DNA from: Turicibacter faecis
GTDB lineage: Bacteria; Bacillota_I; Bacilli_A; MOL361; Turicibacteraceae
DNA: 64,000 bases
Direction of reading: 5' to 3'
Assembly: GCF_037076425.1 (NCBI RefSeq)
Contig: NZ_AP028127.1
Span: forward strand, 1,146,001-1,210,000
Translations under genes and position numbers: made by a program
The notes under the pieces: model-generated
Database searches by the model: none
Told to the model about the DNA's origin: nothing
Seen by the model: only the letters and a program-made list of their open reading frames with translations
Shown here: one piece after another, positions 1-64,000 of the stretch
Position numbering within the stretch: the first letter of the stretch is position 1
Layout: each line of letters starts with the position of its first letter

Positions 1-159
1 TATATGCAAACTGTAAAAGGTGTAACTGTTGTTTGGTACGGAGATGAGTTTAGTGATTTGCCAAAATTCTGTGAAAGACTGGTTACAGATGTGTCTTTAA
101 AAAGGGAGGACAATATATCTAACCCTGAAAGCGATTGGAGGATTTTAAATGGGGAATAG
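1..159 (+). CDS. 3' end of an unknown gene (5' truncated by window edge)
   Basis: An open frame runs from the first base to a TAG at 157-159 and encodes at least 51 residues ending in WRILNGE. An ATG at 4-6 could be internal or a start; no ribosome binding site can be judged because the window begins here. The stop lies inside the next gene, whose ATG is at 149, so the two overlap by 11 bases in different frames. That is typical of translationally coupled genes, and I infer they form one operon. I recognise no family. The sequence is AT-rich like its neighbour. Confidence 0.45.
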   Translation, partial: YMQTVKGVTVVWYGDEFSDLPKFCERLVTDVSLKREDNISNPESDWRILNGE

Positions 160-2401
160 TGTGATAGAGGTTATCAATAAACATATAAAAAATAAAAATT
201 ATTTATTCTTAGACCGTGTGTTTAAAAATTATGATAATCTTTCTAGTGAGAAAGCATTAAATTTATTAAAAGAAGCTTTAAAGTCTGATTTAGTAAAACA
301 ACAAGCAGCCACATATACAGCCGATTATCCATTTTTTTGGAAACAAATTGCTCACTACTATAATCAGTTTGATAAAGAAGAACAAGAAGATATTCTACAA
401 TTGATTAAAAATTTAAAACAATATAATGAAATAACAGCTAAGCCTATCTACAATATTATTATTAATGCATTCACGGATATTGAAAAAAAAGGAGAATATT
501 TAAGCTTTTTAATTAAAGCTAATAATCTTTATGATTTTATAGAAGATAATGAATTGAAATGTTTATGGTTGATAGAGAAAATTACATCGAAGAAAAGTTC
601 TTATATAAAACCGGATTATTTCAAAACCATTCAATTTGATTTTAATTTCTCATTATGGAAAGAATTAATTAAATATTTAACTAGTATAGACGAAACAATG
701 GTGTATTTTTCGTTTGCATCTATTTTAGAAAATGAAGAAATGAAGTTATTATTTTTATGTTTAAAAGAAAATAAAATCCTTTATCAAGGAACGTTGAATT
801 TTCCTGAAGAGTTTTACCGTTTAAAAATAATCCAACGGTTGTTGATTAATATTGATTTAGAACAGGGATTAGAAGAGAGTGTATTAACAAATCTTATAGC
901 AAATATTGATGTTTCATTTAAATTTTATGGGAAAGAAATGAATGAATTCGTAAAGAAACACCAAGAATTATTTCCAAAATCAATTTCTTCAGATTATTTT
1001 ATGAATGGTTTAGAATTTGGAGAGTGGGGATGGATTCAACAATATCCTTATTTGTCTATAAATATGATTTTAAATCAACCTCTAGAGAAAACTGTAAAGC
1101 TTTTATTAGAACATAAGAAGGCAATCGATCTTGATGATTTAAAGGAACAGTCTGTTGAGGGACAACGAAAAGAATTATCGAAATTGTTTACAGAAGGTTA
1201 CGTAGTAGATCATAAAGAACAAATTATTGCCTTCTTGAAGGAACTCATTGTAAATGATACTTTATGTGTAAGATATTGTGGAAGTATCGTAGAATTTTTT
1301 GTTTCCTCGAAAGATAGAACGAAGGAGAATATTGATTTATTAATAGAGTTTATAAAAAAATTTAAAATAAGCAATGATTTTAATATTGAAATGGGTAAAT
1401 TATATTGTTTTTTATTTAAAAATGATTATATTGAAGAACAACGAGTAAAGGATTGCTTCTTTGGGTATAAAGTGGATAAGCTTTCAATAAAAAATATTTT
1501 TCGTAATAAACAAGAGGGCCCATATATAGATATTAATATATACATTAATACGGAGGTTGGAAGATATTTTGAAGCACTGCGAGTATTAGATGATAAAGTA
1601 TTCAATGAGGAAGATATTCAAGTTTTAGTACTTCAGAAGTTTCATGAAACCCCTGAAAAATATAAAAAATATGTTATTGGTCAATTTCCAATTTTATGGA
1701 GTAAAATTCCTGGATTTGTACTCACTATAGAATCTTATCAAGGGTATTCTTATAAATATAGAATAGGAAAAAATGATTTAGAATTCTTTAAACCAATCAT
1801 AAGAGAAGTGTTAGAGAAGGATGATTTTGATGATGGGATAACAGTATTTAATTCAATGATTATTTTATTTGAAACAACGTCTCCTCAAGAGATACTAATC
1901 CGTAATCATGAATATTTTGATAAACTCTCATTAAAAATGTTAGCTGGTTATTTAGAAAATGATTATAAATTTAAATATGGTGAAGACTGGATAATTTATC
2001 TATTTAATGATGAGACATATTCGGAGTCCTTAATAAAAAATCTTTTTCTCCGATTATTAAAAATTAAAACTGAAAAATTAGAGAGAATATTATCATTGTT
2101 GGAAGGGATGCCTATTCATACGTGGAAACTTAAGAGTTATTCCTACAGTTATGTATTACGTAAACGATTTGAAAAAGATACGTTAGTGCATATAATGAAA
2201 TTAGTAATGATAGTGTTAAAAAAGGAAATGGTGAATGTTGACTATTATTTTATAGAGTGTATAGATACCATTTTAGAACAAATGGATGAGTTTCAAATGA
2301 TTCCAGAAATGAATCAATTATTGGATGAAATTCGGGCATATTTAACAACAGAAGATTACGATAAATTGAATAGAAAATTTAGATACTTAAATAAAAGATA
2401 A
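149..2401 (+). CDS. Large helical protein of unknown function (750 aa)
   Basis: Unbroken 750-codon frame, ATG at 149, TAA at 2399-2401. The coding sequence is markedly more AT-rich than most of the window and uses mainly A/T-ending codons, which suggests horizontal acquisition. The protein is rich in Lys, Glu, Ile, Leu and Phe, has no signal peptide or membrane segment, and looks mostly alpha-helical, as in a solenoid-like repeat protein. I see no catalytic motif. It overlaps the preceding partial gene by 11 bases and is followed by an IS66 insertion. A cargo, immunity or defence role would be conceivable from context but nothing in the sequence proves one. Confidence 0.7.
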   Translation: MGNSVIEVINKHIKNKNYLFLDRVFKNYDNLSSEKALNLLKEALKSDLVKQQAATYTADYPFFWKQIAHYYNQFDKEEQEDILQLIKNLKQYNEITAKPIYNIIINAFTDIEKKGEYLSFLIKANNLYDFIEDNELKCLWLIEKITSKKSSYIKPDYFKTIQFDFNFSLWKELIKYLTSIDETMVYFSFASILENEEMKLLFLCLKENKILYQGTLNFPEEFYRLKIIQRLLINIDLEQGLEESVLTNLIANIDVSFKFYGKEMNEFVKKHQELFPKSISSDYFMNGLEFGEWGWIQQYPYLSINMILNQPLEKTVKLLLEHKKAIDLDDLKEQSVEGQRKELSKLFTEGYVVDHKEQIIAFLKELIVNDTLCVRYCGSIVEFFVSSKDRTKENIDLLIEFIKKFKISNDFNIEMGKLYCFLFKNDYIEEQRVKDCFFGYKVDKLSIKNIFRNKQEGPYIDINIYINTEVGRYFEALRVLDDKVFNEEDIQVLVLQKFHETPEKYKKYVIGQFPILWSKIPGFVLTIESYQGYSYKYRIGKNDLEFFKPIIREVLEKDDFDDGITVFNSMIILFETTSPQEILIRNHEYFDKLSLKMLAGYLENDYKFKYGEDWIIYLFNDETYSESLIKNLFLRLLKIKTEKLERILSLLEGMPIHTWKLKSYSYSYVLRKRFEKDTLVHIMKLVMIVLKKEMVNVDYYFIECIDTILEQMDEFQMIPEMNQLLDEIRAYLTTEDYDKLNRKFRYLNKR

Positions 2402-2693
2402 AAAACAACCGGTTCTGGCTGTGTGGTGGTATAGTACCTACATAATAGACATAAAAGTGAAAGCGATGCTATCCATATCAACTATGTTGGAATGGCGTTA
2501 GAGTCTATGATGGAGGTACTTCTTTTATGTAATTTAAAAAGATTGATTCCAAATTTACTTGTTCAGAAAATTAGGGTATACGCGTCATTATCATGGATAA
2601 GGTATACTGATTTTCTGATCCATGATAAAAAGTTGTTACCACTTTAATGAATAAGAGGTTTTTCTGTGAGAATTCTTCCTGCTCTTATAGGAG
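2402..2693. other. Intergenic region with one hairpin, no confident gene
   Basis: Between the 750-aa gene and the IS66 target duplication. It contains an 11-bp perfect inverted repeat TTATCATGGAT at 2588-2598 and its complement at 2618-2628, plus a weak ACATAAAAG / CTTTTATGT pair near 2449 and 2521. A 51-codon frame from about 2492 lacks a ribosome binding site and I do not call it a gene. This may be remnant mobile DNA. Confidence 0.4.
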
Positions 2694-2731
2694 ATTTAAT
2701 GGTAAGCACGTAATAATAACACGGATACAAA

Positions 2732-2780
2732 AATAGCTACCAATCCTGTAAACTAAAGGTACAGAGTTGGTAGCTATTAT
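2732..2780 (-). terminator. Terminator-like hairpin closing the IS66 operon
   Basis: A 12-bp inverted repeat (AATAGCTACCAA ... TTGGTAGCTATT) with a further CTGTA/TACAG inside the stem lies just downstream of tnpC on the minus strand and inside the element's left end. It could end tnp transcription and also block transcription entering from the neighbouring gene. Confidence 0.55.
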
Positions 2781-2789
2781 TTTATATTG

Positions 2790-4319
2790 TTACTGACAAA
2801 TCTCTTGGACTGTTTTTGCCCATGGCAAAAAGTCCACCAATACGCCTGGATTTCGTATGAAATCCGTATTAGGTAGTTTTTCAAAAAGATAAGTGAGATA
2901 TTTGGATGGATTTAGACTGTTTGCCTTGGCTGTCTCCATGATTGTGTATGCCATCGCATTAGCAGTCGCACCCTTCATACTGGTTGAAAAAAGGTAGTTT
3001 TTACGACCAATCGCGATGGGGCGAATCGCTTGTTCAGCTAGATTATTCGAGGCTTCAAGATTTCCATCATCTAAAAAGCGCAAAAGCTCTACCTTTTGAT
3101 TGAGGGCATACATCACCGCTGTTTGAAGTTTTCCTTTCATCACATAGAAGGATTCGAGCCACTTGAAAAATTCTTCGATGACTGGTTTGATGATTAGTTG
3201 GCGCTGTTTTTGACGTTGCTCAGGAGATAAATCTTTAATCGTCTTTTCAAAACGAAAGATTTGATCGCAGTATTCGACTGCCTTTTTTGCCTTACCGTTA
3301 TTCCCAGGTATCTCAAAAAAACTTTCTTCTGACATGAGCCCAACATCCAACTAATTTCACGTTGGGAATATTTTTATAGCCAGAGTACCCATCACAGTGA
3401 AGATAACCTTTAAATCCTTCTAAGATAGTGGTTGCCACCGCGCGTTCACGTGTTAGATCAGCGTGGTAATAAGCTACAGGATGTTGGGCATTTTTGATGG
3501 TTCTAAATAACCAAATCCTTGATTGAGAGGTGGCAGGTTTTCCATCCGCTCGATTTAAAATTTGATACGGTGTTTCATCTGCGTGTAAAACGGTCTGTTG
3601 AACCAATTCATCTCTCAATCGCTCATAAATCGGAAGTAACCAATCATAAGAGGTAGTGATTATCCAATTTGAGAGCGTCTTATCACTCACACTTAATCCA
3701 TAGCGTGCCCATTCTGATACTTGTCGATAACAAGGAATACTTAAGACGTATTTTTGATGAAAAACTTCAGCTAACACACTCGCTCCGGCAAAGCTTCTTT
3801 GAATCGGAGCTTTTGGAGTTTCGGCACAACGAATCGGTTTAGCTTCGATCGATGCATCATGACAATCACATGCATACGCGTAGCTAATGTATCGCTTTTT
3901 ATATAATCGGGCTGGAACGAAACAAACTTCGTTACGAATGATCTTTTTTCCTATCTGTTTCATTTCGTTTCCACAATTTGTACATAAGCAGTTTTCTCCA
4001 TGTAATTGACAATGGATTTCCTCAATCGGTAAGTCCTTGATTAATTCTGCCTTCCTTCCCTTTTGTTTTTTACGTCGATAGGTTATTTCTTCGACGGTTT
4101 GGTCTTCAGTTGTCTCTGTCCCTTCAAAAAATTATCTGGATTAAATAATGAAATTTGGCCGTCGGCTACTTTAGTCTTTTCACTCGAAGATCCAAATAGT
4201 TTTTTAGTCATGCATTGAATTTGTTCATTTAATTGGCGAACTTGTTCTAAAAGTTCTTGATTTTGCGCAAGTAAGTCTTTGTTTTGTTTCATTAATTGTT
4301 GTTCAAGTTCTGTCATCAA
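2790..4319 (-). pseudogene. tnpC: IS66 TnpC transposase, two compensating frameshifts
   Basis: Three consecutive minus-strand frames together make one IS66 transposase of about 510 residues. The N-terminal piece (4083-4319) has a leucine-zipper-like segment and the KLFGSSSEK motif. The middle (3313 to about 4100) has the zinc-binding segment CLCTNCGNEM and the DDE core with HADETP and the CDGYSGY and GCWAHVRRKF motifs. The C-terminal piece (2790-3350) has NNLAEQAIRP. The first break is in an A-run at 4126-4131, one base shorter than the frame needs. The second is in an A-run at 3315-3321, one base longer than needed. The outer pieces are therefore in the same frame. Read literally the gene is broken. 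Assembly error in homopolymers, decay or programmed slippage are all possible. Confidence 0.85.
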
Positions 4320-4344
4320 ATTCGCCTGCTTTCAAAAAGGTTTC

Positions 4345-4425
4345 GTTGTAAGATTAGTATACCTAATCTTACAACTTATGAAAATAGAAATAAGAGATTT
4401 TTGTCGAAAATCCCTTATTTCTATT
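4345..4425. repeat. Two strong hairpins between tnpB and tnpC
   Basis: Two inverted repeats fill the short gap between tnpB and tnpC. One at 4345-4375 has perfect 13-bp arms (GTTGTAAGATTAG) around TATAC. The second at 4383-4425 has arms of about 12 bp (AATAGAAATAAG and its complement) and overlaps the tnpB stop. They could tune tnpC expression by attenuation or RNA stability; this is inference from position. Confidence 0.6.
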
Positions 4426-4780
4426 AGTATAAACATCCTGTTTTAGCAGGTTTAATGGCTTTTGGTTGTTGGATAGAGAGACCTTCTAATAACCAACGGA
4501 GTTCTTGGACCGTTAATTTCTTAACTTCATCTTGATCTTTAGGCCATTGTAAATTTCCATTTTCAATTCGTTTGTACAATAACATAAATCCATCACGATC
4601 CCAGTACAAAGCTTTATATCGATCCTTTTTTCTTCCACAAAACAAGAAGATGGCATCATTAAATAAATCTAAGTTGTATTTATCCGAGACGACACTGGCT
4701 AAACCGTCAATTCCACAGCGCATATCGGTGTGACCACAGACGATAAAAATATTTGAAACTTCCGTAAAATTAACGAGCAT
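4424..4780 (-). CDS. tnpB: IS66 accessory protein TnpB (Orf2 family)
   Basis: 118 residues, normal length for IS66 Orf2/TnpB. It shows the family features CGHTDMRCGIDGLA near residue 15 and FLFCGRKKDRYKALYWDRDG near residue 46, and a C-terminal WLLEGL. TnpB is needed for IS66 transposition in known elements but its biochemical role is unclear. Its ATG at 4780 overlaps the end of tnpA by 11 bases, so translation of the two is probably coupled. It appears intact. Confidence 0.93.
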   Translation of the reverse strand: MLVNFTEVSNIFIVCGHTDMRCGIDGLASVVSDKYNLDLFNDAIFLFCGRKKDRYKALYWDRDGFMLLYKRIENGNLQWPKDQDEVKKLTVQELRWLLEGLSIQQPKAIKPAKTGCLY

Positions 4781-4964
4781 ACTTAGACATCTCCGCTAGA
4801 ACAGCATGTAAGATATATTTGTTCACACCATTATAAAACGTGACTTCAGCATCCTTAATTTTAAAGTGACAAACAGGTGTATTTTTATTAGTCTCAGATA
4901 CTGAATGAGACTTTAAATTAGAGTCACTCAATGCGACTGGAACTATAATAGGATTTTCTTTCAT
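4770..4964 (-). CDS. tnpA: IS66 TnpA-like small protein (Orf1)
   Basis: I place the start at the ATG at 4964 because AGGAGG stands about 10 bases upstream, giving 64 residues; the longer open frame to 5030 lacks such a signal. IS66 TnpA proteins are small and usually have a helix-turn-helix; this one is short, with a C-terminal segment (VTFYNGVNKYILHAVLAEM) like the end of IS66 Orf1. It overlaps tnpB by 11 bases and is the first gene of the tnpABC operon. Function is inferred from position and family. Confidence 0.65.
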   Translation of the reverse strand: MKENPIIVPVALSDSNLKSHSVSETNKNTPVCHFKIKDAEVTFYNGVNKYILHAVLAEMSKYAR

Positions 4965-5106
4965 AAAAACTTGACCTCCTAATCTTTGATAGCTACAGTA
5001 TAGCTCAAAGATGGAGGTCAAAATAGACATGTTTATATTACGTGCTTACATTTAATGGGTCCTTTAACTTCATTAGGAAAAGTTAAGTTTAGCACTTATA
5101 TATAAT

Positions 5107-5140
5107 AAAAAGACGTTCATGGGGGGTGAACGTCTTTTTT
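5107..5140 (+). terminator. Rho-independent terminator
   Basis: AAAAGACGTTCA, loop TGGGGGG, then TGAACGTCTTTTTT: a GC-containing stem followed by a T-run on the + strand and an A-run on the other side, so it may work both ways. It lies just outside the IS66 right end, so the transcript it originally ended was separated from it by the insertion. Confidence 0.8.
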
Positions 5141-5460
5141 AATATGAGAAATTTAGGAAGAGTGTAAGCATCTCACTTACAGTATTGTTATGGACTATAA
5201 GAATAATATTTATTCAAAAAATTAGGATTATTTTTTAAAAAGTTCTATCTCTCTTCTGAAAGTCACCTTTTCGAGGCTTGTATTCACTGTGAGGTGTGAT
5301 CTTAAAGATGGAACATTTCATTCCAGGGGTGCCACGGGATCGATTCGATTGAGGTGCAATCGTTTGCGAGGCGGTCACGGGATTTGGTAAAGTCACTCAT
5401 ATGGGGCAATCTGGTCGATTTCTTTTCCCCGACACGGGGAAGATAAGACGAAAATGCGGG
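5141..5460. other. Intergenic region, nothing recognised
   Basis: About 320 bp between the terminator and the end of the MerR gene on the opposite strand. I see no credible gene, RNA fold or repeat. Confidence 0.4.
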
Positions 5461-6231
5461 TTAGAGGGTACATTTGACTTCGAAATAGGGGCTTGAGAGG
5501 CTATAGTTATACCCTGGACTAATTATAATCGTCTTGGTGTCGGCCTCAATCTCTGAAAACAGTTTACAAATCTCTTTGAACTGGAAGCAATCTGTTTTTT
5601 TACAAAGGAAAGGGCCTTTGTTCACTTTGATAAGGTTTGGAAGGGTGGAATCGTGTTGATAGATTTCACAGGCAACAAATTTTTTCACGTGCTCGTTGTT
5701 TTGCTGGATAATGACGCTGTAGTCGGGTTTAATGGATAAGTTTTGATGAAAGCATTCGTTAAACATGGTCTCAAGGCGTTTATAGAAGTGATCATTCATT
5801 TCTTCTTCCTCTAACGGGAGTGTATAATAGTAGGTTTCGTTAAAGGTGAACACTTTGGATTCATCGTCACGATAACTATTAATGCGGTCGATCTCTTGTT
5901 GTAAATTATTTAACACGTTTAGGTTTTCTTGGAGGGCGGCTATTTTTTCTTCTGTCATTTGTTTGCCATATTCGATTAATTGTTTGTAATTAAGTGTCTG
6001 ATCTTTTGTTAGGATTAATTCTTTGACTTCTTTTAAGGGAATAGATAAGTTAATACAGATTTGGATGAGCTCGACCATTCGTGCTTGTTCAACGGTGTAG
6101 TAGCGGTAATGGCTATCTGGATCAATGTAGGTAGGAGGGAGCAGTCCGATTGAATCGTAGTATCGAAGTGCCTTTATGCTACATCCTGTTCTTTTTGCTA
6201 ATTCTCCAATGGTTAATAAGTTATTTTTCAT
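5461..6231 (-). CDS. MerR-family transcriptional regulator (BltR/BmrR type)
   Basis: 256 residues. An N-terminal MerR winged helix-turn-helix (about residues 5-75) begins LLTIGELAKRTGCSIKALRYY. A dimerisation coiled coil follows (about 85-120), then a C-terminal domain of about 130 residues that would sense an effector, as in BmrR/BltR activators. It is transcribed divergently from a MATE exporter. The shared intergenic region has the 19-bp-spaced promoter that MerR proteins remodel, so it very likely activates the exporter in response to a toxic compound. The ligand cannot be told from sequence. The start ATG at 6231 has only a modest ribosome binding site. Confidence 0.9.
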   Translation of the reverse strand: MKNNLLTIGELAKRTGCSIKALRYYDSIGLLPPTYIDPDSHYRYYTVEQARMVELIQICINLSIPLKEVKELILTKDQTLNYKQLIEYGKQMTEEKIAALQENLNVLNNLQQEIDRINSYRDDESKVFTFNETYYYTLPLEEEEMNDHFYKRLETMFNECFHQNLSIKPDYSVIIQQNNEHVKKFVACEIYQHDSTLPNLIKVNKGPFLCKKTDCFQFKEICKLFSEIEADTKTIIISPGYNYSLSSPYFEVKCTL

Positions 6232-6240
6232 AGAATCACC

Positions 6241-6271
6241 TTGACTCTCCCCTAAGGAGATACTTTATAGT
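6241..6271 (+). promoter_or_regulatory. MerR-type promoter/operator for the MATE gene
   Basis: -35 TTGACT at 6241-6246 and -10 TATAGT at 6266-6271 are separated by 19 bp, longer than the usual 17. The spacer holds the inverted repeat TCTCC-CCTAA-GGAGA (6246-6260). Over-long spacing with a dyad between the boxes is the hallmark of MerR-activated promoters, and the regulator is encoded next door. Confidence 0.88.
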
Positions 6272-6313
6272 CATTATAGAGTGTTATGGCGCTTATGTCA
6301 AAGGAGGCGAATG

Positions 6314-7666
6314 ATGAATCAAGAATTTTTTGGAACAACACCGCCGAAAAAGTTATTTATGAAGTTGGCGATTCCCGGATTATTTAGTATGTTGTTTTCG
6401 TCGCTTTATATGATGGCTGATGGGATGTTTGTCGGAAAGATGATAGGAAGGAAAGCGTTAGCGGCGATTAACCTTGTTTTTCCTATTATCATGATTGTGT
6501 TTGCGGTCGGAGATATGATTGCAGCGGGCGCATCCGTCAAGATAGGGATGAAGCTCGGTGAAAAAAAGGAGGATGAGGCGAGTCGTATTTTTTCGATGGC
6601 CCTGTTACTAATGTTGGTGATCGATGGTCTGTTTATGATTGCCAGTTTGTTTTTTGCGAAGGACCTGATTTTTATTTTAATTAAGGATAAAGAACTTGCG
6701 ACGTTAGCCTATCAATTTGCTTATGTCTTTATTTTGGCGTTTCCTTTTATCGCTCCTTTTTTTGCCTTGGATAATTATTTAAGGTTATGCGGAAAAGCCA
6801 CGCTGAGTATGTGGGTCAATATCGCAGTGTCTCTTCTTAATATTGTATTAGATGCACTTCTTATCGGTTATTTTAAATTAGGAATAGAAACCGCGGCTTG
6901 GGCGAGTGTCTTAAGTATGTTGATCGGAACGCTCATTTTTCTTTATCCGTTTATCATGAAGAAGGTAGCTTTAAGATTTACTAAACCGAAGGTCGATGTA
7001 AAGGAGTTTTTATATGTGATTTACAATGGGAGTTCCGTGTTTTTAGGCAATATCTCAGGATCAATTATGGCCATTATTACGAATGGATTTTTGCTTTATT
7101 ATGGCGGGCCTGTGGCCGTTGCGGCATTTTCAGTGGTGACGTATATCGATGCCTTAATGCTTCCTATTTTATCAGGAATGGTCGATTCCATCCTTCCGGT
7201 CATTAGTTATAGTTATGGAGCTAAAGATTACCGACGGATTACTCAATTTTTTCACCTCACGTGTCGAGTGGGATTTGTGCTTTCTATCGTGACGCTATTG
7301 ATTATGGTGATGTTTCCAGATTTTTTAGTCGGTTTGTTTTCTTCAACATCGGAGGGTGATCTGATCCAAATGGGGAAAATCGCTTTGTTATTAAGTGCGC
7401 CGTCTTATTTAGTTAATTGGTATAGCTTGACGGTTGGGAGTTTTTTAACTGGTATCGAGAAGGCGACGGCATCGATTGTTGTCATGTTAGTGGAGTCTGT
7501 GTTGCTTCCGTTATTTTTGATGGTTGTTTTAACAAAGTTCATGGGTGTTTATGGACTTTTCCTCGTCCCAAGTGTTGGCGGATTGGGGGCTGCCGTCATC
7601 GCCTGGATGACTTGGAGGAGATGTGTCAAAAAAGAGTTTAATTCGTTTCGATTTGGTGTGAAGTGA
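6314..7666 (+). CDS. MATE-family multidrug efflux transporter
   Basis: About 450 residues with 12 predicted hydrophobic segments and the MATE signature of two homologous halves. The first half begins FMKLAIPGLFSMLFSSLYMM and continues ADGMFVGKMIG. The family exports cationic drugs using Na+ or H+ gradients at the cytoplasmic membrane. AAGGAGG at 6301-6307 favours the ATG at 6314, or the adjacent ATG at 6311, over an upstream TTG. The MerR-type promoter in front ties it to the divergent regulator. It is followed directly by a doubtful small membrane ORF. One of three MATE genes in the window. Confidence 0.92.
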   Translation: MNQEFFGTTPPKKLFMKLAIPGLFSMLFSSLYMMADGMFVGKMIGRKALAAINLVFPIIMIVFAVGDMIAAGASVKIGMKLGEKKEDEASRIFSMALLLMLVIDGLFMIASLFFAKDLIFILIKDKELATLAYQFAYVFILAFPFIAPFFALDNYLRLCGKATLSMWVNIAVSLLNIVLDALLIGYFKLGIETAAWASVLSMLIGTLIFLYPFIMKKVALRFTKPKVDVKEFLYVIYNGSSVFLGNISGSIMAIITNGFLLYYGGPVAVAAFSVVTYIDALMLPILSGMVDSILPVISYSYGAKDYRRITQFFHLTCRVGFVLSIVTLLIMVMFPDFLVGLFSSTSEGDLIQMGKIALLLSAPSYLVNWYSLTVGSFLTGIEKATASIVVMLVESVLLPLFLMVVLTKFMGVYGLFLVPSVGGLGAAVIAWMTWRRCVKKEFNSFRFGVK

Positions 7667-7726
7667 TCATGAGTTTTCTGCAAGAGGAGTCGGATTTCGT
7701 GAATAGTGGTGAAAGAGGGGCATCGG

Positions 7727-7888
7727 ATGGTGAATGCGATCTTAATAGAATCTCATTTTCTTTATGTCAGTTGGTATCTTCCCATCGTGCCATTGATGAT
7801 TATTTGATTGTTCGTTTTTATTTCGGTTATGATTACTGTTTATTTATCGATTCAACGGATTAAACAGAGCTCGGTGATTGAATTATAA
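7727..7888 (+). pseudogene. Small membrane-protein ORF interrupted by TGA
   Basis: From ATG 7727, preceded by AGAGGGG, a frame encodes 26 residues ending WYLPIVPLMII, meets TGA at 7805-7807, and continues open in the same frame to TAA at 7886 with LFVFISVMITVYLSIQRIKQ. With TGG instead of TGA it would be a 53-residue protein with one membrane helix and a basic tail, a common small-protein layout. An overlapping frame (7663-7863) is less protein-like. This could be a recently inactivated small gene or chance hydrophobic sequence. Confidence 0.35.
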
Positions 7889-8066
7889 TAAAGATAAGAA
7901 TTATTCGTTAAAAAGAGCGGATAAGAAGAATGATCGGTTTTAAATAAATTTGAACAGGTGACCTAAAAGCTTGAGGAGGTGAATCAAGTTTTTAGGTCAT
8001 TTTTAGTTGAGTCTTGTCGTATATTGGTAGTAGGTTTAAGAGAATTTGTTGGAGGGGGGCAGACGT

Positions 8067-8738
8067 ATGAAAAAGAGTTTGTGTTGTCAAGCAGGGTTGA
8101 AATTTTTCTTTGGGGTACTGATGGTCGGGGGATTACTCTTTCTTGCTGCAGGGTCGTTTCATTATTGGCAAGGTTGGCTACTCATGGCTATTTTATTTAT
8201 TCCCATGCTAGGGATAGGACTTTTATTGATGGTAAAAAATCCTGACTTGCTCAGAAATCGGTTAAACGCACGGGAGACGCAAGTCAAGCAACGATGGCTG
8301 GTTCGTCTGAGTGGGCTGATGTTTACGATGGGATTTATTGTCGCAGGGTTAACCTATCGTTGGCATGGGGTGATGTTACCGGATTGGGTTTCTTGGATGG
8401 GGGCTGTTTTGTTTTTGTTTGCCTATGGAATGTATGCGGAAGTTTTAAGAGAAAATCGTTATTTATCACGGGTCGTAGAAGTTCAGGATGGACAAGAGGT
8501 CATCGATCATGGACTTTATGGAATGGTTCGTCATCCGATGTATAGTGCCACGCTCCTTTTGTTTTTATCGATTCCACTCATATTAGGTTCACCCATTTCT
8601 TTTGTTATTTTTTTGATGTATCCCTTTATTCTCGTCATGCGAATTAAAAATGAGGAACAGGTGCTTGAAAAGGAGTTAACGGGATATTCGGCATATAAAA
8701 AGCGGGTGCGATATAAACTTATTCCACTCCTTTGGTGA
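8067..8738 (+). CDS. Isoprenylcysteine carboxyl methyltransferase-family (ICMT/PEMT-like) membrane protein
   Basis: 223 residues from the ATG at 8067, chosen because GGAGGGGGG stands just upstream. Several membrane helices are followed by the conserved C-terminal block YGMVRHPMYSATLL and KNEEQVLEKELTGYSAYKKR, which in this superfamily (ICMT, phospholipid methyltransferases) binds S-adenosylmethionine and substrate. Bacterial members act on lipids or small molecules at the membrane and are mostly uncharacterised. It stands alone with no obvious partner. Confidence 0.82.
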   Translation: MKKSLCCQAGLKFFFGVLMVGGLLFLAAGSFHYWQGWLLMAILFIPMLGIGLLLMVKNPDLLRNRLNARETQVKQRWLVRLSGLMFTMGFIVAGLTYRWHGVMLPDWVSWMGAVLFLFAYGMYAEVLRENRYLSRVVEVQDGQEVIDHGLYGMVRHPMYSATLLLFLSIPLILGSPISFVIFLMYPFILVMRIKNEEQVLEKELTGYSAYKKRVRYKLIPLLW

Positions 8739-8860
8739 TGGAAAAAAGCGTCGCGCGAAAGCATTAAACTTCGATCAGATGATGAATAATCGCAGAAAAT
8801 TTTCACCCATAGCAGGAGTCGGACTTTTTGGCTCAACCGACGCTGTATTTTTATCGCTCG

Positions 8861-8883
8861 ATAATATAAAAATTAGATAATAC
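8861..8883. repeat. 23-bp repeat, copy 1, upstream of the XRE gene
   Basis: The 23 bases here are identical to 9530-9552. The copy ends AATTAGATAATAC and continues into TCTAA, so it contains the dyad TTAGA-N6-TCTAA. The core ATTAGATA also occurs, reversed, in the palindrome at 8960-8974. I infer binding sites for the XRE protein encoded between the copies. Confidence 0.6.
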
Positions 8884-8959
8884 TCTAATAATTGAATGTA
8901 TAAAAAAGCCGAGAAAAAAGCATTTTTTATCTGTTTAAATCATAAAATGTAATATAAGG

Positions 8960-8974
8960 AAGTATCTAATACTT
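8960..8974. promoter_or_regulatory. Perfect palindrome, likely XRE autoregulatory operator
   Basis: AAGTAT-CTA-ATACTT is a perfect 6-bp-arm dyad 27 bp before the XRE start codon. It contains TATCTAAT, the complement of the ATTAGATA core in the two 23-bp repeats. Position near the start codon suggests repression of its own gene. Confidence 0.55.
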
Positions 8975-9001
8975 GAGATTCTCAAAAAAGGGGGATTAAG
9001 T

Positions 9002-9415
9002 ATGAGTTTAGGGGAAAAAATTAAGGGGCGCCGTGAAGAATTAGGTTTATCGGTAGAGCAATTAGGCGAAAAGTTAGCTGTTTCTCAGGAGCTAATCATC
9101 AAATGGGAGTCAGGAAAATGCATTCCGCATCTATCACATCTCATAACCATAAGTGACGAACTCGGATTAACGCTCGATGAACTTGTAAAAGAGGACGAAG
9201 CCGTTAAAAAACACGTACTATCGGCGAAATCGTTGGAAAAATGGCACCTCGCGATTTTAATTTACTTGTTGGCCATTGTCACCTATATCGGCTATTTCGC
9301 GATTCATAATCATATTTTTATGGTCGGATTTTTAGTTGCGACGTTGTTTATGTTGTCGTTTGAATTAAAATACTTTATTACTAGAAGAATAAGCCGACAC
9401 GATCAGAAAGAATAA
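9002..9415 (+). CDS. XRE-family regulator with two membrane segments
   Basis: 137 residues. The N-terminal Cro/CI helix-turn-helix (about residues 3-58) contains IKGRREELGLSVEQLGEKLA and ISDELGLTLDELV. After a charged linker come two hydrophobic segments (about 80-99 and 104-122), so the DNA-binding domain is probably tethered to the membrane facing the cytoplasm. The ATG at 9002 follows AAAAAGGGGG. The gene is monocistronic, ended by a terminator, and bracketed by two 23-bp repeats sharing a motif with a palindrome near its start, so autoregulation is likely. The signal sensed is unknown. Confidence 0.85.
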   Translation: MSLGEKIKGRREELGLSVEQLGEKLAVSQELIIKWESGKCIPHLSHLITISDELGLTLDELVKEDEAVKKHVLSAKSLEKWHLAILIYLLAIVTYIGYFAIHNHIFMVGFLVATLFMLSFELKYFITRRISRHDQKE

Positions 9416-9419
9416 GATG

Positions 9420-9469
9420 TAATCCTTAGTTAGAGGAGGCCGCTCCGTAACTAACTAAGGATTTTTTTT
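9420..9469 (+). terminator. Rho-independent terminator of the XRE gene
   Basis: AATCCTTAGTTAG pairs with CTAACTAAGGATT across a GC-rich loop and is followed by a T-run on the + strand. Confidence 0.88.
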
Positions 9470-9529
9470 AACGTATTGCACGTGAACCCCTGTCAAGAAA
9501 AAGAGAGATAGCGTCTATAAACTAATATT

Positions 9530-9552
9530 ATAATATAAAAATTAGATAATAC
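9530..9552. repeat. 23-bp repeat, copy 2, downstream of the XRE gene
   Basis: Identical to 8861-8883 and followed by ACTAAATAATGAAATG, also similar to the sequence after copy 1. It lies between the XRE terminator and the end of the convergent secreted-protein gene, so it is not obviously a promoter element of either. Confidence 0.6.
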
Positions 9553-9645
9553 ACTAAATAATGAAATGATAAATATATATAGAAGGCGATGAATTTTTTT
9601 CATCACCAACAAAAGAGCCCCACCTAAAATTAATAAATAAATGAG

Positions 9646-10293
9646 CTAGTCATAGTAATGCATGCCACCTTCTTGAAGTAGGGTCACGTACTTTTCCTTA
9701 TTTAGGTTGTATCGGGGCGTATCCTTTCCATAAATCAATTCTGCACAGTCAATTATCATTTGGGCTAATTTTTCATCGGTCATTCCTGGTTGAGCTTGGG
9801 GGAGGGTCCCTGTTCCTGTAATTTCCCCATCATTGGCTCGAATAGCGATTGCAAAGGCAGAGTGATTAAAGGTTACATTCATAAACTGGTCTTTCTCTTT
9901 ATGAAGTTCGTATCTCGGTTGAATGGTTTTAAGTTGATAGGTCTCAAAATCAGCACGATGAAAAGTTTGATGATTAAGAAGTGTCATGAATTTTATTTTA
10001 TTTAAGGTGTAAGCCTCACTGTCTTTTCCATAAAGGAGTTCCACCCCATCAAGCAACATTTGGACAAATTGTTGATCCGTCATTTTTTTCGTTGGATGGG
10101 CAATGTGACTAAATCCGATGATTTCACCCGTTCCCACTTTCATTTTAATCGTAAAAAAGGAATCGTCAAATTCGACGTTAATGAACTGTTGTTCATCCTT
10201 TTCCATCAGATACGGATCGGTCGTCGCGGCTTGCCCAGTGAGACCACACATCAATAACAAGAAACCGATTATAAAAAACTGTAATTTTTTCAT
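9646..10293 (-). CDS. Secreted protein made of two homologous repeats, unknown function
   Basis: 215 residues from the ATG at 10293 (AAAGGAG about 8 bases upstream; another ATG two codons earlier is too close to it). A signal peptide (KKLQFFIIGFLLLMCGLTG) ends in an A-x-A-like QAA site. The mature protein is two tandem copies of a module of about 85 residues. Both read E/HKDEQ/DQFxNVxFxxSxFxI, then GEIxGxxxxxxPxxxMTDxx, then LxYGKD and NKxKxxTLL. I do not recognise the module; it looks like a small secreted or wall-associated domain. No lipobox or LPxTG is visible. Flanking sequences give no functional hint. Confidence 0.7.
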   Translation of the reverse strand: MKKLQFFIIGFLLLMCGLTGQAATTDPYLMEKDEQQFINVEFDDSFFTIKMKVGTGEIIGFSHIAHPTKKMTDQQFVQMLLDGVELLYGKDSEAYTLNKIKFMTLLNHQTFHRADFETYQLKTIQPRYELHKEKDQFMNVTFNHSAFAIAIRANDGEITGTGTLPQAQPGMTDEKLAQMIIDCAELIYGKDTPRYNLNKEKYVTLLQEGGMHYYD

Positions 10294-10482
10294 GATCATT
10301 CTCCTTTCTATGTGATTTAGGATACCCGATAATGAAGGTTTTATAAAAGAAGAACATATTTTTTATTTAAAACAACTGAATGAGTAGGGGAGCTCCCACG
10401 GCTATACCTGTTATTGATAAAACGTAAAAATAGAATGATAATCGGGGGAATGTGTCCTAACAGTTAATGGGGATTCGTTGGG

Positions 10483-10515
10483 GGCGTTTTATCCTTTTCG
10501 TTTAACGCCTTTTTT
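10483..10515 (+). terminator. Terminator-like hairpin in the 10.3-10.7 kb intergenic region
   Basis: GGCGTT ... AACGCC followed by TTTTTT on the + strand. The region 10300-10726 otherwise shows no gene I can support. What transcript it ends is unclear because the left neighbour is on the other strand. Confidence 0.5.
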
Positions 10516-10726
10516 GCATGAACTCTATTAAGTGAGAAAATATAACTGGAGGGGGGAGTAGCAAGATAAAGCTAGTTGTAGAAAGTGGCCGGCTAAACAG
10601 CGAGGAGGGTGCTCCTGTTTGAGATTTTATTAATCGCCGGTAATCGGTTTCTATCTTGGGAAAACGATAGATTTTTGTTAAGCTAAAAAGAGGAAAACAA
10701 ATCATAAAAAAGAGAGGATAGAGGAA

Positions 10727-11329
10727 ATGACAGAGAAAGAAAAAATGTTACAGCAACAATTATATGATGCCAATTATGATCAAAAGTTAATAGAGGAACG
10801 GAGCGTAGCGAAAGATCTTTGTTTTCAATATAACCAGTTGTTACCCTCAGATGTCGATGCTCAGCAACAATTGATGAAGAAGTTGCTTGGAAAAACGAAG
10901 GATTCCTTTTGCATTATGGCCCCTTTTTGGTGTGACTACGGCTATAATATTGAAGTTGGAGAAAATTTCTTTGCCAATCACAACACCGTCATTTTAGATG
11001 GAGGAAAGGTGACGTTTGGCGATAACGTCTTCATTGCCCCAAACTGCGGATTTCATACAGCGGGTCACCCGATCGATTTTGAACGTCGAAATCAAGGGCT
11101 AGAGTATGCGTATCCGATTACAGTAGGCGACAATGTTTGGATTGGAGCCGGGGTTCAAGTCATGCCAGGTGTAACAATCGGTAGCGACGTTGTGATTGGG
11201 GGCGGTAGTGTCGTTGTCAAAGATATTCCCGATCATTCAGTGGCAGTTGGGAATCCTTGTCGAGTTATCCGTCCGATTACGGAGGAAGACCGTCAAACGT
11301 GTTGGAATCGTTCACCTCTAAACAAATGA
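10727..11329 (+). CDS. maa: Maltose/galactoside O-acetyltransferase family protein
   Basis: 200 residues, the usual length of Maa/LacA/NodL acetyltransferases. An N-terminal helical cap (EKEKMLQQQLYDANYDQKL) leads into hexapeptide repeats forming a left-handed beta helix, with catalytic His in FHTAGHPID and the C-terminal GVTIGSDVVIGGGSVVVKDI block. These enzymes move acetyl from acetyl-CoA to sugar hydroxyls in the cytoplasm, possibly to detoxify non-metabolised sugars. The ATG follows AGAGGAAA. Gene symbol is by family; substrate is not provable. Confidence 0.9.
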   Translation: MTEKEKMLQQQLYDANYDQKLIEERSVAKDLCFQYNQLLPSDVDAQQQLMKKLLGKTKDSFCIMAPFWCDYGYNIEVGENFFANHNTVILDGGKVTFGDNVFIAPNCGFHTAGHPIDFERRNQGLEYAYPITVGDNVWIGAGVQVMPGVTIGSDVVIGGGSVVVKDIPDHSVAVGNPCRVIRPITEEDRQTCWNRSPLNK

Positions 11330-11483
11330 TGATGTATTACAGCTAGGTTCTGTTTTCTTGCAGTTATTGGTGCGACTTTCAAGTGATAAAGGTTCCAAAT
11401 GTAATAATAATTCCTATTTTTATTGAATAATTAGATTCTTTATGATATAGTAAAAGAAATTAGGGATCCGGGAGGACGTTAAA

Positions 11484-11966
11484 ATGACTTATTCGATTGT
11501 ATATAGTAGTGTGACAGGAAATACAGAACAGTTAGCACAAGCGATTCAACAGGCGGTTGGGGCAACTTATTGTGGGAAACCATCTGATGAGGCGTTAGCG
11601 GCTGATACGATTTTTATTGGATTTTGGTCGACTCGTTATTCTTGTGGGGCGGATATTCAAGCTTTCATGAAGCAATTGTCAGGGAAAAAGGTCTTTTTAT
11701 TTGGAACGGCTGGCTTTGGCGATACAAAGGAATTTTATGAAAAGATTTTAGAAAGTGCGCAAACACATCTTCCAGCATCAAATGAACTAATTGGAAGCTA
11801 TATGTGCCTTGGAAAGGTAACTGATAAAATGCAGACACACATTAAGGAGGGGGCTCCTGAGTTATACGCGGAGATTAAAGAAGTATTAGCTGAAGCAGCT
11901 CATCACCCGAACCAAGCAGATTTGGACGAGTTAGTTGCGTCAGTTAAAAAAGCGTTAACTAAATAA
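11484..11966 (+). CDS. Flavodoxin-family protein (possibly BilS-like)
   Basis: 160 residues with the flavodoxin fold. The FMN phosphate loop SSVTGNTEQL is at about residues 8-17, an aromatic FMN-stacking region at FWSTRYSCG, and FGTAGFGD at about 73-80. Flavodoxins carry electrons between redox enzymes in the cytosol. Gut Firmicutes encode a similar family (BilS) near bilirubin reductase, but no such reductase is visible here, so that specific role is only a possibility. GGGAGG precedes the ATG; a terminator follows immediately, so it is monocistronic. Confidence 0.85.
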   Translation: MTYSIVYSSVTGNTEQLAQAIQQAVGATYCGKPSDEALAADTIFIGFWSTRYSCGADIQAFMKQLSGKKVFLFGTAGFGDTKEFYEKILESAQTHLPASNELIGSYMCLGKVTDKMQTHIKEGAPELYAEIKEVLAEAAHHPNQADLDELVASVKKALTK

Positions 11967-11967
11967 T

Positions 11968-12000
11968 CCCATTGAAGGGGTCTTACGACCTCTTTTTTTT
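11968..12000 (+). terminator. Terminator of the flavodoxin gene
   Basis: GGGGTC, loop, GACCTC and a run of eight T residues directly after the stop codon. Confidence 0.8.
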
Positions 12001-12056
12001 ATTTTTCGCCAAGAAGGACTCTTTGTCACGCATTATTCATTTCTTTTGAAAAAGGC

Positions 12057-12085
12057 TTGCACTAGATGATAAATTATGATATGAT
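12057..12085 (+). promoter_or_regulatory. Promoter of the purine riboswitch transcript
   Basis: -35 TTGCAC at 12057-12062, 17 bp, -10 TATGAT at 12080-12085. The transcript would begin near 12092 and first form a small GGAAATG/CATTTCC hairpin before the aptamer. Confidence 0.65.
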
Positions 12086-12133
12086 ATAAGTCCGGAAATG
12101 ATAAAACATTTCCTACTCCAAATAGTTGAAACA

Positions 12134-12208
12134 TTTACTTGTATAATTGTTAAGATATGGTTAACTAGTTTCTACCCACGACCGGTTATCTCGTGGACTA
12201 CAGGTAAG
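12134..12208 (+). ncRNA. Purine riboswitch aptamer, guanine-type
   Basis: The fold matches the purine aptamer. P1 is TTACTTGTA paired with TACAGGTAA (12199-12207). J1/2 is ATAA, and the P2 hairpin carries the conserved loop GATATGG. J2/3 is GTTTCTACC. P3 is CCACGA/TCGTGG with a CCGGTTATC loop, and J3/1 is ACTAC. The C in ACTA at the position equivalent to C74 of xpt indicates guanine/hypoxanthine rather than adenine. A terminator follows at 12248-12281. No purine gene lies downstream: an IS30 element starts about 10 bp after the terminator. Confidence 0.9.
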
Positions 12209-12238
12209 AACTTTGTATGTCCTCATCATACATCCTTT

Positions 12239-12281
12239 TTACTTGTAGAGCATCGAAATGGCCGTCGGTGCTCTTTTTTTT
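12239..12281 (+). terminator. Riboswitch expression platform: terminator with P1-competing segment
   Basis: GAGCA...GGTGCTC followed by eight or nine T residues is an intrinsic terminator. Directly before it, 12239-12247 repeats TTACTTGTA, the 5' strand of aptamer P1, and so can pair instead with the 3' strand of P1. That gives the expected logic of a guanine OFF switch: ligand stabilises P1 and lets the terminator form. Confidence 0.8.
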
Positions 12282-12291
12282 GATTTGACAG

Positions 12292-13340
12292 ATTGTAATA
12301 TTAAGTGCGACAAATAAAAAAAGCTCATAAATAGAATTCTTTGTTATAGAATGAAGTTACCACACCAAATTCTTAACAAGGAGATCTATTTATGAGTTAT
12401 AAACATCTTAACACATTTGAGCGTACACGTATAGAAGTTCTTTCAAAAATGGGTTATTCAACGAGACAAATTGCGGGGCAATTAAATCGTCATCATTCAA
12501 CTATTGCTCGTGAACTAAAACGAAATACTCAAAAGACGTATCAAGCAGAGCTAGCAGATGAATTAGCCGAGCAACGTCGCTTAGTTTGTCATCGTCCAGA
12601 GACCAAATCTGAAGAAGTTATTCAAACCATCCAACATTATTTAAAGTTAACCTGGTCGCCTGAACAAATTTCTAATACGGTTTTAAAGGGTGTTATTTCA
12701 TTCAAAACTATTTATCGTTGGATTTATGACGGAACGATTTTGTTAGGGGATTTAAGCTGTTTAAGGCAAAAGGGAAAACGCCGAAAACCACGAGAAACAC
12801 GCGGACGATTTAACATTGGGACATCAATTCATCAACGTCCTAAAGAGGTAAAAAAACGTCAGGCATTTGGTCATTGGGAACTTGATACAGTTGTTTCAAG
12901 CCGTGGTAAAAGTAAAGGATGTTTAGCTACATTTATTGAACGTCAAACACGATTTTATGTCGCCGTTAAAATCGAAAATCGCTCAGCATCTGAAATGTAC
13001 CGAGCGATTAGTGAGTTATATGAACATTTTCCTAAAGACACCTTTAAAACTTATACCGTTGATCGAGGAAAAGAGTTTGCTTGTTATTCCAAAGTAGAAG
13101 CAGATTTAAAGGTTCCTGTTTACTTCGCTGACGCCTATTCCTCTTGGCAAAGAGGAAGTAATGAAAATGCCAATGGTCTTCTTCGAGAATTCTTTCCGAA
13201 GAAGACGGACTTAGCACGAGTTAGTGAGAAAGAGATTGATGAAGCCCTCCTCCTCATTAATCATCGACCACGAAAATGCTTAGGTTGGAAAACTTCATTC
13301 GAGCTATTTCATGAGAAACTGTCGCATTTGTATTGACAAT
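12292..13340 (+). mobile_element. IS30-family insertion sequence (approximate ends)
   Basis: The left end (12292, ATTGTAATATT then AAGTGCGACA) and the complement of the right end at 13340 (ATTGTCAATA then CAAATGCGACA) form imperfect inverted repeats of about 21 bp. A single transposase gene lies between. I could not find a clear target duplication. The element sits right behind the riboswitch terminator and next to an ISL3 element. Confidence 0.75.
12392..13336 (+). CDS. IS30-family transposase
   Basis: 314 residues, typical for IS30. The N-terminal helix-turn-helix contains STRQIAGQLNRHHSTIAREL. The C-terminal DDE catalytic core has Asp in GHWELDTV, Asp in YTVDRGKEF and Glu in RGSNENANGLLREF. 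It catalyses cut-and-join of the element's ends. Start ATG at 12392 follows AAGGAG. The gene is intact, unlike the IS66 and ISL3 transposases here. Upstream transcription would have to read through the guanine-riboswitch terminator. Confidence 0.95.
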   Translation: MSYKHLNTFERTRIEVLSKMGYSTRQIAGQLNRHHSTIARELKRNTQKTYQAELADELAEQRRLVCHRPETKSEEVIQTIQHYLKLTWSPEQISNTVLKGVISFKTIYRWIYDGTILLGDLSCLRQKGKRRKPRETRGRFNIGTSIHQRPKEVKKRQAFGHWELDTVVSSRGKSKGCLATFIERQTRFYVAVKIENRSASEMYRAISELYEHFPKDTFKTYTVDRGKEFACYSKVEADLKVPVYFADAYSSWQRGSNENANGLLREFFPKKTDLARVSEKEIDEALLLINHRPRKCLGWKTSFELFHEKLSHLY

Positions 13341-13358
13341 TCGTCATTTATAAATAAT

Positions 13359-14843
13359 GGTTCTTTGTCAAATAGTGTTGCTGATTAATTTGTAACCTGT
13401 TACAACGAAAATTCAAATCGAAATCCTAGTAGCTATGCTGCTAGGATTTTCGTTTTAGGCTTTGTTAGATTTTGAACCATGAGAATACGAGATTTAAAGT
13501 GATAGAAACTACGATATCCAAAGGCAATACGCTTAATGACCTTAATTTTATTATTAATTCCTTCGATGGGACCATTTGTGTAATGAGTTGAGAGTGTATT
13601 TTTAATATAGGATTGATAAGTTTTAAAGGTTTGGAAAGCCGTTTGAAACTCAGGAGAAACAAGCGGATGTTCCGTTTCGAGTAAATGATTAAATCGTTTT
13701 AAGTTTTTTGTCTGAAGAGCGAAAAGTAACTCTTGATATAAATCATAGGTTGCTTTTAATTCAGGAGATAAATCAAGTAGAAAGTTTAAGATATCAATTT
13801 CACGCATGGGTTGTTTAAAGCAGTAAACTGATCGATAAGTGGTGGTATTAAGTAAAGCGTGAGATTTTAAAAATAAGCGCCAATAACGTTTGAATTTACG
13901 ACCATGCTTTTTGAACTTTTTCATGAATCGGATTCGAGTTTTGTTCAGTGCACGAGAGAGATGTTGAACGAGATGAAATTTATCAATGATAATTTGGGCA
14001 TGAGGAAAAAGATCCTTAATGAGGCTGATGTAAGGAGCGTACATATCAATCACAATATTTTTTACTCGATGACGTGCTTCCTTTGTGTATCGTTTAAAAT
14101 AAGCTTGAAGGGAGTTTAAACGACGATCTTCAACGATATCGATGATTTGTTTTGAGTCAGCATCGCAAAAAATAAAAGACATATGCCCCTCAGCAGACTT
14201 AACGGATTTAAATTCATCAAAACAGAGATTTTCAGGTAAATAATTAAGGTTTAAGGTTTGAGATTCATAAAAGCTATGGATGATTCGATTGACGGTTGAA
14301 TGAGAGACCTGATGGCGACGTGCGATATCACATTCAGAAATTTTATTTTGGCCTCTAAAGCAATGGCGTGTTTCGTATGATAAGAAATGTAACAGTTCTT
14401 TTCAACAATTGAAGTACTTAGTGTAAAAGTAGACTGGCAATGCCCACAATAATAACGCTGTTTTTTTAGGTCTAAGTAGGTATCGTGAAGAGAGACTTTT
14501 GGAATGACAATTCGAGAGGTTTTAAATCCATGCTTCTTAAATTTTGAATCAAATAGGGTTCCGCATTTTTGACAATGAGTCGGTTGATACGTAAGAATAC
14601 CTTTAAAGATAAAGCTAGTAATTCCGTTCAACTTCACTTCCTCAAGATAATCTTCTGAAAATGTAATATTTTTATCTTTAATATTTAAAAGTTTTCTAGT
14701 AAAATATGAGTGAGACATTAAATCTTATCCTTTCAATATTGTTTTAGTCGATAACATTGTAACAGGATTGAGACTTGAAGTCTCTTTTTTTTATCCTATG
14801 AAAAAAGTGCTGCTTAATCAGCAACACTAAATATTATAGAACC
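13359..14843 (-). mobile_element. ISL3-family insertion sequence with 8-bp target duplication
   Basis: Terminal inverted repeats of 30 bp start GGTTCT and end TAGTGTTGCTGATTAA at both ends (13359-13388 and the complement of 14814-14843), differing only in the middle. A perfect 8-bp direct repeat TAAATAAT flanks the element at 13351-13358 and 14844-14851, as expected for ISL3. Length 1485 bp. It inserted about 10 bp beyond the IS30 right end. Confidence 0.95.
13433..14718 (-). pseudogene. ISL3 transposase with a single-base frameshift
   Basis: Two minus-strand pieces make one ISL3 transposase of about 427 residues. The N-terminal piece (14251-14718) has the zinc-binding CQKCGTLFD and CGHCQSTF motifs. 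The C-terminal piece (from about 14346 to 13433) has the DDE core: IDMYAPY, IIDKFHLVQH and GPIEGINNKIK. The break is a T-run of four at 14347-14350 that needs one more base; beyond it the correct frame runs on as NKISECDIARRHQVSHSTV through to the C-terminal piece. As read, the transposase is inactive. Confidence 0.88.
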
Positions 14844-14851
14844 TAAATAAT

Positions 14852-15191
14852 TCAGATCGTGCATCTGAAAGAACTGTAAACGTGGATCATTATTCAAAGG
14901 GGGCGCGCTTAGCCTTTTTATGCGCGTTGTTTAGTTAAACGACATCCCGCTTCCCGATGAGTTTGAATGATGGAAATGGGTCGATTGTTATGAAGTATCA
15001 CGACGGTTGGAGTAGGTACTTGAAATGTTGCAATTTATGATTGATCATTAATGATACAAGGGAGCCACCTAGGGCTTCCTTTTTTTATTTTAAAAATGAA
15101 AAAGGAAATGAGGTATTTTTGGCGTATTTTAAAACGGGAGGATGTTAAAATTCCCAAATATTTATTATAATAACAGATAGGAGCGATTTAA
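14852..15191. other. Intergenic region, remains unclear, with a terminator
   Basis: Between the ISL3 duplication and the Rpn gene. A terminator (GGGAGCC ... GGCTTCC plus T-run) lies at about 15059-15087 and may once have closed the transcript that began at the purine riboswitch. I found no remnant of a purine gene in 14852-15058. Confidence 0.5.
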
Positions 15192-16124
15192 ATGACTGAG
15201 ATAAAACGTCAAAACCCCCACACGATAGGAGTTGAGGAAGATTTGGGACCTGTATTATTACCTCCAACCATGGATTTTGTTTTTAAAGGATTATTTGGAA
15301 ATGAAAAAAAACCTGAGATTTTAATTTCCTTTTTAAATGCGGTGTTAACACCAGAAGAGCCAATTACATCCATTACTTTCAAAGATCGAACACTCGATAG
15401 AAGGTATCGAAAAGATAAGGTAGGGGTTCTTGACCTCTTGGCTCAAACGGATAAAGGAGAACTCGTCAATGTTGAAGTTCAGTTAGCAGATGAAAATGAC
15501 ATGATTGAACGAAGTTTATTTTATTGGAGTCGACTGTTTTCTGGGCAACTAGAAAGCGGGCATTTTTATGATCAGTTAGAACGAACTATTTGTATCAATA
15601 TCCTTGATTTTAACCTTATGGATACCGATGATTATCATAGTTCTTACCGACTAAAAGAGCGTGATCGAAACGATGAGTTAACTGATTTACTAGAAATTCA
15701 TTATATTGAATTAAAGAAAATGAAAGATATCAAAGATGTGAGTGAAGTGAAGACTCAGCTTGAAGCCTGGATTGAATTTCTTAAGCATCCAGAAAGTCGT
15801 GTGAGTTATGAGTTAGCACATCAACATGAAACAATTCGTGAGGCAAAAGAGGAATTATTGGCGTTAAGTTGTGACCGAAAATACCGCCTTCATTATGAAG
15901 CAAGATTTAAAGAGTGGATGGATCGACTTAATCGAATGCATTATGCGGAGAAAAAAGGAATCCAACAAGGCATTCAGCAGGGAATTGAGCAGGGGATTGA
16001 ACGTGGCATTCAACAGAACAAGGTCGAAATTGCTAAACAGTTAATGGATGTACTAGATGTCCAAACCATTGCCATTAAAACAGGATTATCCCTTGATGAG
16101 GTCCTTCAACTTAAAAAGAAATGA
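15192..16124 (+). CDS. Rpn-family / PD-(D/E)XK nuclease-family transposase-like protein
   Basis: 310 residues. The N-terminal PD-(D/E)XK nuclease-like domain (about 25-180) starts PTMDFVFKGLFGNE and contains GVLDLLAQTDKGELVNVEVQ, with the catalytic Asp and E-x-Q of the family. A tract of repeated GIQQGIQQGIEQGIERGIQQ (about 258-277) is a known feature of these proteins and is prone to length change. The C-terminus is helical. The family includes RpnA-type recombination-promoting nucleases and mobile-element-like genes. It has its own start region and a terminator after it. Confidence 0.88.
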   Translation: MTEIKRQNPHTIGVEEDLGPVLLPPTMDFVFKGLFGNEKKPEILISFLNAVLTPEEPITSITFKDRTLDRRYRKDKVGVLDLLAQTDKGELVNVEVQLADENDMIERSLFYWSRLFSGQLESGHFYDQLERTICINILDFNLMDTDDYHSSYRLKERDRNDELTDLLEIHYIELKKMKDIKDVSEVKTQLEAWIEFLKHPESRVSYELAHQHETIREAKEELLALSCDRKYRLHYEARFKEWMDRLNRMHYAEKKGIQQGIQQGIEQGIERGIQQNKVEIAKQLMDVLDVQTIAIKTGLSLDEVLQLKKK

Positions 16125-16160
16125 GTTAATAGGATTATTCTTTTAAATAAGTATTGGAAG

Positions 16161-16186
16161 AAAGAGACGAGTCTGTCTCTTTTTTC
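16161..16186 (+). terminator. Terminator after the Rpn-like gene
   Basis: AGAGAC, GAGTCT loop, GTCTCT followed by TTTTTT on the + strand. Confidence 0.8.
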
Positions 16187-16271
16187 ATTAAGAACAAACG
16201 GTTGGGGTCTGTGATCTGTTAATCTACTGTGCCCAGAAATCAAACTCCCTGATTTTGCTCATCCTCCAAAA

Positions 16272-16304
16272 AAGGGTTTTCATCGATAACCCTCTTTTTT
16301 TTTC
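16272..16304 (+). terminator. Second terminator before the symporter gene
   Basis: AGGGTT ... AACCCT followed by a run of T. It insulates the symporter from upstream transcription. Confidence 0.75.
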
Positions 16305-16380
16305 GTGCAATCCCCTTGAATTTTTGTGTTTTTCTGCCATAATAAGAGTACTTATTTAATTTAAAAAGGAGGCGGATGAC

Positions 16381-17577
16381 GTGAAAAAGTTACCGTTAAT
16401 TGCACGTATTATTATTTGGTTACTCATTGGTATTAGTTTAGGGGTGATTTGTCGCACGACCCATTTTGCAGGACCGATTATTGTCACCGCCACTTTCCGT
16501 CAATTAGTTAGTACATTTTTAGGCTTTGTGATTCCACTCATTATTATCGGGCTCATCGTCCCTGGAATTGCTTCTCTTGGAAAGCAATCTAAAAAGGGAT
16601 TATTATTGACAACTACATTGGCCTATTTATCAACGATTAGTGCGGGAATCATTGCATTTATTGTGGGATGTACTGTCCTCCCTCATCTTACGCAACATGT
16701 TGAAACATTGATGACAGAGGGCGAGGGAGTTACCCCGCTATTCACCTTAGATATTCCTGCATTGATGAGCGTGATGAGCGCCTTAGTATTATCTTTCATT
16801 TTAGGGATCGGATTAGCCTCAAAACCTAAAAGTTCACTACTGAAACTATGTACCGAATTTAGTGAATTAATGATGGCCCTCATCAAAAACGTCATCATTC
16901 CTCTTGTCCCACTCTACATTGGGTCAGTTTTTTCAGAATTAAGCTATAGTGGTGAAATCTTTGTCACCTTAAAATCTTTTCTTCTCGTTTATCTTGTATT
17001 ATTTTTACTTCAGGTGGGCTATTTAATTATTTTGTATACTTTAGCGGGGGGAATTAAAGGAAAAAATCCTTTCTCTTTACTGAAACACATGATTCCTGCT
17101 TACATTACAGCAGCAGGAACCCAATCGTCAGCTGCGACGATTCCAGTTACGCTTGATTGTGTGAAATCAAATGGTGTGCGTCCAGATATTTGCGAATTTG
17201 TGATTCCACTATCTGCAACGATTCATATTGCGGGCGATACGATGACGATTGTATTAACGTCAATGGCGCTCATGTTGATGAATGGCCAAACGCCAACACT
17301 TGGGCACTATGTTCCCTTTATTTTGATGCTTGGTATTATGATGATTGCTGCTCCTGGAGTTCCAGGAGGTGGAGTCATGGCTGCTCTCGGGTTATTACAG
17401 TCCATGCTTGGGTTTGGTGCCCTACAAACGCCTCTTATGATTGCCCTTCACGCGGCCCAAGATAGTTTTGGAACAGCAACTAATGTGGTAGGGGACGGTG
17501 CCATGGCTATTTTTGTTGAAAAATTAATGTCTCATGAGACAGTAGAGTCTGTGAGTCTACAAGAAAAAAGATGCTAA
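16381..17577 (+). CDS. Dicarboxylate/amino acid:cation symporter (DAACS family)
   Basis: 398 residues starting at GTG 16381, preceded by AAGGAGG. It has eight hydrophobic segments and two re-entrant hairpins. The substrate-binding region shows AAGTQSSAATIPVTL (about 242-256) and PLSATIHIAGDTMTIV (about 274-289), as in glutamate/serine/threonine:Na+ transporters. It imports a dicarboxylate or amino acid across the cytoplasmic membrane using Na+ or H+. The exact substrate is not clear. The terminator overlaps the stop codon, so it is monocistronic. Confidence 0.92.
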   Translation: MKKLPLIARIIIWLLIGISLGVICRTTHFAGPIIVTATFRQLVSTFLGFVIPLIIIGLIVPGIASLGKQSKKGLLLTTTLAYLSTISAGIIAFIVGCTVLPHLTQHVETLMTEGEGVTPLFTLDIPALMSVMSALVLSFILGIGLASKPKSSLLKLCTEFSELMMALIKNVIIPLVPLYIGSVFSELSYSGEIFVTLKSFLLVYLVLFLLQVGYLIILYTLAGGIKGKNPFSLLKHMIPAYITAAGTQSSAATIPVTLDCVKSNGVRPDICEFVIPLSATIHIAGDTMTIVLTSMALMLMNGQTPTLGHYVPFILMLGIMMIAAPGVPGGGVMAALGLLQSMLGFGALQTPLMIALHAAQDSFGTATNVVGDGAMAIFVEKLMSHETVESVSLQEKRC

Positions 17578-17591
17578 AGGCATCTTTTTTT
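17566..17591 (+). terminator. Terminator overlapping the symporter stop codon
   Basis: AAAAGATGC, loop TAAAG, GCATCTTTTTT. The stem begins inside the last codons of the gene. Confidence 0.88.
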
Positions 17592-17675
17592 ATTTCTTTT
17601 TTTTGATTTTCCTGATAAAATATAAGTATAAAGCGCTTTCTTTGATAACTTAGACCAAGTGGGGGGATTCATTAA

Positions 17676-18452
17676 ATGAAGAAAGTTTTCACAGTAGAAA
17701 TAGATGTAAACAATGTCCAAACAGGAAAGGTAAAGGATGTTCGATATGATCATTATTTAGAAGAGGATTCTGTTGAGATTGAACACGAGGAACAACGAGT
17801 TATTATTTTACGTTCACATTTAGAACTGTATGAGGTAAAAGGAAATCTCAATCGTTATAGGGGGCAGATGCTTGAGTATGTGATAATCGGTTACGATTCC
17901 TTACGAAATATTTACTATGGGTCATGCCTTGAGGTAAAGCGCCAAAAAAGGCGCCAGTTGATTAAAGAATTAGAAACGGGAAAACCATATTTAGCAACGA
18001 TTACTAAATTGACGTATTTTGGAGCTTATTTAACAATTGAAGGTATTTCCGTTATTTTAAGAAATCGTGATTTTGCAGCCGATTACACAACGGTTTCTGA
18101 TATTTATCAGGTCGGCGATCAACTTGAAGTCTGTTTCTTAAAAGCAAATAATAACCTTAAAATTAATGTCCAAGCTGTTAATAAATATGTTCAAACGTCG
18201 ACCATTACGATTGAGGATTTTGAACCACATACCGTTGTTTATGGAACGGTCCGAAGTATTAAACCATGGGCATGTTTTGTTAATATTGCGCCTAATTTAG
18301 ATGCTATTTGTCCCATTCCCATGGTTAACTTCATTAAGGAGGGATCGCCTGTGGCCTTTAGAATCCATCAGGTACGTGTAGAGGAAGGAAAGGTCAGGGG
18401 AAAAATCATTAAAATAATGGAAAATAGATCTTCCAACTTACAGTCTGTGTGA
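17676..18452 (+). CDS. S1-type RNA-binding protein
   Basis: 258 residues. Two S1/OB-fold-like segments follow an N-terminal beta-rich region: about 95-165 (GKPYLATITKLTYFGAYLTI) and about 185-250 (PHTVVYGTVRSIKPWACFVNI). Both have the S1 pattern of G-x-V followed by aromatic residues on the RNA face. Proteins of this sort bind RNA or ribosomes; it is much shorter than ribosomal protein S1 and I cannot assign a specific role. GGGGGG before the ATG serves as ribosome binding site; its own terminator follows. Confidence 0.8.
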   Translation: MKKVFTVEIDVNNVQTGKVKDVRYDHYLEEDSVEIEHEEQRVIILRSHLELYEVKGNLNRYRGQMLEYVIIGYDSLRNIYYGSCLEVKRQKRRQLIKELETGKPYLATITKLTYFGAYLTIEGISVILRNRDFAADYTTVSDIYQVGDQLEVCFLKANNNLKINVQAVNKYVQTSTITIEDFEPHTVVYGTVRSIKPWACFVNIAPNLDAICPIPMVNFIKEGSPVAFRIHQVRVEEGKVRGKIIKIMENRSSNLQSV

Positions 18453-18501
18453 TAAATGATTGAAATGATGCATAGATAGTAAGGAAGGAAGTTTTCTGAA
18501 C

Positions 18502-18548
18502 GAAAGCCGTTCACTCTTCCTTTAGGGGAAGATTACCGGCTTTTTTTG
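18502..18548 (+). terminator. Terminator of the S1-protein gene
   Basis: AAAGCCG and CCGGCTTTTTTT enclose a further TCTTCC/GGGGAAGA stem, giving a long two-part hairpin and T-run. Confidence 0.85.
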
Positions 18549-18646
18549 TGATTTATTGTAGGAAATATGTAAGAGGTGTTGAAAGATAAGCTATTATATG
18601 ATAACGTTAAAATCTATGTTAAATGGTCAAGTAGGAGGTAATTAAG

Positions 18647-20563
18647 GTGAAAGATTTAATCGAATGGTTGATTCTCTCTACTTTGTTAACTTTAATAATG
18701 GAAATCATTCGATTTCAATCCATACGCAAAGCCTTTTGTTTTGTCAAGCGGAGTCCTCGATACGCGCTAATTAATTTGCTCATTGTATCGGCGACGTTAG
18801 TCCCTGTTTTTTTCATGTCACGAAAACTTTTCTTTTTAAGTTGTGTCATCTTTTTTTGGTTATTTTTATCGATTGTTAATGCCATCGTAACCTTTCTTCG
18901 TGGTTATGCCTTGATGTTTTCAGATATTTTTTTAATTAAAGAGGGGCTGAGTCTTTCTTCCCACTACTTTACTCCACCCGTAATTGGATCGATTCTGATT
19001 GCGATGATTGGTTTAATGTTTGCCGGTGGTTATGTGTTTACGTTTCAAACGTCTATTCATAGTGGTTGTGCATTTTTTGCGTTGTTTTATTTGGTTTTTT
19101 CAATCTGGGGGATTAATCGCTTGGAAAAAAAACGTCTTTCTCATCCTTCGTCAGAGGAATATGCGGCAATGGGGTTTGCTTATGCAATGATGAATTCGTT
19201 ATATCCTTATTTAAATCGAAAACCAACCGCATATAGTGAAGCGACGATGAAGCATATCTTAAAAGGAATGGATCAGACAGCAAAGGTGAACAGTCACGCG
19301 ATCAAACCAGATATTATTTTTTTACAGTTAGAATCATTTTTTGATCCGCTCTTATTAGAAGGGGTCTCATTTAGTCAAGATCCAATTCCGACGTTTCGGC
19401 GATTGAAACGAGCGAATCAAAGCCAAAAGATGCAGGTTCAAACCTTTGGGGGAGGAACAGCTAAAACTGAATTTTCCGTTTTAACTTCTATGAGTGCCGA
19501 ACTTTTAAAGCCCGGGGAGATCCCACATTTGTCTGTTCTTAGGAAAAAGTCGGTGGAATCACTTGCCACACAGCTTAAACGTCAGGGATATGTTTCAACC
19601 TTAATTCATAACTATGAGGGGAATTTTTATAACCGTCATTTAGCTTATGAGAAGTTAGGGTTTTCACGCTATATCCCGATTGAATACATGAGTGGGGTTG
19701 CTACGCCACACGATTTAGCACAAATGAATGACCAATGGGTCATGGATTATATTATCAAGACGTTGAAACACGATGAACCAGCGCTTATCTATGGAATTAC
19801 AGCAGGAACCCATCAACCGTATGATGAAAAACTTCCAGACCACCTTTCTCCTATAGAGGTGTTTGGAGATCTTGAAGAGCCAGTTAGACAAACTTTACAA
19901 AATTATGTGACGCGTCTTTATCAACTCGATCTTCAGTTAAACCGTTTAATGGATGATTTAGCTGCCTCTAAGAGGGAAACAGTATTGTTTATGTTCTCTG
20001 ATCATCTGCCTAATTTACCGATTTTAACGGATGAAACATACTATTCAAAGGATCCCTTTGAAGTGGATTATTTTGCTGCTCATTTCCATCCAAGTTTTGA
20101 TTTAAATCCGTTGCCACCTTTAAATTGTTATGATGTTGGAACATGGTTAATGAATAGTTTAAACTGTCCCTTATCTATCATTCAACAGGTGCATGAAAGT
20201 TATTGTCATGACACTGCTTATCGCGAGGTATTAAGACTCGCACAATATGACCTATTAGAAGGAAAGGGTTATTTAACTCCATCCTTTGATTTATCACCTG
20301 AACAACCGATGGTATTTGGGTTAAATGAACAGCATATCAGTGGCTATTCCTTTACTGACGAGGGGTTAGTTGTTGAGGGAACCGGCTTTAACATTGATTC
20401 TCAATTGTTTATCGATCAGAAGCGGGTAGAAACTCAATTTGTAAATGAGACTAAACTTCTTGTTAAAATAGAGCCAAGGGAATTTTCCTGTCTTTCTCTC
20501 AAGCAATTAAGTCGTCGTCAAGAGGTACTTGGAGAGGAGATAAAACTTACGCGGAAGGATTGA
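18647..20563 (+). CDS. LtaS-like membrane sulfatase (LTA synthase family)
   Basis: 638 residues from GTG 18647 (AGGAGG upstream). Five N-terminal membrane helices (about 1-150) precede an extracellular sulfatase domain (about 215-500) with metal and nucleophile motifs PDIIFLQLESFFDP, GGGTAKTEFSVLTS (Thr nucleophile) and FMFSDHLPNL. LtaS-type enzymes polymerise glycerol phosphate from phosphatidylglycerol onto a lipid anchor; MdoB-like relatives transfer phosphoglycerol to glycans. A C-terminal stretch of about 100 residues beyond the catalytic domain looks like an extra beta-rich domain. Which of the two substrates it uses is not decidable here. Confidence 0.88.
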   Translation: MKDLIEWLILSTLLTLIMEIIRFQSIRKAFCFVKRSPRYALINLLIVSATLVPVFFMSRKLFFLSCVIFFWLFLSIVNAIVTFLRGYALMFSDIFLIKEGLSLSSHYFTPPVIGSILIAMIGLMFAGGYVFTFQTSIHSGCAFFALFYLVFSIWGINRLEKKRLSHPSSEEYAAMGFAYAMMNSLYPYLNRKPTAYSEATMKHILKGMDQTAKVNSHAIKPDIIFLQLESFFDPLLLEGVSFSQDPIPTFRRLKRANQSQKMQVQTFGGGTAKTEFSVLTSMSAELLKPGEIPHLSVLRKKSVESLATQLKRQGYVSTLIHNYEGNFYNRHLAYEKLGFSRYIPIEYMSGVATPHDLAQMNDQWVMDYIIKTLKHDEPALIYGITAGTHQPYDEKLPDHLSPIEVFGDLEEPVRQTLQNYVTRLYQLDLQLNRLMDDLAASKRETVLFMFSDHLPNLPILTDETYYSKDPFEVDYFAAHFHPSFDLNPLPPLNCYDVGTWLMNSLNCPLSIIQQVHESYCHDTAYREVLRLAQYDLLEGKGYLTPSFDLSPEQPMVFGLNEQHISGYSFTDEGLVVEGTGFNIDSQLFIDQKRVETQFVNETKLLVKIEPREFSCLSLKQLSRRQEVLGEEIKLTRKD

Positions 20564-20590
20564 CACCGTTTTTTTGATTTGATATAGTTG

Positions 20591-20628
20591 AAAGAGGAAG
20601 AATGTCGATTCTTCCTCTTTTTTTATTG
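20591..20628 (+). terminator. Terminator of the LtaS-like gene
   Basis: AGAGGAAGAAT, loop GTCG, ATTCTTCCTCT, then a T-run: a very strong intrinsic terminator. Confidence 0.92.
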
Positions 20629-20659
20629 ATGTTTGTCGTTAGGGAAAGGATGTAATGAA

Positions 20660-22021
20660 ATGAAGTTAATGAAACATTATAGGCAACATGCCTCCTTTTA
20701 TAGGGATTTATGGATCATTGCATTGCCAATTGCCTTACAGCAGTTAGTAACCTCAAGTCTAAACATGGTAGATACCTTAATGGTAGGTCGTGTTGGGGTG
20801 GATGCGGTTGCCGCTGTTGGGGTATCCAATCAATATTATTTTTTATTGAATATGGTGATGTTTGGAATATATAGCGGGGGAATGGTTTACTTCGCCCAGT
20901 ATTGGGGGAAAAAGGACCTACGTAATATTCATCGTCTACTCGGGTTTACGCTCGTGCTCGGAATGGGTCTAGCTGTTTTATTTACAGGGATGGCTTTATT
21001 TATTCCGGAACAAATTATTCGTATTTTTACTAATGACCAGACCGTTATGGTGTTAGGGGCAAAATACTTAAAGATTGCAGCGTTAAGTTATCCGTTTATG
21101 ATTTTATCATTCGGTTATAGCATGGGGTTGCGGGCCGTAGAAAAACCGAAATTTTCGATGATTGCCTCGGTCATTGCCTTGACCCTTAATACAGTTTTAA
21201 ATATAGTCTTAATTTTCGGACTCTTTGGCTGTCCTGCGCTTGGCGTGGTCGGAGCAGCCATTGCAACGCTTGTTTCAAGGGTCGTCGAGTTTATTTTAGT
21301 TCTTGGATTTGCTTATCTAAAGACCGATACCATGAACCCTAAGTTATCGGTTTTACTTTCGTTTGACCGATCGCTCATTAATAAATTGATGGTAACGAGC
21401 TTACCTGTTGTGATTAACGAGTGTTTCTGGGGGCTTGGAACGACCGCATATATGGTGATTTACGGAATGATTAACGTTGAGGCGATTTCAATTATGAACA
21501 TCGTCAACTCAATTTTTAATATTTTCTTCATCGCCGCAATAGGGGTCGGAAATGCTTCAACGGTTATGCTTGGGAAAAAACTAGGTGCCGGTGAAAAAGA
21601 AAAAACGTATAAAGAAGCGATCCTCTTTTTGAAAATTGGAGTCGTACTCGGAGTTTTATCAGGAATTTTACTTGTCATGTGCATTCCTGTGATGCTTCGC
21701 TTATATCGCGATTTTGATTTCTCGACATTGGAAACAATGGCCTATGTATTAATTATCTTTGCGATAGGCTTAACCTTTAGATTTATCAATATTATTAACA
21801 TCGTCGGAATTTTTCGGGCGGGTGGTGACACAAAATACGCCATGCTTCTTGAACTGGGAATTCTATGGAGCGTCGGTGTCCTTGGAACCTTTATTGCTGT
21901 CAAGTACTTCCGTGCTCCACTCATTGTCGTTGCAATGATTGTTCAATTCGAGGAAGTCGTTAAAGTCCTTTTAGGAATTGTTCGAGTGAAATCGAAAAAA
22001 TGGATTAATCAATTGGTTTAA
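20660..22021 (+). CDS. MATE-family efflux transporter
   Basis: 453 residues from the ATG at 20660 (GGAAAGGA upstream; a TTG further up lacks a signal). Twelve hydrophobic segments; the N-terminal half reads WIIALPIALQQLVTSSLNMVDTLMVG, the usual NorM/DinF start, and GLRAVEKPKFSMIASV in the loop after helix 4. It should export drugs or metabolites by Na+ or H+ antiport. No regulator is adjacent, unlike the MATE gene at 6314. Bounded by terminators on both sides. Confidence 0.92.
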   Translation: MKLMKHYRQHASFYRDLWIIALPIALQQLVTSSLNMVDTLMVGRVGVDAVAAVGVSNQYYFLLNMVMFGIYSGGMVYFAQYWGKKDLRNIHRLLGFTLVLGMGLAVLFTGMALFIPEQIIRIFTNDQTVMVLGAKYLKIAALSYPFMILSFGYSMGLRAVEKPKFSMIASVIALTLNTVLNIVLIFGLFGCPALGVVGAAIATLVSRVVEFILVLGFAYLKTDTMNPKLSVLLSFDRSLINKLMVTSLPVVINECFWGLGTTAYMVIYGMINVEAISIMNIVNSIFNIFFIAAIGVGNASTVMLGKKLGAGEKEKTYKEAILFLKIGVVLGVLSGILLVMCIPVMLRLYRDFDFSTLETMAYVLIIFAIGLTFRFINIINIVGIFRAGGDTKYAMLLELGILWSVGVLGTFIAVKYFRAPLIVVAMIVQFEEVVKVLLGIVRVKSKKWINQLV

Positions 22022-22101
22022 GCGGCTTCAATGACTCAGAATCTGACCCCAATCAGTTCGCACATAAGCCAAAGAAAAAGTCGACATCTGTTTTGGACTA
22101 T

Positions 22102-22134
22102 AAAATGGGGTAGGAAAATCCTACCCCATTTTTC
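22102..22134 (+). terminator. Terminator of the second MATE gene
   Basis: AAAATGGGGTAGG, AAAAT loop, CCTACCCCATTTTT; perfect arms followed by T-run. Confidence 0.9.
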
Positions 22135-22222
22135 ATGGATATCATGAACGTGTCTTGGTCAACGATAATAAGATAGATTTGAAAATGATCAATAAGTGCT
22201 AGAAAGATGAGGAGTGAAAACC

Positions 22223-22597
22223 ATGTTTTTTATTGGTGTGTTTGGAATCAATCAAAAGATGAGTGAAATTAAAGAATTACCTCCGATGATGTGTAAGTCT
22301 TGCCGACAAACGGAACGATTTACGTTAATGAAGTGTTATCAGCAATTTCATTTCTTTTTCTTACCCATTTTTAAGTGGAATATTCGTTATTTTATCCGGT
22401 GTTCATCGTGTCAGATGGTAGCAAATATCCCATTAGATAAAGGTCGTTTATTAGAAGCGGGAGAAGCGGTTGAATTAACGCTTTGGGATCAGGAAATCAT
22501 TGAATCACCTGAAAAAAGAAAGCGACGTTGTCAGGCCTGTCATGAAATTGTAGAAGGAACCTTTATCTATTGTCCGTTTTGTGGGCAAAAATTGTAG
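22223..22597 (+). CDS. Zinc-ribbon protein
   Basis: 124 residues from the ATG at 22223 (GAGGAG 8 bases upstream). Two zinc-binding sites are visible: CKSCR with CSSC in the first half, and CQACH ... YCPFCGQKL at the C-terminus. The middle (FHFFFLPIFKWNIRYFIRC) is the YgiT/DUF-type segment seen in small zinc-ribbon proteins of Firmicutes. Such proteins often bind nucleic acid or act as membrane-associated adaptors; no function can be assigned. Its own terminator follows. Confidence 0.75.
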   Translation: MFFIGVFGINQKMSEIKELPPMMCKSCRQTERFTLMKCYQQFHFFFLPIFKWNIRYFIRCSSCQMVANIPLDKGRLLEAGEAVELTLWDQEIIESPEKRKRRCQACHEIVEGTFIYCPFCGQKL

Positions 22598-22601
22598 CCT
22601 A

Positions 22602-22633
22602 AAAAAAGTGGTCCAATTCAGGACCACTTTTTT
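22602..22633 (+). terminator. Terminator of the zinc-ribbon gene
   Basis: AAAAAAGTGGTCC, AATTCA loop, GGACCACTTTTTT; symmetrical, so it can also serve the convergent ABC-F gene. Confidence 0.9.
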
Positions 22634-22763
22634 ATATCTTACTGTAAAACGAGAAAATTACCTTTTCAAAAGGATACTTTCTTCTTTCTCCCAAAAGCGT
22701 ATTGATTTTGTTCAACATCCTTAGTTTGCGATGTTTCGTAGACACTGCAAATAGGAACGCCAC

Positions 22764-24263
22764 CTAGCAGCTAGGGTCAGTGTTAAATAACGAGGCGTTT
22801 GTTTCGAGTGTCAGCACGCGTGTTGCAAGGGTTTGTTTAAACGCCTGATCGTGTTCAACGACAATCATGGTCGGTTTAACTTCTTGAATAAGTTGTTCAA
22901 TTTGTATTCGTGCATAAAGATCAATAAAATTGAGAGGCTCATCCCAAATGTAAAGATGGGCCTTTTCACAGAGGCTTTTTGCAATTAATATCTTTTTCTT
23001 TTGACCCGAAGAATAATTTTCTATCTTTTTTTCAAATTGTTGTCGAGCAAAGCCTAACTTGCGCAAAATAGTTTTAAATTGTGTTTCATCTAGTTGGTGC
23101 TCCTGTATAAATGCGCGAAGTGTTCCATTTAAATGATCTGTCGTCTGTGGCACATAGGAAATGATAAGATGAGAAGATCGTTTAATGGTTCCGGTGTAAG
23201 AGACCGACGAGTCAAGAATACAACGAAGCAAACTACTTTTCCCGCTACCATTTTTCCCCTCAATGAATAGACGCTCCCCCTCGGAAAGAGAAAAAGAAAT
23301 GGGGAAACAAAGACGACGGTGATCATAGAAAAGACTAACATCGGATAGTGATAGGAGAGGGCCAGCTGAATAGGGTAAAGAAACTAACTTTAAAGGTTCG
23401 TGTTTCTCTATATTTTTCAAAAGCGCCGCTTTTTCATCGATGGCCTTTTTACGCCGTGCCTCAATTGATTTGGAACGCTTCATAAGTTTAGCCGCCTTAT
23501 GGCCGACAAATCCTTTATCAACCGGTCCAATTTTCGTCGCCTCTTTTTGATGGGACCAATTGGCTGATTGGCGCATCGACTGTTGAAGTCGCAGGACCTC
23601 TTTTTTTAATTGTTGATTCCTTTCAAGTTCCTGTTCTTGCTGGTGATTAAAGTTGACAAACCACGATGAAAAGTTTCCAGATTGACACTCAATGGTTTCT
23701 TTATTTAGGGCAAGAATATGATCCACACACGCATCTAGAAAATGCCGATCATGAGAAATAAGCATAAATCCTTTTTTACGTTTTAAATAGGCAGCGACGC
23801 ACGATCTTCCATGTGCATCTAAATGATTCGTTGGTTCATCAATTAAAAGAAAGTTTCCTTCTCCTAAAAAAAGAGCGGCAAGTAAAACTTTTGTTTGCTC
23901 CCCGCCACTTAACGTCTGAAACGGGCGCGCTAAAATATCAGTTGAAAGATCCAGTTGCGAAAACTCACAAATAAATTCCCATGTTTCCCTCATCGGACAT
24001 AACTGTTGTAACACCTCCTCCGTCGATTGTTGAGGAACTGGCACATTCATCGGAAAGTAATCAAAAGAAACAGAATGAACAATGGTTCCCGTGTAGGACT
24101 CCAATCCTTGTAAAAGCCGAAACAACGTCGTTTTTCCACGACCATTTCGCCCAATGACACCGAGTTTCCAGTCCGTATCAACTTGCAAATGAAGATTTTC
24201 AAACACATAATCGCCACTCGTTGGATAAGCGAAAGTTAAATTTTCAATTTTAATCATGGACAT
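22764..24263 (-). CDS. ABC-F ATPase, Lsa-like ribosome protection family
   Basis: 499 residues from the ATG at 24263 (AAAGGAGG 8 bases before). Two nucleotide-binding domains. The first has Walker A GRNGRGKTT, signature LSGGEQTK, Walker B LLIDEPTNHLD. The second has GKNGSGKSS, YSSGQKKK and IWDEPLNFID. They are joined by a long charged coiled-coil linker (about 190-290). There are no membrane segments, which defines ABC-F. Similarity to Lsa (TDWKLGVIGRNGRGKTTL) suggests protection of ribosomes from lincosamides, streptogramin A or pleuromutilins. Its long leader with a short peptide and attenuator supports antibiotic-induced expression. Confidence 0.88.
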   Translation of the reverse strand: MSMIKIENLTFAYPTSGDYVFENLHLQVDTDWKLGVIGRNGRGKTTLFRLLQGLESYTGTIVHSVSFDYFPMNVPVPQQSTEEVLQQLCPMRETWEFICEFSQLDLSTDILARPFQTLSGGEQTKVLLAALFLGEGNFLLIDEPTNHLDAHGRSCVAAYLKRKKGFMLISHDRHFLDACVDHILALNKETIECQSGNFSSWFVNFNHQQEQELERNQQLKKEVLRLQQSMRQSANWSHQKEATKIGPVDKGFVGHKAAKLMKRSKSIEARRKKAIDEKAALLKNIEKHEPLKLVSLPYSAGPLLSLSDVSLFYDHRRLCFPISFSLSEGERLFIEGKNGSGKSSLLRCILDSSVSYTGTIKRSSHLIISYVPQTTDHLNGTLRAFIQEHQLDETQFKTILRKLGFARQQFEKKIENYSSGQKKKILIAKSLCEKAHLYIWDEPLNFIDLYARIQIEQLIQEVKPTMIVVEHDQAFKQTLATRVLTLETNASLFNTDPSC

Positions 24264-24343
24264 CAAAATTCCTCCTTTGGGTTAAAAGATAACGATTCTT
24301 ACAGGATGTTCGCTTGTCCCTTGAGGTTCTGATTCCCTTAAAA

Positions 24344-24387
24344 TAAAAAAGGAATCCCAAGAAAGTTCATTCTTAGGATTCCTTTTC
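24344..24387 (-). terminator. Attenuator hairpin in the ABC-F leader
   Basis: On the minus strand AAAAGGAATCC ... GGATTCCTTTTTT forms a terminator about 80 bases before the ABC-F start and after the leader peptide. Another small stem TGCCC/GGGCA lies between the peptide and this hairpin and could be part of the switch. Confidence 0.8.
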
Positions 24388-24425
24388 ACATGTGATGCCC
24401 AAAAGGGGGCACTTGATGGGAAGAA

Positions 24426-24518
24426 TCAGATCGAAAGATTACTTTTTTGACGTAAAGACAACGCGTCCATCACAACATAGACCGTTAATTTATTTTCTTT
24501 GTCAAAAAAGTTAATCAT
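24426..24518 (-). CDS. Leader peptide of the ABC-F gene (30 aa)
   Basis: A 30-codon frame, ATG at 24518 with AGAGGTGGAAAG directly upstream, ending TGA at 24426-24428. It starts MINFFDKENKLTVYVVMDAL. It sits between the promoter and the terminator hairpin, as do the upstream peptides of msr, vga, vmlR and lsa-type genes. Antibiotic-stalled ribosomes on it would alter folding of the downstream RNA and allow readthrough. The role is inferred from layout. Confidence 0.7.
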   Translation of the reverse strand: MINFFDKENKLTVYVVMDALSLRQKSNLSI

Positions 24519-24705
24519 CTTTCCACCTCTTTCGATTCAAATTAAAAAAAGTCAGCAGGGGCATGTCACTATACATCTACGGTATCCTATCCACGCGGCG
24601 CTTTAGAATCAATTTTCATCGGACGCATACTAGGTCTTTACCGCCGATCCCTAAAGTGAGAAAGGCCGATGTTTCATCGTGATTTTGTTTCCCTCAATAC
24701 ACAGT

Positions 24706-24734
24706 AATTTAACATAGAAAACAAAGCATGTCAA
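24706..24734 (-). promoter_or_regulatory. Promoter of the ABC-F leader transcript
   Basis: Minus strand -35 TTGACA (24729-24734), 17-bp spacer, -10 TAAATT (24706-24711). The transcript would carry about 430 bases of leader before the ABC-F start. Confidence 0.75.
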
Positions 24735-24840
24735 TTCCAAACAGAATGAATCTTCTTTTTTTCGTCTGAAACGGTTGCCATTTTAGGTTCTCATTCGAGG
24801 GGGGCTTGTCATATATTATAGAAGAGGGGGGTGTTTGTGT

Positions 24841-25425
24841 ATGCTTAGTCAAACAATGTTGCGTATTAAAAGAAATATTGGAACGTGTCTCTCCGAAATC
24901 GATGAAATTATTGAGCATTGTCAGGGACTGCTTGAAAACAATAATATAATTATTTTAATTAATGGGGAACTTTATCATAAATTAGAAGGAGAATGTGCCA
25001 AGTTAACGAAGGTTCGCCACGCGTTATTTTATATTTACTCCAATTTAGAGACAGAATTTACGTCTTATGTCCTTGATTTAACGTTAGAAGGTCATGAACT
25101 GATTAAAAAAATTAATGACATTATTGAATGCATCGAGGAAAAATGGAATGAAGGGGACATAGACATCAATAAATATATATTAGCCCAGGCGATTGTGAGG
25201 TTACACTTAGACGGGGATGTGGTGATTGATATCGATGATTTAGAACGCGTCCTTCAACTTCCAAACCATTATTGGCTCTGTCTTTATGTGGTCAACGAGC
25301 GGGACATCAGGGTTTGCCACTACTCAGCATGGAAAACGAAGCAGGAGGCACTCCTTTTTGCGATGCAGATGAATGGATGCGGAAAGGATTATGTGATCAA
25401 TCGATTTGAGTTAAAGATTGTTTAA
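24841..25425 (+). CDS. Hypothetical protein (194 aa), helical
   Basis: Start at the ATG 24841, preceded by GAGGGGGG. The N-terminal 110 residues are helical and acidic (SEIDEIIEHCQGLLENNN, then LEGHELIKKINDIIECIEEKW); the C-terminal part is mixed alpha/beta and contains YWLCLYVVNERDIRVCHYSAW. No known domain recognised, no membrane segment. It is divergent from the ABC-F leader and followed after 24 bp by a second small gene, probably one operon. Confidence 0.7.
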   Translation: MLSQTMLRIKRNIGTCLSEIDEIIEHCQGLLENNNIIILINGELYHKLEGECAKLTKVRHALFYIYSNLETEFTSYVLDLTLEGHELIKKINDIIECIEEKWNEGDIDINKYILAQAIVRLHLDGDVVIDIDDLERVLQLPNHYWLCLYVVNERDIRVCHYSAWKTKQEALLFAMQMNGCGKDYVINRFELKIV

Positions 25426-25449
25426 TCATTGAGGAGAGAAGGTGTTCAA

Positions 25450-25626
25450 ATGGGGGAAAGCATATTTGAATATACGGATAAAGATGGGGTAGAGTTACAG
25501 GTTTATCACTGTAAGTTATACGATGAATACTTTATTCGAGTAGGGGAGCGGATTGTTGAAGTCGACCCTACTGTCTTAAGTGAGTTGCGCGATGTTTTAA
25601 CTAAATTAACAGATACAATTTTATAA
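25450..25626 (+). CDS. Small hypothetical protein (58 aa)
   Basis: ATG at 25450 with GAGGAGAGAAGG upstream, ending TAA before a terminator. Composition is acidic and mixed alpha/beta (IFEYTDKDGVELQVYHCKLY). Not recognised. Likely co-transcribed with the 194-aa gene just upstream. Confidence 0.7.
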   Translation: MGESIFEYTDKDGVELQVYHCKLYDEYFIRVGERIVEVDPTVLSELRDVLTKLTDTIL

Positions 25627-25635
25627 TGAGGCATC

Positions 25636-25669
25636 AAAAAAGGGGATCTCACTTCGGTTCCCTTTTTTT
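25636..25669 (+). terminator. Terminator of the two-gene hypothetical operon
   Basis: AAAAAAGGG ... CCCTTTTTTT around a CACTTCGG loop region; symmetrical, so it may also serve the convergent GNAT gene. Confidence 0.8.
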
Positions 25670-25698
25670 GATAGAAGGTAAACTGGCGTCCTTATACG

Positions 25699-26325
25699 TT
25701 AGTTGGAAAGAGTCGCATCATAAATGAAAAAATTCATGTCGTGTACGCCCTCTTTAATTGTCACCTTCTTTTTTAGCTCGCAACGGCGCGTCATCCCTTT
25801 CCGTTCGTAAAAGGCAAAATTGCAACTTGTATCCGTAAATAAATAAAAGTCGTGTAAGTATTCTTGATGAAGGTAATCTAAAAATGCTTGATAAAGCAGT
25901 TGCCCGAGTCCCATTCCTCGGTAACTCGAATCGACCACAAATAGCGCTAATTCAGCTGAATACGTTTTTTTACATTCTTTTAGTAACTGTTGATCAACAG
26001 TACTTACGTTGCCAAATAATTGGGCTACCTGGCGTCCTTCTCGTGAGGCATAAAGGTGAAGAATGGCCTGAATCTGTCGCAATCGTTCATAAATAGAACA
26101 CCGATGGGTAAAACAATTTTTACCTAAAATGATTCCGACCGGGGTTCCTTTATATAAGGCAACCATTGAAAAGGTTTGATTAGCCAAACAACTTCTTAAA
26201 AAGACGGCCGCCATTTTACCGGCTGTCTTTGAGTCCGTTAACTGGTCATAGTGCCAAGTTTGTCGAATGATCCTCGTTAAAGGTTTAAAATCTCTTTCTT
26301 GATACGGTCTAAAGCTTAAGTCCAT
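25699..26325 (-). CDS. GNAT-family N-acetyltransferase
   Basis: 208 residues. The GNAT acetyl-CoA-binding motif is VDSSYRGMGLGQLLYQAFLDYL (about 135-156, R/Q-x-x-G-x-G), followed by FYLFTDTSCNFAFYERKGM, the standard motif B. It transfers acetyl from acetyl-CoA to an amine; substrate unknown. AGGAGG precedes the ATG. The divergent MerR gene and the MerR-type promoter in front imply the enzyme is induced by a compound it may detoxify. Confidence 0.88.
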   Translation of the reverse strand: MDLSFRPYQERDFKPLTRIIRQTWHYDQLTDSKTAGKMAAVFLRSCLANQTFSMVALYKGTPVGIILGKNCFTHRCSIYERLRQIQAILHLYASREGRQVAQLFGNVSTVDQQLLKECKKTYSAELALFVVDSSYRGMGLGQLLYQAFLDYLHQEYLHDFYLFTDTSCNFAFYERKGMTRRCELKKKVTIKEGVHDMNFFIYDATLSN

Positions 26326-26361
26326 CTGATTTCCTCCTTGTTTTTATCTTGAACACTTTAT

Positions 26362-26392
26362 ATAATAAAGTTTACAGTTACTGTAAGGTCAA
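26362..26392 (-). promoter_or_regulatory. MerR-type promoter/operator for the GNAT gene
   Basis: Minus strand -35 TTGACC (26387-26392) and -10 TATTAT (26362-26367), 19 bp apart, with the perfect dyad TTACAG-TAA-CTGTAA (26372-26386) in the spacer. This is the classic promoter remodelled by a MerR activator, here surely the product of 26408-27223. Confidence 0.9.
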
Positions 26393-26407
26393 GGAGGAAA
26401 TAAAAAA

Positions 26408-27223
26408 ATGAAACCATCCCATTTGCTAACGGTCCAACAATTTTCAAATTTACATCAGGTGAATAAACGGACCTTGCACTATTATGATACCATCGGCCTT
26501 TTTTCCCCAACACAAAAAGGTGAAAATGGGTACCGCTATTATGACACGACCCAAAGTGTTCATTTCGAGTATATTCAATTTCTCAAAGGATTAGGGTTGA
26601 GTTTAGATGAGATTCGCACATATTTACAGCAGCCCAATGCCCAAGACTTTTTAAAGTTGGCGGATGAAAAGTTAGGTGAGTTGGCGAGACAGATAAAGCA
26701 ATTACAGCGTCAATGCGAGATCTTACAGTTAAAAAAAGAGCAAGTAGAAAAAAGTCTTCACCCGGTGGAGGAAAAGATTCAGATCGTTGATTGTCAAGAA
26801 GACGCCATTGTTCTTTTAGAGGTGCGTCAGGGATTGGAGGACACTGAATTTTTCAAAAAAATCAAGGAACATTTTTCAATGGAGCAGTTACCATTAGGAA
26901 TAGGAACGGTTATTTCATTAGATGGCGTGCGTCAACAGGGGATTAATTCTCATGAAGGATTCTTTTTTAGATGCTTTGAAGAGACGATCCCTTCTACTTC
27001 ATTAAGAAAACCGAAGGGGCGTTATCTTTGTGGGTATCACCGGGGGACGTGGGAAGGGATTCCCGCTGTTTATGAACGGATGCTTCACTTTGCAAAGGAA
27101 CATCATCTTCAGTTAGGGGCATACGCTTATGAGCGGGGATTAAATGAATTTGTCATTGAGAGAGAAGAGGAGTATTTAACAGAGGTCATGATTCCCATTC
27201 TTGAAGAAAAAGTTGAAGATTAA
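26408..27223 (+). CDS. MerR-family regulator with GyrI-like effector domain
   Basis: 271 residues. MerR helix-turn-helix at about 6-75 (LLTVQQFSNLHQVNKRTLHYY), a coiled coil (about 85-120), and a C-terminal domain of about 140 residues resembling the GyrI-like/BmrR ligand pocket (RYLCGYHRGTWEGIPAVYERM). It probably activates the divergent GNAT gene through the 19-bp promoter between them. AAGGAGGAAAT precedes the ATG. Confidence 0.88.
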   Translation: MKPSHLLTVQQFSNLHQVNKRTLHYYDTIGLFSPTQKGENGYRYYDTTQSVHFEYIQFLKGLGLSLDEIRTYLQQPNAQDFLKLADEKLGELARQIKQLQRQCEILQLKKEQVEKSLHPVEEKIQIVDCQEDAIVLLEVRQGLEDTEFFKKIKEHFSMEQLPLGIGTVISLDGVRQQGINSHEGFFFRCFEETIPSTSLRKPKGRYLCGYHRGTWEGIPAVYERMLHFAKEHHLQLGAYAYERGLNEFVIEREEEYLTEVMIPILEEKVED

Positions 27224-27298
27224 GGGAGAGATCCCTCGTTACGGACAAATCCCGCTCAACTTTCCCTAAGAAAGAAGCTTCCTCGTTTATCAGGCATA

Positions 27299-27340
27299 TA
27301 AAAAAGCGATCGCTCTTTATTTAAAGGCGTCGCTTTTTTC
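27299..27340 (+). terminator. Bidirectional terminator between MerR and the exporter gene
   Basis: AAAAAAGCGA ... TCGCTTTTTT with A-run and T-run on both sides; serves the convergent genes. Confidence 0.82.
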
Positions 27341-28255
27341 TTATTCTTTTTCTTCTGTTCCTAAATGAAAGCTTAAATTTTGAATGGTTAAAGTTAATAG
27401 TTCAACCTGAGCTAACATTTTATAAATATGATACTCAAAAATAGGATCGATCGGTTGTTCTAACTGGATAGATTTTTGGCACCCCGTATTAAAGAACTCA
27501 ATAATTTCCATCTTATTTTCAAAGGTCATCTCTGTTTCTTCATGATTGAGTTTAGCAATACACTTCGCGTGGAAATAAATATCGTGACAGGCATCAATCG
27601 AACATTTTAACTGTTGAAGGGAAACGGGATGCTTATGAAATTTTGTATCTTCACAATAATTATGATAAATTGCATTTAAGCGATTTAATTCTAAATTTAA
27701 TGGTTGCATATTTAAATCTTGATGAATTAAAATATTCTTTACTAATTCAAGCGTTAAAGATTCGATTTTTTCAATCTCTGAGGTGAGTCGCCCGAGGTAG
27801 TTAGGCTGTGCAATGACATAATTCACCACAATTCCAACAATAATTCCAATCGACGTATCCGTTGTTCTTAATAACGAGTACACCAGCGGATCGTGATCGG
27901 CGGTAATTCCCATAATAATCGATAAGCAAACCGTGGTGGCGATGATAATCGATGCACTGATTTTACTCCTATTACAACAAACAATCGTTACAATCATCGC
28001 AATTCCAACAAAGAGGGGAGAGTTTAACTGAAAAAGGGCAAATAAATAACCAATGATTGCACCTAGAACCGTTCCTAATAAACGGTTTTTTCCGGCAACG
28101 AGCGAACTTTTCATCGTATTTTGCAATGCGAAAATCGTCCCAATGACTGCATAAAAAGCATTACTTACTAAAAAAGTATGGCCAAGGGCGGCAGTAATCA
28201 CAACCGCAATTCCCGTTTTAAATGTTCGCATTCCAATAAATGAACTAATTCTCAT
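27341..28255 (-). CDS. FUSC/aromatic acid exporter-like membrane protein
   Basis: 304 residues. Four to five N-terminal membrane helices (about 10-150: RTFKTGIAVVITAALGHTF, then YAVIGTIFALQNTMKSSL, GNRLLGT-type segment and TTDTSIGIIVGIVVNYVI) are followed by a cytoplasmic helical domain of about 150 residues. This is the layout of the YqjA/ArAE_1 group of putative aromatic-acid exporters. Substrate unknown. GGAGCG precedes the ATG. Monocistronic. Confidence 0.85.
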   Translation of the reverse strand: MRISSFIGMRTFKTGIAVVITAALGHTFLVSNAFYAVIGTIFALQNTMKSSLVAGKNRLLGTVLGAIIGYLFALFQLNSPLFVGIAMIVTIVCCNRSKISASIIIATTVCLSIIMGITADHDPLVYSLLRTTDTSIGIIVGIVVNYVIAQPNYLGRLTSEIEKIESLTLELVKNILIHQDLNMQPLNLELNRLNAIYHNYCEDTKFHKHPVSLQQLKCSIDACHDIYFHAKCIAKLNHEETEMTFENKMEIIEFFNTGCQKSIQLEQPIDPIFEYHIYKMLAQVELLTLTIQNLSFHLGTEEKE

Positions 28256-28407
28256 CTTTTTCGCTCCTTTGACTCCTTTAAAAACTGACTACTTACTACT
28301 ATATTACTGATTTTTCAAGGAATCAATAAAATATCACAAAATTTTGATAAAAATTGTTTATTCGGCCACACTAACATTGATTGTTTTTACGAAAGGGGTT
28401 TTTAGTG

Positions 28408-29277
28408 ATGAATCAGTCGATACCATTTCCTAAAAAGGCGAAGCCACAAGTTCAACATCAACAGCCAGGAATCGAGTCTGTCATGGATCCAGCACCTATT
28501 TATGAGCATCCGGACTATCAAAAGGAGGCCCGCCTACAAGATAAAGTAGCGATTATTACTGGTGGAGATTCAGGAATCGGTCGCGCGGTAGCTGTTGCTT
28601 TTGCCAAAGAAGGGGCGGACCTTGCCATTGTTTATTATAACGAAACCGAGGATGCAAAAAAAACGAAGGAACAGATTGAAAAATTAAACCGACAATGCTT
28701 ATTAATTCAAGGAGATTTGGCAAATGCCTCATTTGCGCAAGACATTGTTAATCAGACATTAACAACGTTTGGAAAAATTAATATTTTAGTTAATAATGCT
28801 GCCGTCCAATATCCCCAAGCTGATATTACCCAAATAAAAGATGAAGAGTTACATCGTACATTCGATGTGAATTATTTTGGAACCTTTTATTTAACACGTG
28901 AGGTCATTCCCCATTTAACAGCGGGAGATAGCATTATCAATACGACTTCTGTTACCGCCTATGAAGGCCATGAAATGTTATTAGACTATTCATCCACCAA
29001 AGGGGCATTAACAGCATTCACCCGCTCGTTAGCGATGAATTTAGCACCTCAAGGAATCCGCGTCAATGCAGTAGCACCTGGGCCGATATGGACCCCGTTA
29101 ATCCCTGCATCTTTCGATGCGAAAAAGGTCGCCGAACATGGAACAAGCGTTCCTATGAAGCGTATGGGACATCCTGTTGAATTGGCGGGGGCTTATGTTT
29201 TACTCGCTTCAGTTGAAGGATCTTATATGTCGGGAACAACAATTCATATTAATGGGGGAACCATCACTAACAGCTAA
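28408..29277 (+). CDS. SDR-family oxidoreductase (GSP39/YhdF-type)
   Basis: 289 residues from the ATG at 28408 (AAAGGGG upstream). Rossmann motif TGGDSGIGRAVAVAFA at about 53, NNAAVQYPQ at about 131, catalytic Tyr-x3-Lys in YSSTKGALTA, and a C-terminal GTTIHINGG. The N-terminal extension of about 40 residues (PKKAKPQVQHQQPG) is typical of the general-stress GSP39/YhdF/YghA subgroup. It reduces or oxidises an alcohol/carbonyl with NAD(P)(H); physiological substrate unknown. Confidence 0.92.
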   Translation: MNQSIPFPKKAKPQVQHQQPGIESVMDPAPIYEHPDYQKEARLQDKVAIITGGDSGIGRAVAVAFAKEGADLAIVYYNETEDAKKTKEQIEKLNRQCLLIQGDLANASFAQDIVNQTLTTFGKINILVNNAAVQYPQADITQIKDEELHRTFDVNYFGTFYLTREVIPHLTAGDSIINTTSVTAYEGHEMLLDYSSTKGALTAFTRSLAMNLAPQGIRVNAVAPGPIWTPLIPASFDAKKVAEHGTSVPMKRMGHPVELAGAYVLLASVEGSYMSGTTIHINGGTITNS

Positions 29278-29564
29278 ACGAACATTCGTTCACACCTCGT
29301 GTGTGAAAAACTATCCCTCAGTGAGCGTTAAACACAAAAAAATCCGGTCTTTTCCCTCCCCAGAACCCAAAAAACAAATGATCGTTCGTGACAGAGGAAG
29401 GAGGTTCAACTCATTAACAAACACACGTTCGTATAACAGATATTCATGATGTCAAACATACGTTCGTAAACAAAATCAACAGACACGAAGCGGTAATATG
29501 TTATAATAAAAAGGCGTGCAATAACTAAGAAAACAACATGCTGACAATGATAGGGGGCGTTCGT
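29277..29564. repeat. Cluster of five CGTTCGT-type motifs between SDR and permuted-papain genes
   Basis: Five related sites in about 290 bp: ACGAACATTCGT (29278-29289, inverted), ATCGTTCGTGAC (29381-29392), CACGTTCGTATAAC (29425-29438), TACGTTCGTAAAC (29460-29472) and GGCGTTCGTACGTG (29557-29570). The last one overlaps the GTG start of the next gene. The third and fourth share about 15 bases, each starting AAACA. They look like regulator-binding sites (TetR sites often contain such half-sites), but no regulator gene is adjacent. Confidence 0.55.
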
Positions 29565-29566
29565 AC

Positions 29567-30211
29567 GTGAAGCCTTATTTATTACCCGTCCTTTTTACTC
29601 TCCTTATGAGTGGGTTAAGCCTATGGGTGGAGCAAGGAGCCTACACGCCATCAACCCTTGGCATTCCGACGGTTCAGGTCGCTGATTACTCCGTCGGTTT
29701 ATTAACGCTTGAGGAGCGATGTGTGGATGAAAAAAACCAGCAGGTGATCTGTCACCAATTAACGGATATTCAAGAAGGAGATATTTTAATCACTAAATCT
29801 AATCACACGCTATTTTACCGTCACGGACACGCTGGGGTTGTGATTGATGCGAAAGAGGGACTTGTTTTAGAGGCGCTAGGCTACGGAGAAAGCTCCACGC
29901 TTGAACCATTAGAAAAGTGGAACTATTATCCGACAGTTAAAGTTCTTCGATTAAAGGATGCTAGTCAACGGGATCGGTTAATGTCTCAAAACTTCACTCC
30001 TTTTTTAGGCATTGATTATCATCTTTTTGCTCGAAAAGCCGATTTATCGGCGACCCATTGCGCCGATATTGTGTGGAAAGTTTTTAATCAGATTGGCATC
30101 GATGTAGATAGTAACGGCGGGTATTTTGTGACCCCAAAAGATATTGCAAAGAGTCCTTATTTTTTTGAAATCGCGTCCTATGGTTTTGAAACTGAAGGAG
30201 GTTGGTCGTAA
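29567..30211 (+). CDS. Secreted or membrane-anchored permuted papain-fold protein (YiiX-like)
   Basis: 214 residues from GTG 29567 with GGGGGC upstream. A hydrophobic N-terminus (LLPVLFTLLMSGLSLWV) is a signal or anchor. The domain matches the permuted NlpC/P60 (YiiX/YebB, DUF830) fold: EGDILITKSN then RHGHAGVVID with the catalytic His, and Cys in THCADIVWKVF near residue 164. Such enzymes are amidases or hydrolases of lipids or peptides outside the cell; the substrate here is unknown. A CGTTCGT operator-like motif overlaps its start. Confidence 0.78.
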   Translation: MKPYLLPVLFTLLMSGLSLWVEQGAYTPSTLGIPTVQVADYSVGLLTLEERCVDEKNQQVICHQLTDIQEGDILITKSNHTLFYRHGHAGVVIDAKEGLVLEALGYGESSTLEPLEKWNYYPTVKVLRLKDASQRDRLMSQNFTPFLGIDYHLFARKADLSATHCADIVWKVFNQIGIDVDSNGGYFVTPKDIAKSPYFFEIASYGFETEGGWS

Positions 30212-30319
30212 TTTCTGACTTTTTATGTGAAATTCATACGTTTTTTTCATTAGCATCCGAATGCATTTTAAGTTAAAATAGATGAGGGCAATTTTTATGG
30301 GAAGAAGGGGAGTTTAAAA

Positions 30320-31699
30320 GTGCCATTAGCAGAATTAAAGTATATCGATACTGCTTTATTAACATTAGATAAGAAGCGGGATCATTTTGAAGTTATTTCA
30401 AAATTATTGAAAATAGAATTTAATGAAATTATGAAATTGTATTCGAAGGATTTTTTAAATATTACGACACGTGTCAAAGGACATGATAGTTTAAAGGAAA
30501 AGATTCTTCGCCAGGGGTACTATAAAAAGTTTGATGATCCAAAACATTTAATCTATCAATTATCGGATTTGATTGGCGTTCGCATTGAATGCCGATTTGA
30601 ACAAGATGAACGCGAGATTTTTAAAGTCCTTAAAAAACATTTCGATGTGCGAAATAAAGAGGGGGGATATTATAACGAAAATAATCCCCATATTAAGCTT
30701 TATCTCGATGAACGACAACCTCAACGTCAAAAGAACGGGTTTAAAATTTTTAGAATTGACGGAGTGATCACGGATACCGATCACGATTTGCCATTTGAGT
30801 TGCAAATTAAATCGCTCGTTAACTTGTTTTGGAGTGAAATTGAACATAAAATTATTTATAAAAACTATAATGTGTTATTAGTTGACGATTTACTCGTTGA
30901 AATGATGCATTCGATTAAAAATAACCTCGCGTTACTTGATAAACAGTTGCTCTCAATCTATCGCAATGTTGAACAACGCCAAACCGATGGGGATTACCAA
31001 CGTCGTAATCTCGAAGAGGCGATGGCTAAAATGTGCAATGATATTTTTGCGGCTCAACTTAAAGAGCAATTAGGGATGAATGTCAATATCAAAAAGGCAT
31101 GTCAAACGATTATGAAGTATACGTTTTTTCCAAATGGAATGTTTGAGATCCAAACGGTTAGTGATTCTTTAATTAAGGCGCTTGAACGTCTGTCAGAAAT
31201 TTCAAATGATAAGGTTGAATTTAACGTTCCGATTGTGTTTTCACGAGAACCGGTTTATCATTCAACTTTCTCACAACTCGTGGGGCCTTATTTTCGAGAG
31301 GTTATGAATAAAGAGTTTCACTGGAATTTATTTTTCAAAATCTTATTTGAAATCGAACCGCAAGATAGTGTCGATGACTTTGAAAAGTTTTTATCTTTCT
31401 TAGAACAAATTTATCAAACATCGCCTGCCATTACACGGTTAAAAAAGACATTATCCTCGCAGTTTGGGGATAAAGCACCACTTATTATGGATACATTAAT
31501 TGAGACTTTAGCAGATACCATTATTTTAATTGATGATGTAGAATGTATTTATGAACATAATCTAACGAAGGTCACGTCTATTATGGCGGAAACTTTACGT
31601 GATATTACCTCACAAATTTCCACCTATGATCAATGGCTCGTTCAGGAAGAGACTGTCCTTTTAGAATTTAAGCAAAATTTACTTGAAGAATTATCATAA
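30320..31699 (+). CDS. RelA/SpoT-domain protein (GTP pyrophosphokinase-like)
   Basis: 459 residues from GTG 30320 (AAGGGGAG upstream). A nucleotide-synthetase-like domain spans about 35-185: TRVKGHDSLKEKILRQGY, then LSDLIGVRIECRF and FELQIKSLVNLFWSEIEHKIIYK. The usual NGYxSxH segment that contacts GTP is altered to NGFKIFRIDG, so synthetase activity or nucleotide choice may differ from Rel/RelP/RelQ. No hydrolase HD domain. The C-terminal 270 residues are helical and unlike TGS/ACT domains. A strong terminator follows. Confidence 0.75.
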   Translation: MPLAELKYIDTALLTLDKKRDHFEVISKLLKIEFNEIMKLYSKDFLNITTRVKGHDSLKEKILRQGYYKKFDDPKHLIYQLSDLIGVRIECRFEQDEREIFKVLKKHFDVRNKEGGYYNENNPHIKLYLDERQPQRQKNGFKIFRIDGVITDTDHDLPFELQIKSLVNLFWSEIEHKIIYKNYNVLLVDDLLVEMMHSIKNNLALLDKQLLSIYRNVEQRQTDGDYQRRNLEEAMAKMCNDIFAAQLKEQLGMNVNIKKACQTIMKYTFFPNGMFEIQTVSDSLIKALERLSEISNDKVEFNVPIVFSREPVYHSTFSQLVGPYFREVMNKEFHWNLFFKILFEIEPQDSVDDFEKFLSFLEQIYQTSPAITRLKKTLSSQFGDKAPLIMDTLIETLADTIILIDDVECIYEHNLTKVTSIMAETLRDITSQISTYDQWLVQEETVLLEFKQNLLEELS

Positions 31700-31736
31700 A
31701 AAAAGCAAAAGCGATTTCTCGCTTTTGCTTTTTTTA
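31700..31736 (+). terminator. Bidirectional terminator between RelA/SpoT-like and asparaginase genes
   Basis: AAAAGCAAAAGCGA, TTTC loop, TCGCTTTTGCTTTTTTT; it overlaps the asparaginase stop codon and serves both convergent genes. Confidence 0.92.
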
Positions 31737-32714
31737 ATCCATAAAGTATGATTTTATTTCATCATGTTGTTGAGTCACACTCAGAATAAGCATCAGTTGA
31801 ATTCGAGCCTTTTGACCATTTAAATTACTTGCTAAAATAGCTCCAGCTTCGATTAACTGTGCACCTCCACCCTCATATCCATATGATCCTAACACACGCC
31901 CCATTGGACAACGTGAAACAATCACAACTGGAATATCACAAGCCAGGGCGCGATTGATTCCGTCCATCATCATTGGGGGAACATTTCCGCGTCCCATCGC
32001 CTCAATGACAATTCCTTTTGCTCCTTGGTCGACCAAGAAATTTAAAAGTGTACTGTCCATTCCTGAAACAGCCTTCAATAAATGAACATTCGTTTCAATG
32101 GCATGTGTATTCACATGTTTCGTTGGAGTAGATTGTTTCTGATAATAGATGACATCATCTTGATCAACAATCCCAATTGGACCAAACTCTAACGATTTAA
32201 ATGTATCCAGGCTCATCGTATGGGTCTTAGTTACCGATCGAGCACTATTCACCTCGTTATTTAGGACAACTAAAACTCCTTTTTTTCGCGAATTAGGATG
32301 AACGGCTGTACAAATAGCGGCTGCTAAATTACTTGGTCCATCATAACCAAGTTCTGATCCATTACGCATCGCACCGACGACAACAACTGGTTTTTCAGAG
32401 TCAATGCACACATCTAAAAGAAACGCTGTTTCCTCTAAATTATCCGTTCCGTGTGTCACAACAACCCCCACAATGTCTTCTTGTGACAATTTAGATTCAA
32501 CGACCTCTTTTAATTCCATCATTTTTTCCGGCGTCATATGCGGACCCGGAAGTTTACCAAATTCGACAATATCAAGTTCAGCCACTTGATCAATATTCGT
32601 GACCATTGACATGATATCCTCACTTGACATCGAAGGAATCGCGGCCTTCAGACGTGGGTCTACTTTCATTGAAATGGTTCCACCTGTAAAAATCACTGCT
32701 ACTTTGTTTGCCAT
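31734..32714 (-). CDS. ansA: L-asparaginase
   Basis: 326 residues from the ATG at 32714 (GTGGAGG upstream; the longer frame has no better signal). Asparaginase signatures: first catalytic Thr in FTGGTISM near residue 10, second Thr-Asp pair in VTHGTDNLEETAF near residue 85, and the KPVVVVGAMRNGSELGYDG block. It hydrolyses asparagine to aspartate and ammonia in the cytosol (no signal peptide). Symbol by family; it could equally be annotated as ansB-like. Confidence 0.92.
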   Translation of the reverse strand: MANKVAVIFTGGTISMKVDPRLKAAIPSMSSEDIMSMVTNIDQVAELDIVEFGKLPGPHMTPEKMMELKEVVESKLSQEDIVGVVVTHGTDNLEETAFLLDVCIDSEKPVVVVGAMRNGSELGYDGPSNLAAAICTAVHPNSRKKGVLVVLNNEVNSARSVTKTHTMSLDTFKSLEFGPIGIVDQDDVIYYQKQSTPTKHVNTHAIETNVHLLKAVSGMDSTLLNFLVDQGAKGIVIEAMGRGNVPPMMMDGINRALACDIPVVIVSRCPMGRVLGSYGYEGGGAQLIEAGAILASNLNGQKARIQLMLILSVTQQHDEIKSYFMD

Positions 32715-32903
32715 AAAAAAAGCCTCCACGTTCATTAGTTTTTATCGTACTACATAATATTGTACTCATTATACATAGGTGTTGCAACTATTTGTCAAAA
32801 AATAGAAAACAATTTCCTTAACCCCTTATTTTTGATAACCAAGAACAAATTCATCATGACGTTCACGAAAAAGCAGCGGGAGAAAAAAGGGGGGGCATAA
32901 CCA

Positions 32904-33329
32904 TTAAAGGGTAGCAGGCACCGAACGGTGAGCTAAACCGATCACCACATCATCAAGATGAAGTAATCCAATACTTAAAAAGACGCATACCGTTAAATGT
33001 TCTCCGCATCGCGCAATGGAAATCTTTCCTCCAGCATTCAGTCCTGTCGCTTTCATTGAAACTTGCATAATTGCATCACGAGCAGCACCTGCAACAGCCC
33101 CATCTAACACACAGGACTCCTTTGTCACATGCGTTTTCCGTGCGGCAATAATCGCACGTTCAATGATTTTTGGGATAGACTGAATCAAATTGCCACCAAT
33201 ATCAACAGCTGTTACTTGAATGCCTTGTCTATTTAAATCTTTAATTAGCTGCTCCTCCTCCTGACGACTAGACGTCATTGAAACTCGGACAGCAGCTTTA
33301 GCAACATCTAAACTACTAAATGACTTCAT
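32904..33329 (-). CDS. hutP: HutP-family RNA-binding antiterminator
   Basis: 141 residues, close to the 148 of Bacillus HutP. The C-terminal half is highly characteristic: GAVAGAARDAIMQVSMKATG then LNAGGKISIARCGEHLTVCV and IGLLHLDDVVIGLAHRSV. In Bacillus the hexamer binds L-histidine and Mg2+ and opens a terminator before the hut (histidine degradation) genes. No hut gene is present in this window, so here it stands alone and may act in trans. AGGAGG precedes the ATG. The 155-bp gap to asparaginase suggests a separate transcript. Confidence 0.9.
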   Translation of the reverse strand: MKSFSSLDVAKAAVRVSMTSSRQEEEQLIKDLNRQGIQVTAVDIGGNLIQSIPKIIERAIIAARKTHVTKESCVLDGAVAGAARDAIMQVSMKATGLNAGGKISIARCGEHLTVCVFLSIGLLHLDDVVIGLAHRSVPATL

Positions 33330-33806
33330 CGTGTAAAATCCTCCTTATATTAAATAACTATATATAGACGCCGAAATCGACCCGCGAGCCAAAAAGGATT
33401 CTACCTCAATAGCGGTACCCTATAGCTTTATCAGAGCATCAACTAAGTATTATGGGGTCACCTAACATTCATCATTTTATTTTAAAGAACTATCTCTTTA
33501 AGATTACACCTTTTTTCAATAAAATACAAAGTTTTTTCGATCTTTTTAAAACAAAAAAAAACACCATTGCCGGTCAATGGTGTTTTAGGAATGTAGGTAA
33601 AGATAAGGAGTGTGAGCACAAAATTGGCTCAAATCTATTATACGTTCAATTGGATAAGGCTTCAATAAAATCTCGTGACTGAAACTAAACAAATCTAATG
33701 GAATTGAAAGAGGATTCCCTTTTCTTACAACTTCAACTCGCTTTCGACACAAAAAGGACACATTTTATTCTTACTCTTCGGTAGAATAGGGGATTTTGTA
33801 GATTTT
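33330..33806. other. Intergenic region between hutP and the oxidoreductase
   Basis: It holds one terminator-like hairpin at about 33553-33586 (AAACACCATTG, CCGG, CAATGGTGTTTT), which probably ends the oxidoreductase transcript only if that transcript runs past 33807 on the minus strand. No convincing gene; a 76-codon + frame crosses the hairpin and is not coding-like. Confidence 0.5.
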
Positions 33807-35315
33807 TTAAAAGAGGTTAGGGTCAATTCGATTGGTTGTAGACTTTAACGCAGAGTGGGCGGGTCCCGATACGACCGCCCCGGTTACATCAAGTCGTGAA
33901 CCATGACAAGGGCAATCCCAAGTTCGTTCGGCACGATTAAAGGATAGTTCACATCCCAGATGAGGACACGTAAGATCAACCATCCATGTTTCACCTTGCT
34001 CATCCATATAAACCCCATATTTTCCTTCATCCAGTTTCAAAACAACCGCTTCACCTGGGGTAAGTTGGGATAAGTCTTCTTCCGCTCTTAACTTTCCTTT
34101 AACGAGCTCCCACGCCGTTTGGGCATTATAACGAATAAGGTTTTTGATTTGAAGGGCGATGTGTTGACGGTTAGGGTTAAAAAGAGAGGCATACGGCGAC
34201 TCTTGTCCTAAAATTAAATCTTTCAATAAAAGCGCAGCAACCGTCGAAGTCGTCATCCCCCATTTTTTAAATCCAGTTGCAACAAAAATCTGATCGCCTT
34301 GTTTCATCTGACCAATATACGGAAGACGGTCAACGGTGTCATAATCTTCTGTTGACCAACGATACGAAATATTTGAAGGGGCAAAGTGTTGCGTTGCAAA
34401 CCTTGTCAGCGCCTCATATCGAGTCTTTGTCTCTTTTTCTGTTCCGGTGCGATGATCTTCCCCACCAACTAATAAATAATTTTGATACGTTCGAATGGAT
34501 CGGGTAGGTTGCCCGTAAGAAAGATACATGCCTTCAGGCATATTTTTTACACCTTCACACGCCATGAGGTAAGATGTTTGTGCCTCCATCTTAGCAAAAA
34601 GGAAAGATAAGTCATCATAAAAAGGGTAGTGCGACGTTTGAACAACCTTTTGTGCCTCAATTTCATAACCTAACGACGTGCACACGGTAAGGGTCCCGTC
34701 CTTTTTCTTAATATCGGTTGCCGCAGTCTGCTCATAGATCCGAATGTTTGGGTATGTTTGGATTTCTTCTAAAAGAGCCGTCGTGTATTTAACCGGATTG
34801 AACTGGGCCTGATTCTCTAATATCAATGCACATTCAATGGGGAAGGGGAGATCCAATGTCTTAACTAATCGTCCCTTTAATCCTAGTTCCTGATAAGCGG
34901 CGTATTCTTTTTCAAATAACGGAATATCGTGGGCGTTTTGAGTGTAAATCGCCGAAAACTTTCGTTCAAACTCACAATCCATGCGATGCTGTTTAATGGT
35001 TTGGGAGATAAAGTCTAACGCTTCAAGTTGAGCATTTGCATAACACTTTGCATCATAATGGCCGAATGTGTGGATCAACTCATGATAAATTAAGTCATGT
35101 TGGGCTGTCACCTTGGCCGTTGTATAAGCTGTCGTTCCGCTTGAAACACGATCTGAATCTATTAAACAAATCGTGAGAGGGGTGTCTTTTAATAAATAAG
35201 CCAACGTGATCCCGGTTATGCCGGCACCGACAATACAGATGTCAGTTTTTGTATGTTGGGAAAGGGGGGGATAGGTTGATGTCTTCTGAGATAAAGACCA
35301 TAAAGACTGATGCAT
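33807..35315 (-). CDS. FAD-dependent oxidoreductase with C-terminal Rieske domain (YhfW-like)
   Basis: 502 residues. An N-terminal DAO-type FAD domain (about 25-380) has the dinucleotide motif IVGAGITGITLAYLL and ends with VATGFKKWGMTTSTVAALLL. A C-terminal Rieske [2Fe-2S] domain (about 420-500) has CPHLGC and CPCHGS ligands. The fusion resembles Bacillus YhfW. It likely oxidises an amine or amino-acid-like substrate and passes electrons to the cluster, but the substrate is unknown. AGGAGG stands upstream of the ATG. It is the gene nearest the dif site on the left. Confidence 0.9.
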   Translation of the reverse strand: MHQSLWSLSQKTSTYPPLSQHTKTDICIVGAGITGITLAYLLKDTPLTICLIDSDRVSSGTTAYTTAKVTAQHDLIYHELIHTFGHYDAKCYANAQLEALDFISQTIKQHRMDCEFERKFSAIYTQNAHDIPLFEKEYAAYQELGLKGRLVKTLDLPFPIECALILENQAQFNPVKYTTALLEEIQTYPNIRIYEQTAATDIKKKDGTLTVCTSLGYEIEAQKVVQTSHYPFYDDLSFLFAKMEAQTSYLMACEGVKNMPEGMYLSYGQPTRSIRTYQNYLLVGGEDHRTGTEKETKTRYEALTRFATQHFAPSNISYRWSTEDYDTVDRLPYIGQMKQGDQIFVATGFKKWGMTTSTVAALLLKDLILGQESPYASLFNPNRQHIALQIKNLIRYNAQTAWELVKGKLRAEEDLSQLTPGEAVVLKLDEGKYGVYMDEQGETWMVDLTCPHLGCELSFNRAERTWDCPCHGSRLDVTGAVVSGPAHSALKSTTNRIDPNLF

Positions 35316-35634
35316 CGGTAAAACCTCCTAACTATTAATCATTATCCGTCTTAAGCTAACTAGACCTGCCATTCACCGTTTATAAGCCTATCTAAAAGAT
35401 AATCAGGCTATCATCTGCTTCGTCTATTCATCTGGCAACCTCTGAAAAGCGAATTGAGACTTAGATAGAGATATGCCCAAAAGAACTGGATCAGACGGAC
35501 ATGTTTATCTAATAGTGTGAAACAAGTCTGTTAAACTATGTATGATCAGTTACTATTTTGCAAAAAAAACATAAACTGAGCGTTCATAAAAGATTTCCCT
35601 TTATAAATAACCATTTCTTGATCATCTATCCATA

Positions 35635-35662
35635 ACTTCTCATAAACTTCATTATGTTAACT
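35635..35662 (+). other. Dif-like site with non-canonical centre, inverted relative to dif
   Basis: XerC-like arm ACTTCTCATAA (35635-35645), six central bases ACTTCA, XerD-like arm TTATGTTAACT (35652-35662). The XerD arm is identical to that of the true dif at 35686-35713, and the XerC arm matches the Firmicutes arm ACTTCCTATAA at 9 of 11 positions, but the centre is unlike TATATA. It points the opposite way to dif. I infer an attachment-site-like or remnant Xer site. Confidence 0.65.
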
Positions 35663-35697
35663 TACTAATAGTAAAACTATTAGTAAGTTAACATAAT
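35651..35697. repeat. Perfect 22-bp inverted repeat with 3-nt loop joining the two Xer sites
   Basis: The left arm (35651-35672) begins ATTATGTTAACT and the right arm (35676-35697) is its exact complement, with loop AAA. The outer half of each arm is a XerD-binding arm; the inner ten bases (TACTAATAGT) are extra. There is no T-run, so it is not an ordinary terminator. Single-stranded, this DNA would fold into a hairpin presenting Xer arms. Confidence 0.9.
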
Positions 35698-35713
35698 ATA
35701 TATTATCGGTAGT
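35686..35713 (-). other. dif: dif, chromosome dimer resolution site (XerC/XerD)
   Basis: Read on the minus strand: XerC arm ACTACCGATAA, centre TATATA, XerD arm TTATGTTAACT. It matches the known Staphylococcus/Bacillus dif layout at about 25 of 28 positions as I recall that consensus. XerC and XerD recombine two such sites to resolve chromosome dimers at the division septum. The switch in dominant gene strand at this point supports its being the replication terminus. Confidence 0.9.
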
Positions 35714-36070
35714 TGTGTCTGTTTAAAATTAAACAGCGTCATATCAACGTTTATGAGTTCATCAAATCCGTTAAATTCGCCTTTTTTTATAAAAACCGTG
35801 GTCAAATTGGGGTCAAAACTCAAATATTTTAAAATGATTCTGCTCTTTTTTAAAACTAGATGGAGTCATTGGAATCACGCCTCTTACTTCGGTAATTTCG
35901 TAATAAAACGTGCGTAACCTGTTGCGTTTTTTATTCCCTTGAATGTGGTTCCCTTTATTTAATAATCCCTCCTTTTATTAAGTCGTGGGGAATTCCCTTT
36001 AAAGACTCCCTCTTAAACTTGTGGCATACAAAAAGGACCTCCATTTGAGATCCCAATAATCGATGATACA

Positions 36071-36559
36071 CTAATTCATAAAGCGGCCTTTTTCTTCCTT
36101 TTTTAATTCGCGCCCTTTGGACACTTCTGTTTTTACGATTTCCCACTCCACCTTCAACATTTTTTGGTATTCATCAAGCAGCTTGCGATAAGCAAAGTCT
36201 GATAAATCAGCTTCTGTTAAAACCGCCGTCGTCAGTTCATTCAAAAGAGTTAAAATCTTTCCATCCTGGGCCCAATTTAAATACAACTTTAAATACGCAT
36301 CCAACTCCACAACTTCCTCTTTAATCTGATGAAGTTGCCCCCTCGATGCTTTCTTATCAGAACTTAACATTCGACTATTTTTATATTGCTCAATAAGCGA
36401 ACAATACCTCGAAACAGCGCCCTTAATATCATGCATCCAGCGTAACTTCTCTTCCGTCATCCTCGCGCGAGATTGCGCCTCCTGATTCATTTCAAGATTA
36501 CATCTGACAATAATTAAAATTCCGAATAGTGCTAAAACAATGACTGCGATTTCTTCCAT
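36071..36559 (-). CDS. Membrane-anchored hypothetical protein (162 aa)
   Basis: GGGAGGG precedes the ATG at 36559. One N-terminal membrane helix (VIVLALFGILIIVRC) is followed by a charged, helical domain with KLRWMHDIKGAVSRYCSLIEQY, faintly like a histidine-kinase dimerisation helix with no kinase domain, and a lysine/glutamate-rich tail. Unknown function. It is the first gene right of dif. Confidence 0.65.
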   Translation of the reverse strand: MEEIAVIVLALFGILIIVRCNLEMNQEAQSRARMTEEKLRWMHDIKGAVSRYCSLIEQYKNSRMLSSDKKASRGQLHQIKEEVVELDAYLKLYLNWAQDGKILTLLNELTTAVLTEADLSDFAYRKLLDEYQKMLKVEWEIVKTEVSKGRELKKEEKGRFMN

Positions 36560-36842
36560 AACTAACCCTCCCTACTCAATAAATTATTCACGGCCCCCCC
36601 CATTTATGAACTAATTCGTTTAAAATTATCAGTTAACATGTCATTTCTCTATCACACCCTGCATATAGTAGAAAAGTCGGCATAACTGATTTTTTCACAC
36701 AAACGATGGGCACGAGTTGTCCATCTTTTTTTTTGAAGAAAATAAAGACCGTTTATTTAAATTCCGCTTCCTGATGTATGACTTAGGACTCTTTTAGGCA
36801 TACTGTAAGCATATGATTGTTGCTCAAGAGGAGGCACCTAAC

Positions 36843-37355
36843 ATGAAACGCAACGGTTTACTTTTAACGATGACCTTCCTATTACTTTGTGCCTGTCACC
36901 CCTTAACCCAGGATTCAATATCCCCTACTAATCCTACGCCGCGGCCTACTCAAATCCAACAAACAATCATTCAAATCATTGAACAACAGGAGTATGATAC
37001 CATCCATTGGATAAGCAAGGAAGATATTCAAAATTTTATCTCTCTCAACCCCTCATTCATTGAAGAGTGCTACTTATCGTATGGAACCGATGACTTAAAA
37101 ATGAGTGATCTTTTTATTATCAAACCGATTCATGGGAAGAAAAAAGCTGTCATTGACGCATATAAGATTCATCAACAATATCGGATGAATCAAAGTCTTC
37201 TCAATCAGGATGAGGCTAACTTTAATAAAGCCCAAAATGCCCTTATTTATGAACATGATGATTATTTAATTTTCCTTCTCTTGAATCACCCACTTCAGGC
37301 TCAAAAACAACTGAATGCCGTCCTTGACTTAAAAACAACTAAAAAATGTCAATGA
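36843..37355 (+). CDS. Lipoprotein, DUF4358-like
   Basis: 170 residues from the ATG at 36843 (GAGGAGG 8 bases upstream). A lipoprotein signal (TMTFLLLCACHP) has a plausible lipobox LCAC, then a Pro/Thr-rich linker. The remainder (IIEQQEYDTIHWISKED ... DLKMSDLFIIKPIHGKKKAVIDAY) resembles DUF4358 extracytoplasmic domains. Its function is unknown. One of only two + strand genes right of dif. Terminator overlaps the stop. Confidence 0.75.
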   Translation: MKRNGLLLTMTFLLLCACHPLTQDSISPTNPTPRPTQIQQTIIQIIEQQEYDTIHWISKEDIQNFISLNPSFIEECYLSYGTDDLKMSDLFIIKPIHGKKKAVIDAYKIHQQYRMNQSLLNQDEANFNKAQNALIYEHDDYLIFLLLNHPLQAQKQLNAVLDLKTTKKCQ

Positions 37356-37372
37356 ATTCATTGACATTTTTT
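37344..37372 (+). terminator. Bidirectional terminator between lipoprotein and GrpB genes
   Basis: AAATGTCAATGA / TCATTGACATTTTTT, perfect arms with A-run and T-run; overlaps the lipoprotein's last codons. Confidence 0.9.
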
Positions 37373-37937
37373 AACGAATTAAAATCCCTTCTTCCTTCGC
37401 CATTAACGTGTATTTAGTTACAAATTCGGATTTAGCTTCAGTATACGCATCCCGGTCGTTAGGATATTTCTTCCATAAAGTCAATTTCAGTTGTTCATAA
37501 GCGCTAGCAATTTCGGGATGTTGATTTAAATACGCACAAAAGTATCGTTCATCGTGATCCCCCAATCGACGCAAATGAAGATGAAAGACCTTTTCTGCGA
37601 ATCCTTCACTCGTGTACCCTTTGTTAAAGGAAATCCTTCCCGGCATTTTTGACATACACTGATATCCTGACGCAATCAATGTCTTTTCAACCTGCACGAG
37701 CGCCACATCATCGGCCACCTCTATTAAAAGATCAATAATGGGTTTAGCCCAAATGCCTGAAATGGCCGTGCTCCCAATATGGCTTATCCTCACCTCTTCG
37801 CTTAATGAAAGGAGTTTTTTTAAATAATGAGCTTCTTCTTCATACCAGTTAATCCAATGAGGTTGTGGCTCACTTAATTGAATGGGAAAGAGTTGCCATA
37901 ACTCTTCTAAGCTCATTTCTGATAAGTCTTTTTGCAT
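37371..37937 (-). CDS. GrpB family protein (UPF0157)
   Basis: 188 residues. GrpB/UPF0157 proteins have a nucleotidyltransferase-like fold; visible marks are HIGSTAISGIWAKPIIDLLIEV (about 56-77) and the conserved FHLHLRRLGDHDERYF. Biochemical function unknown; some are found fused to CoaE. It follows the TfoX-like gene by 16 bp, and the two are probably co-transcribed. Confidence 0.9.
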   Translation of the reverse strand: MQKDLSEMSLEELWQLFPIQLSEPQPHWINWYEEEAHYLKKLLSLSEEVRISHIGSTAISGIWAKPIIDLLIEVADDVALVQVEKTLIASGYQCMSKMPGRISFNKGYTSEGFAEKVFHLHLRRLGDHDERYFCAYLNQHPEIASAYEQLKLTLWKKYPNDRDAYTEAKSEFVTKYTLMAKEEGILIR

Positions 37938-37953
37938 GTTATTTCGTTCCTTT

Positions 37954-38277
37954 CTACGTTTTTTTCTTTTTAGGTTTGGGCAGAGGAATATCCGGATACA
38001 TCACCTCTAATAATCCCGCCACAAAGGATCGAGAATCAAGATGAGGAACGAGAAGCATCGGTTTTGCTCCAGCATAAGGAATCGTATATTCTGGTGTTTG
38101 AACATAATTAATGGCTGAGAGGATGGGTTTTACTAAAAATTGATTATTATAAATACCACCGACTAACTTTTGACGATAATAAATGAGATACTCTCCCATC
38201 ATCGCTCGACAGCGAATGTCTTCTAACTCAGATAATTGTTCTAACACATACTGAACATAAGATGGACTTGATGACAT
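37954..38277 (-). CDS. TfoX/Sxy N-terminal domain protein
   Basis: 107 residues: YVQYVLEQLSELEDIRCRAMMGEYLIYYRQKLVGGIYNNQFLVKP is the TfoX N-terminal domain, with a basic C-terminal tail (PLPKPKKKKT). In proteobacteria TfoX induces competence genes; stand-alone domains in Firmicutes have no known role. Upstream gene of a two-gene unit with grpB-like 37371-37937. Confidence 0.88.
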   Translation of the reverse strand: MSSSPSYVQYVLEQLSELEDIRCRAMMGEYLIYYRQKLVGGIYNNQFLVKPILSAINYVQTPEYTIPYAGAKPMLLVPHLDSRSFVAGLLEVMYPDIPLPKPKKKKT

Positions 38278-38460
38278 AATTAAAGACCTCCCTACTCGAT
38301 GGACTAAAGCAACGATTCATTCAAGATATAAAAATGAAAAGTTGACCTCTATTTAATATAGAAAAACTGTTTATTTTTATACAAACAGCGTCCATGCCGT
38401 ATAGTTTTGTGCCCGCCGGTTATGCTAGTTAATGAAAATTAAGCAGGATAGGTGATAAAA

Positions 38461-38907
38461 ATGGAAAATAACAAGGCAATTCTTAAAGAGTTAAATAAAT
38501 TTTTAAAAGGAATTAAAATGGGGACCGAGACATTTAAAAAATATGAAGAAAAGGCTCAGGATGGAAAACTAAAACACCAGTTAAGTCATATCCTTTCGAT
38601 TTTTCATTCACACGATCAAAAAATTTCTACCGCCGTTTTAGAATTGGGCGGAAAAGTCCACGACTCGTTAGGCATTGAAGGTGAAATGGCCCTGATGTTT
38701 GAAAAATTAAAAGAGGTCTTTGTAGATACTGATAAAGAAATCCTTGAACATGCCGTTAAAGCGATCGATATGGGAAGTAAAAATAGTGAGAAGTCATTAA
38801 AAGCGTTAAAAGAATTAACGCCTCCAACTCAGGTGACTGAAGGAATGACCGAAATTGTAAATGATTACAAAACAACACTAAAAACACTCGAACACTTTAA
38901 ATTTTAA
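38461..38907 (+). CDS. DUF2383-like four-helix-bundle protein
   Basis: 148 residues from ATG 38461 (AGGATAGG upstream; a GTG three codons earlier is alternative). All-helical with ferritin-like spacing: ILKELNKFLKGIKMGTETFK, then LKHQLSHILSIFHSHDQKIS and DTDKEILEHAVKAIDMGSK. This matches DUF2383/PA2169-type proteins, whose function is unknown. Monocistronic, terminator follows. Confidence 0.72.
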   Translation: MENNKAILKELNKFLKGIKMGTETFKKYEEKAQDGKLKHQLSHILSIFHSHDQKISTAVLELGGKVHDSLGIEGEMALMFEKLKEVFVDTDKEILEHAVKAIDMGSKNSEKSLKALKELTPPTQVTEGMTEIVNDYKTTLKTLEHFKF

Positions 38908-38914
38908 CACCATG

Positions 38915-38951
38915 AAAAAAAGCAGAGGACATCACTCCCGCTGCTTTTTTC
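38915..38951 (+). terminator. Bidirectional terminator
   Basis: AAAAAAAGCAG ... CTGCTTTTTT between the convergent DUF2383-like and GshF-like genes. Confidence 0.8.
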
Positions 38952-38961
38952 GTTTAATTCC

Positions 38962-40860
38962 TTACGACGTAAATTCTAATAGTTTCAAAATATGTTGGGC
39001 GATATTCCGCTCCACCCCAATCGAAGGATAGGAATGAATATGGATAGCCGGATTGAAGTTCAGTTCAATAATCGCATAAGGGGATTCCTCATCGCCCTCA
39101 CGTTCAATCATCATATCGACCCCACAAATTTTCGCACCGACCACTTGGGCGGCCGCAACAGCAATTTCTTTAAATCGTTGAGGCATGACATCTGTAAAAT
39201 CGATACTATCTCCACCCGTACTAATGTTAGAATTTTTCCGCAAATAAACAGTCTCACCTTCTGCCGGAATATCCTGAACCGTTCGATGACTTTGACTTAG
39301 GAAAAGCTCAACTTGTTCATCTAATTTAATTTTTTCAAGTGGCGTTTTATACCCTTGTCCGCGTAAAGGATTCTCATTCTTTTTCGCCACCAATTCAGCA
39401 ATGGTATGAATTCCATCTCCGATAACATTGGCTGGGACACGGTGTAGGACACCTACCACTTGATCATCAATCACAAGAAAACGATATTCTTTACCAGGAA
39501 TAAATTCTTCAACCAGAACCGTCTGATCATGAGAAAACGCTAACTGTAATGCCTTTTTAAGAGCTTCCTCTGTAGCCCCCGTTTGAAAAATGCTAATTCC
39601 AAGTCCGAAGTTCGTCGATTTCGGTTTAATCACAAGTGGATGCCCGCTAAACGTTCCAATCGATTGATAGGCATCTTGCAAGTGATGAAACTCACTTCCT
39701 TTGGGAACGCGAATCGCCCCTTGTTCCAAAATTTTTTTTGTGACTAATTTATTTTCCATCATTAAGACAGAGACATAATTATCCTTTGATGTCTTAGTCG
39801 CCTGTTTCACATATTCCATTCGCTCTCCCTGTCCAAGAGAAATAAAATTTTCAGAGGCATCTAAAACATCCACGCAAATTCCTTGCTTGATTGCTTCCTT
39901 CATTAAAATTTGTGTCGATAACTCAAGATCTTCATACCCTAACAATCGAAATCGGCCATCGTTCGCCTGTTGCTTATACTCCCGCGCTAACGAAAGTGGT
40001 GCTTCGACCCCGCCCATTTGTTGTTTGCGTTTACGCATGGAATAGGCCCACGTAAAGGGATAACTTAACGCGCGTTGTTTGATAAGTAAGAATTCGTTTT
40101 CCCCTTGGAGTGAGAGTTTTTTGTTTAACTGCTCCATTTCATTGAAGATGGCTAACGTCCACTCCCGTTGACTAATCGTATGCCCTTGGCGTTTTAATGG
40201 CGTATTGTAATCGAGTCGTTTAGACACCCGCTCTTGATTTTGTTCTCCTTCTTCCCCCCATGATTCATCGATTTCCTGAGTTAAAAGGTAAATCATAAAT
40301 AGATGAAGGAAACGAAGATCCCCTTGTGAAATCCCACACGGATCAAAAGGATTTGCTTGTAACTGCTTAATCGTTAAAGATGGCCCTTCCCCTTGAGCGA
40401 TTTCAATCGTTGAACGAAAGAGAGCCGTCAAAAACCAGCGATAATACCTGGCGCGCTGAGTCATCTGCTGATAAAAACCGTGTTCCTCTAATGACCCCTT
40501 CATCAAATGATGTAACGGTTTCGCATAAGAATAATGATACGAAAGTATGCCCTCTTCTCCTTGTTGCAACGTAAGTGGCTGCCAGAAGTATCTATGATGA
40601 GGTAACTCTAATAATAATAAATGATGCAAATTAAGTAAAAACGCGTAGCTTGCCTGTGTCCCTAAAAGGGCAGGTGTTTGGAGGATGATTCCCCCATCCT
40701 TTGGATCCATTTTAAAATAAGGATGCTTGGTGTGAAGAAATGAGCAGGTTGCCTCAACAGGTTCCCCGTTTTCATTCACAACATATCCCTTTCGCGTCAA
40801 TTGAATGATCGGTGTCATGTCGATGGTCGGATTGATCATCTGAAGTCGTATCTTTTCCAC
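38962..40860 (-). CDS. GshF-like ATP-grasp protein with a reduced glutamate-cysteine ligase domain
   Basis: 632 residues from GTG 40860 (AAGGAGG about 10 bases before). The C-terminal ATP-grasp domain (about 375-632) resembles the glutathione-synthetase half of bifunctional GshF: HPLVIKPKSTNFGLGISIF, VLVEEFIPGKEYRFLVI and GVDMMIEREGDEESPYAIIELNFNP. The N-terminal part retains GshA-like traces (HPYFKMDPKDGGIILQTPAL) but lacks the usual GIERE start and is about 120 residues shorter than normal, so ligase activity is doubtful. It overlaps the MATE gene upstream by 89 bases. A thiol or amino-acid ligase function is inferred. Confidence 0.7.
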   Translation of the reverse strand: MEKIRLQMINPTIDMTPIIQLTRKGYVVNENGEPVEATCSFLHTKHPYFKMDPKDGGIILQTPALLGTQASYAFLLNLHHLLLLELPHHRYFWQPLTLQQGEEGILSYHYSYAKPLHHLMKGSLEEHGFYQQMTQRARYYRWFLTALFRSTIEIAQGEGPSLTIKQLQANPFDPCGISQGDLRFLHLFMIYLLTQEIDESWGEEGEQNQERVSKRLDYNTPLKRQGHTISQREWTLAIFNEMEQLNKKLSLQGENEFLLIKQRALSYPFTWAYSMRKRKQQMGGVEAPLSLAREYKQQANDGRFRLLGYEDLELSTQILMKEAIKQGICVDVLDASENFISLGQGERMEYVKQATKTSKDNYVSVLMMENKLVTKKILEQGAIRVPKGSEFHHLQDAYQSIGTFSGHPLVIKPKSTNFGLGISIFQTGATEEALKKALQLAFSHDQTVLVEEFIPGKEYRFLVIDDQVVGVLHRVPANVIGDGIHTIAELVAKKNENPLRGQGYKTPLEKIKLDEQVELFLSQSHRTVQDIPAEGETVYLRKNSNISTGGDSIDFTDVMPQRFKEIAVAAAQVVGAKICGVDMMIEREGDEESPYAIIELNFNPAIHIHSYPSIGVERNIAQHILKLLEFTS

Positions 40861-42172
40861 TTAACAATCGCCTCCTTACGATTCGTCGGTATAAATAATA
40901 GGACATACATCCCTTTAATAGACTTGATATTGCAATTGATAACCAAATGCCAGTGACTCCAAAGGGTTTCATGAGTAACAGGGCAAGTGGAATTCGAAGA
41001 CAGGTAAATATAATGCTGATCAGTGCAGGAATGTTCGGACGCTTAATTCCTGTAAAGAAACCGTTTAATACCATTTCAATGGCACTGAAAAGTTGTGAAC
41101 AAGCAATGACTTGTAGATAGTGACACGTCATCCTAATGGGGTGTTCCTCTTGAATAAAAAGTAACGTCAAGGGGCGCGGAATCAGGATAAACAGTAGCGA
41201 TGCCACAGCGGCATACCCTACGGCAAGCCCTAATGCATAGTTAACTCCAATTCGGATACGGTCGTTTTGTTTTGCCCCGTGATTTTGTCCAACAAAGCTT
41301 GCAATCGCACCATTAATACCTCCAATAACCATAAACACAATGGATTCTAGTTGGAGACCAATTTTTTGCGCAGCAATCGCCTCTTGTCCGAATATCGCGA
41401 TGCATTTGGCAAGCACAATATTAACAAATGTAAATAATATGCGCTGTAATGCCATCGGAAACCCAAGTCTTACGATGTCCCATGCCGCTTTTCGCTCAAA
41501 CCCAATCGAGGGTTGAAAGCGAAATAGCGGACGGAAACGGCTATAAAAAAGAAGCGTCATGACTCCATTAGCTATTAGCGAGGCCCACGCGGCACCGCTC
41601 ACCCCTTGCCCACATCCGTAAATTAAAATCGGATCTAACGTGAGATTTAATAAGATTCCAATTAAGTTAATTTTCAAAACTTCTTGATTATTTCCATGAG
41701 CATTGAGTAGACGGGCGTATAATAAATTAAAGAAGTTAAAAAAGAGCATCGGGGCACTAATTAAGAGATAATGAGTCGCCCCTTGCGAAACGCCCGCATG
41801 GTTTAAATCTAAAAACCCAATCAGTCGCTTGGCACTGAGTGTAAGGAAAAGCGCATAAAGCGCCCCCACTATTAAGTTAATGAGCGTTCCAGCGTTTATA
41901 TAACTTTTAATTTTTATTTTATTCTTTTCTCCGATAGCATGAGCCACGCTAATCCCCGTTCCAATCACGACAAAGGATTGAATCGCATAGCCAAGACCAA
42001 TGAAAAAGGTTGATGATCCTACACTTGCAACGGCCTCACTTCCAAGGCGCCCCACCCATAGCATATCTACTAATTGATAGGTAAACTGTAGAAGTGAGCT
42101 CCCGATAATGGGAAGAGCTAGCGTCAATAGGAGGGTAGAAACCCTCCCTTGTGTCATGTCTATTTTTTTCAT
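40772..42172 (-). CDS. MATE-family efflux transporter (third copy)
   Basis: 466 residues from the ATG at 42172 (AAAGGAGGAG upstream, rather than the upstream frame that overlaps the reductase gene). It has 12 membrane segments; LPIIGSSLLQFTYQLVDMLWVGRLG is the standard N-terminus. The hydrophilic C-terminal tail rich in Asp and His (TSDDQSDHRHDTDHS) is unusual and is encoded by DNA overlapping the next gene by 89 bp. It starts 2 bp after the CoA-reductase stop, so it belongs to the same operon. Confidence 0.92.
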   Translation of the reverse strand: MKKIDMTQGRVSTLLLTLALPIIGSSLLQFTYQLVDMLWVGRLGSEAVASVGSSTFFIGLGYAIQSFVVIGTGISVAHAIGEKNKIKIKSYINAGTLINLIVGALYALFLTLSAKRLIGFLDLNHAGVSQGATHYLLISAPMLFFNFFNLLYARLLNAHGNNQEVLKINLIGILLNLTLDPILIYGCGQGVSGAAWASLIANGVMTLLFYSRFRPLFRFQPSIGFERKAAWDIVRLGFPMALQRILFTFVNIVLAKCIAIFGQEAIAAQKIGLQLESIVFMVIGGINGAIASFVGQNHGAKQNDRIRIGVNYALGLAVGYAAVASLLFILIPRPLTLLFIQEEHPIRMTCHYLQVIACSQLFSAIEMVLNGFFTGIKRPNIPALISIIFTCLRIPLALLLMKPFGVTGIWLSIAISSLLKGCMSYYLYRRIVRRRLLSGKDTTSDDQSDHRHDTDHSIDAKGICCE

Positions 42173-42173
42173 G

Positions 42174-43844
42174 CTACTCCTCCTTTTTTTGCTGACTAGC
42201 TCGGTGAGGAGCCTGCGTTTTTTGGTAACATTTTTGTCCCCCTGACAGGTTATAAACGCATTTGAATCCATGATTAATTAAAATATTTTGGGCGGCATTT
42301 CCAGTCACACCTTTATTACAATACGTCACGACAGGTTGTTGTGGATTCAGTGTCTTTAACTGATCACGAAGCTCACTTTGAGCGAGGTGGCGCGCCTGAG
42401 GAAGATGATTTTTTTCATATTGCGCTCGAACTCGCGTATCAATGACCTGAATTTCTTCCCCCTGTTGCAATCGTTGATGAAGTTCCGTCGGAGTCATCAG
42501 AGGACGACCGTGATTTAGAGCATTGTCTAGTGCCATTCCAACGTAATGGACAGGATCTTTTGTTGTTGCAACTTGCGGAGCATAAGCTAAATCCAGGTGG
42601 AAGAGTTCGTCGACTGTCGCTCCATAGGTGATCAATGTAGCAAAGACATCAATACGTTTATCCACCCCATCGTATCCAATCGCCTGAACACCGAGCAATT
42701 TTTGCGTTTTTTTATCGGCAATCGCTTTAATCATTAGCTCCTTTCCTTTAAAATAAAGAGCTTTATCCGGCTTAATGGTATGGCAGATTTCAAGGTCAAA
42801 CCCGGCCTGTCTCGCCTCGTCTTCTGAAAGTCCCGTTCGTGCAACTGTTAAATCAAACACGCTCACAAGGCTCGTGCCAAGACTTCCCTGATAACTCAGC
42901 GTTCCCCCAGTCACAACATCTCCCGCGATTCTTCCCGTCTTGTTCGCTGTTGACCCGAGCGGATGGTACATCGGTTGTTGCGTTAATCGCGAAAACGTTT
43001 CAATGCAATCACCGCAGGCGTAAATAGCTTCCTGACTCGTTTTCATCGTTGAATCGACTTTAATGGCCCCAGTTGTTCCCAGTTCAATGCCTGCTTTTTT
43101 TGCTAAGGTCACATTCGGACGAACCCCCGTGGCCAAAAGAACAAGGTCGGCTGATAAAGAGGTACCATCTTGCAACACCACGTGATCTTGTAAAATTTCT
43201 TGAATCGTTGTTTGTTTTAAAAGATTCACGCCCTTTTCCAAAAGTAAATGTTCAAAATAATGCGCCATATCCGGATCAAGTCCGATCGACAACTGTTGAT
43301 TTTTTTCAACCAATGTGACAGAGAGCCCCGCTGAAATAAGTCCTTCTAACATTTCTAACCCGATAAACCCACTCCCTACAATGACAGCCGTTTTAGGATG
43401 ATAGGACATTAAGTGTTGTTTAATCGTTAAAGCATCCTGTGCGCTTTTTAACGCATAGACATGCGATTGCTCCATTCCTTTAATAAGTGGAAAAGACGGC
43501 GTCGCTCCTGTCGCTAAAATAAGTGCGTCATAACGATCCGTAAACTGACGATTTGTTTTTAAGTCTTTGACCTGAATTTCTTTTTTTTCAGGGTCAATTG
43601 CAAGAACTTCATGAGCTGTTTTAATTTCTACAGCATAGCGTTCCTTGAAAAAGGTGACATCCCGTGGTGTTAAGGTTTGAAAAGAATCAATATTTCCTCC
43701 TATATAATAAGGAAGACCACAACTCGAATAGGAGATAAGCTCTCCTTTTTCATAAACGCTAATCTCAGCCTGCTCGTTATTTCTTCTTGCTTTTGCTAAC
43801 GCAGACGTTCCCGCTGCTACGGCCCCAATTACAATAATTTTCAT
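42174..43844 (-). CDS. CoA-disulfide reductase-like flavoprotein with rhodanese domain
   Basis: 556 residues. FAD/NAD(P)-binding domains start IVIGAVAAGTSALAKARR; the active-site Cys lies in SYSSCGLPYYIGG (about residue 43), as in CoADR/Npsr enzymes using a single Cys. NAD(P) site VIVGSGFIGLEM. A C-terminal rhodanese domain (about 455-545) has its Cys in VTYCNKGVTGNAA. Such CoADR-RHD enzymes reduce CoA disulfide, persulfide or polysulfide. It starts 3 bp after the ArsR gene stop. The operon implies thiol or sulfane-sulfur stress handling. Confidence 0.9.
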   Translation of the reverse strand: MKIIVIGAVAAGTSALAKARRNNEQAEISVYEKGELISYSSCGLPYYIGGNIDSFQTLTPRDVTFFKERYAVEIKTAHEVLAIDPEKKEIQVKDLKTNRQFTDRYDALILATGATPSFPLIKGMEQSHVYALKSAQDALTIKQHLMSYHPKTAVIVGSGFIGLEMLEGLISAGLSVTLVEKNQQLSIGLDPDMAHYFEHLLLEKGVNLLKQTTIQEILQDHVVLQDGTSLSADLVLLATGVRPNVTLAKKAGIELGTTGAIKVDSTMKTSQEAIYACGDCIETFSRLTQQPMYHPLGSTANKTGRIAGDVVTGGTLSYQGSLGTSLVSVFDLTVARTGLSEDEARQAGFDLEICHTIKPDKALYFKGKELMIKAIADKKTQKLLGVQAIGYDGVDKRIDVFATLITYGATVDELFHLDLAYAPQVATTKDPVHYVGMALDNALNHGRPLMTPTELHQRLQQGEEIQVIDTRVRAQYEKNHLPQARHLAQSELRDQLKTLNPQQPVVTYCNKGVTGNAAQNILINHGFKCVYNLSGGQKCYQKTQAPHRASQQKKEE

Positions 43845-43847
43845 TTG

Positions 43848-44141
43848 TTAACTTTCCTTTCCTTCTTCTGTTATTGAAAGCAGTTGACTTAATTGTCTTA
43901 AAAGTTCCTTTTTACCTGCCTCGTTCATTCGATAATAATTCCAAGTCCCCACTTTTCTTGATTGAACAAGACCACAACTAACCAGGATCTTCATGTGATG
44001 AGATAACGTCGGCTGTGAAATTTGAAAAAATTCTAATAACTCACACGCACACCGTTCCCGTTGTACTAATAGGCCTATAATCTTTAGCCGATTCGTATCC
44101 GATAATGCCTTAAAACACTGGGCTGCCTCTTCCTCCTTCAC
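43848..44141 (-). CDS. ArsR/SmtB-family repressor
   Basis: 97 residues from GTG 44141 (AAGGAGGG upstream). Winged helix-turn-helix: ALSDTNRLKIIGLLVQRERC, then ELLEFFQISQPTLSHHMKIL. A Cys pair at ERCACELLE in alpha-3 is where metal-, metalloid- or persulfide-sensing members bind, so a redox/sulfur or As/Cd signal is possible. First gene of the operon with the CoA-disulfide reductase, MATE and GshF-like genes. A perfect palindrome upstream is a candidate operator. Confidence 0.9.
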   Translation of the reverse strand: MKEEEAAQCFKALSDTNRLKIIGLLVQRERCACELLEFFQISQPTLSHHMKILVSCGLVQSRKVGTWNYYRMNEAGKKELLRQLSQLLSITEEGKES

Positions 44142-44249
44142 TCTATCCCTCCTTCTTGAATCCTTAACTCAAGAGCAAATGCTCATTGCTATTTTTATTC
44201 ATTGATCAATCAACCATTTTTTAAAGCCTAAGCTAATCGATTAAATCCA

Positions 44250-44275
44250 TATATATAGATAATTATCTATATATA
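44250..44275. promoter_or_regulatory. 26-bp perfect palindrome upstream of the ArsR operon
   Basis: The half-site TATATATAGATAA is followed by its exact complement. It lies about 109 bp before the arsR-like start. ArsR/SmtB operators are AT-rich dyads of this size, so I infer repressor binding. The promoter boxes themselves are not clear in this AT-rich stretch. Confidence 0.6.
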
Positions 44276-44290
44276 CACGTCAAAAAGCAA

Positions 44291-44318
44291 CAAAAAAAGC
44301 AGATGATTTATCATCTGC
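44291..44318 (-). terminator. Terminator of the small 65-aa gene
   Basis: On the minus strand GCAGATGAT-AA-ATCATCTGC followed by TTTTTTT. Confidence 0.9.
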
Positions 44319-44327
44319 CTCCTATTT

Positions 44328-44525
44328 TTATGATTCTAAAATCCTTAATGCAGTTTCAACGGATTCATAAACCCCTTTTAAACGATTCATCTCAAATAGC
44401 GCCCCCTCAATTTCACTCATACTTTTCCCTTCAGAACGTAATCGGTCAATGAGATCCTGCGGGGCCTCATAACGCGATTGTAAATCCCGTTGGGCTTGTA
44501 ACAACTGTCTTCTTATCTCTCTCAT
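44328..44525 (-). CDS. Small hypothetical helical protein (65 aa)
   Basis: ATG at 44525 with GGGAG upstream, and its own terminator. It is a charged, amphipathic helical protein (REIRRQLLQAQRDLQSRYEA ... ETALRILES). Not recognised. The upstream region to about 44640 is very AT-rich and could carry its promoter. Confidence 0.65.
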   Translation of the reverse strand: MREIRRQLLQAQRDLQSRYEAPQDLIDRLRSEGKSMSEIEGALFEMNRLKGVYESVETALRILES

Positions 44526-44960
44526 AACAAACTCCCTTAATTATATTCTTCCCCATTTACTTAAAACCAAAGAAGTAAACGATATCATTGTAACATTTTT
44601 CACTTATTTTGTCAAATTTGATTTAAAAATAACCTAGTCGGACCCAGTTGACTCATTTCTAAAGAGAAAAAAAGGGAGAGGAGCCCGTTGTTTAAAAAAC
44701 TTTACGTTTCTTCCCCCTTTCATTAACACGACTAGATGCCCAACGACGACGTTTTACATCACCACTTAAATATTTATCTCCCTCATCTTTGAAGCCTTGA
44801 GCCCACCGTACACGTATCCGGTACGGCTATTCATAGAACAAACACGCTTTATTAGATGTTTTAACTCTTCTTTTGACACTAAGAGGATACCTAATACAAC
44901 AGTCTATCTCCTTACATCTCCTCAACTACTAAAGTTATTAGTCAGGCGAATGCTCAACTT
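44526..44960. other. Intergenic region with a possible gene remnant
   Basis: On the minus strand, 44692-44826 is an open stretch of 44 codons with no start codon that ends in a very basic tail (VKRRRWASSRVNERGKKRKV). It could be the end of a decayed gene, or chance. Nothing else is recognised. Confidence 0.3.
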
Positions 44961-45569
44961 TTACAGTAAGAAACAAAAGACAAGAACTGTTGAAAGGAGA
45001 TTTGCGCCCGCGTGAATCAAAATACCCGCAAAAAGGCTCCCGTCTGACTTCGTTTTCTTTAACCAGCCAAGTGTCCACCCGATACCGGCCGTTAATCCCA
45101 CAACTAAAAAAATAGGCCCAATGCTCTGATTTAAGACTGAAAAACAATGAATCAGTCCAAAAATCGTGGCCTGTAACAGATTTGCCCATCCCCAATTGAT
45201 CCATTGTCCAAACAATTCTAACAAAAATCCCCGAAAGAAGATCTCTTCCGAGAGAGCTGTTTGTATACAAGCCCACAAAACAAGGATTAAAATGTTTTGA
45301 ACGCTCCACCCACTTTCTAAAAAAGAATCCACAACAAATCCACTATAGGTTAAACATCCTGTCTGATAAAGCCAAAGATACGGAATAAAGACCCCAAGGC
45401 CGATAGCTGTAAACAAGATAAACATCCATTTGAGTGGCAATCCCTTACCTATTTTAAGTCCTATCCAAGAAAAGAAGCCGCTAAATGCTCGACGAGAGCA
45501 CACGTAATAAAGAAATGGAATCGCCATTAGCAAACCGACTTGTAATAAAGCACTTATAAGCTGATTCAT
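44961..45569 (-). CDS. CPBP-family intramembrane metalloprotease
   Basis: 202 residues from the ATG at 45569 (AGAGG about 9 bases upstream). Six or so membrane helices; the CPBP/Abi motifs are present: glutamates and Arg in LSEEIFFRGFLLELF, His in FGLIHCFSVLN and His in GILIHAGANLLS. The family includes Rce1-type proteases and bacteriocin-immunity proteins. No bacteriocin gene is visible nearby. Confidence 0.88.
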   Translation of the reverse strand: MNQLISALLQVGLLMAIPFLYYVCSRRAFSGFFSWIGLKIGKGLPLKWMFILFTAIGLGVFIPYLWLYQTGCLTYSGFVVDSFLESGWSVQNILILVLWACIQTALSEEIFFRGFLLELFGQWINWGWANLLQATIFGLIHCFSVLNQSIGPIFLVVGLTAGIGWTLGWLKKTKSDGSLFAGILIHAGANLLSTVLVFCFLL

Positions 45570-45594
45570 TAAAATCATCCTCTAACCCCCTGAC

Positions 45595-45633
45595 AGAAAA
45601 ATGATCCACTTGATGAAGTGGACCATTTTTTTC
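45595..45633 (-). terminator. Terminator of the NSS transporter gene
   Basis: On the minus strand AAAAATGGTCCACTT, CATC, AAGTGGATCATTTTT; strong stem plus T-run. Confidence 0.85.
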
Positions 45634-45643
45634 TATTCGTTTA

Positions 45644-47176
45644 CTATTCACTTTCGACTAAATTTGATGCTTCATTGTGAACGTGTTGATTTGAATATGA
45701 ATCTTCTTTACCCGGGATAAAACTCATTACTACCCCAACAACAATGGTTAAAACAACAACTCCCCATCCTCCGGCAACGAGGTGTGAAAGTGGATATCCC
45801 GAATAAGGCGTTTGAAGATTTGTGATTAAGTAAGTGATGCTAATAAATAAGAAAATGACAGGGCAAATATATTTAATGGCAATATCCCACCAAACGCCAT
45901 ATTTAAAATCTGTATTTTCATTTAAATACCCGCGTAATTTTTTAGCACCAAACATCCATCCCAAGGCGAGACATTCAACGAAGCCAATGGCGATTAAATT
46001 AAAATCATTGACGAAGTGATCGACAATATCTAACCAATAAAGTCCAGCACGTGTTGCAAAAATTAAGCTAGCTAAACATCCGATGACGCATAACCAAAGT
46101 GTTGTTTTCTCTTTGTTCCACCCAAATTTATCAACTACTGCTGTAATAATCGCCTCCATAATTGAGAAGGCTGAATCAATCGCAAGCGTGAATAACATAA
46201 GGAAAAAGACTAATGAGAATAAAATGACCCCAAGACTTCCTCCAGGCATTTGCCCAAGCGCTTCTGGATAGGTCACAAAGGCTAACATAATTCCCGTATG
46301 ACTCATATCAGAAATTGCAACACCACTAATTTGTGCTAAATAACCTAAAGTCCCGAAAGCGGCAAATCCAGATAAAAAACTGATTGCGGCATCAGCAAAC
46401 CCAATAATCATAGCATCTTTAGTTACTTCCGCATCCTTACTTAAGTAACTTCCGTAAGCGATCATGATTGAGAATAAGATACTTAAACTAAAAAATATTT
46501 GTCCATAAGCAGCCGCCCAAACATTAACATCGAGTAACTTAGACCAATCAGGTGTTAAGTAGTAACTTAATCCCTCCCAAGACCCTGGAAGCGTCACCGC
46601 ACGAACAATTAAAATTCCTAATAAAATGACAGGTAAAATAACGGTATACTTCACAATCTTTCCGACTGATGTGACACCATGACGAATACAATACCACATA
46701 CAAAACCATCCAATCACTAATGCAATAACAACAATTGGACTAAATCCACCTAAGTCAAACATACCACTTGAAACCTGTAAAACATCCCCCGTAAAAACAT
46801 CAGCAGCTGCTTTTTCCATCCAAGGTGATCGGAAAGATAATCCAACATAATCAATCACCCAAGCCAAAACAACCGAATAGTAGGCACAAATACAGAAGGC
46901 AGTAACCACCCCCCACCAACCAATCCATTCAAACTTCTTGTTAAGTTTGGCTAGTGCACCCGGTGCACCAGACTGAAATCTTTTTCCAATTGATAACTCA
47001 AGTGCTAATAATGGAATACCTGCTGTTAGCAAGGCCACAAAATAAGGGATTAAGAATGCGCCTCCTCCATTTTGATAGGCAATTCCCGGAAAACGCCAGG
47101 CATTTCCGAGTCCGACAGCCGATCCGATTGCCGCCATAATAAAGGTTTGTCTCGAACTCCATTGTTGACGTGCCAT
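45644..47176 (-). CDS. Neurotransmitter:sodium symporter family transporter
   Basis: 510 residues from the ATG at 47176 (AAGGGGGA upstream). It has about 11-12 membrane segments and the NSS N-terminal sodium-site motif MAAIGSAVGLGNAWRFPGIAY. SCYYSVV-like and SLSILFSIMIAYGSY segments carry further Na+/substrate contacts. Bacterial NSS members (LeuT, TnaT, MhsT) import amino acids with Na+. Substrate unknown. Monocistronic. Confidence 0.92.
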   Translation of the reverse strand: MARQQWSSRQTFIMAAIGSAVGLGNAWRFPGIAYQNGGGAFLIPYFVALLTAGIPLLALELSIGKRFQSGAPGALAKLNKKFEWIGWWGVVTAFCICAYYSVVLAWVIDYVGLSFRSPWMEKAAADVFTGDVLQVSSGMFDLGGFSPIVVIALVIGWFCMWYCIRHGVTSVGKIVKYTVILPVILLGILIVRAVTLPGSWEGLSYYLTPDWSKLLDVNVWAAAYGQIFFSLSILFSIMIAYGSYLSKDAEVTKDAMIIGFADAAISFLSGFAAFGTLGYLAQISGVAISDMSHTGIMLAFVTYPEALGQMPGGSLGVILFSLVFFLMLFTLAIDSAFSIMEAIITAVVDKFGWNKEKTTLWLCVIGCLASLIFATRAGLYWLDIVDHFVNDFNLIAIGFVECLALGWMFGAKKLRGYLNENTDFKYGVWWDIAIKYICPVIFLFISITYLITNLQTPYSGYPLSHLVAGGWGVVVLTIVVGVVMSFIPGKEDSYSNQHVHNEASNLVESE

Positions 47177-47342
47177 ACAAAATTCCCCCTTTTTCAATCA
47201 TTTAGTCCCCTTTTTACAGTAATTCTCTCTTTTCTCAATAAAATTTACCGTTTTAAGGCAACTACGGGTATTGTAACATATCCCAACAAGTTCGCAAGAC
47301 ACAAAAAGGACATTTTTTTAGGTGAAAAGGGTTTTAGCTCGC

Positions 47343-47379
47343 AAAAAAAGATGTCTCCTTGATTGGAAGACATCTTTTT
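47343..47379 (-). terminator. Terminator of the preQ1 operon
   Basis: On the minus strand AAAAAGATGTCTTCC ... GGAGACATCTTTTTTT, directly after the queF stop. Confidence 0.88.
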
Positions 47380-47387
47380 GCTTTTTT

Positions 47388-47885
47388 CTAGCGATTATCT
47401 ACTTTTTCTGGATATAAATCGTGATTCATCAAGCGATAGTTAGCCATTTCTTCGTATTTTGTTCCTGGACGTCCATAGTTACAATAAGGGTCAATACTAA
47501 TTCCACCACGAGGGGTAAATTTTCCCCAAACTTCAATATACTTTGGATCCATAAGACGAATTAAATCTTTCATAATGATGTTCATGCAATCTTCATGGAA
47601 ATCTCCGTGGTTACGAAAACTAAATAAATAAAGTTTTAACGATTTGCTCTCTACCATTTTTTGCCCAGGAATATAGGAAATATAAATCGTCGCAAAATCA
47701 GGCTGCCCCGTAATCGGACAAAGACTCGTAAATTCAGGACAGTTAAATTTCACAAAATAATCGTTATTCGGATGTTTATTATCGAATACTTCTAAAATCG
47801 TTGGATCATATTGATAGACATAGGCTGTTCCTTGATTTCCTAGTAAGGTAATTTCTTTTAATTCTTCTTTTTGACGACCGCTCAT
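47388..47885 (-). CDS. queF: PreQ0 reductase (NADPH-dependent 7-cyano-7-deazaguanine reductase)
   Basis: 165 residues, the short unimodular QueF. Catalytic Cys in [19 protein letters not shown] (about residue 56) and the E(S/L)K(S/A)-type motif [20 protein letters not shown] are intact. It reduces preQ0 nitrile to preQ1 with NADPH. Last gene of the queD-queE-folE-queC-queF operon; it starts 1 bp after queC. Confidence 0.95.
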
Positions 47886-47886
47886 C

Positions 47887-48546
47887 TTAGTTCCCCGCTT
47901 TCTTTTTCATTAAATAGTGGTCAAGCCCTCGTTGGCGTAATTGGCAAGCCGGGCATGTCCCACACCCACTTCCGATGATGCCTTCATAACATGTTAATGT
48001 TTTGGTCCGAATATAGTCAAATTGACCGAGTTGGTCGGCAAGCTCCCACGTTTCGGCTTTATTTAACCACATGAGGGGCGTGTGAATGACGAAATCCGTA
48101 TCCATACTTAAATTGAGTGTGACATTTAACGATTTGATAAAGATATCTCGACAATCGGGATAGCCGGAAAAATCGGTTTCGCAGACCCCTGTAATGAGGT
48201 GTTTAGCGCCTTTAACTTTAGCTAACACACCGGCAAAACTTAAAAATAATAAATTTCGCCCTTCGACAAAGGTTGAAGGAAGTTCCCCTTCCGCCCCTGG
48301 TGTAATGTCAATCTCTGAACGTGTTAATGCATTTGGAGCTAACTGATTCAATAAAGACATATCAAGAACATGATGTTCAATTCCTAATTCGTGACAGATT
48401 TCTTTTGCACACTGTAATTCGGCGATGTGACGTTGTTGGTAATCAAATGTAACCGCGATGACTTCATCAAACTGTTTTAACGCCCAAAATAAACAGGTGG
48501 TTGAATCTTGTCCCCCACTAAATACGACGACTGCTTTTTGTTTCAT
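47887..48546 (-). CDS. queC: PreQ0 synthase (7-cyano-7-deazaguanine synthase)
   Basis: 219 residues. PP-loop ATP-binding motif [17 protein letters not shown] at the N-terminus and the C-terminal zinc site [19 protein letters not shown] with four Cys. It converts CDG (7-carboxy-7-deazaguanine) to preQ0 using ATP and ammonia. GGAGAGAG-type ribosome site before the ATG. Operon position between folE and queF. Confidence 0.96.
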
Positions 48547-48558
48547 GATTCTCTCTCC

Positions 48559-49152
48559 TTAATTCAGTAGCATAAGCCACTCTTGTCTTAAACTTGCGTC
48601 TTGTTCGATTTTGTTCCCTCGATACGTGAGGGTGGTAGTCGAGGTTCCTGGTTTTTTTATGCCTCGGGCCGTCATACAACTATGCTCTCCCTCAATTTTA
48701 ATCATAATTGCTTCGCTTCCCGTAATTTTTTCGATAATTTCGGCGATTTCTTCCCCGATGCGCTCTTGAAGTTGTAATCGTCGCCCAACCATATCCGCAA
48801 TACGCGCTATCTTACTTAACCCGATGACCTTGTCTTTTGGCAAATAAGCAACGCTCACCGTCAGGTTATACATCAAGGCTAAATGATGCTCACAATAACT
48901 AAAAATCGGAATATCTCGCACGATGACGACTTGATGGGGGGAGTTAGCGACCTCTTCCTCTTCAAAAGTGGTCCCAAATAAGTGAACCATCTCCTCATTA
49001 CTCACCGTCATCCCGGCAAAAACCTCTTCATACATTTTGGCCACCCGTTTCGGTGTCTCTCTTAGTCCTTCACGCGTCGGATCATCCCCGAGTGCAACTA
49101 AAATCTCTCGAATACATGCTTCAATTTTTTCAGTATCAATCTGACGTTTCAT
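48559..49152 (-). CDS. folE: GTP cyclohydrolase I
   Basis: 197 residues. The zinc ligands and catalytic region are present: [20 protein letters not shown] and [15 protein letters not shown]. It converts GTP to dihydroneopterin triphosphate, the first step toward both folate and queuosine. Placement in this operon shows it supplies QueD. Starts 1 bp after queE stop. Confidence 0.95.
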
Positions 49153-49153
49153 G

Positions 49154-49822
49154 TTAAACTCCCCTCATCTCTTTTGGCCAAATATATTTGTGTAATTGGA
49201 GTTGCAAGCGAACATCATTTAACTGCTTCTCTTTCATAAACGCCACCACTTCTGCCGGGGAAATCAAATCCGTGACTGGGCTAAAATAGACCGGGCAACG
49301 TGTCGATAACTGCGACTGTTTTATTACCGAAAGCGCGTCCTGTAAGTCCGTCTCACTCGCAATAACAAATTTATAAACATCTTTTTGATCGACAACAGTT
49401 AGATTATTTAGGCACATGTGACGATTCATTCGGCTCTCCCCACCTTTATAGTCGATAATAAAGTGGACGTTTTGTTCCTTATATCGATGTTTTAATGGGG
49501 TGATATCGATGGATCCATTCGTTTCAATATGAATCACTAAACGATCATCTTGGACTAATCGATCCAACAAGTGCCCAATGCCGGGTTGAATTAACGGTTC
49601 CCCACCGGTTAAGGTCACGTTTTTAACATTCGCCTCTTGAATCCACTGGTAAATGTCTTCTACTCCCATTTTTGTAACACAACTCGTTCCATCCCATGAG
49701 TAGGTAGTATCGCACCAAGCACATCTTAAATTACAATCAGAAAAGCGGACGAAGGCGGCTAACTCGCCTGATGTCGGACCTTCTCCATCAATCGAGACGA
49801 ACGTTTCAATTACTTTGAACAT
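49154..49822 (-). CDS. queE: CDG synthase (radical SAM)
   Basis: 222 residues from the ATG at 49822 (GGAGG 7 bases upstream; the frame further up is inside queD). The radical-SAM cluster motif is [13 protein letters not shown], Cys-x3-Cys-x2-Cys, with glycine-rich [11 protein letters not shown] next. It rearranges 6-carboxytetrahydropterin to 7-carboxy-7-deazaguanine. Overlaps queD by 13 bases, so translation is probably coupled. Confidence 0.95.
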
Positions 49823-50253
49823 GAATATTCCTCCGTATAAATACAACTATTCGTTGGGGTTTCAAATAACTCTACCTCAGTGACGGCTACCCCATCTGCT
49901 TTTAAATTTCGATAAATGTCGCGTGACATTTCCTCAGCTGTTGGTCGATAGGGAACAAAGACGATTTCAAACGCAAGTCCTGATTCTTCTAATTTTTTGG
50001 CGACTTCTTTCCCCTCTTCGCTCGCCTCAACGACTAACTTGTGATCAAAGCGATCATGAATCTTTTTAAGGGCTTCTTTGACCGATGAAAAATCATCGAC
50101 CATTCCTCGTAAGTGACCCGTTTCATGCAAATCTTGACTTGAAACTTTAACGACTAATCGATAACGATGCCCATGAATATTTTTACACTTTCCTTGATAT
50201 CCGCTTAAATAATGCGCAGTATCAAATTGAATTTCACTTTTTAATGTAAACAT
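49810..50253 (-). CDS. queD: 6-carboxytetrahydropterin synthase
   Basis: 147 residues. Zinc-binding and catalytic residues of the PTPS fold: FDTAHYLSGYQGKCKNIHGHRYRL carries the His ligands and the Cys, shown here as HYLSGYQGKCKNIHGH; C-terminal TPTNSCIYTEEY holds the substrate Glu. It makes 6-carboxytetrahydropterin from dihydroneopterin triphosphate. First gene of the operon, AGGAGAG before the ATG, behind a preQ1 riboswitch. Confidence 0.95.
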   Translation of the reverse strand: MFTLKSEIQFDTAHYLSGYQGKCKNIHGHRYRLVVKVSSQDLHETGHLRGMVDDFSSVKEALKKIHDRFDHKLVVEASEEGKEVAKKLEESGLAFEIVFVPYRPTAEEMSRDIYRNLKADGVAVTEVELFETPTNSCIYTEEYSCSK

Positions 50254-50270
50254 CTGTCTCTCTCCTACCT

Positions 50271-50325
50271 AAAAAAAGTTCCCGTTTATCCTGAACTAGA
50301 CAGATAAAAGGGAACTTTTTTATTC
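50271..50325 (-). terminator. Second terminator hairpin between the preQ1 switch and queD
   Basis: AAAAAAGTTCCC ... GGGAACTTTTTTT encloses a further TTTATC-like stem. It ends only about 18 bases before the queD start and after the riboswitch's own terminator. Symmetric A/T runs allow either direction, but on the minus strand it would cut off the whole operon unless controlled. Confidence 0.75.
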
Positions 50326-50353
50326 TAAAGACGCTCAGTGAACGTCATCATTA

Positions 50354-50379
50354 TAAAAAAGGGCGCCTATAGGCACCCG
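50354..50379 (-). terminator. PreQ1 riboswitch terminator
   Basis: On the minus strand GGGTGCC-TATA-GGCGCCC then TTTTTT. Its 5' arm GCCTA can instead pair with TAGGC at the 3' end of the aptamer, giving an antiterminator that ligand binding would block. Confidence 0.85.
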
Positions 50380-50398
50380 TTGTTTTTATCGATATGAG

Positions 50399-50440
50399 CC
50401 TAGTTTTGTTTTAAGACAGGATGGTCTGAATGAACTGTCT
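50399..50440 (-). ncRNA. PreQ1-I riboswitch
   Basis: Read on the minus strand: P1 AGACAG (50440-50435) pairs with CTGTCT (50419-50414); the loop holds GACC; the A-rich tail TAAAACAAAACTAGG follows. This matches the preQ1-I class, where the tail lies in the minor groove of P1 and its AGG pairs with the loop CC as a pseudoknot. The gene context (preQ1 biosynthesis immediately downstream) fits, and the predicted logic is OFF with preQ1. Confidence 0.85.
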
Positions 50441-50515
50441 ATTAAAATGAACCTCCTATTTATACCATAGTTAGCGAATGATGACAAGTCATTGTGTTTA
50501 TTTTTTGACAGAAAA

Positions 50516-50550
50516 AGCCGGTTGATTAACATTCTTCCATCAACCGGCGC
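50516..50550 (-). terminator. Terminator of the serine hydrolase operon
   Basis: On the minus strand GCCGGTTGAT ... ATCAACCGGC then TTTTTC. Confidence 0.88.
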
Positions 50551-50559
50551 TCTTTTATT

Positions 50560-51696
50560 TTAAGAAGTTTCTTTCTCTGCTAAAACTAAACGTGCAAAGT
50601 TATACGCCATATACATATCACTCTCATCATGATTCGTTAAGAGAATAACGGTCACTTTATCTTCTTGATGGCGCAAAAACATTGAATGCCAACCGATAAG
50701 ATTTCCGGTGTGTGACACGGTATTTTCAACCCCTGCATTGACAAACCATCCATAACCATAAGCCGAGGTTCCGATGGTTGAATACGCCTGGGTCATGAGA
50801 CGATAACTTTCGCCTGAAATGAGGGTATTTTCCCGTAAGGCACGATCATACTTGTATAAGTCCATCGCAGTTGAATGGAGACCTCCTGATGAATAACCGA
50901 ACGAGGGGTGTAAGACTTTAGCCTCGTCCCCATTGGCAATGTTTCCATTATACGCGGTGGCGAGATGCTCAATTTTTTCACCTGAAACATTCAGTCCAGA
51001 ATCCGTCATCCCTGCCGGTTGAAAGATGTGTTCTTCTAAATAATCTGAATACGTCTGTCCACTCACTTGTTCAACAATCGCCCCTAACACGTCGTACCCT
51101 AAATTCGAATAAATAGACTGGGTTCCGGGTTCTTCGTAATAAAGGTTTGATGCCTTAAATGCCGGTGCAATGACGTCCATCACCGAGACTTCTCGTGAGT
51201 AATCGGTTAAATCATCGCCAGAATAAAGTCCCGAGGTATGTGTGAGTAATTGATGAATCGTAATTTGATCGGCGTGAGGCATATCCGGAAAGTACGACTC
51301 AATCGTTTGATCGAGGGAGAGTTTCCCCTCTTCGACTAATTGTAAAATACTCACAGCGACAAATGATTTAGAAACCGAGGCAATGTGGAATTGATGATCG
51401 ACACTCATCGCTTCTTGATTCTTGACATTTGCCATTCCGTAAGGTTGTAATAAAACCATTTCACCTTCGCTTGCCACTAAGGCGACACCATTGAAAGCGC
51501 GTTCCTTTAAATAAGCATCCAAGGACTGAGCCAGTGTCTGATAATGACCAGACATTACCGTTGTGGTGTTTTCTTGTTCTTCTACTTGTTTGGACGATTT
51601 CTCCCGTGCTTCTTCGTTTAAATGAGTGGTCGTCGCGCATCCTCCAAAGAGGGTCAGGACTGCCACTAAACAAATACACCCGACTCTTTTTTTCAT
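50560..51696 (-). CDS. Beta-lactamase-fold serine hydrolase, lipoprotein
   Basis: 378 residues from the ATG at 51696 (GGGAGGAATT upstream). A lipoprotein signal ends LTLFGGCATT (lipobox Cys near residue 20). Penicillin-binding-protein-like catalytic motifs: SxxK in HIASVSKSFVAVS, YxN in IYSNLGYDVLG, and HTG in VSHTGNLIGWHS. This is the class C beta-lactamase/EstB/D-aminopeptidase family outside the membrane; probably an esterase or peptidase rather than an antibiotic hydrolase. Follows the 51717-52223 gene by 20 bp. Confidence 0.9.
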   Translation of the reverse strand: MKKRVGCICLVAVLTLFGGCATTTHLNEEAREKSSKQVEEQENTTTVMSGHYQTLAQSLDAYLKERAFNGVALVASEGEMVLLQPYGMANVKNQEAMSVDHQFHIASVSKSFVAVSILQLVEEGKLSLDQTIESYFPDMPHADQITIHQLLTHTSGLYSGDDLTDYSREVSVMDVIAPAFKASNLYYEEPGTQSIYSNLGYDVLGAIVEQVSGQTYSDYLEEHIFQPAGMTDSGLNVSGEKIEHLATAYNGNIANGDEAKVLHPSFGYSSGGLHSTAMDLYKYDRALRENTLISGESYRLMTQAYSTIGTSAYGYGWFVNAGVENTVSHTGNLIGWHSMFLRHQEDKVTVILLTNHDESDMYMAYNFARLVLAEKETS

Positions 51697-51716
51697 AATT
51701 CCTCCCACGGTTGCCT

Positions 51717-52223
51717 TTATTGGGCCACTCCAGTCATGAGCAATTGGTTAAAGCGTGAAATAATCTCTTGATTAGGGTGAACCGATAAATATTTTTCAAA
51801 AACTAATCGTGCGCTTGTGTGATTCATCTCATGTAGCGGGATATCCACCGAAATCTCACGGGCATTCACCCAAAAGGATGCTTGATTTGATTCGCTAGTT
51901 TCCATCCCCAACGCGTAAATTCCTAAATCAGAACAAATATAACAAGGACTGTTTTTTGCTTCTTCGCAAAATGGATGAATGTCCCCGTTCAAATCTAATT
52001 GTGCTTTGATATTTTCCATCGGATTTAAAAATTCTAAATGGATGTGATGGATTGGAAACATACATCGTTTCACTTGGACTGAGATTTCATTATGAGCGAC
52101 TTCTTTAATTTCTAAACACACATGATCGTTTTCATAATAAGGCGGATTGTGTCGTAAATGTTCCACCCCGTACTCTCCTTCAACTGATACTGATTTCAAA
52201 TAATTAATAAACTTATAAATCAT
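51717..52223 (-). CDS. Hypothetical protein (168 aa) upstream of the serine hydrolase
   Basis: Start at ATG 52223 (GAGGTG upstream; two earlier start options exist). Mixed beta/alpha protein with VCLEIKEVAHNEISVQVKRC and a Cys pair in SPCYICSDLGIYA. No signal peptide. Unrecognised. It shares a transcript with the lipoprotein hydrolase by spacing. Confidence 0.65.
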   Translation of the reverse strand: MIYKFINYLKSVSVEGEYGVEHLRHNPPYYENDHVCLEIKEVAHNEISVQVKRCMFPIHHIHLEFLNPMENIKAQLDLNGDIHPFCEEAKNSPCYICSDLGIYALGMETSESNQASFWVNAREISVDIPLHEMNHTSARLVFEKYLSVHPNQEIISRFNQLLMTGVAQ

Positions 52224-52232
52224 TTTCATCAC

Positions 52233-52625
52233 CTCAGATTAAATCCGTCTAAATAAAGAGACATTATCTAGACGCTTGTTGAACTTAAACCCTGTTCCCT
52301 TAATTAATCTATGCCAACTTATCACAAACTATGATACTTGAGGGATGAATCTCAATCTTTTTCTTAAGAAAGGAATATAGAAAAGGTGAGTCGCCTTTAA
52401 CGCCTCACCCTCATCATACACATAATTCGAATCTGCTGTTCTTATCGTGATTCCATCTTCCAAAAAACACTGTTTGCACTAAACGTGACACTTAACATGG
52501 ACGAACCCATGAAAATTTATAGACTTTTATTCCAGTCGAAGGGGGTAAGACTAGAAGTTTCGTATTATATTTCAAGCCAAATGTATAGGTGAACCATTCG
52601 AAACATTAAATCAATGTTTTTAAGG
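52233..52625. other. Intergenic region, one weak hairpin
   Basis: A GGTGAG...CTCACC stem near 52385-52410 is the only structure seen. No gene supported. Confidence 0.4.
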
Positions 52626-52995
52626 TTACTCCCCCGTAAACATATCATCCATTTTGCTCATCCTTGTCGTATTAAATGATGCAAGATTGAACTCCTGCAA
52701 TTCACTACAACCATTAAACATATAACTCCTATCTTGTACAGTACTTGTATCTAGACCACTTAAATCAATGATGTTTAATGGTGTTCTGCTAATAAGAGAG
52801 CTCCTTAAATCCGTTGTTTCTAACATTACTTTTTAGTAATTAACCGTTTCAAATTTAAGAGCCATCGGTGAGCTAGGAAACTTGTCTTCAAGATATTTTT
52901 AAATTATTTTATTTTCTCTCAGACTTCCCTACAATATAAATCTTCGTATCAGCACTGTCTCCCTTCTAGCTATTTAATCCAGCACTATCATCCGA
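52626..52995 (-). pseudogene. Decayed BspA-like (DUF285) gene
   Basis: The piece 52626-52826 reads like the family (LNIIDLSGLDTSTVQDRSYM, then MFNGCSELQEFNLASFNTT). Upstream to about 52995 the DNA still encodes, with stops, DWKYSDDSAGLNS-stop and DTKIYIVGKS, which align with the N-terminal WDYDDTxPDKYILNGW and EIYIPGEY of the intact genes at 55710 and 59182. It is broken by several stop codons and shifts and truncated after one repeat. A relic of the same gene family. Confidence 0.75.
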
Positions 52996-53013
52996 ATACT
53001 TCCAATCGTGAGA

Positions 53014-53060
53014 TGAAAAAAGGTGATTCTCTCAAGGACGGAATCACCTTTTTTCATCTC
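53014..53060 (-). terminator. Terminator of the RHH coiled-coil gene
   Basis: AAAAAAGGTGATTC ... GAATCACCTTTTTT, strong symmetrical hairpin overlapping the stop region. Confidence 0.9.
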
Positions 53061-53913
53061 ACGATTCTTCTTCAGTTAGATTTCTCATTTTTTCAAGTTT
53101 TTTTTGATACTCCGCTTGTAACAATGCTCTTTTGGCCTCTTCTTCTTTTTTTAGTTGTTCTATTTCTTTTAAATAGTCTGCTTTTAATTGGAGATTTAGT
53201 TCTTGATAGTTTAATGCTTGCTCTTTTTTTACAATTTCGAGGTGTTGATTTAATGCCTCTCGTTCTTTTACGAGTAAGGCTTGTTGTCTTTCTTCTTGCG
53301 CTTTGATTTCGTTTCTTTTTAACTCTAATTGAGTCGTTAACCGCTTAATCTCCTCCATTTGATCTGCTACTTCTGCCTTTAGTTTAGCAACTTCTTCTCG
53401 TGTGGCCTTTGCTGAGTCAAGAATCACTTTGGTTTGCGCCGCTTCTCGCTCTAATTCTGTATTTTTTTGACGCAACAAATCGTTTAAATCCTTGAAGTTC
53501 CTTTCTTCTTCTTTATACGTCGTCACGGTCTGCTTTAACCCTTTTACCTCGTCTTTTAATTGTTGAATAACCTTTTCTTTTTCGCTTAATTGTTCGAGAC
53601 TTTCTTTTAGCTTTTCAATTTCTTCTTCTTGTTTAATTAATTGTTGATTCTCCTTATTTTTAAGAGCTAACTCCCGAATCTTTTGGCGCTCCATCAGATG
53701 AATATAAATATCCGTCATGCGTTTTGTAATTTGTTGTAATTCTTCAACTTCTTGTTGAAATTGTTGGGATTCTCCTCCCATTTGATTCAATTCAAATTGC
53801 GCCACTAATAATTGCATTAAATCTTTATTATTAACTCCCGTTTCCTGTGCTAATTCAATAAATCGCTGTTTTAATTCCTCATCAATTCGTACACTTAATA
53901 CTGTATCCGCCAT
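53059..53913 (-). CDS. Ribbon-helix-helix protein with long coiled coil
   Basis: 284 residues from the ATG at 53913 (AAGGTGAG upstream). The N-terminus (DTVLSVRIDEELKQRFIELA) is an Arc/MetJ/CopG-type ribbon-helix-helix domain. Residues about 55-284 are one almost continuous coiled coil (e.g. EEEIEKLKESLEQLSEKEKV, LEREAAQTKVILDSAKATRE). The layout parallels plasmid KfrA-like DNA-organising proteins, though KfrA has a different DNA-binding domain. Upstream clustered dyads suggest autoregulation and possibly a centromere-like site. Role in partition or nucleoid organisation is inference. Confidence 0.8.
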   Translation of the reverse strand: MADTVLSVRIDEELKQRFIELAQETGVNNKDLMQLLVAQFELNQMGGESQQFQQEVEELQQITKRMTDIYIHLMERQKIRELALKNKENQQLIKQEEEIEKLKESLEQLSEKEKVIQQLKDEVKGLKQTVTTYKEEERNFKDLNDLLRQKNTELEREAAQTKVILDSAKATREEVAKLKAEVADQMEEIKRLTTQLELKRNEIKAQEERQQALLVKEREALNQHLEIVKKEQALNYQELNLQLKADYLKEIEQLKKEEEAKRALLQAEYQKKLEKMRNLTEEES

Positions 53914-53992
53914 TTTCTCACCTTTTTTATTTCTTTTTTCTCTATTATACCTCATTCTTATTCTTTTTTCTACCCCTCCACTTATCCGCGCC

Positions 53993-54068
53993 ACAAATGT
54001 TTACATGCGTAAACATTTGTTTTTGTATCAATATACAACAAGTATACTTATGTAAACAAAAAGTATAC
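53993..54068. promoter_or_regulatory. Operator cluster upstream of the RHH gene
   Basis: A perfect 12-bp dyad ACAAATGTTTAC-ATGC-GTAAACATTTGT (53993-54020) is followed by AGTATAC (54031), TATGTAAACA (54050-54059) and AGTATAC again (54061). Three GTAAACA and two AGTATAC motifs in 75 bp look like cooperative binding sites for the adjacent RHH protein. Confidence 0.65.
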
Positions 54069-55054
54069 ACTCAATCCAATAAGTTTTGTATTCAATATAA
54101 CTTTAATTATATTGAATATAATGGTATTAGGATTAATTTTCCAAAAAAAACAAGGTGGAACGGGGAATGAAATAAGCGAGAAAAAAGTGAAGAGATGAGT
54201 TAAATATTGGAATAAGAGAAATAGAGGTTTTTTTATCCCTATACAGAAAAAAACTTCGCCGATTTGAGATTTTCGTGTAAAAAAGGGAATTGGGATAAGT
54301 GCGACGTTGGAAACCAAGGATAAACGGTTCGAATAGCGTTGAGCCGTTATACACAGGTAAGAACTTGATATCCGTTGCACAGATTCACTTACACTTCTTT
54401 GAGAGTGGAGCTTCTCTAAGTTCAATTTAAACTATACCTCATGAATGACTCTCCCACCGCCTTACCTTGTTTTTAGACGGTTTGCGCGGGTTGTTCCATC
54501 ACTAAACCGTACCGTTGACTTATAGAGAAATTTACTCCCCATCAAATGGCCATGACTGAAAGTCGAACGAGAGTGAGATTTTGTGTTAACAGGTAGCTTG
54601 TTAAATCTAAATTAATGACAATCTCTGAGAGGACACAAACGTGCGATAAACACTAAAAAATTTTATAAGATGTCCTACCCCTAAACTAACGATTTGTTCA
54701 TCATTCAAAAAAATGGGCCCTATCCTTTCGTAAGCCGGGTTGTTTTAGCTGCCCCAAGATTGGCCCTTATAACATATCCCGGTCTATAATATGAAATCAA
54801 GGCGTGCATCGATTCCATACGTTTCCCATATCACGATGTATCGGAAACGGCATCTAAAAAAATGAGCCCTCCCAGAAAGGGGAAGGCCTCGTAGTCTTTC
54901 GCTATTTTTTAGTCTCCATTTCTAGTGATTCGTCCGAATAATTAACCTTCGGATAACCGTCTAAAACCCGTGTCTTGTCTTTTAAGGCCAGATGTCCTCC
55001 TTTTATTGAGCGGCCGGACATATTTTAGATCCTCCCCCTCAATTAAGAGGCGTA
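54069..55054. other. 1-kb intergenic region with dyad and possible small RNAs
   Basis: No credible protein gene. It has an ATTCAATATAA/TTATATTGAAT dyad at 54092-54119. On the minus strand two hairpins end in T-runs: 54704-54778 (GGGCC...GGCCC then TTTTTTT) and 54860-54895 (GAGGCC...GGGCTC then TTTTTTT). A possible -10 TATGTT or TTATAA precedes the first. They could be independent small transcripts. Confidence 0.4.
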
Positions 55055-55588
55055 TCAGTCGAGTTCAATAACTGACACATCTAATCCATGATCTCCGTAG
55101 TCTCCCCACTTACGTATGGTTCCTGGTTCAAAAAACGCCGAATCATGACGGGAACCTTCGTCAATCAAAAGGAGCTGCGTCTCCCTCGTCAATCGATTTT
55201 CTTTTAATGATTGGAGTTCCTTTCTTTCATCTACAAGCATAGGCGATAACACATAGGGTAAGGCGTACTCACAAATGTCCTCACGATGACGTGATGGTTC
55301 AAAGAGGAGTCGGACCACGAGCTCAACTGATGCTTCTTTAGACAACACATGGCGATAATTAATCCCTTGGGCAACGATGACCAATTCATAGTCCTTAAGG
55401 CTCTGACGCTCACGCCCAAGTGGATAGTTATGATAAACCTCAAGGGGGTAACCCTCTTTCTTAATGAGTTCTCTCATTGTTTTTTGCAACACCCATGTCA
55501 CATCGCGATGAGTTATAAATTGATAATCTAAATAATTTTCCTTAATTTCTTCAATGGCTCTCCCTAGCAGTTCCTTAGCAGGCGTCAT
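55055..55588 (-). CDS. Hypothetical protein, possible PD-(D/E)XK-like fold (177 aa)
   Basis: Features: TPAKELLGRAIEEIKENYLD, then FITHRDVTWVLQKTMRELIK and LKDYELVIVAQG with VELVVRLLFEPSRHREDI, ending IDEGSRHDSAFFEPG. The order of a conserved Asp, an E-containing strand and a basic segment resembles a bacterial PD-(D/E)XK-like family, but the expected E-x-K is here E-x-x-R/L, so catalysis is doubtful. The assignment is from memory of the family pattern only. Stand-alone gene. Confidence 0.5.
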   Translation of the reverse strand: MTPAKELLGRAIEEIKENYLDYQFITHRDVTWVLQKTMRELIKKEGYPLEVYHNYPLGRERQSLKDYELVIVAQGINYRHVLSKEASVELVVRLLFEPSRHREDICEYALPYVLSPMLVDERKELQSLKENRLTRETQLLLIDEGSRHDSAFFEPGTIRKWGDYGDHGLDVSVIELD

Positions 55589-55709
55589 CTTACTTCCCCC
55601 CGAAAAAACAAATTAGCTTTCTCTTTAACTTATTCAGCCCCCTGGAAAAAAATAATATACTTAAGAAAATAAAACAAAAGGGAGGTCTATATTTTTGAAT
55701 ACCAGATCA

Positions 55710-57722
55710 TCAGCGGAAAAAACGTGAACGAAGTTTCACATCGGCGGGCCACCAAACTGCCGTATAGCTACCATTCGCTCGGTTCCATAGTTCTTCCACT
55801 GGATAATCTGAGCTTAACCCGTTAGGATCCCATCGCAACAAATAATATGTTGGATAGAAGGGGCGATGCTCGTCCTGTGCATTGCTAATGCCATCCGCCA
55901 ATGCCTCCCGACTTTCATAAACATAATGATTAAGACGTGCTGTTTCATCCTTCGATTGATTTGGAAAACTCCCCTTAATCGTCGTTAGTTCCATCATCGA
56001 TAATGGACGAACCGTTGAAAAATCGTAATTTTGAATCCCTTGAGAAGGGGCGATTATGATAAATGGAACATCCGATGTGAAGTTTGAAAACATAGTATCT
56101 GGAATCGTATTTGCCTTATATTGACCAAAATCAATAATTTTTACCGCTGTACACCCACTAAACATCTCATCCACACTTGGGTCCACAGCCGTTTTGAATC
56201 CACTTAAGTCCAGGATTGTTACGCCACTACACCCACTAAACATTTGACTCATATTTGTGATATTCTCGGGTTGAAAATGACTCAAGTCCAAATCGGTTAA
56301 CCCGGAACATTGGGCAAACATAGAACTCATATCCGTCACTTTTCCTGTATCAAAATGGCTCACATCTAAAGCAGTCAGACGACTACACCCCTGAAACGTA
56401 GAGCTCATATCCGTCACTTTCCCTGTATCAAAATGGCTAACGTCTAAAGCAGTCAGACGACTACACCTCTGAAACATTTGACCTATATTCGTCGCATTCC
56501 CTGTATCAAAATGGCTCACATCTAAATCCGTTAAACTCGAACAGTCGGAAAACATCCCATTCATACCTTTGACATTTCTTGTATCGAATTGACTCACATT
56601 TAAACTCGTTAGGCTATTACAGTAATCGAACATCCCCGTCATATCCGTGACCTGACCTGTGTCAAATTGGCTCACATCTAAACTCGTTAAGCCAGAGCAG
56701 TCTAAAAACATCCCCGTCATATCCGTGACCCGACTTGTGTCAAATCGACTCAAATCTAAACTCGTTAAGTTACCGCAATAGGCAAACATGGAATTCATAT
56801 CGGTCACATTCTTGGTCTGAAAATTCGTCAGGTCCAAACTTGTTAAACCCGCACACTCATAAAACATGGAATTCATATCGGTCACATTCCCGGTTTGAAA
56901 ATTCGTCAGGTCCAAACTTGTTAAACCCGAACACCCATAAAACATGGAATTCATATCGGTCACATTCCCGGTTTGAAAATTCGTCAGGTCCAAACTTGTT
57001 AAACCCGCACACTCATAAAACATGGAATTCATATCGGTCACATTCCCGGTTTGAAAATTCGTCAGGTCCAAACTTGTTAAACCCGAACACCCATAAAACA
57101 TGGAATTCATATCGGTCACATTCCCGGTTTGAAAATTCGTCAGGTCCAAACTTGTTAAACCCGCACACTCATAAAACATGGAATTCATGTTCGTGACCTG
57201 ACTCGTATCAAATTGACTTACATCTAGGTTCCTTATGCTACTGCTATTAAACATGTTAGACATATCCGTTACTTTCCCCGTATTAAATCCACTCACATCT
57301 AAACTTGTTAATCCCCTGCAGTTATAAAACATCGCACTCATATCAGTAACTTGACTTGTATCTAAACCACTTAAGCTTAAATCCGTCATTTCTTGACAGT
57401 CGAAAAACATTTGAGACATATTCGTGACCTGACTCGTATCTAGTCCAGTTAAATTCAGGTTAAGGACCGTCTGGTTATTTTTAAAAGATTCTAATAGGTC
57501 AGTGGTTTCTAATTGTACTTTTTTCCCACTCACTTCCTCCAGTTGTAGGTGTGTCATAGAGCTTGGAAAAATTTTAAGATCTTTGACGCTAACTTGGCGC
57601 CCACTATATTCACCTGGAATATAGATTTCCGTTTCCGTGCTACTTCCCTTCCACCCATTTAAGATATATTTATCCGGGATTGTGTCATCATAATCCCAAT
57701 TATCCAAATTAAATGTTGCCAT
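55710..57722 (-). CDS. BspA-like (DUF285) repeat protein, intact
   Basis: 670 residues from ATG 57722 (AAAGGAGAG upstream, MATFNLDNWDYDD start shared with its paralogues). An N-terminal domain of about 85 residues, then about 18 repeats of 26 residues (consensus LTSLDLSxFDTxxVTDMxxMFxxC) of the BspA/DUF285 leucine-rich type, then a conserved C-terminal module ending TAVWWPADVKLRSRFFR. BspA proteins in other bacteria bind host proteins, but this one has no visible signal peptide or LPxTG anchor, so its location is uncertain. Repeats are nearly identical in DNA in the middle of the gene. Confidence 0.9.
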   Translation of the reverse strand: MATFNLDNWDYDDTIPDKYILNGWKGSSTETEIYIPGEYSGRQVSVKDLKIFPSSMTHLQLEEVSGKKVQLETTDLLESFKNNQTVLNLNLTGLDTSQVTNMSQMFFDCQEMTDLSLSGLDTSQVTDMSAMFYNCRGLTSLDVSGFNTGKVTDMSNMFNSSSIRNLDVSQFDTSQVTNMNSMFYECAGLTSLDLTNFQTGNVTDMNSMFYGCSGLTSLDLTNFQTGNVTDMNSMFYECAGLTSLDLTNFQTGNVTDMNSMFYGCSGLTSLDLTNFQTGNVTDMNSMFYECAGLTSLDLTNFQTKNVTDMNSMFAYCGNLTSLDLSRFDTSRVTDMTGMFLDCSGLTSLDVSQFDTGQVTDMTGMFDYCNSLTSLNVSQFDTRNVKGMNGMFSDCSSLTDLDVSHFDTGNATNIGQMFQRCSRLTALDVSHFDTGKVTDMSSTFQGCSRLTALDVSHFDTGKVTDMSSMFAQCSGLTDLDLSHFQPENITNMSQMFSGCSGVTILDLSGFKTAVDPSVDEMFSGCTAVKIIDFGQYKANTIPDTMFSNFTSDVPFIIIAPSQGIQNYDFSTVRPLSMMELTTIKGSFPNQSKDETARLNHYVYESREALADGISNAQDEHRPFYPTYYLLRWDPNGLSSDYPVEELWNRANGSYTAVWWPADVKLRSRFFR
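56785..57190 (-). repeat. 78-bp near-identical tandem repeats inside the BspA-like gene
   Basis: The 20-mer-like phrase AACATGGAATTCATATCGGT recurs at 56785, 56863, 56941, 57019 and 57097, exactly 78 bp apart. Units alternate between encoding ECAGLT and GCSGLT, giving a 156-bp higher-order repeat. Near-identity indicates recent duplication and potential for copy-number change. Confidence 0.9.
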
Positions 57723-57740
57723 CATATCTCTCCTTTTTCT

Positions 57741-57763
57741 TGAATCTTCTATCGTATTTATAT
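57741..57763 (-). promoter_or_regulatory. Conserved leader/promoter element of the BspA family (copy 1)
   Basis: On the minus strand TATAAAT-N2-GATAGAAGA-YTCAA stands 20-45 bases before the start codon. The same element occurs at about 59201-59223 and 62045-62067 before the other two family genes. TATAAAT could be the -10; no clear -35. Confidence 0.5.
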
Positions 57764-57798
57764 GGTCAACCTCCCCTTCTCGTGCAAGCCTTGGCCTA

Positions 57799-57838
57799 AA
57801 TAAAAAGGATTTCTTCATGTTAAAAGAAATCCTCCTTG
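57799..57838 (-). terminator. Terminator of the second BspA-like gene's upstream neighbour unit
   Basis: Minus strand GGAGGATTTCTT ... AAGAAATCCTTTTT, lying between 57868 and the intact gene. A near-copy lies at 59262-59297, so the terminator is part of the duplicated unit. Confidence 0.75.
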
Positions 57839-57867
57839 GCATTAAATACAAACGACCCTTAACTTGG

Positions 57868-59182
57868 TCAGCGGAAAAAACGTGAACGAAGTTTCACATC
57901 GGCGGGCCACCAAACTGCCGTATAGCTACCATTCGCTCGGTTCCACAATTCCTCCAAAGAATTAGACGCTGATAAGGGTTTAGCGTCCCACCGTAGGAAG
58001 AAATATGTTGCATAGTTTGGTCTTTCAGACAAATTTATATCCGGGATTGCTCTTGCCAATGCTTCCCGACTCTCATAGACATATTGACCTGGATATTCCG
58101 TTTTTTCTTTTAATCCTCCGAGAAAACTTCCCTGACCTGCCTTATATTTTAAACCTGATCGTGGGCGAATGTTTGAAAAATCATAGTTTTGAATACCGAT
58201 AGACGGGGAGATTATAATAAGCGGAATATTAGATTGAAATCCAAATAAATTATCCGCAGTTGTCCACTGACATTGCCCTAAATCAATAATTTTTAATTGA
58301 GTACATCCTTTAAACGTATCCCATTTAAACTGAACGTTTTCCAGATTAAATCTACCTAAATCTAAACTCGTTAACTCACTACATCCCTCAAACATGCAAC
58401 TCATATTCGTGACATTTATCGTATCAAACCCACTTACATCTAAACCCGTTAACCCACTACATTCATTAAACATGGATCTCATATCCGTGACATTTGTCGT
58501 ATCAAACCCACTTACATCTAAATTCGTTAACCTACTACAACTAGCAAACATGGAATTCATATTCGTGACACTTTTCGTATCAAACCCACTCACATCTAAA
58601 CCTGTGAACCCGCTACAACCCGAAAACATCCCACTCATATTCAGGACATTTCCCATTTGAAATCCTCTCAAACTTAGGTCCGTTACCCCCCCTCCCCCCG
58701 CAATCACTAAACATGTAACTCATATCCGTAACATTTGTCATATCAAACCTACTCACATCCACACTTGTTAACCCACTACATTCATTAAACATACAACTCA
58801 TATTCGTGACATTTCCCGTATCAAATCCACTCACATCCACACTTGTTAACCCACTACAGCCATCAAACATCCTATACATATTCGTGACGTTTCCCGTATC
58901 CAATCCGCTTAGATCAATATGAATAATCTTACTTCTATAACGAAAAGATTCCGATAAGTTGGTGGTTTCTAATTGTACTTTTTTCCCATTCACTTCCTCT
59001 AGTTCTAAGTGGGTCATCGAAGATGGGAAAATTTTAAGGTCTTTTAAACTAATTTGACGTCCGTTATACTCCCCTGGAATATAGATTTCCTTTTCCGTGG
59101 TACTTCCCGTCCATCCATTCAGTATATATTTATCTGGGCTTGTGTCATCATAATCCCAATCATCCAAAGTAAATGTTGCCAT
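57868..59182 (-). pseudogene. BspA-like gene switched out of frame at a poly-G tract (candidate phase-variable gene)
   Basis: Two overlapping minus-strand frames make one gene of about 437 residues. The N-terminal part (59182-58613, MATFTLDDWDYDD, three repeats) is followed in another frame by the C-terminal part (to 57868, six repeats and TAVWWPADVKLRSRFFR). The switch lies at 58686-58699, which on the coding strand reads G6-A-G7 inside a repeat (MFSDCGG...). Loss of one G restores a single reading frame through VTDLSLRGFQMGNV. No other stop or shift is present, so the gene is intact except for the tract. I read this as an OFF state of a slipped-strand switch. Confidence 0.85.
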
Positions 59183-59200
59183 AGTTTCTCTCCTTTACAT

Positions 59201-59243
59201 TGAGTCTTCTATCTCATTTATACGCTCACCCCATCTTGAGCGT
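59201..59243 (-). promoter_or_regulatory. Conserved leader element of the BspA family (copy 2) with dyad
   Basis: GATAGAAGACTCAA and TATAAAT precede the start at 59182; an ACGCTCA/TGAGCGT dyad (59222-59243) overlaps or lies just upstream of the presumed -10, suggesting a regulator site. Confidence 0.5.
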
Positions 59244-59261
59244 GCCACCCTTAGCCTAAAT

Positions 59262-59297
59262 AAAAAGGACTTCTTCATATTAAAAGAAATCCTCCTT
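59262..59297 (-). terminator. Terminator between BspA-like units
   Basis: Near-identical to 57799-57838: GGAGGATTTCTT ... AAGAAGTCCTTTTT on the minus strand, with one G-U-type mismatch in the arms. It ends the transcript of the C-terminal remnant upstream. Confidence 0.75.
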
Positions 59298-59325
59298 GAT
59301 GTTAGAAATGAATTATTCTTCACTT

Positions 59326-59672
59326 TTACCTGTGATGTTGGGTCCGCCCCCTTGAACTATACGGCCACCACACAGCATGGTAGCTTTGCCCTACCAACTC
59401 CTCTAGTGGAAGATCAGATAACGAAACATCTGACCTCCATTCTAGGAAACACCGCGTAGGACAAGCCGGATTTTGCGAGGAGCCTACAGTCTCTAATGCC
59501 TCACGACTCTCATAGACGTACTGATTAACTTGCATTGATTTTTCCTTTGATCCATCCGAAAAAACTCCATCGTTCGCCTTAAATGTTGCCCAAGATAAGG
59601 GACGAATGGATGAAAAATTGTAGCCTTTAATCCCTTGAGACGGAGATATTACAATAAGACTTGTGGTATTAA
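59326..59672 (-). pseudogene. C-terminal remnant of a BspA-like gene
   Basis: An open frame from about 59672 to 59326 encodes TTSLIVISPSQGIKGYNFSS, then NQYVYESREALETVG and HAVWWPYSSRGRTQHHR, matching the end of the intact family members (APSQGIQNYDFSTVRP, YVYESREAL, TAVWWP). It has no start and no repeats. It is separated from the N-terminal piece at 61450-62026 by the IS110 region, but the two pieces overlap in alignment around the TTSLIVISPS segment with different residues, so they may come from two paralogues. Confidence 0.85.
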
Positions 59673-59812
59673 GTCAAATAGTTAATTGATAAAAATAGTT
59701 AAAGATTTTAAAAATTTAGGCGCACTGAACTAGACCCTCAGCTAATCTCTAAAAAAATTAGCCTAGCGCCAGAACAGAAAGGATTCAAAAGCAACAGTTG
59801 TTAGCCTTTGAG

Positions 59813-61042
59813 TTATACGCTCCTTTCTGGCGTGTAGAGTTGGCGGTTACGTAGTAGCGTATCCACCAAACGCACAAATTTTCTAGCGGTAAGGACGAGG
59901 GCTCGTTTGTGTTTAAATTTCGGAACTTCATCATATTTCTTTTGATAATAGAGACGGTAACTGTCTTCATGACGTCTTATAGAGTTGGCAGCTTCAACCA
60001 TATAATATCGAAGATATTGATTACCTGTTCGTGTCATGGGCGTTCGTTCCGATTCAAAGTTTCCAGATTGATTCTTCTTCCAATAAAGGCCGCAATACTT
60101 GGCTAATTGAGCTTCGTTTTCAAAGCGTTCAATTTGACCGATTTCAGCGACAATTCCAGCGGCATAGACAACACCGATTCCTGGAATACTTTTTAAGCAT
60201 TGGACCTCTGAAACAATCTCAAATAAAGCGACAATGCTTTTTTCTAAATCTTTAATTTGTTTTTTCAATGTTTGAATTAATCTCGCATAAGTAGCTAAAA
60301 CCATATCCACTGATTCTTGGACGACTTGGGCTAAACGATAAGAGTCGCGAATCGCTTTCTTAATCATTTTAGCTATCTTTTGCGGGTCACTAAAGCGACC
60401 GCGCCCCTTTTCTTGTAAGAGAAGGGCTAAATCTTCTAACTCCATTTGGGCAATTTCATCAAGTGAAAGCGAGTCAGAGAGAAGATCAAGCATGGTGGCA
60501 CCAAAAACAGAAGTATCAAGTTCCTTAGAGAGCGTATTACATTTATAGTAAAGGTTCTCAAGAAAGTGTTGTTTACATTCGGTTAATTGGTGAACGAGTT
60601 GGTATCTCGAACGAGTCAACCGTTGAAGAGCGATGTAACGCTCCTCTTTTAAAACCGTCTTATTAAAGCGTTCAATGCGTAAGAAATCCGCAATACGAAA
60701 GGCATCAATGCGGTCGGTTTTATCCTCTTCAAAAAGGCCTTTGTATCGATGGATAGACTTCGGATTTTGAACGACAACTTCCACGCATCCAAGGGACTTT
60801 AAGTCAGTGTCCTCAGATAAAAATGTGGCAGGATGAAAACTGTAAATAGAGGTGGACTCCATTCCAATCACAATCTTTTCATAGTTAAAAGAGTGGTGAA
60901 ACGTTAGAACAGATTCCTTGATAGATGAGGCACCGTTTAGATTATTAGGAAGTGTGACTTCCTTCAGAGTGGTGTCTGAACTATCTAGAAAACAAACATC
61001 AAGCTTTTCAGAACTCACATCAATACCGACAAACAATTTCAT
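59813..61042 (-). CDS. IS110-family transposase (DEDD type)
   Basis: 409 residues. The N-terminal RuvC-like DEDD domain has KLFVGIDVSSEKLDVCFLD (first Asp), IGMESTSIYSFHP (Glu), and EDKTDRIDAFRIADFLR (two Asp). The C-terminal Transposase_20 domain has SIPGIGVVYAAGIVAEIG and the serine-containing RTPMTRTGNQYLRYYMVEA. It is intact. IS110 recombinases act with a structured RNA (bridge RNA) made from the element's non-coding end. GGAGG precedes the ATG at 61042. Confidence 0.95.
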   Translation of the reverse strand: MKLFVGIDVSSEKLDVCFLDSSDTTLKEVTLPNNLNGASSIKESVLTFHHSFNYEKIVIGMESTSIYSFHPATFLSEDTDLKSLGCVEVVVQNPKSIHRYKGLFEEDKTDRIDAFRIADFLRIERFNKTVLKEERYIALQRLTRSRYQLVHQLTECKQHFLENLYYKCNTLSKELDTSVFGATMLDLLSDSLSLDEIAQMELEDLALLLQEKGRGRFSDPQKIAKMIKKAIRDSYRLAQVVQESVDMVLATYARLIQTLKKQIKDLEKSIVALFEIVSEVQCLKSIPGIGVVYAAGIVAEIGQIERFENEAQLAKYCGLYWKKNQSGNFESERTPMTRTGNQYLRYYMVEAANSIRRHEDSYRLYYQKKYDEVPKFKHKRALVLTARKFVRLVDTLLRNRQLYTPERSV

Positions 61043-61345
61043 GGAAAGGACCTCCTTTCTTTGAGATAAATTTGGAATAAACTTGGATGCGGACGGATAT
61101 CCCTAGGGCCCAAAACATGGCGACAACCTCGTGTATAAGTATTCTAAAGAATCGCCCCATGAGTGCTGCCCCCAGCCTACTAAGAAGAGGAACATGGGAC
61201 GAATCGATACAGCTTGTGCGTATGCCGAACAGTTTTGGTCTGGGTCACAGTCTTTAAAAGTAGTCAAACTACAGGGGGGAGAAAGTATATTCCTGATGGA
61301 TCCAATTCCATTACCTATATGGTGGGATGTCCGATAAAATCTCAG
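61043..61345 (-). ncRNA. Candidate bridge-RNA region of the IS110 element
   Basis: This upstream non-coding stretch is GC-richer than its surroundings and shows several possible stems, for example CCCATG with CATGGG around 61157-61205 on the transposase strand. In IS621-type IS110 elements the bridge RNA is transcribed from the 5' non-coding end on the transposase strand, as this would be. I cannot assign guide loops. Confidence 0.4.
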
Positions 61346-61400
61346 ACAAAAAGAGGGTAACCAATTAACTGAAATGACGGAAAGAAGAATTAAGCCATCA

Positions 61401-61420
61401 TTTAGTTTTCAAAGAACAAT
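61401..61420 (-). other. rRNA boxA-like sequence
   Basis: Minus strand TTGTTCTTTGAAAACTAAAT matches the boxA-like sequence found in 16S-23S spacers and leaders of Firmicutes rRNA operons. A GCCC/GGGC hairpin lies next to it (61424-61443). No rRNA gene is here, so it is an orphan copy or fragment brought in with the IS110 region. Confidence 0.45.
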
Positions 61421-61449
61421 TAACGCCCATAAAGAAGGGCATAAACTTA

Positions 61450-62026
61450 TTATACGAGGGGGGCAGTTGATGAAAAGTTAAATACGTTGTTTGGAACGCT
61501 TACCCAATGACACTGACTGAAATCAATAATTTTTAATTGGATACATCTTGAAAACATCGAACCCATTTTGGTCACATTTCCCGTTTGAAACCCACTTACA
61601 TCCAAATTTGATAAGCTGCTGCAATAATTAAAAATCTCAAACATACTTTGCACATTCTCTGTATTCCAGCCATTTACGTTTAGGCTCTTTAGATAAGAAC
61701 ACCAGGAAAACATTGCACTCATATTCGTTACTCGACTCGTATCTAAACCGCTTAAATCTAAATTAATAACCGTTCGATTTTCTTTAAAAGAGTCCAATAA
61801 ATCCACTGTCTCTAATTGTACTTTTTTACCATTCACTTCCTCTAGTTGTAGGTGGGTCATCGAAGATGGGAAAATTTTAAGGTCTTTTAAACTGATCTGT
61901 CGTCCGTTATACCCCCCCTGGAATATAGATTTCCTTTTCCGTGGTACTTCCCGTCCATCCATTCAGTATATATTTATCTGGGCTTGTGTCATCATAATCC
62001 CAATTATCCAAAGTAAATGTTGCCAT
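61450..62026 (-). pseudogene. N-terminal part of a BspA-like gene with poly-G frameshift, cut at the IS110 side
   Basis: From ATG 62026 (MATFTLDNWDYDD) the frame is broken at a G7 run (61912-61918) in the IYIPGG segment and stops at once; with six G residues it would read on as IYIPGGYNGRQISLKDLKIF through to PLV at 61450. In the paralogue at 59182 the same place reads GGGGAG. The gene then ends at a TAA about 20 bp from the boxA-like DNA, so it lacks its C-terminal module. Contingency-tract slippage plus truncation by the inserted region. Confidence 0.8.
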
Positions 62027-62044
62027 AGTTTCTCTCCCTTTCAT

Positions 62045-62067
62045 TGAGTCTTCTATCTTATTTATAC
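62045..62067 (-). promoter_or_regulatory. Conserved leader element of the BspA family (copy 3)
   Basis: GATAGAAGACTCAA after TATAAAT, in the same position before the start codon as in the other two copies. Confidence 0.5.
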
Positions 62068-62347
62068 GCTCCCGCCATCTGAGGTGTGATCCCTCTTGTT
62101 TAACATTTTATAGAAAATGAGCTTCCCTCCCTAGGCAAAAAAAGGACTTCACCCGCCGTAGGCCCCAAGCAATTCGTACACATGATTAAGCTAAAACAAA
62201 AGTTATGAATAACCTTTAAAGGGGAGTCCCCCTAACTAAATATAACTGTTCGATTCATGGGGGCACAGTGAATTTTTCCATTTAAAAATGGCTCGCATGT
62301 CTCCAATCACTCCTGGATCCATACCAGCCATACCATTCAGTTCACCA
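62068..62347. other. Intergenic region between the integrase and the BspA-like gene
   Basis: About 280 bp. A 31-codon minus frame beginning MAGMDPGVIGDMRAIFKWKN directly after the integrase stop is possible but has no supporting signal. Otherwise nothing recognised. Confidence 0.35.
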
Positions 62348-63328
62348 TTAAAACTGAATTAAATCTCCCGCATTTTCTTTCAACTTATCCACGGAGTGAA
62401 CGTATCGATTCGTTGTCGCAATGTTTTGATGGGCCGCAAAATCACGCACCTTCTCAATACTTGCCCCTCCACGAATCGCGAGAGTAATCGCCGTATGCCG
62501 TGTCGAATGCACCTTCAAATGCTTTGAAATCCCCGCCCGTTGACACGCCGTCTTCATCATATAATTGAGCGAACTCGGATCTAATTTTTCATTGTTACGT
62601 TTATTTCGTGAATGCCCCACAAACAAATAACTGGATGCATCCTTGTCATAATCACGCCCTGTTCGTGCCACATACTCATCAATCAACGCCTTCACCGGTG
62701 CCTGCACCTTCACCATGTCCCGCTTATTTCCTTTTCGTACAACATGAATGACCTCGTATTCCCCATAAGTAGCAAGGTCCTTCAATCGAATATGAATCAA
62801 TTCCGATTTACGTAGGGCGGTCGTCAGGGCTAAATAGATAATGGCCTTGTTTCTTAACTCGACCAATTTGGTTGTATCAAAAATCGCCAACAACTGCGTG
62901 CACTCTTGTTCCGTTAAGAACTCGGTCTCTTTCGATGTCACTTTAGGCTTTTCTTCTTTTAAATTACCAAATGGATTAAACCGAAGCAACGCTGTTCCCG
63001 TCTTGTTATCCTGATATTTTAACAACCACTTATAAAGTGAACTTAACGAAGACACCTTTCGATTAATTGTCGCTGTTGCACATCCTTTTCCCCTCAAATC
63101 TAACAAGTAGTGCTCCACATCAAACATATTAACCGCAATAATTTGCTCAAGTGTAATCTGTTCTATTGTCTCGACTTGAAAGAAATCTAAAATATCCCGT
63201 TCATACGAGATCGCCGTATACCGACTATTGCTTGCTTTTAAATTCAAAAAATGTCGAATAAAGTGAACTTTTTTCTCTGGCCCAACCGCCCGATTTCGAC
63301 TTAATATTAATTCCACCATCATCACCAT
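62348..63328 (-). CDS. Tyrosine recombinase/integrase (XerC/D-like)
   Basis: About 326 residues; I choose the ATG cluster at 63328-63319 because a likely -10 (TATGAT) lies just upstream of it, although the frame is open to 63388. SAM-like N-terminal domain (about 30-125), catalytic domain with Arg in TALRKSELIHIRL, Lys in VRKGNKRDMV, His-x-x-Arg in VHSTRHTAITLA, His in FAAHQNIATT and nucleophile Tyr in NRYVHSVD. All catalytic residues are present. It adjoins the BspA-like cluster, where it might invert or excise DNA, but inverted repeats for that were not found. Confidence 0.88.
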   Translation of the reverse strand: MVMMVELILSRNRAVGPEKKVHFIRHFLNLKASNSRYTAISYERDILDFFQVETIEQITLEQIIAVNMFDVEHYLLDLRGKGCATATINRKVSSLSSLYKWLLKYQDNKTGTALLRFNPFGNLKEEKPKVTSKETEFLTEQECTQLLAIFDTTKLVELRNKAIIYLALTTALRKSELIHIRLKDLATYGEYEVIHVVRKGNKRDMVKVQAPVKALIDEYVARTGRDYDKDASSYLFVGHSRNKRNNEKLDPSSLNYMMKTACQRAGISKHLKVHSTRHTAITLAIRGGASIEKVRDFAAHQNIATTNRYVHSVDKLKENAGDLIQF

Positions 63329-63386
63329 CTCTACTTGAAATATTCTCATCATAGCATAATTTTGACGAATATAAAAGAATGAGATC

Positions 63387-63420
63387 AAAAAAAGGAACCA
63401 AATTGGGTTCCCTTTTTTAA
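63387..63420 (-). terminator. Terminator of the DUF308 membrane-protein gene
   Basis: Minus strand AAAAAAGGGAACC, CAATTT, GGTTCCTTTTTTT; overlaps its stop codon region. Confidence 0.88.
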
Positions 63421-63926
63421 CGGTATGTATTTTTTAGTTTAATTCCTAAATAAATTTCACCTAAAGCTGTAATGATAAGTGCCGTTCCAATAAAATATGG
63501 GGCAGAAATCAACGCCTTAAATGGTTGGAATACGACCAACGCCCCAAAAATAACAAAAATAACATTGGCCGCCGTATAAATATTGAGTCCAAAGTAACCG
63601 TTACGAATCGATAAAAACGTTAAATAGATTCCTCGGACTAACACCCAAATCCCATAAACTAACACCAGGACATCGAGCGTTGAAATTGGATAAAGCCATA
63701 GCGTTAATCCGAATAAAATATTAATTAATCCATTAAAAATATAAAAGAAACGTCCTTCACGACCCTTACTTCGTACAATCGTCATCACACCGATAACCAT
63801 AAACATTAACGCGATTAACGCACTCAGACTAATAATACTTTGAAGCGGGAAAATAAAAAAGAAGACGCCAATAATCGCGAAGGCAATTCCTTCTACAAGA
63901 AATAATTTCTCTAGATAACTTTGCAT
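63417..63926 (-). CDS. HdeD-like DUF308 membrane protein
   Basis: 169 residues from the ATG at 63926 (GAAAGGAGCG upstream; the longer frame is unsupported). Six membrane segments starting VEGIAFAIIGVFFFIFPL and repeated G-x-x-x-L-x-P-type turns (FGLTLWLYPISTLDVL) as in HdeD/DUF308 proteins, which are linked to acid stress in enteric bacteria; the role in Firmicutes is unknown. Monocistronic. Confidence 0.85.
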   Translation of the reverse strand: MQSYLEKLFLVEGIAFAIIGVFFFIFPLQSIISLSALIALMFMVIGVMTIVRSKGREGRFFYIFNGLINILFGLTLWLYPISTLDVLVLVYGIWVLVRGIYLTFLSIRNGYFGLNIYTAANVIFVIFGALVVFQPFKALISAPYFIGTALIITALGEIYLGIKLKNTYR

Positions 63927-63952
63927 CTTATCGCTCCTTTCAATGAGCATGA

Positions 63953-63988
63953 AAAAACAGTGTATTTTCCACTTGAAAACACACTGTT
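63953..63988 (-). terminator. Terminator of a gene beyond the right edge
   Basis: Minus strand AACAGTGTGTTTTC, AAGTG, GAAAATACACTGTT then TTTT; it ends a minus-strand transcript entering from outside the window. Confidence 0.8.
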
Positions 63989-64000
63989 AGTATGTAACAA

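Follow-up and report, generated by a model that had tools for sequence, protein, structure and literature searches.

The dif locus and its surroundings

The window analysed here, a 64,000-nucleotide stretch of the Turicibacter faecis chromosome, carries a dif site on its minus strand at positions 35686 to 35713. Read on that strand, the site is ACTACCGATAA-TATATA-TTATGTTAACT, with the XerC arm at 35703 to 35713, the centre at 35697 to 35702 and the XerD arm at 35686 to 35696. Genes for a FAD/Rieske oxidoreductase, HutP, an asparaginase and a RelA-like protein surround it. A scan of the 2.43-Mb complete genome found only this one exact dif, and it lies where the sign of the GC skew switches, near 30 to 34 kb of the window. 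In profile searches, one gene of this genome scored over the XerD cut-off, and a second XerC/D-type gene, which scored below it, is probably XerC; SMC is encoded as well. With its 11+6+11-bp layout, its uniqueness, its position at the skew switch and the presence of XerC/XerD genes, the site is a regular dif of the XerCD system.

Two further features of this region were observed. The minus strand at 62348 to 63388 encodes an Xer-type recombinase of 346 amino acids that satisfies neither the XerC nor the XerD nor the XerS cut-off. Each of the four complete genomes of the genus has a homologue about 19 to 27 kb right of dif, and others occur in G002 and G006. The intergenic stretch immediately right of dif (35714 to 35934) is 85 to 90% identical to that of G002, compared with 70 to 80% for the neighbouring genes, and no family was found for it.

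A second, inverted Xer site faces dif

On the plus strand at 35635 to 35662 lies a second dif-like site of 28 bp, ACTTCTCATAA-ACTTCA-TTATGTTAACT, which is inverted relative to dif, so that the XerD arms of the two sites face each other. It is composed of an XerC-like arm (35635 to 35645), the centre ACTTCA (35646 to 35651) and an XerD arm (35652 to 35662). The XerC-like arm agrees with ACTTCCTATAA at 9 of 11 positions here and at 8 of 11 in the congeners G001 and G004, levels of agreement that are reached at 3.3e-4 and 2.3e-3 of window positions, respectively.

The two XerD arms are identical and are joined by a perfect palindrome at 35651 to 35697, with 22-bp arms (35651 to 35672 and 35676 to 35697) and the loop AAA. 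Between the XerD arms lies a spacer of 23 bp (35663 to 35685; TACTAATAGT AAA ACTATTAGTA), compared with only 4 bp (TATA) in G001 and G004, and the palindrome of the focal genome (G000) runs 10 bp beyond the XerD arm. Around it, a longer pair of 42-nucleotide arms is 81% complementary. An earlier note, made from the sequence alone, had given the coordinates of both sites, the identity of the XerD arms and the perfect 22-bp repeat with its AAA loop, and all of these proved exact.

CTXphi-like phages enter dif through a single-stranded attP, which consists of two inverted dif-like halves that fold into a hairpin and has a centre unlike that of dif. The earlier note had proposed a similar hairpin here, and the computed single-strand fold indeed has that shape: a forked hairpin in which the XerD arms are paired, the centres unpaired and the XerC arms partly paired. 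Its predicted energy of -19.2 kcal/mol compares with a mean of -4.3 for shuffled sequences (z = -8.9), and none of 200 shuffles folded as well. Rfam matches of the hairpin fell below threshold and were set aside as chance hits.

Distribution in the genus and the class

Our sample of the genus comprised five species, the focal G000 and G001 to G004, one of which (G002) has Ns at the critical place. The second site is readable in G000, G001 and G004. These three were also the only ones among 395 genomes of the class in which exact XerD arms face each other 0 to 30 bp apart, while a reversed control pattern matched 0 of 395, and no second site was found in the 387 sampled class genomes outside the family. 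G002 retains the XerC arm ACTTCTCATAA, the same as in the focal genome, after which Ns take over and continue into the other palindrome arm; a TAATAATAGT facing its ACTATTATTA would count as compensatory. The size of this 310-N gap is no evidence for a hidden insertion, since two more gaps in the same contig also exceed the focal spacing by about 200 bp. G003 has a plain dif without the second site. The dif of G007, in the sister genus, is likewise plain. In G005 of that genus the XerD arm is directly repeated (L155, about 9990 to 10090), as a tandem duplication beside dif with its boundary at the position of XerD cleavage.

In a tree of XerC plus XerD, G003 branches outside the other four species with moderate support (aLRT/UFBoot 91.5/87), and a single gain of the second site is therefore the simplest history. 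For an integrative element, the earlier note had expected related termini to show either dif without the inverted arm or an element between such sites. The former was seen in G003, the latter in none of the five species. Nor is the pair present at dif in all relatives, which the note had named as grounds against an element: four of five species keep it (G002 in part), G003 is without it, and no element lies beside dif in any.

Conservation and matched changes in the XerD arms

Left of dif, all five species keep the same gene in synteny. Its G001 and G004 copies share 75% identity, and the intergenic stretch from it to the second site is for the most part unalignable between these two. The block CCTAAAATACC[C/A]ATAATCCT[A/C]ATTATGTAAACTTAT left of dif, which takes in the second site with its XerD and XerC-like arms and its centre, plus a few adjoining bases, is nevertheless the same at 33 of 35 positions, and dif itself is nearly unchanged too. 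These two species are the closest pair in the sample by SMC protein identity (90%, against 76 to 83% for every other pair).

In G000 the sequence of both XerD arms is TTATGTTAACT. G001 and G004 have TTATGTAAACT in both copies; this is the outgroup form, also carried by the dif of G003, G005 and G007, and both copies in G000 thus show an A -> T change. Since the arms are alike within each genome and differ between genomes, they have changed together. Stem and loop vary between species and the Xer arms are kept. We also observed an insertion in G004, immediately left of the second site: about 60 to 110 nucleotides that contain an inverted repeat of their own (L152, about 9900 to 9975).

The centre of the second site and viral Xer sites

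The centres of the three readable second sites, ACTTCA, TCCTAA and TCCTCA, fit NCYTMA, whereas the centre of dif is TATATA. All three conform to a phage-type pattern, ATAA-NCYTMA-TTATGTWAACT with an XerC-like arm, although they themselves defined this class; the consensus was built from them, and only the viral count against a reversed control is independent. That count gave 25 viral contigs, which belong to seven unrelated clusters and in every case have a good XerC arm, and 0 matches for the reversed-centre pattern. Moreover, the 21-mer ATAATCCTAATTATGTAAACT of the G001 second site is identical to one in the viral contig L258. Dif-like sites of one centre class thus recur in unrelated phage-type contigs, and these contigs also hold dif-like sites with many other centres. 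The likeness of the second site to a phage- or plasmid-type Xer site is suggestive rather than conclusive as to its origin, because the consensus came from three sites.

None of the viral NCYTMA sites checked is adjoined by an inverted XerD arm. As a candidate for a host chromosomal attB, the NCYTMA site gained no support: 0 of 99 Paenibacillaceae genomes carry one. In a separate observation, 91 IMG/VR stretches (L157-L247, L256-L261) hold strong Bacillota-type dif-like sites, mostly with non-dif centres; the centre CCTTAA recurs across unrelated viral clusters, one of which, the L216 group, encodes its own XerC-like integrase.

No mobile element accompanies the pair

The earlier note had seen no element around the pair, and our searches agree. 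DNA from 35560 to 36000 gave no match to phages and plasmids, and family scans of the genes neighbouring dif detected no phage gene or integrase. There is no further exact dif-like site in the focal genome and no second dif nearby.

Facing XerD arms in other lineages

In a scan of 85,000 species, an XerD arm faces a dif-like site at about 21 loci, most of them in Desulfobacterota-type MAGs; most other inverted-arm matches were rejected as chance palindromes without an XerC arm. In the Desulfobacterota-type loci the partner has no XerC arm, and the palindrome usually reaches 3 to 4 bp into the centre. Paenibacillus cymbidii has a full inverted dif-like partner at dif, with the centre CAATTC. 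Facing XerD arms have therefore evolved repeatedly, in keeping with an accessory role, and this does not imply a common cause. Around unselected dif sites XerD arms are weakly enriched (5 against 2.3 expected at one mismatch).

Several related arrangements were noted along the way. A true xerS (L122, 4354 to 5430; 345.6 bits, cut-off 267) lies about 560 bp from the dif/inverted-dif pair of P. cymbidii. In the Desulfobacterales MAG L092, the XerD side of dif bears the XerD arm three times in direct repeat (12-bp spacer), followed by a hairpin to dif. Two MAGs (L076 + L115 and L074 + L118) each carry two dif-like copies with the same XerD hairpin and different flanks. In the Bacillota species Ectobacillus panaciterrae (G401; L288, L292, L296, L298-L307), fifteen dif-like sites with good XerC/XerD arms and varied centres form a pdif-like set, against 0 for the reversed control pattern.

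A proposed accessory Xer site beside dif

From its anatomy, distribution and conservation, together with the matched change of the XerD arms, the phage-type centre and the lack of an element, we lean, with a little more than even confidence, towards reading 35635 to 35662 as a second full Xer site that became fixed opposite dif, head to head, in an ancestor shared by four of the five species and has been kept since as a putative accessory site for XerC and XerD. It would derive from a phage- or plasmid-type Xer site, and XerC and XerD would bind it as they do dif. It would not serve for strand exchange with dif, because the centres ACTTCA and TATATA do not match and the orientation would make a crossover between sister chromosomes harmful; such harm would also explain why its centre is unlike that of dif. 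Instead, the site may load extra XerD, together with XerC, on the XerD side of dif, for terminus duties such as SMC unloading or control over the timing of dif activation. The palindrome would follow simply from the two inverted XerD arms and, under this proposal, would be kept perfect because one and the same XerD has to fit both.

Among the conceivable roles, the loading of additional XerD appears the likeliest, perhaps to unload SMC; the alternative is that the site controls dif activation. We prefer the former by analogy, since, according to passages in PMC13220808 and PMC8523169, which cite Karaboja et al. 2021, XerD unloads SMC at the Bacillus subtilis terminus. A more elaborate version, which we offer tentatively and with rather less confidence, is that a domesticated phage-type site and dif form a composite head-to-head double site, in which the incompatible centre would bar recombination and a second XerCD/XerD complex would control dimer resolution or unload SMC.

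Several observations count against the accessory-site reading. G003 manages without the second site, the matched change of the arms could reflect palindrome correction during replication rather than selection for binding, and no cluster of XerD arms near the terminus appeared among the matches listed. The comparison also covers only five species, one of them broken by Ns.

Of the option raised by the earlier note that the pair is an attP-type site or its remnant, one form is a folded attP, or the scar of a CTX-type phage whose single-stranded genome was integrated by XerC via the hairpin and whose body disappeared later, so that a single attP half remained next to dif. The fold matches the forked hairpin of CTXphi attP(+), the centre class is shared with viral Xer sites, down to the 21-mer common to G001 and L258, and G003 is without the second site. 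Nonetheless, we consider this reading unlikely. No element is found in any of the five species, and the pair includes dif itself, whereas after CTX integration the functional dif is at the other end; the spacing is 4 to 23 bp rather than about 90 nucleotides, the viral NCYTMA sites checked have no adjoining inverted XerD arm, and a scar should decay, yet the site is conserved. The note's other option, a feature native to this lineage's dif, fits better, as the pair is common to four of five species, is conserved and has no element beside it in any.

The joint change of the arms, and a palindrome reaching 10 bp past the XerD arm in G000, would also be expected if a template switch had copied the XerD arm beside dif and the same process kept the copy perfect, so that the whole would be a neutral quasi-palindrome without function. 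A template switch would supply neither an XerC-like arm with 8 to 9 of 11 matches nor a different centre, however, and would leave the conservation of both over the G001/G004 divergence unexplained; we judge this quite improbable. About as improbable, in our estimate, is that the second site is a landing pad at which phages or plasmids with NCYTMA-centre Xer sites integrate by means of the host XerCD, sparing dif. That seven unrelated viral clusters share the centre class and the arms, with no hit for the reversed-centre control, is in its favour, but no occupied site was seen, this reading gives no account of why the host should conserve the site, and none of 99 Paenibacillaceae genomes carries such a site. 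Finally, a transcription or replication terminator that abuts dif by chance is very improbable: the stem is long, intergenic and near the terminus, and the gene at 36071 to 36559 runs toward it, but it has about 23% GC and no T-run, gives no Rfam match above threshold, and differs between species in stem and loop where the Xer arms are kept.

If the composite double-site version is true, the pair would represent a new terminus-site architecture, of which variants with facing XerD arms would have arisen independently elsewhere. A conserved partner facing dif offers a natural system for asking whether XerD at the terminus does more than dimer resolution, and whether tolerated extra Xer sites need a mismatched centre.

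Comparison with known systems

The pair resembles the attP(+) of CTXphi, an IMEX of the CTX type, in that two inverted dif-like sites fold in single-stranded DNA with paired XerD arms and open centres, as would expose an attachment site; this likeness is one of shape only. An attP of the CTX type is carried by, or terminates, a mobile element that lacks a recombinase of its own; neither in the window nor in the congeners does any element lie near dif. In a CTX lysogen attP1 and attP2 lie at one end of the prophage and the functional dif at the opposite one, whereas here dif is half of the pair. The two attP sites of CTXphi are about 90 nucleotides apart, compared with 23 bp (G000) or 4 bp (G001 and G004) between the XerD arms here, and the CTXphi attP has degenerate arms on the XerD side, where ours are perfect. 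Finally, in CTXphi the phage is present, while here there is none and the site is conserved across species. The pair is thus not of the CTX type, though its folded shape is similar.

The pdif/dif modules of Acinetobacter (PMC12907356) likewise include additional, inverted dif-like sites whose centres vary. Those modules flank genes, several per replicon, whereas the 4 to 23 bp between the present sites hold no gene module, and the second site is single-copy, chromosomal and conserved. XerD-dependent SMC-unloading sites (XDS) are defined by XerD binding that needs neither XerC nor recombination and by the loss of SMC there. As far as they are described in the sources cited above, they also place extra XerD-binding sequence at the terminus, and SMC and XerD genes are present here; by that description rather than by motif, the second site differs from them in having an XerC-like arm as well and in abutting dif.

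In its arms, its 6-bp centre, its position at the skew switch, its uniqueness and the XerD plus XerC/D-type partner, the focal dif is of the same kind as the Bacillota-type dif/XerCD system of B. subtilis. It differs in its facing second Xer site, which, congeners with the pair aside, the other dif loci examined in the family and in the sampled class are without. The usual view is that of one isolated dif per chromosome; here, dif has a conserved facing partner.
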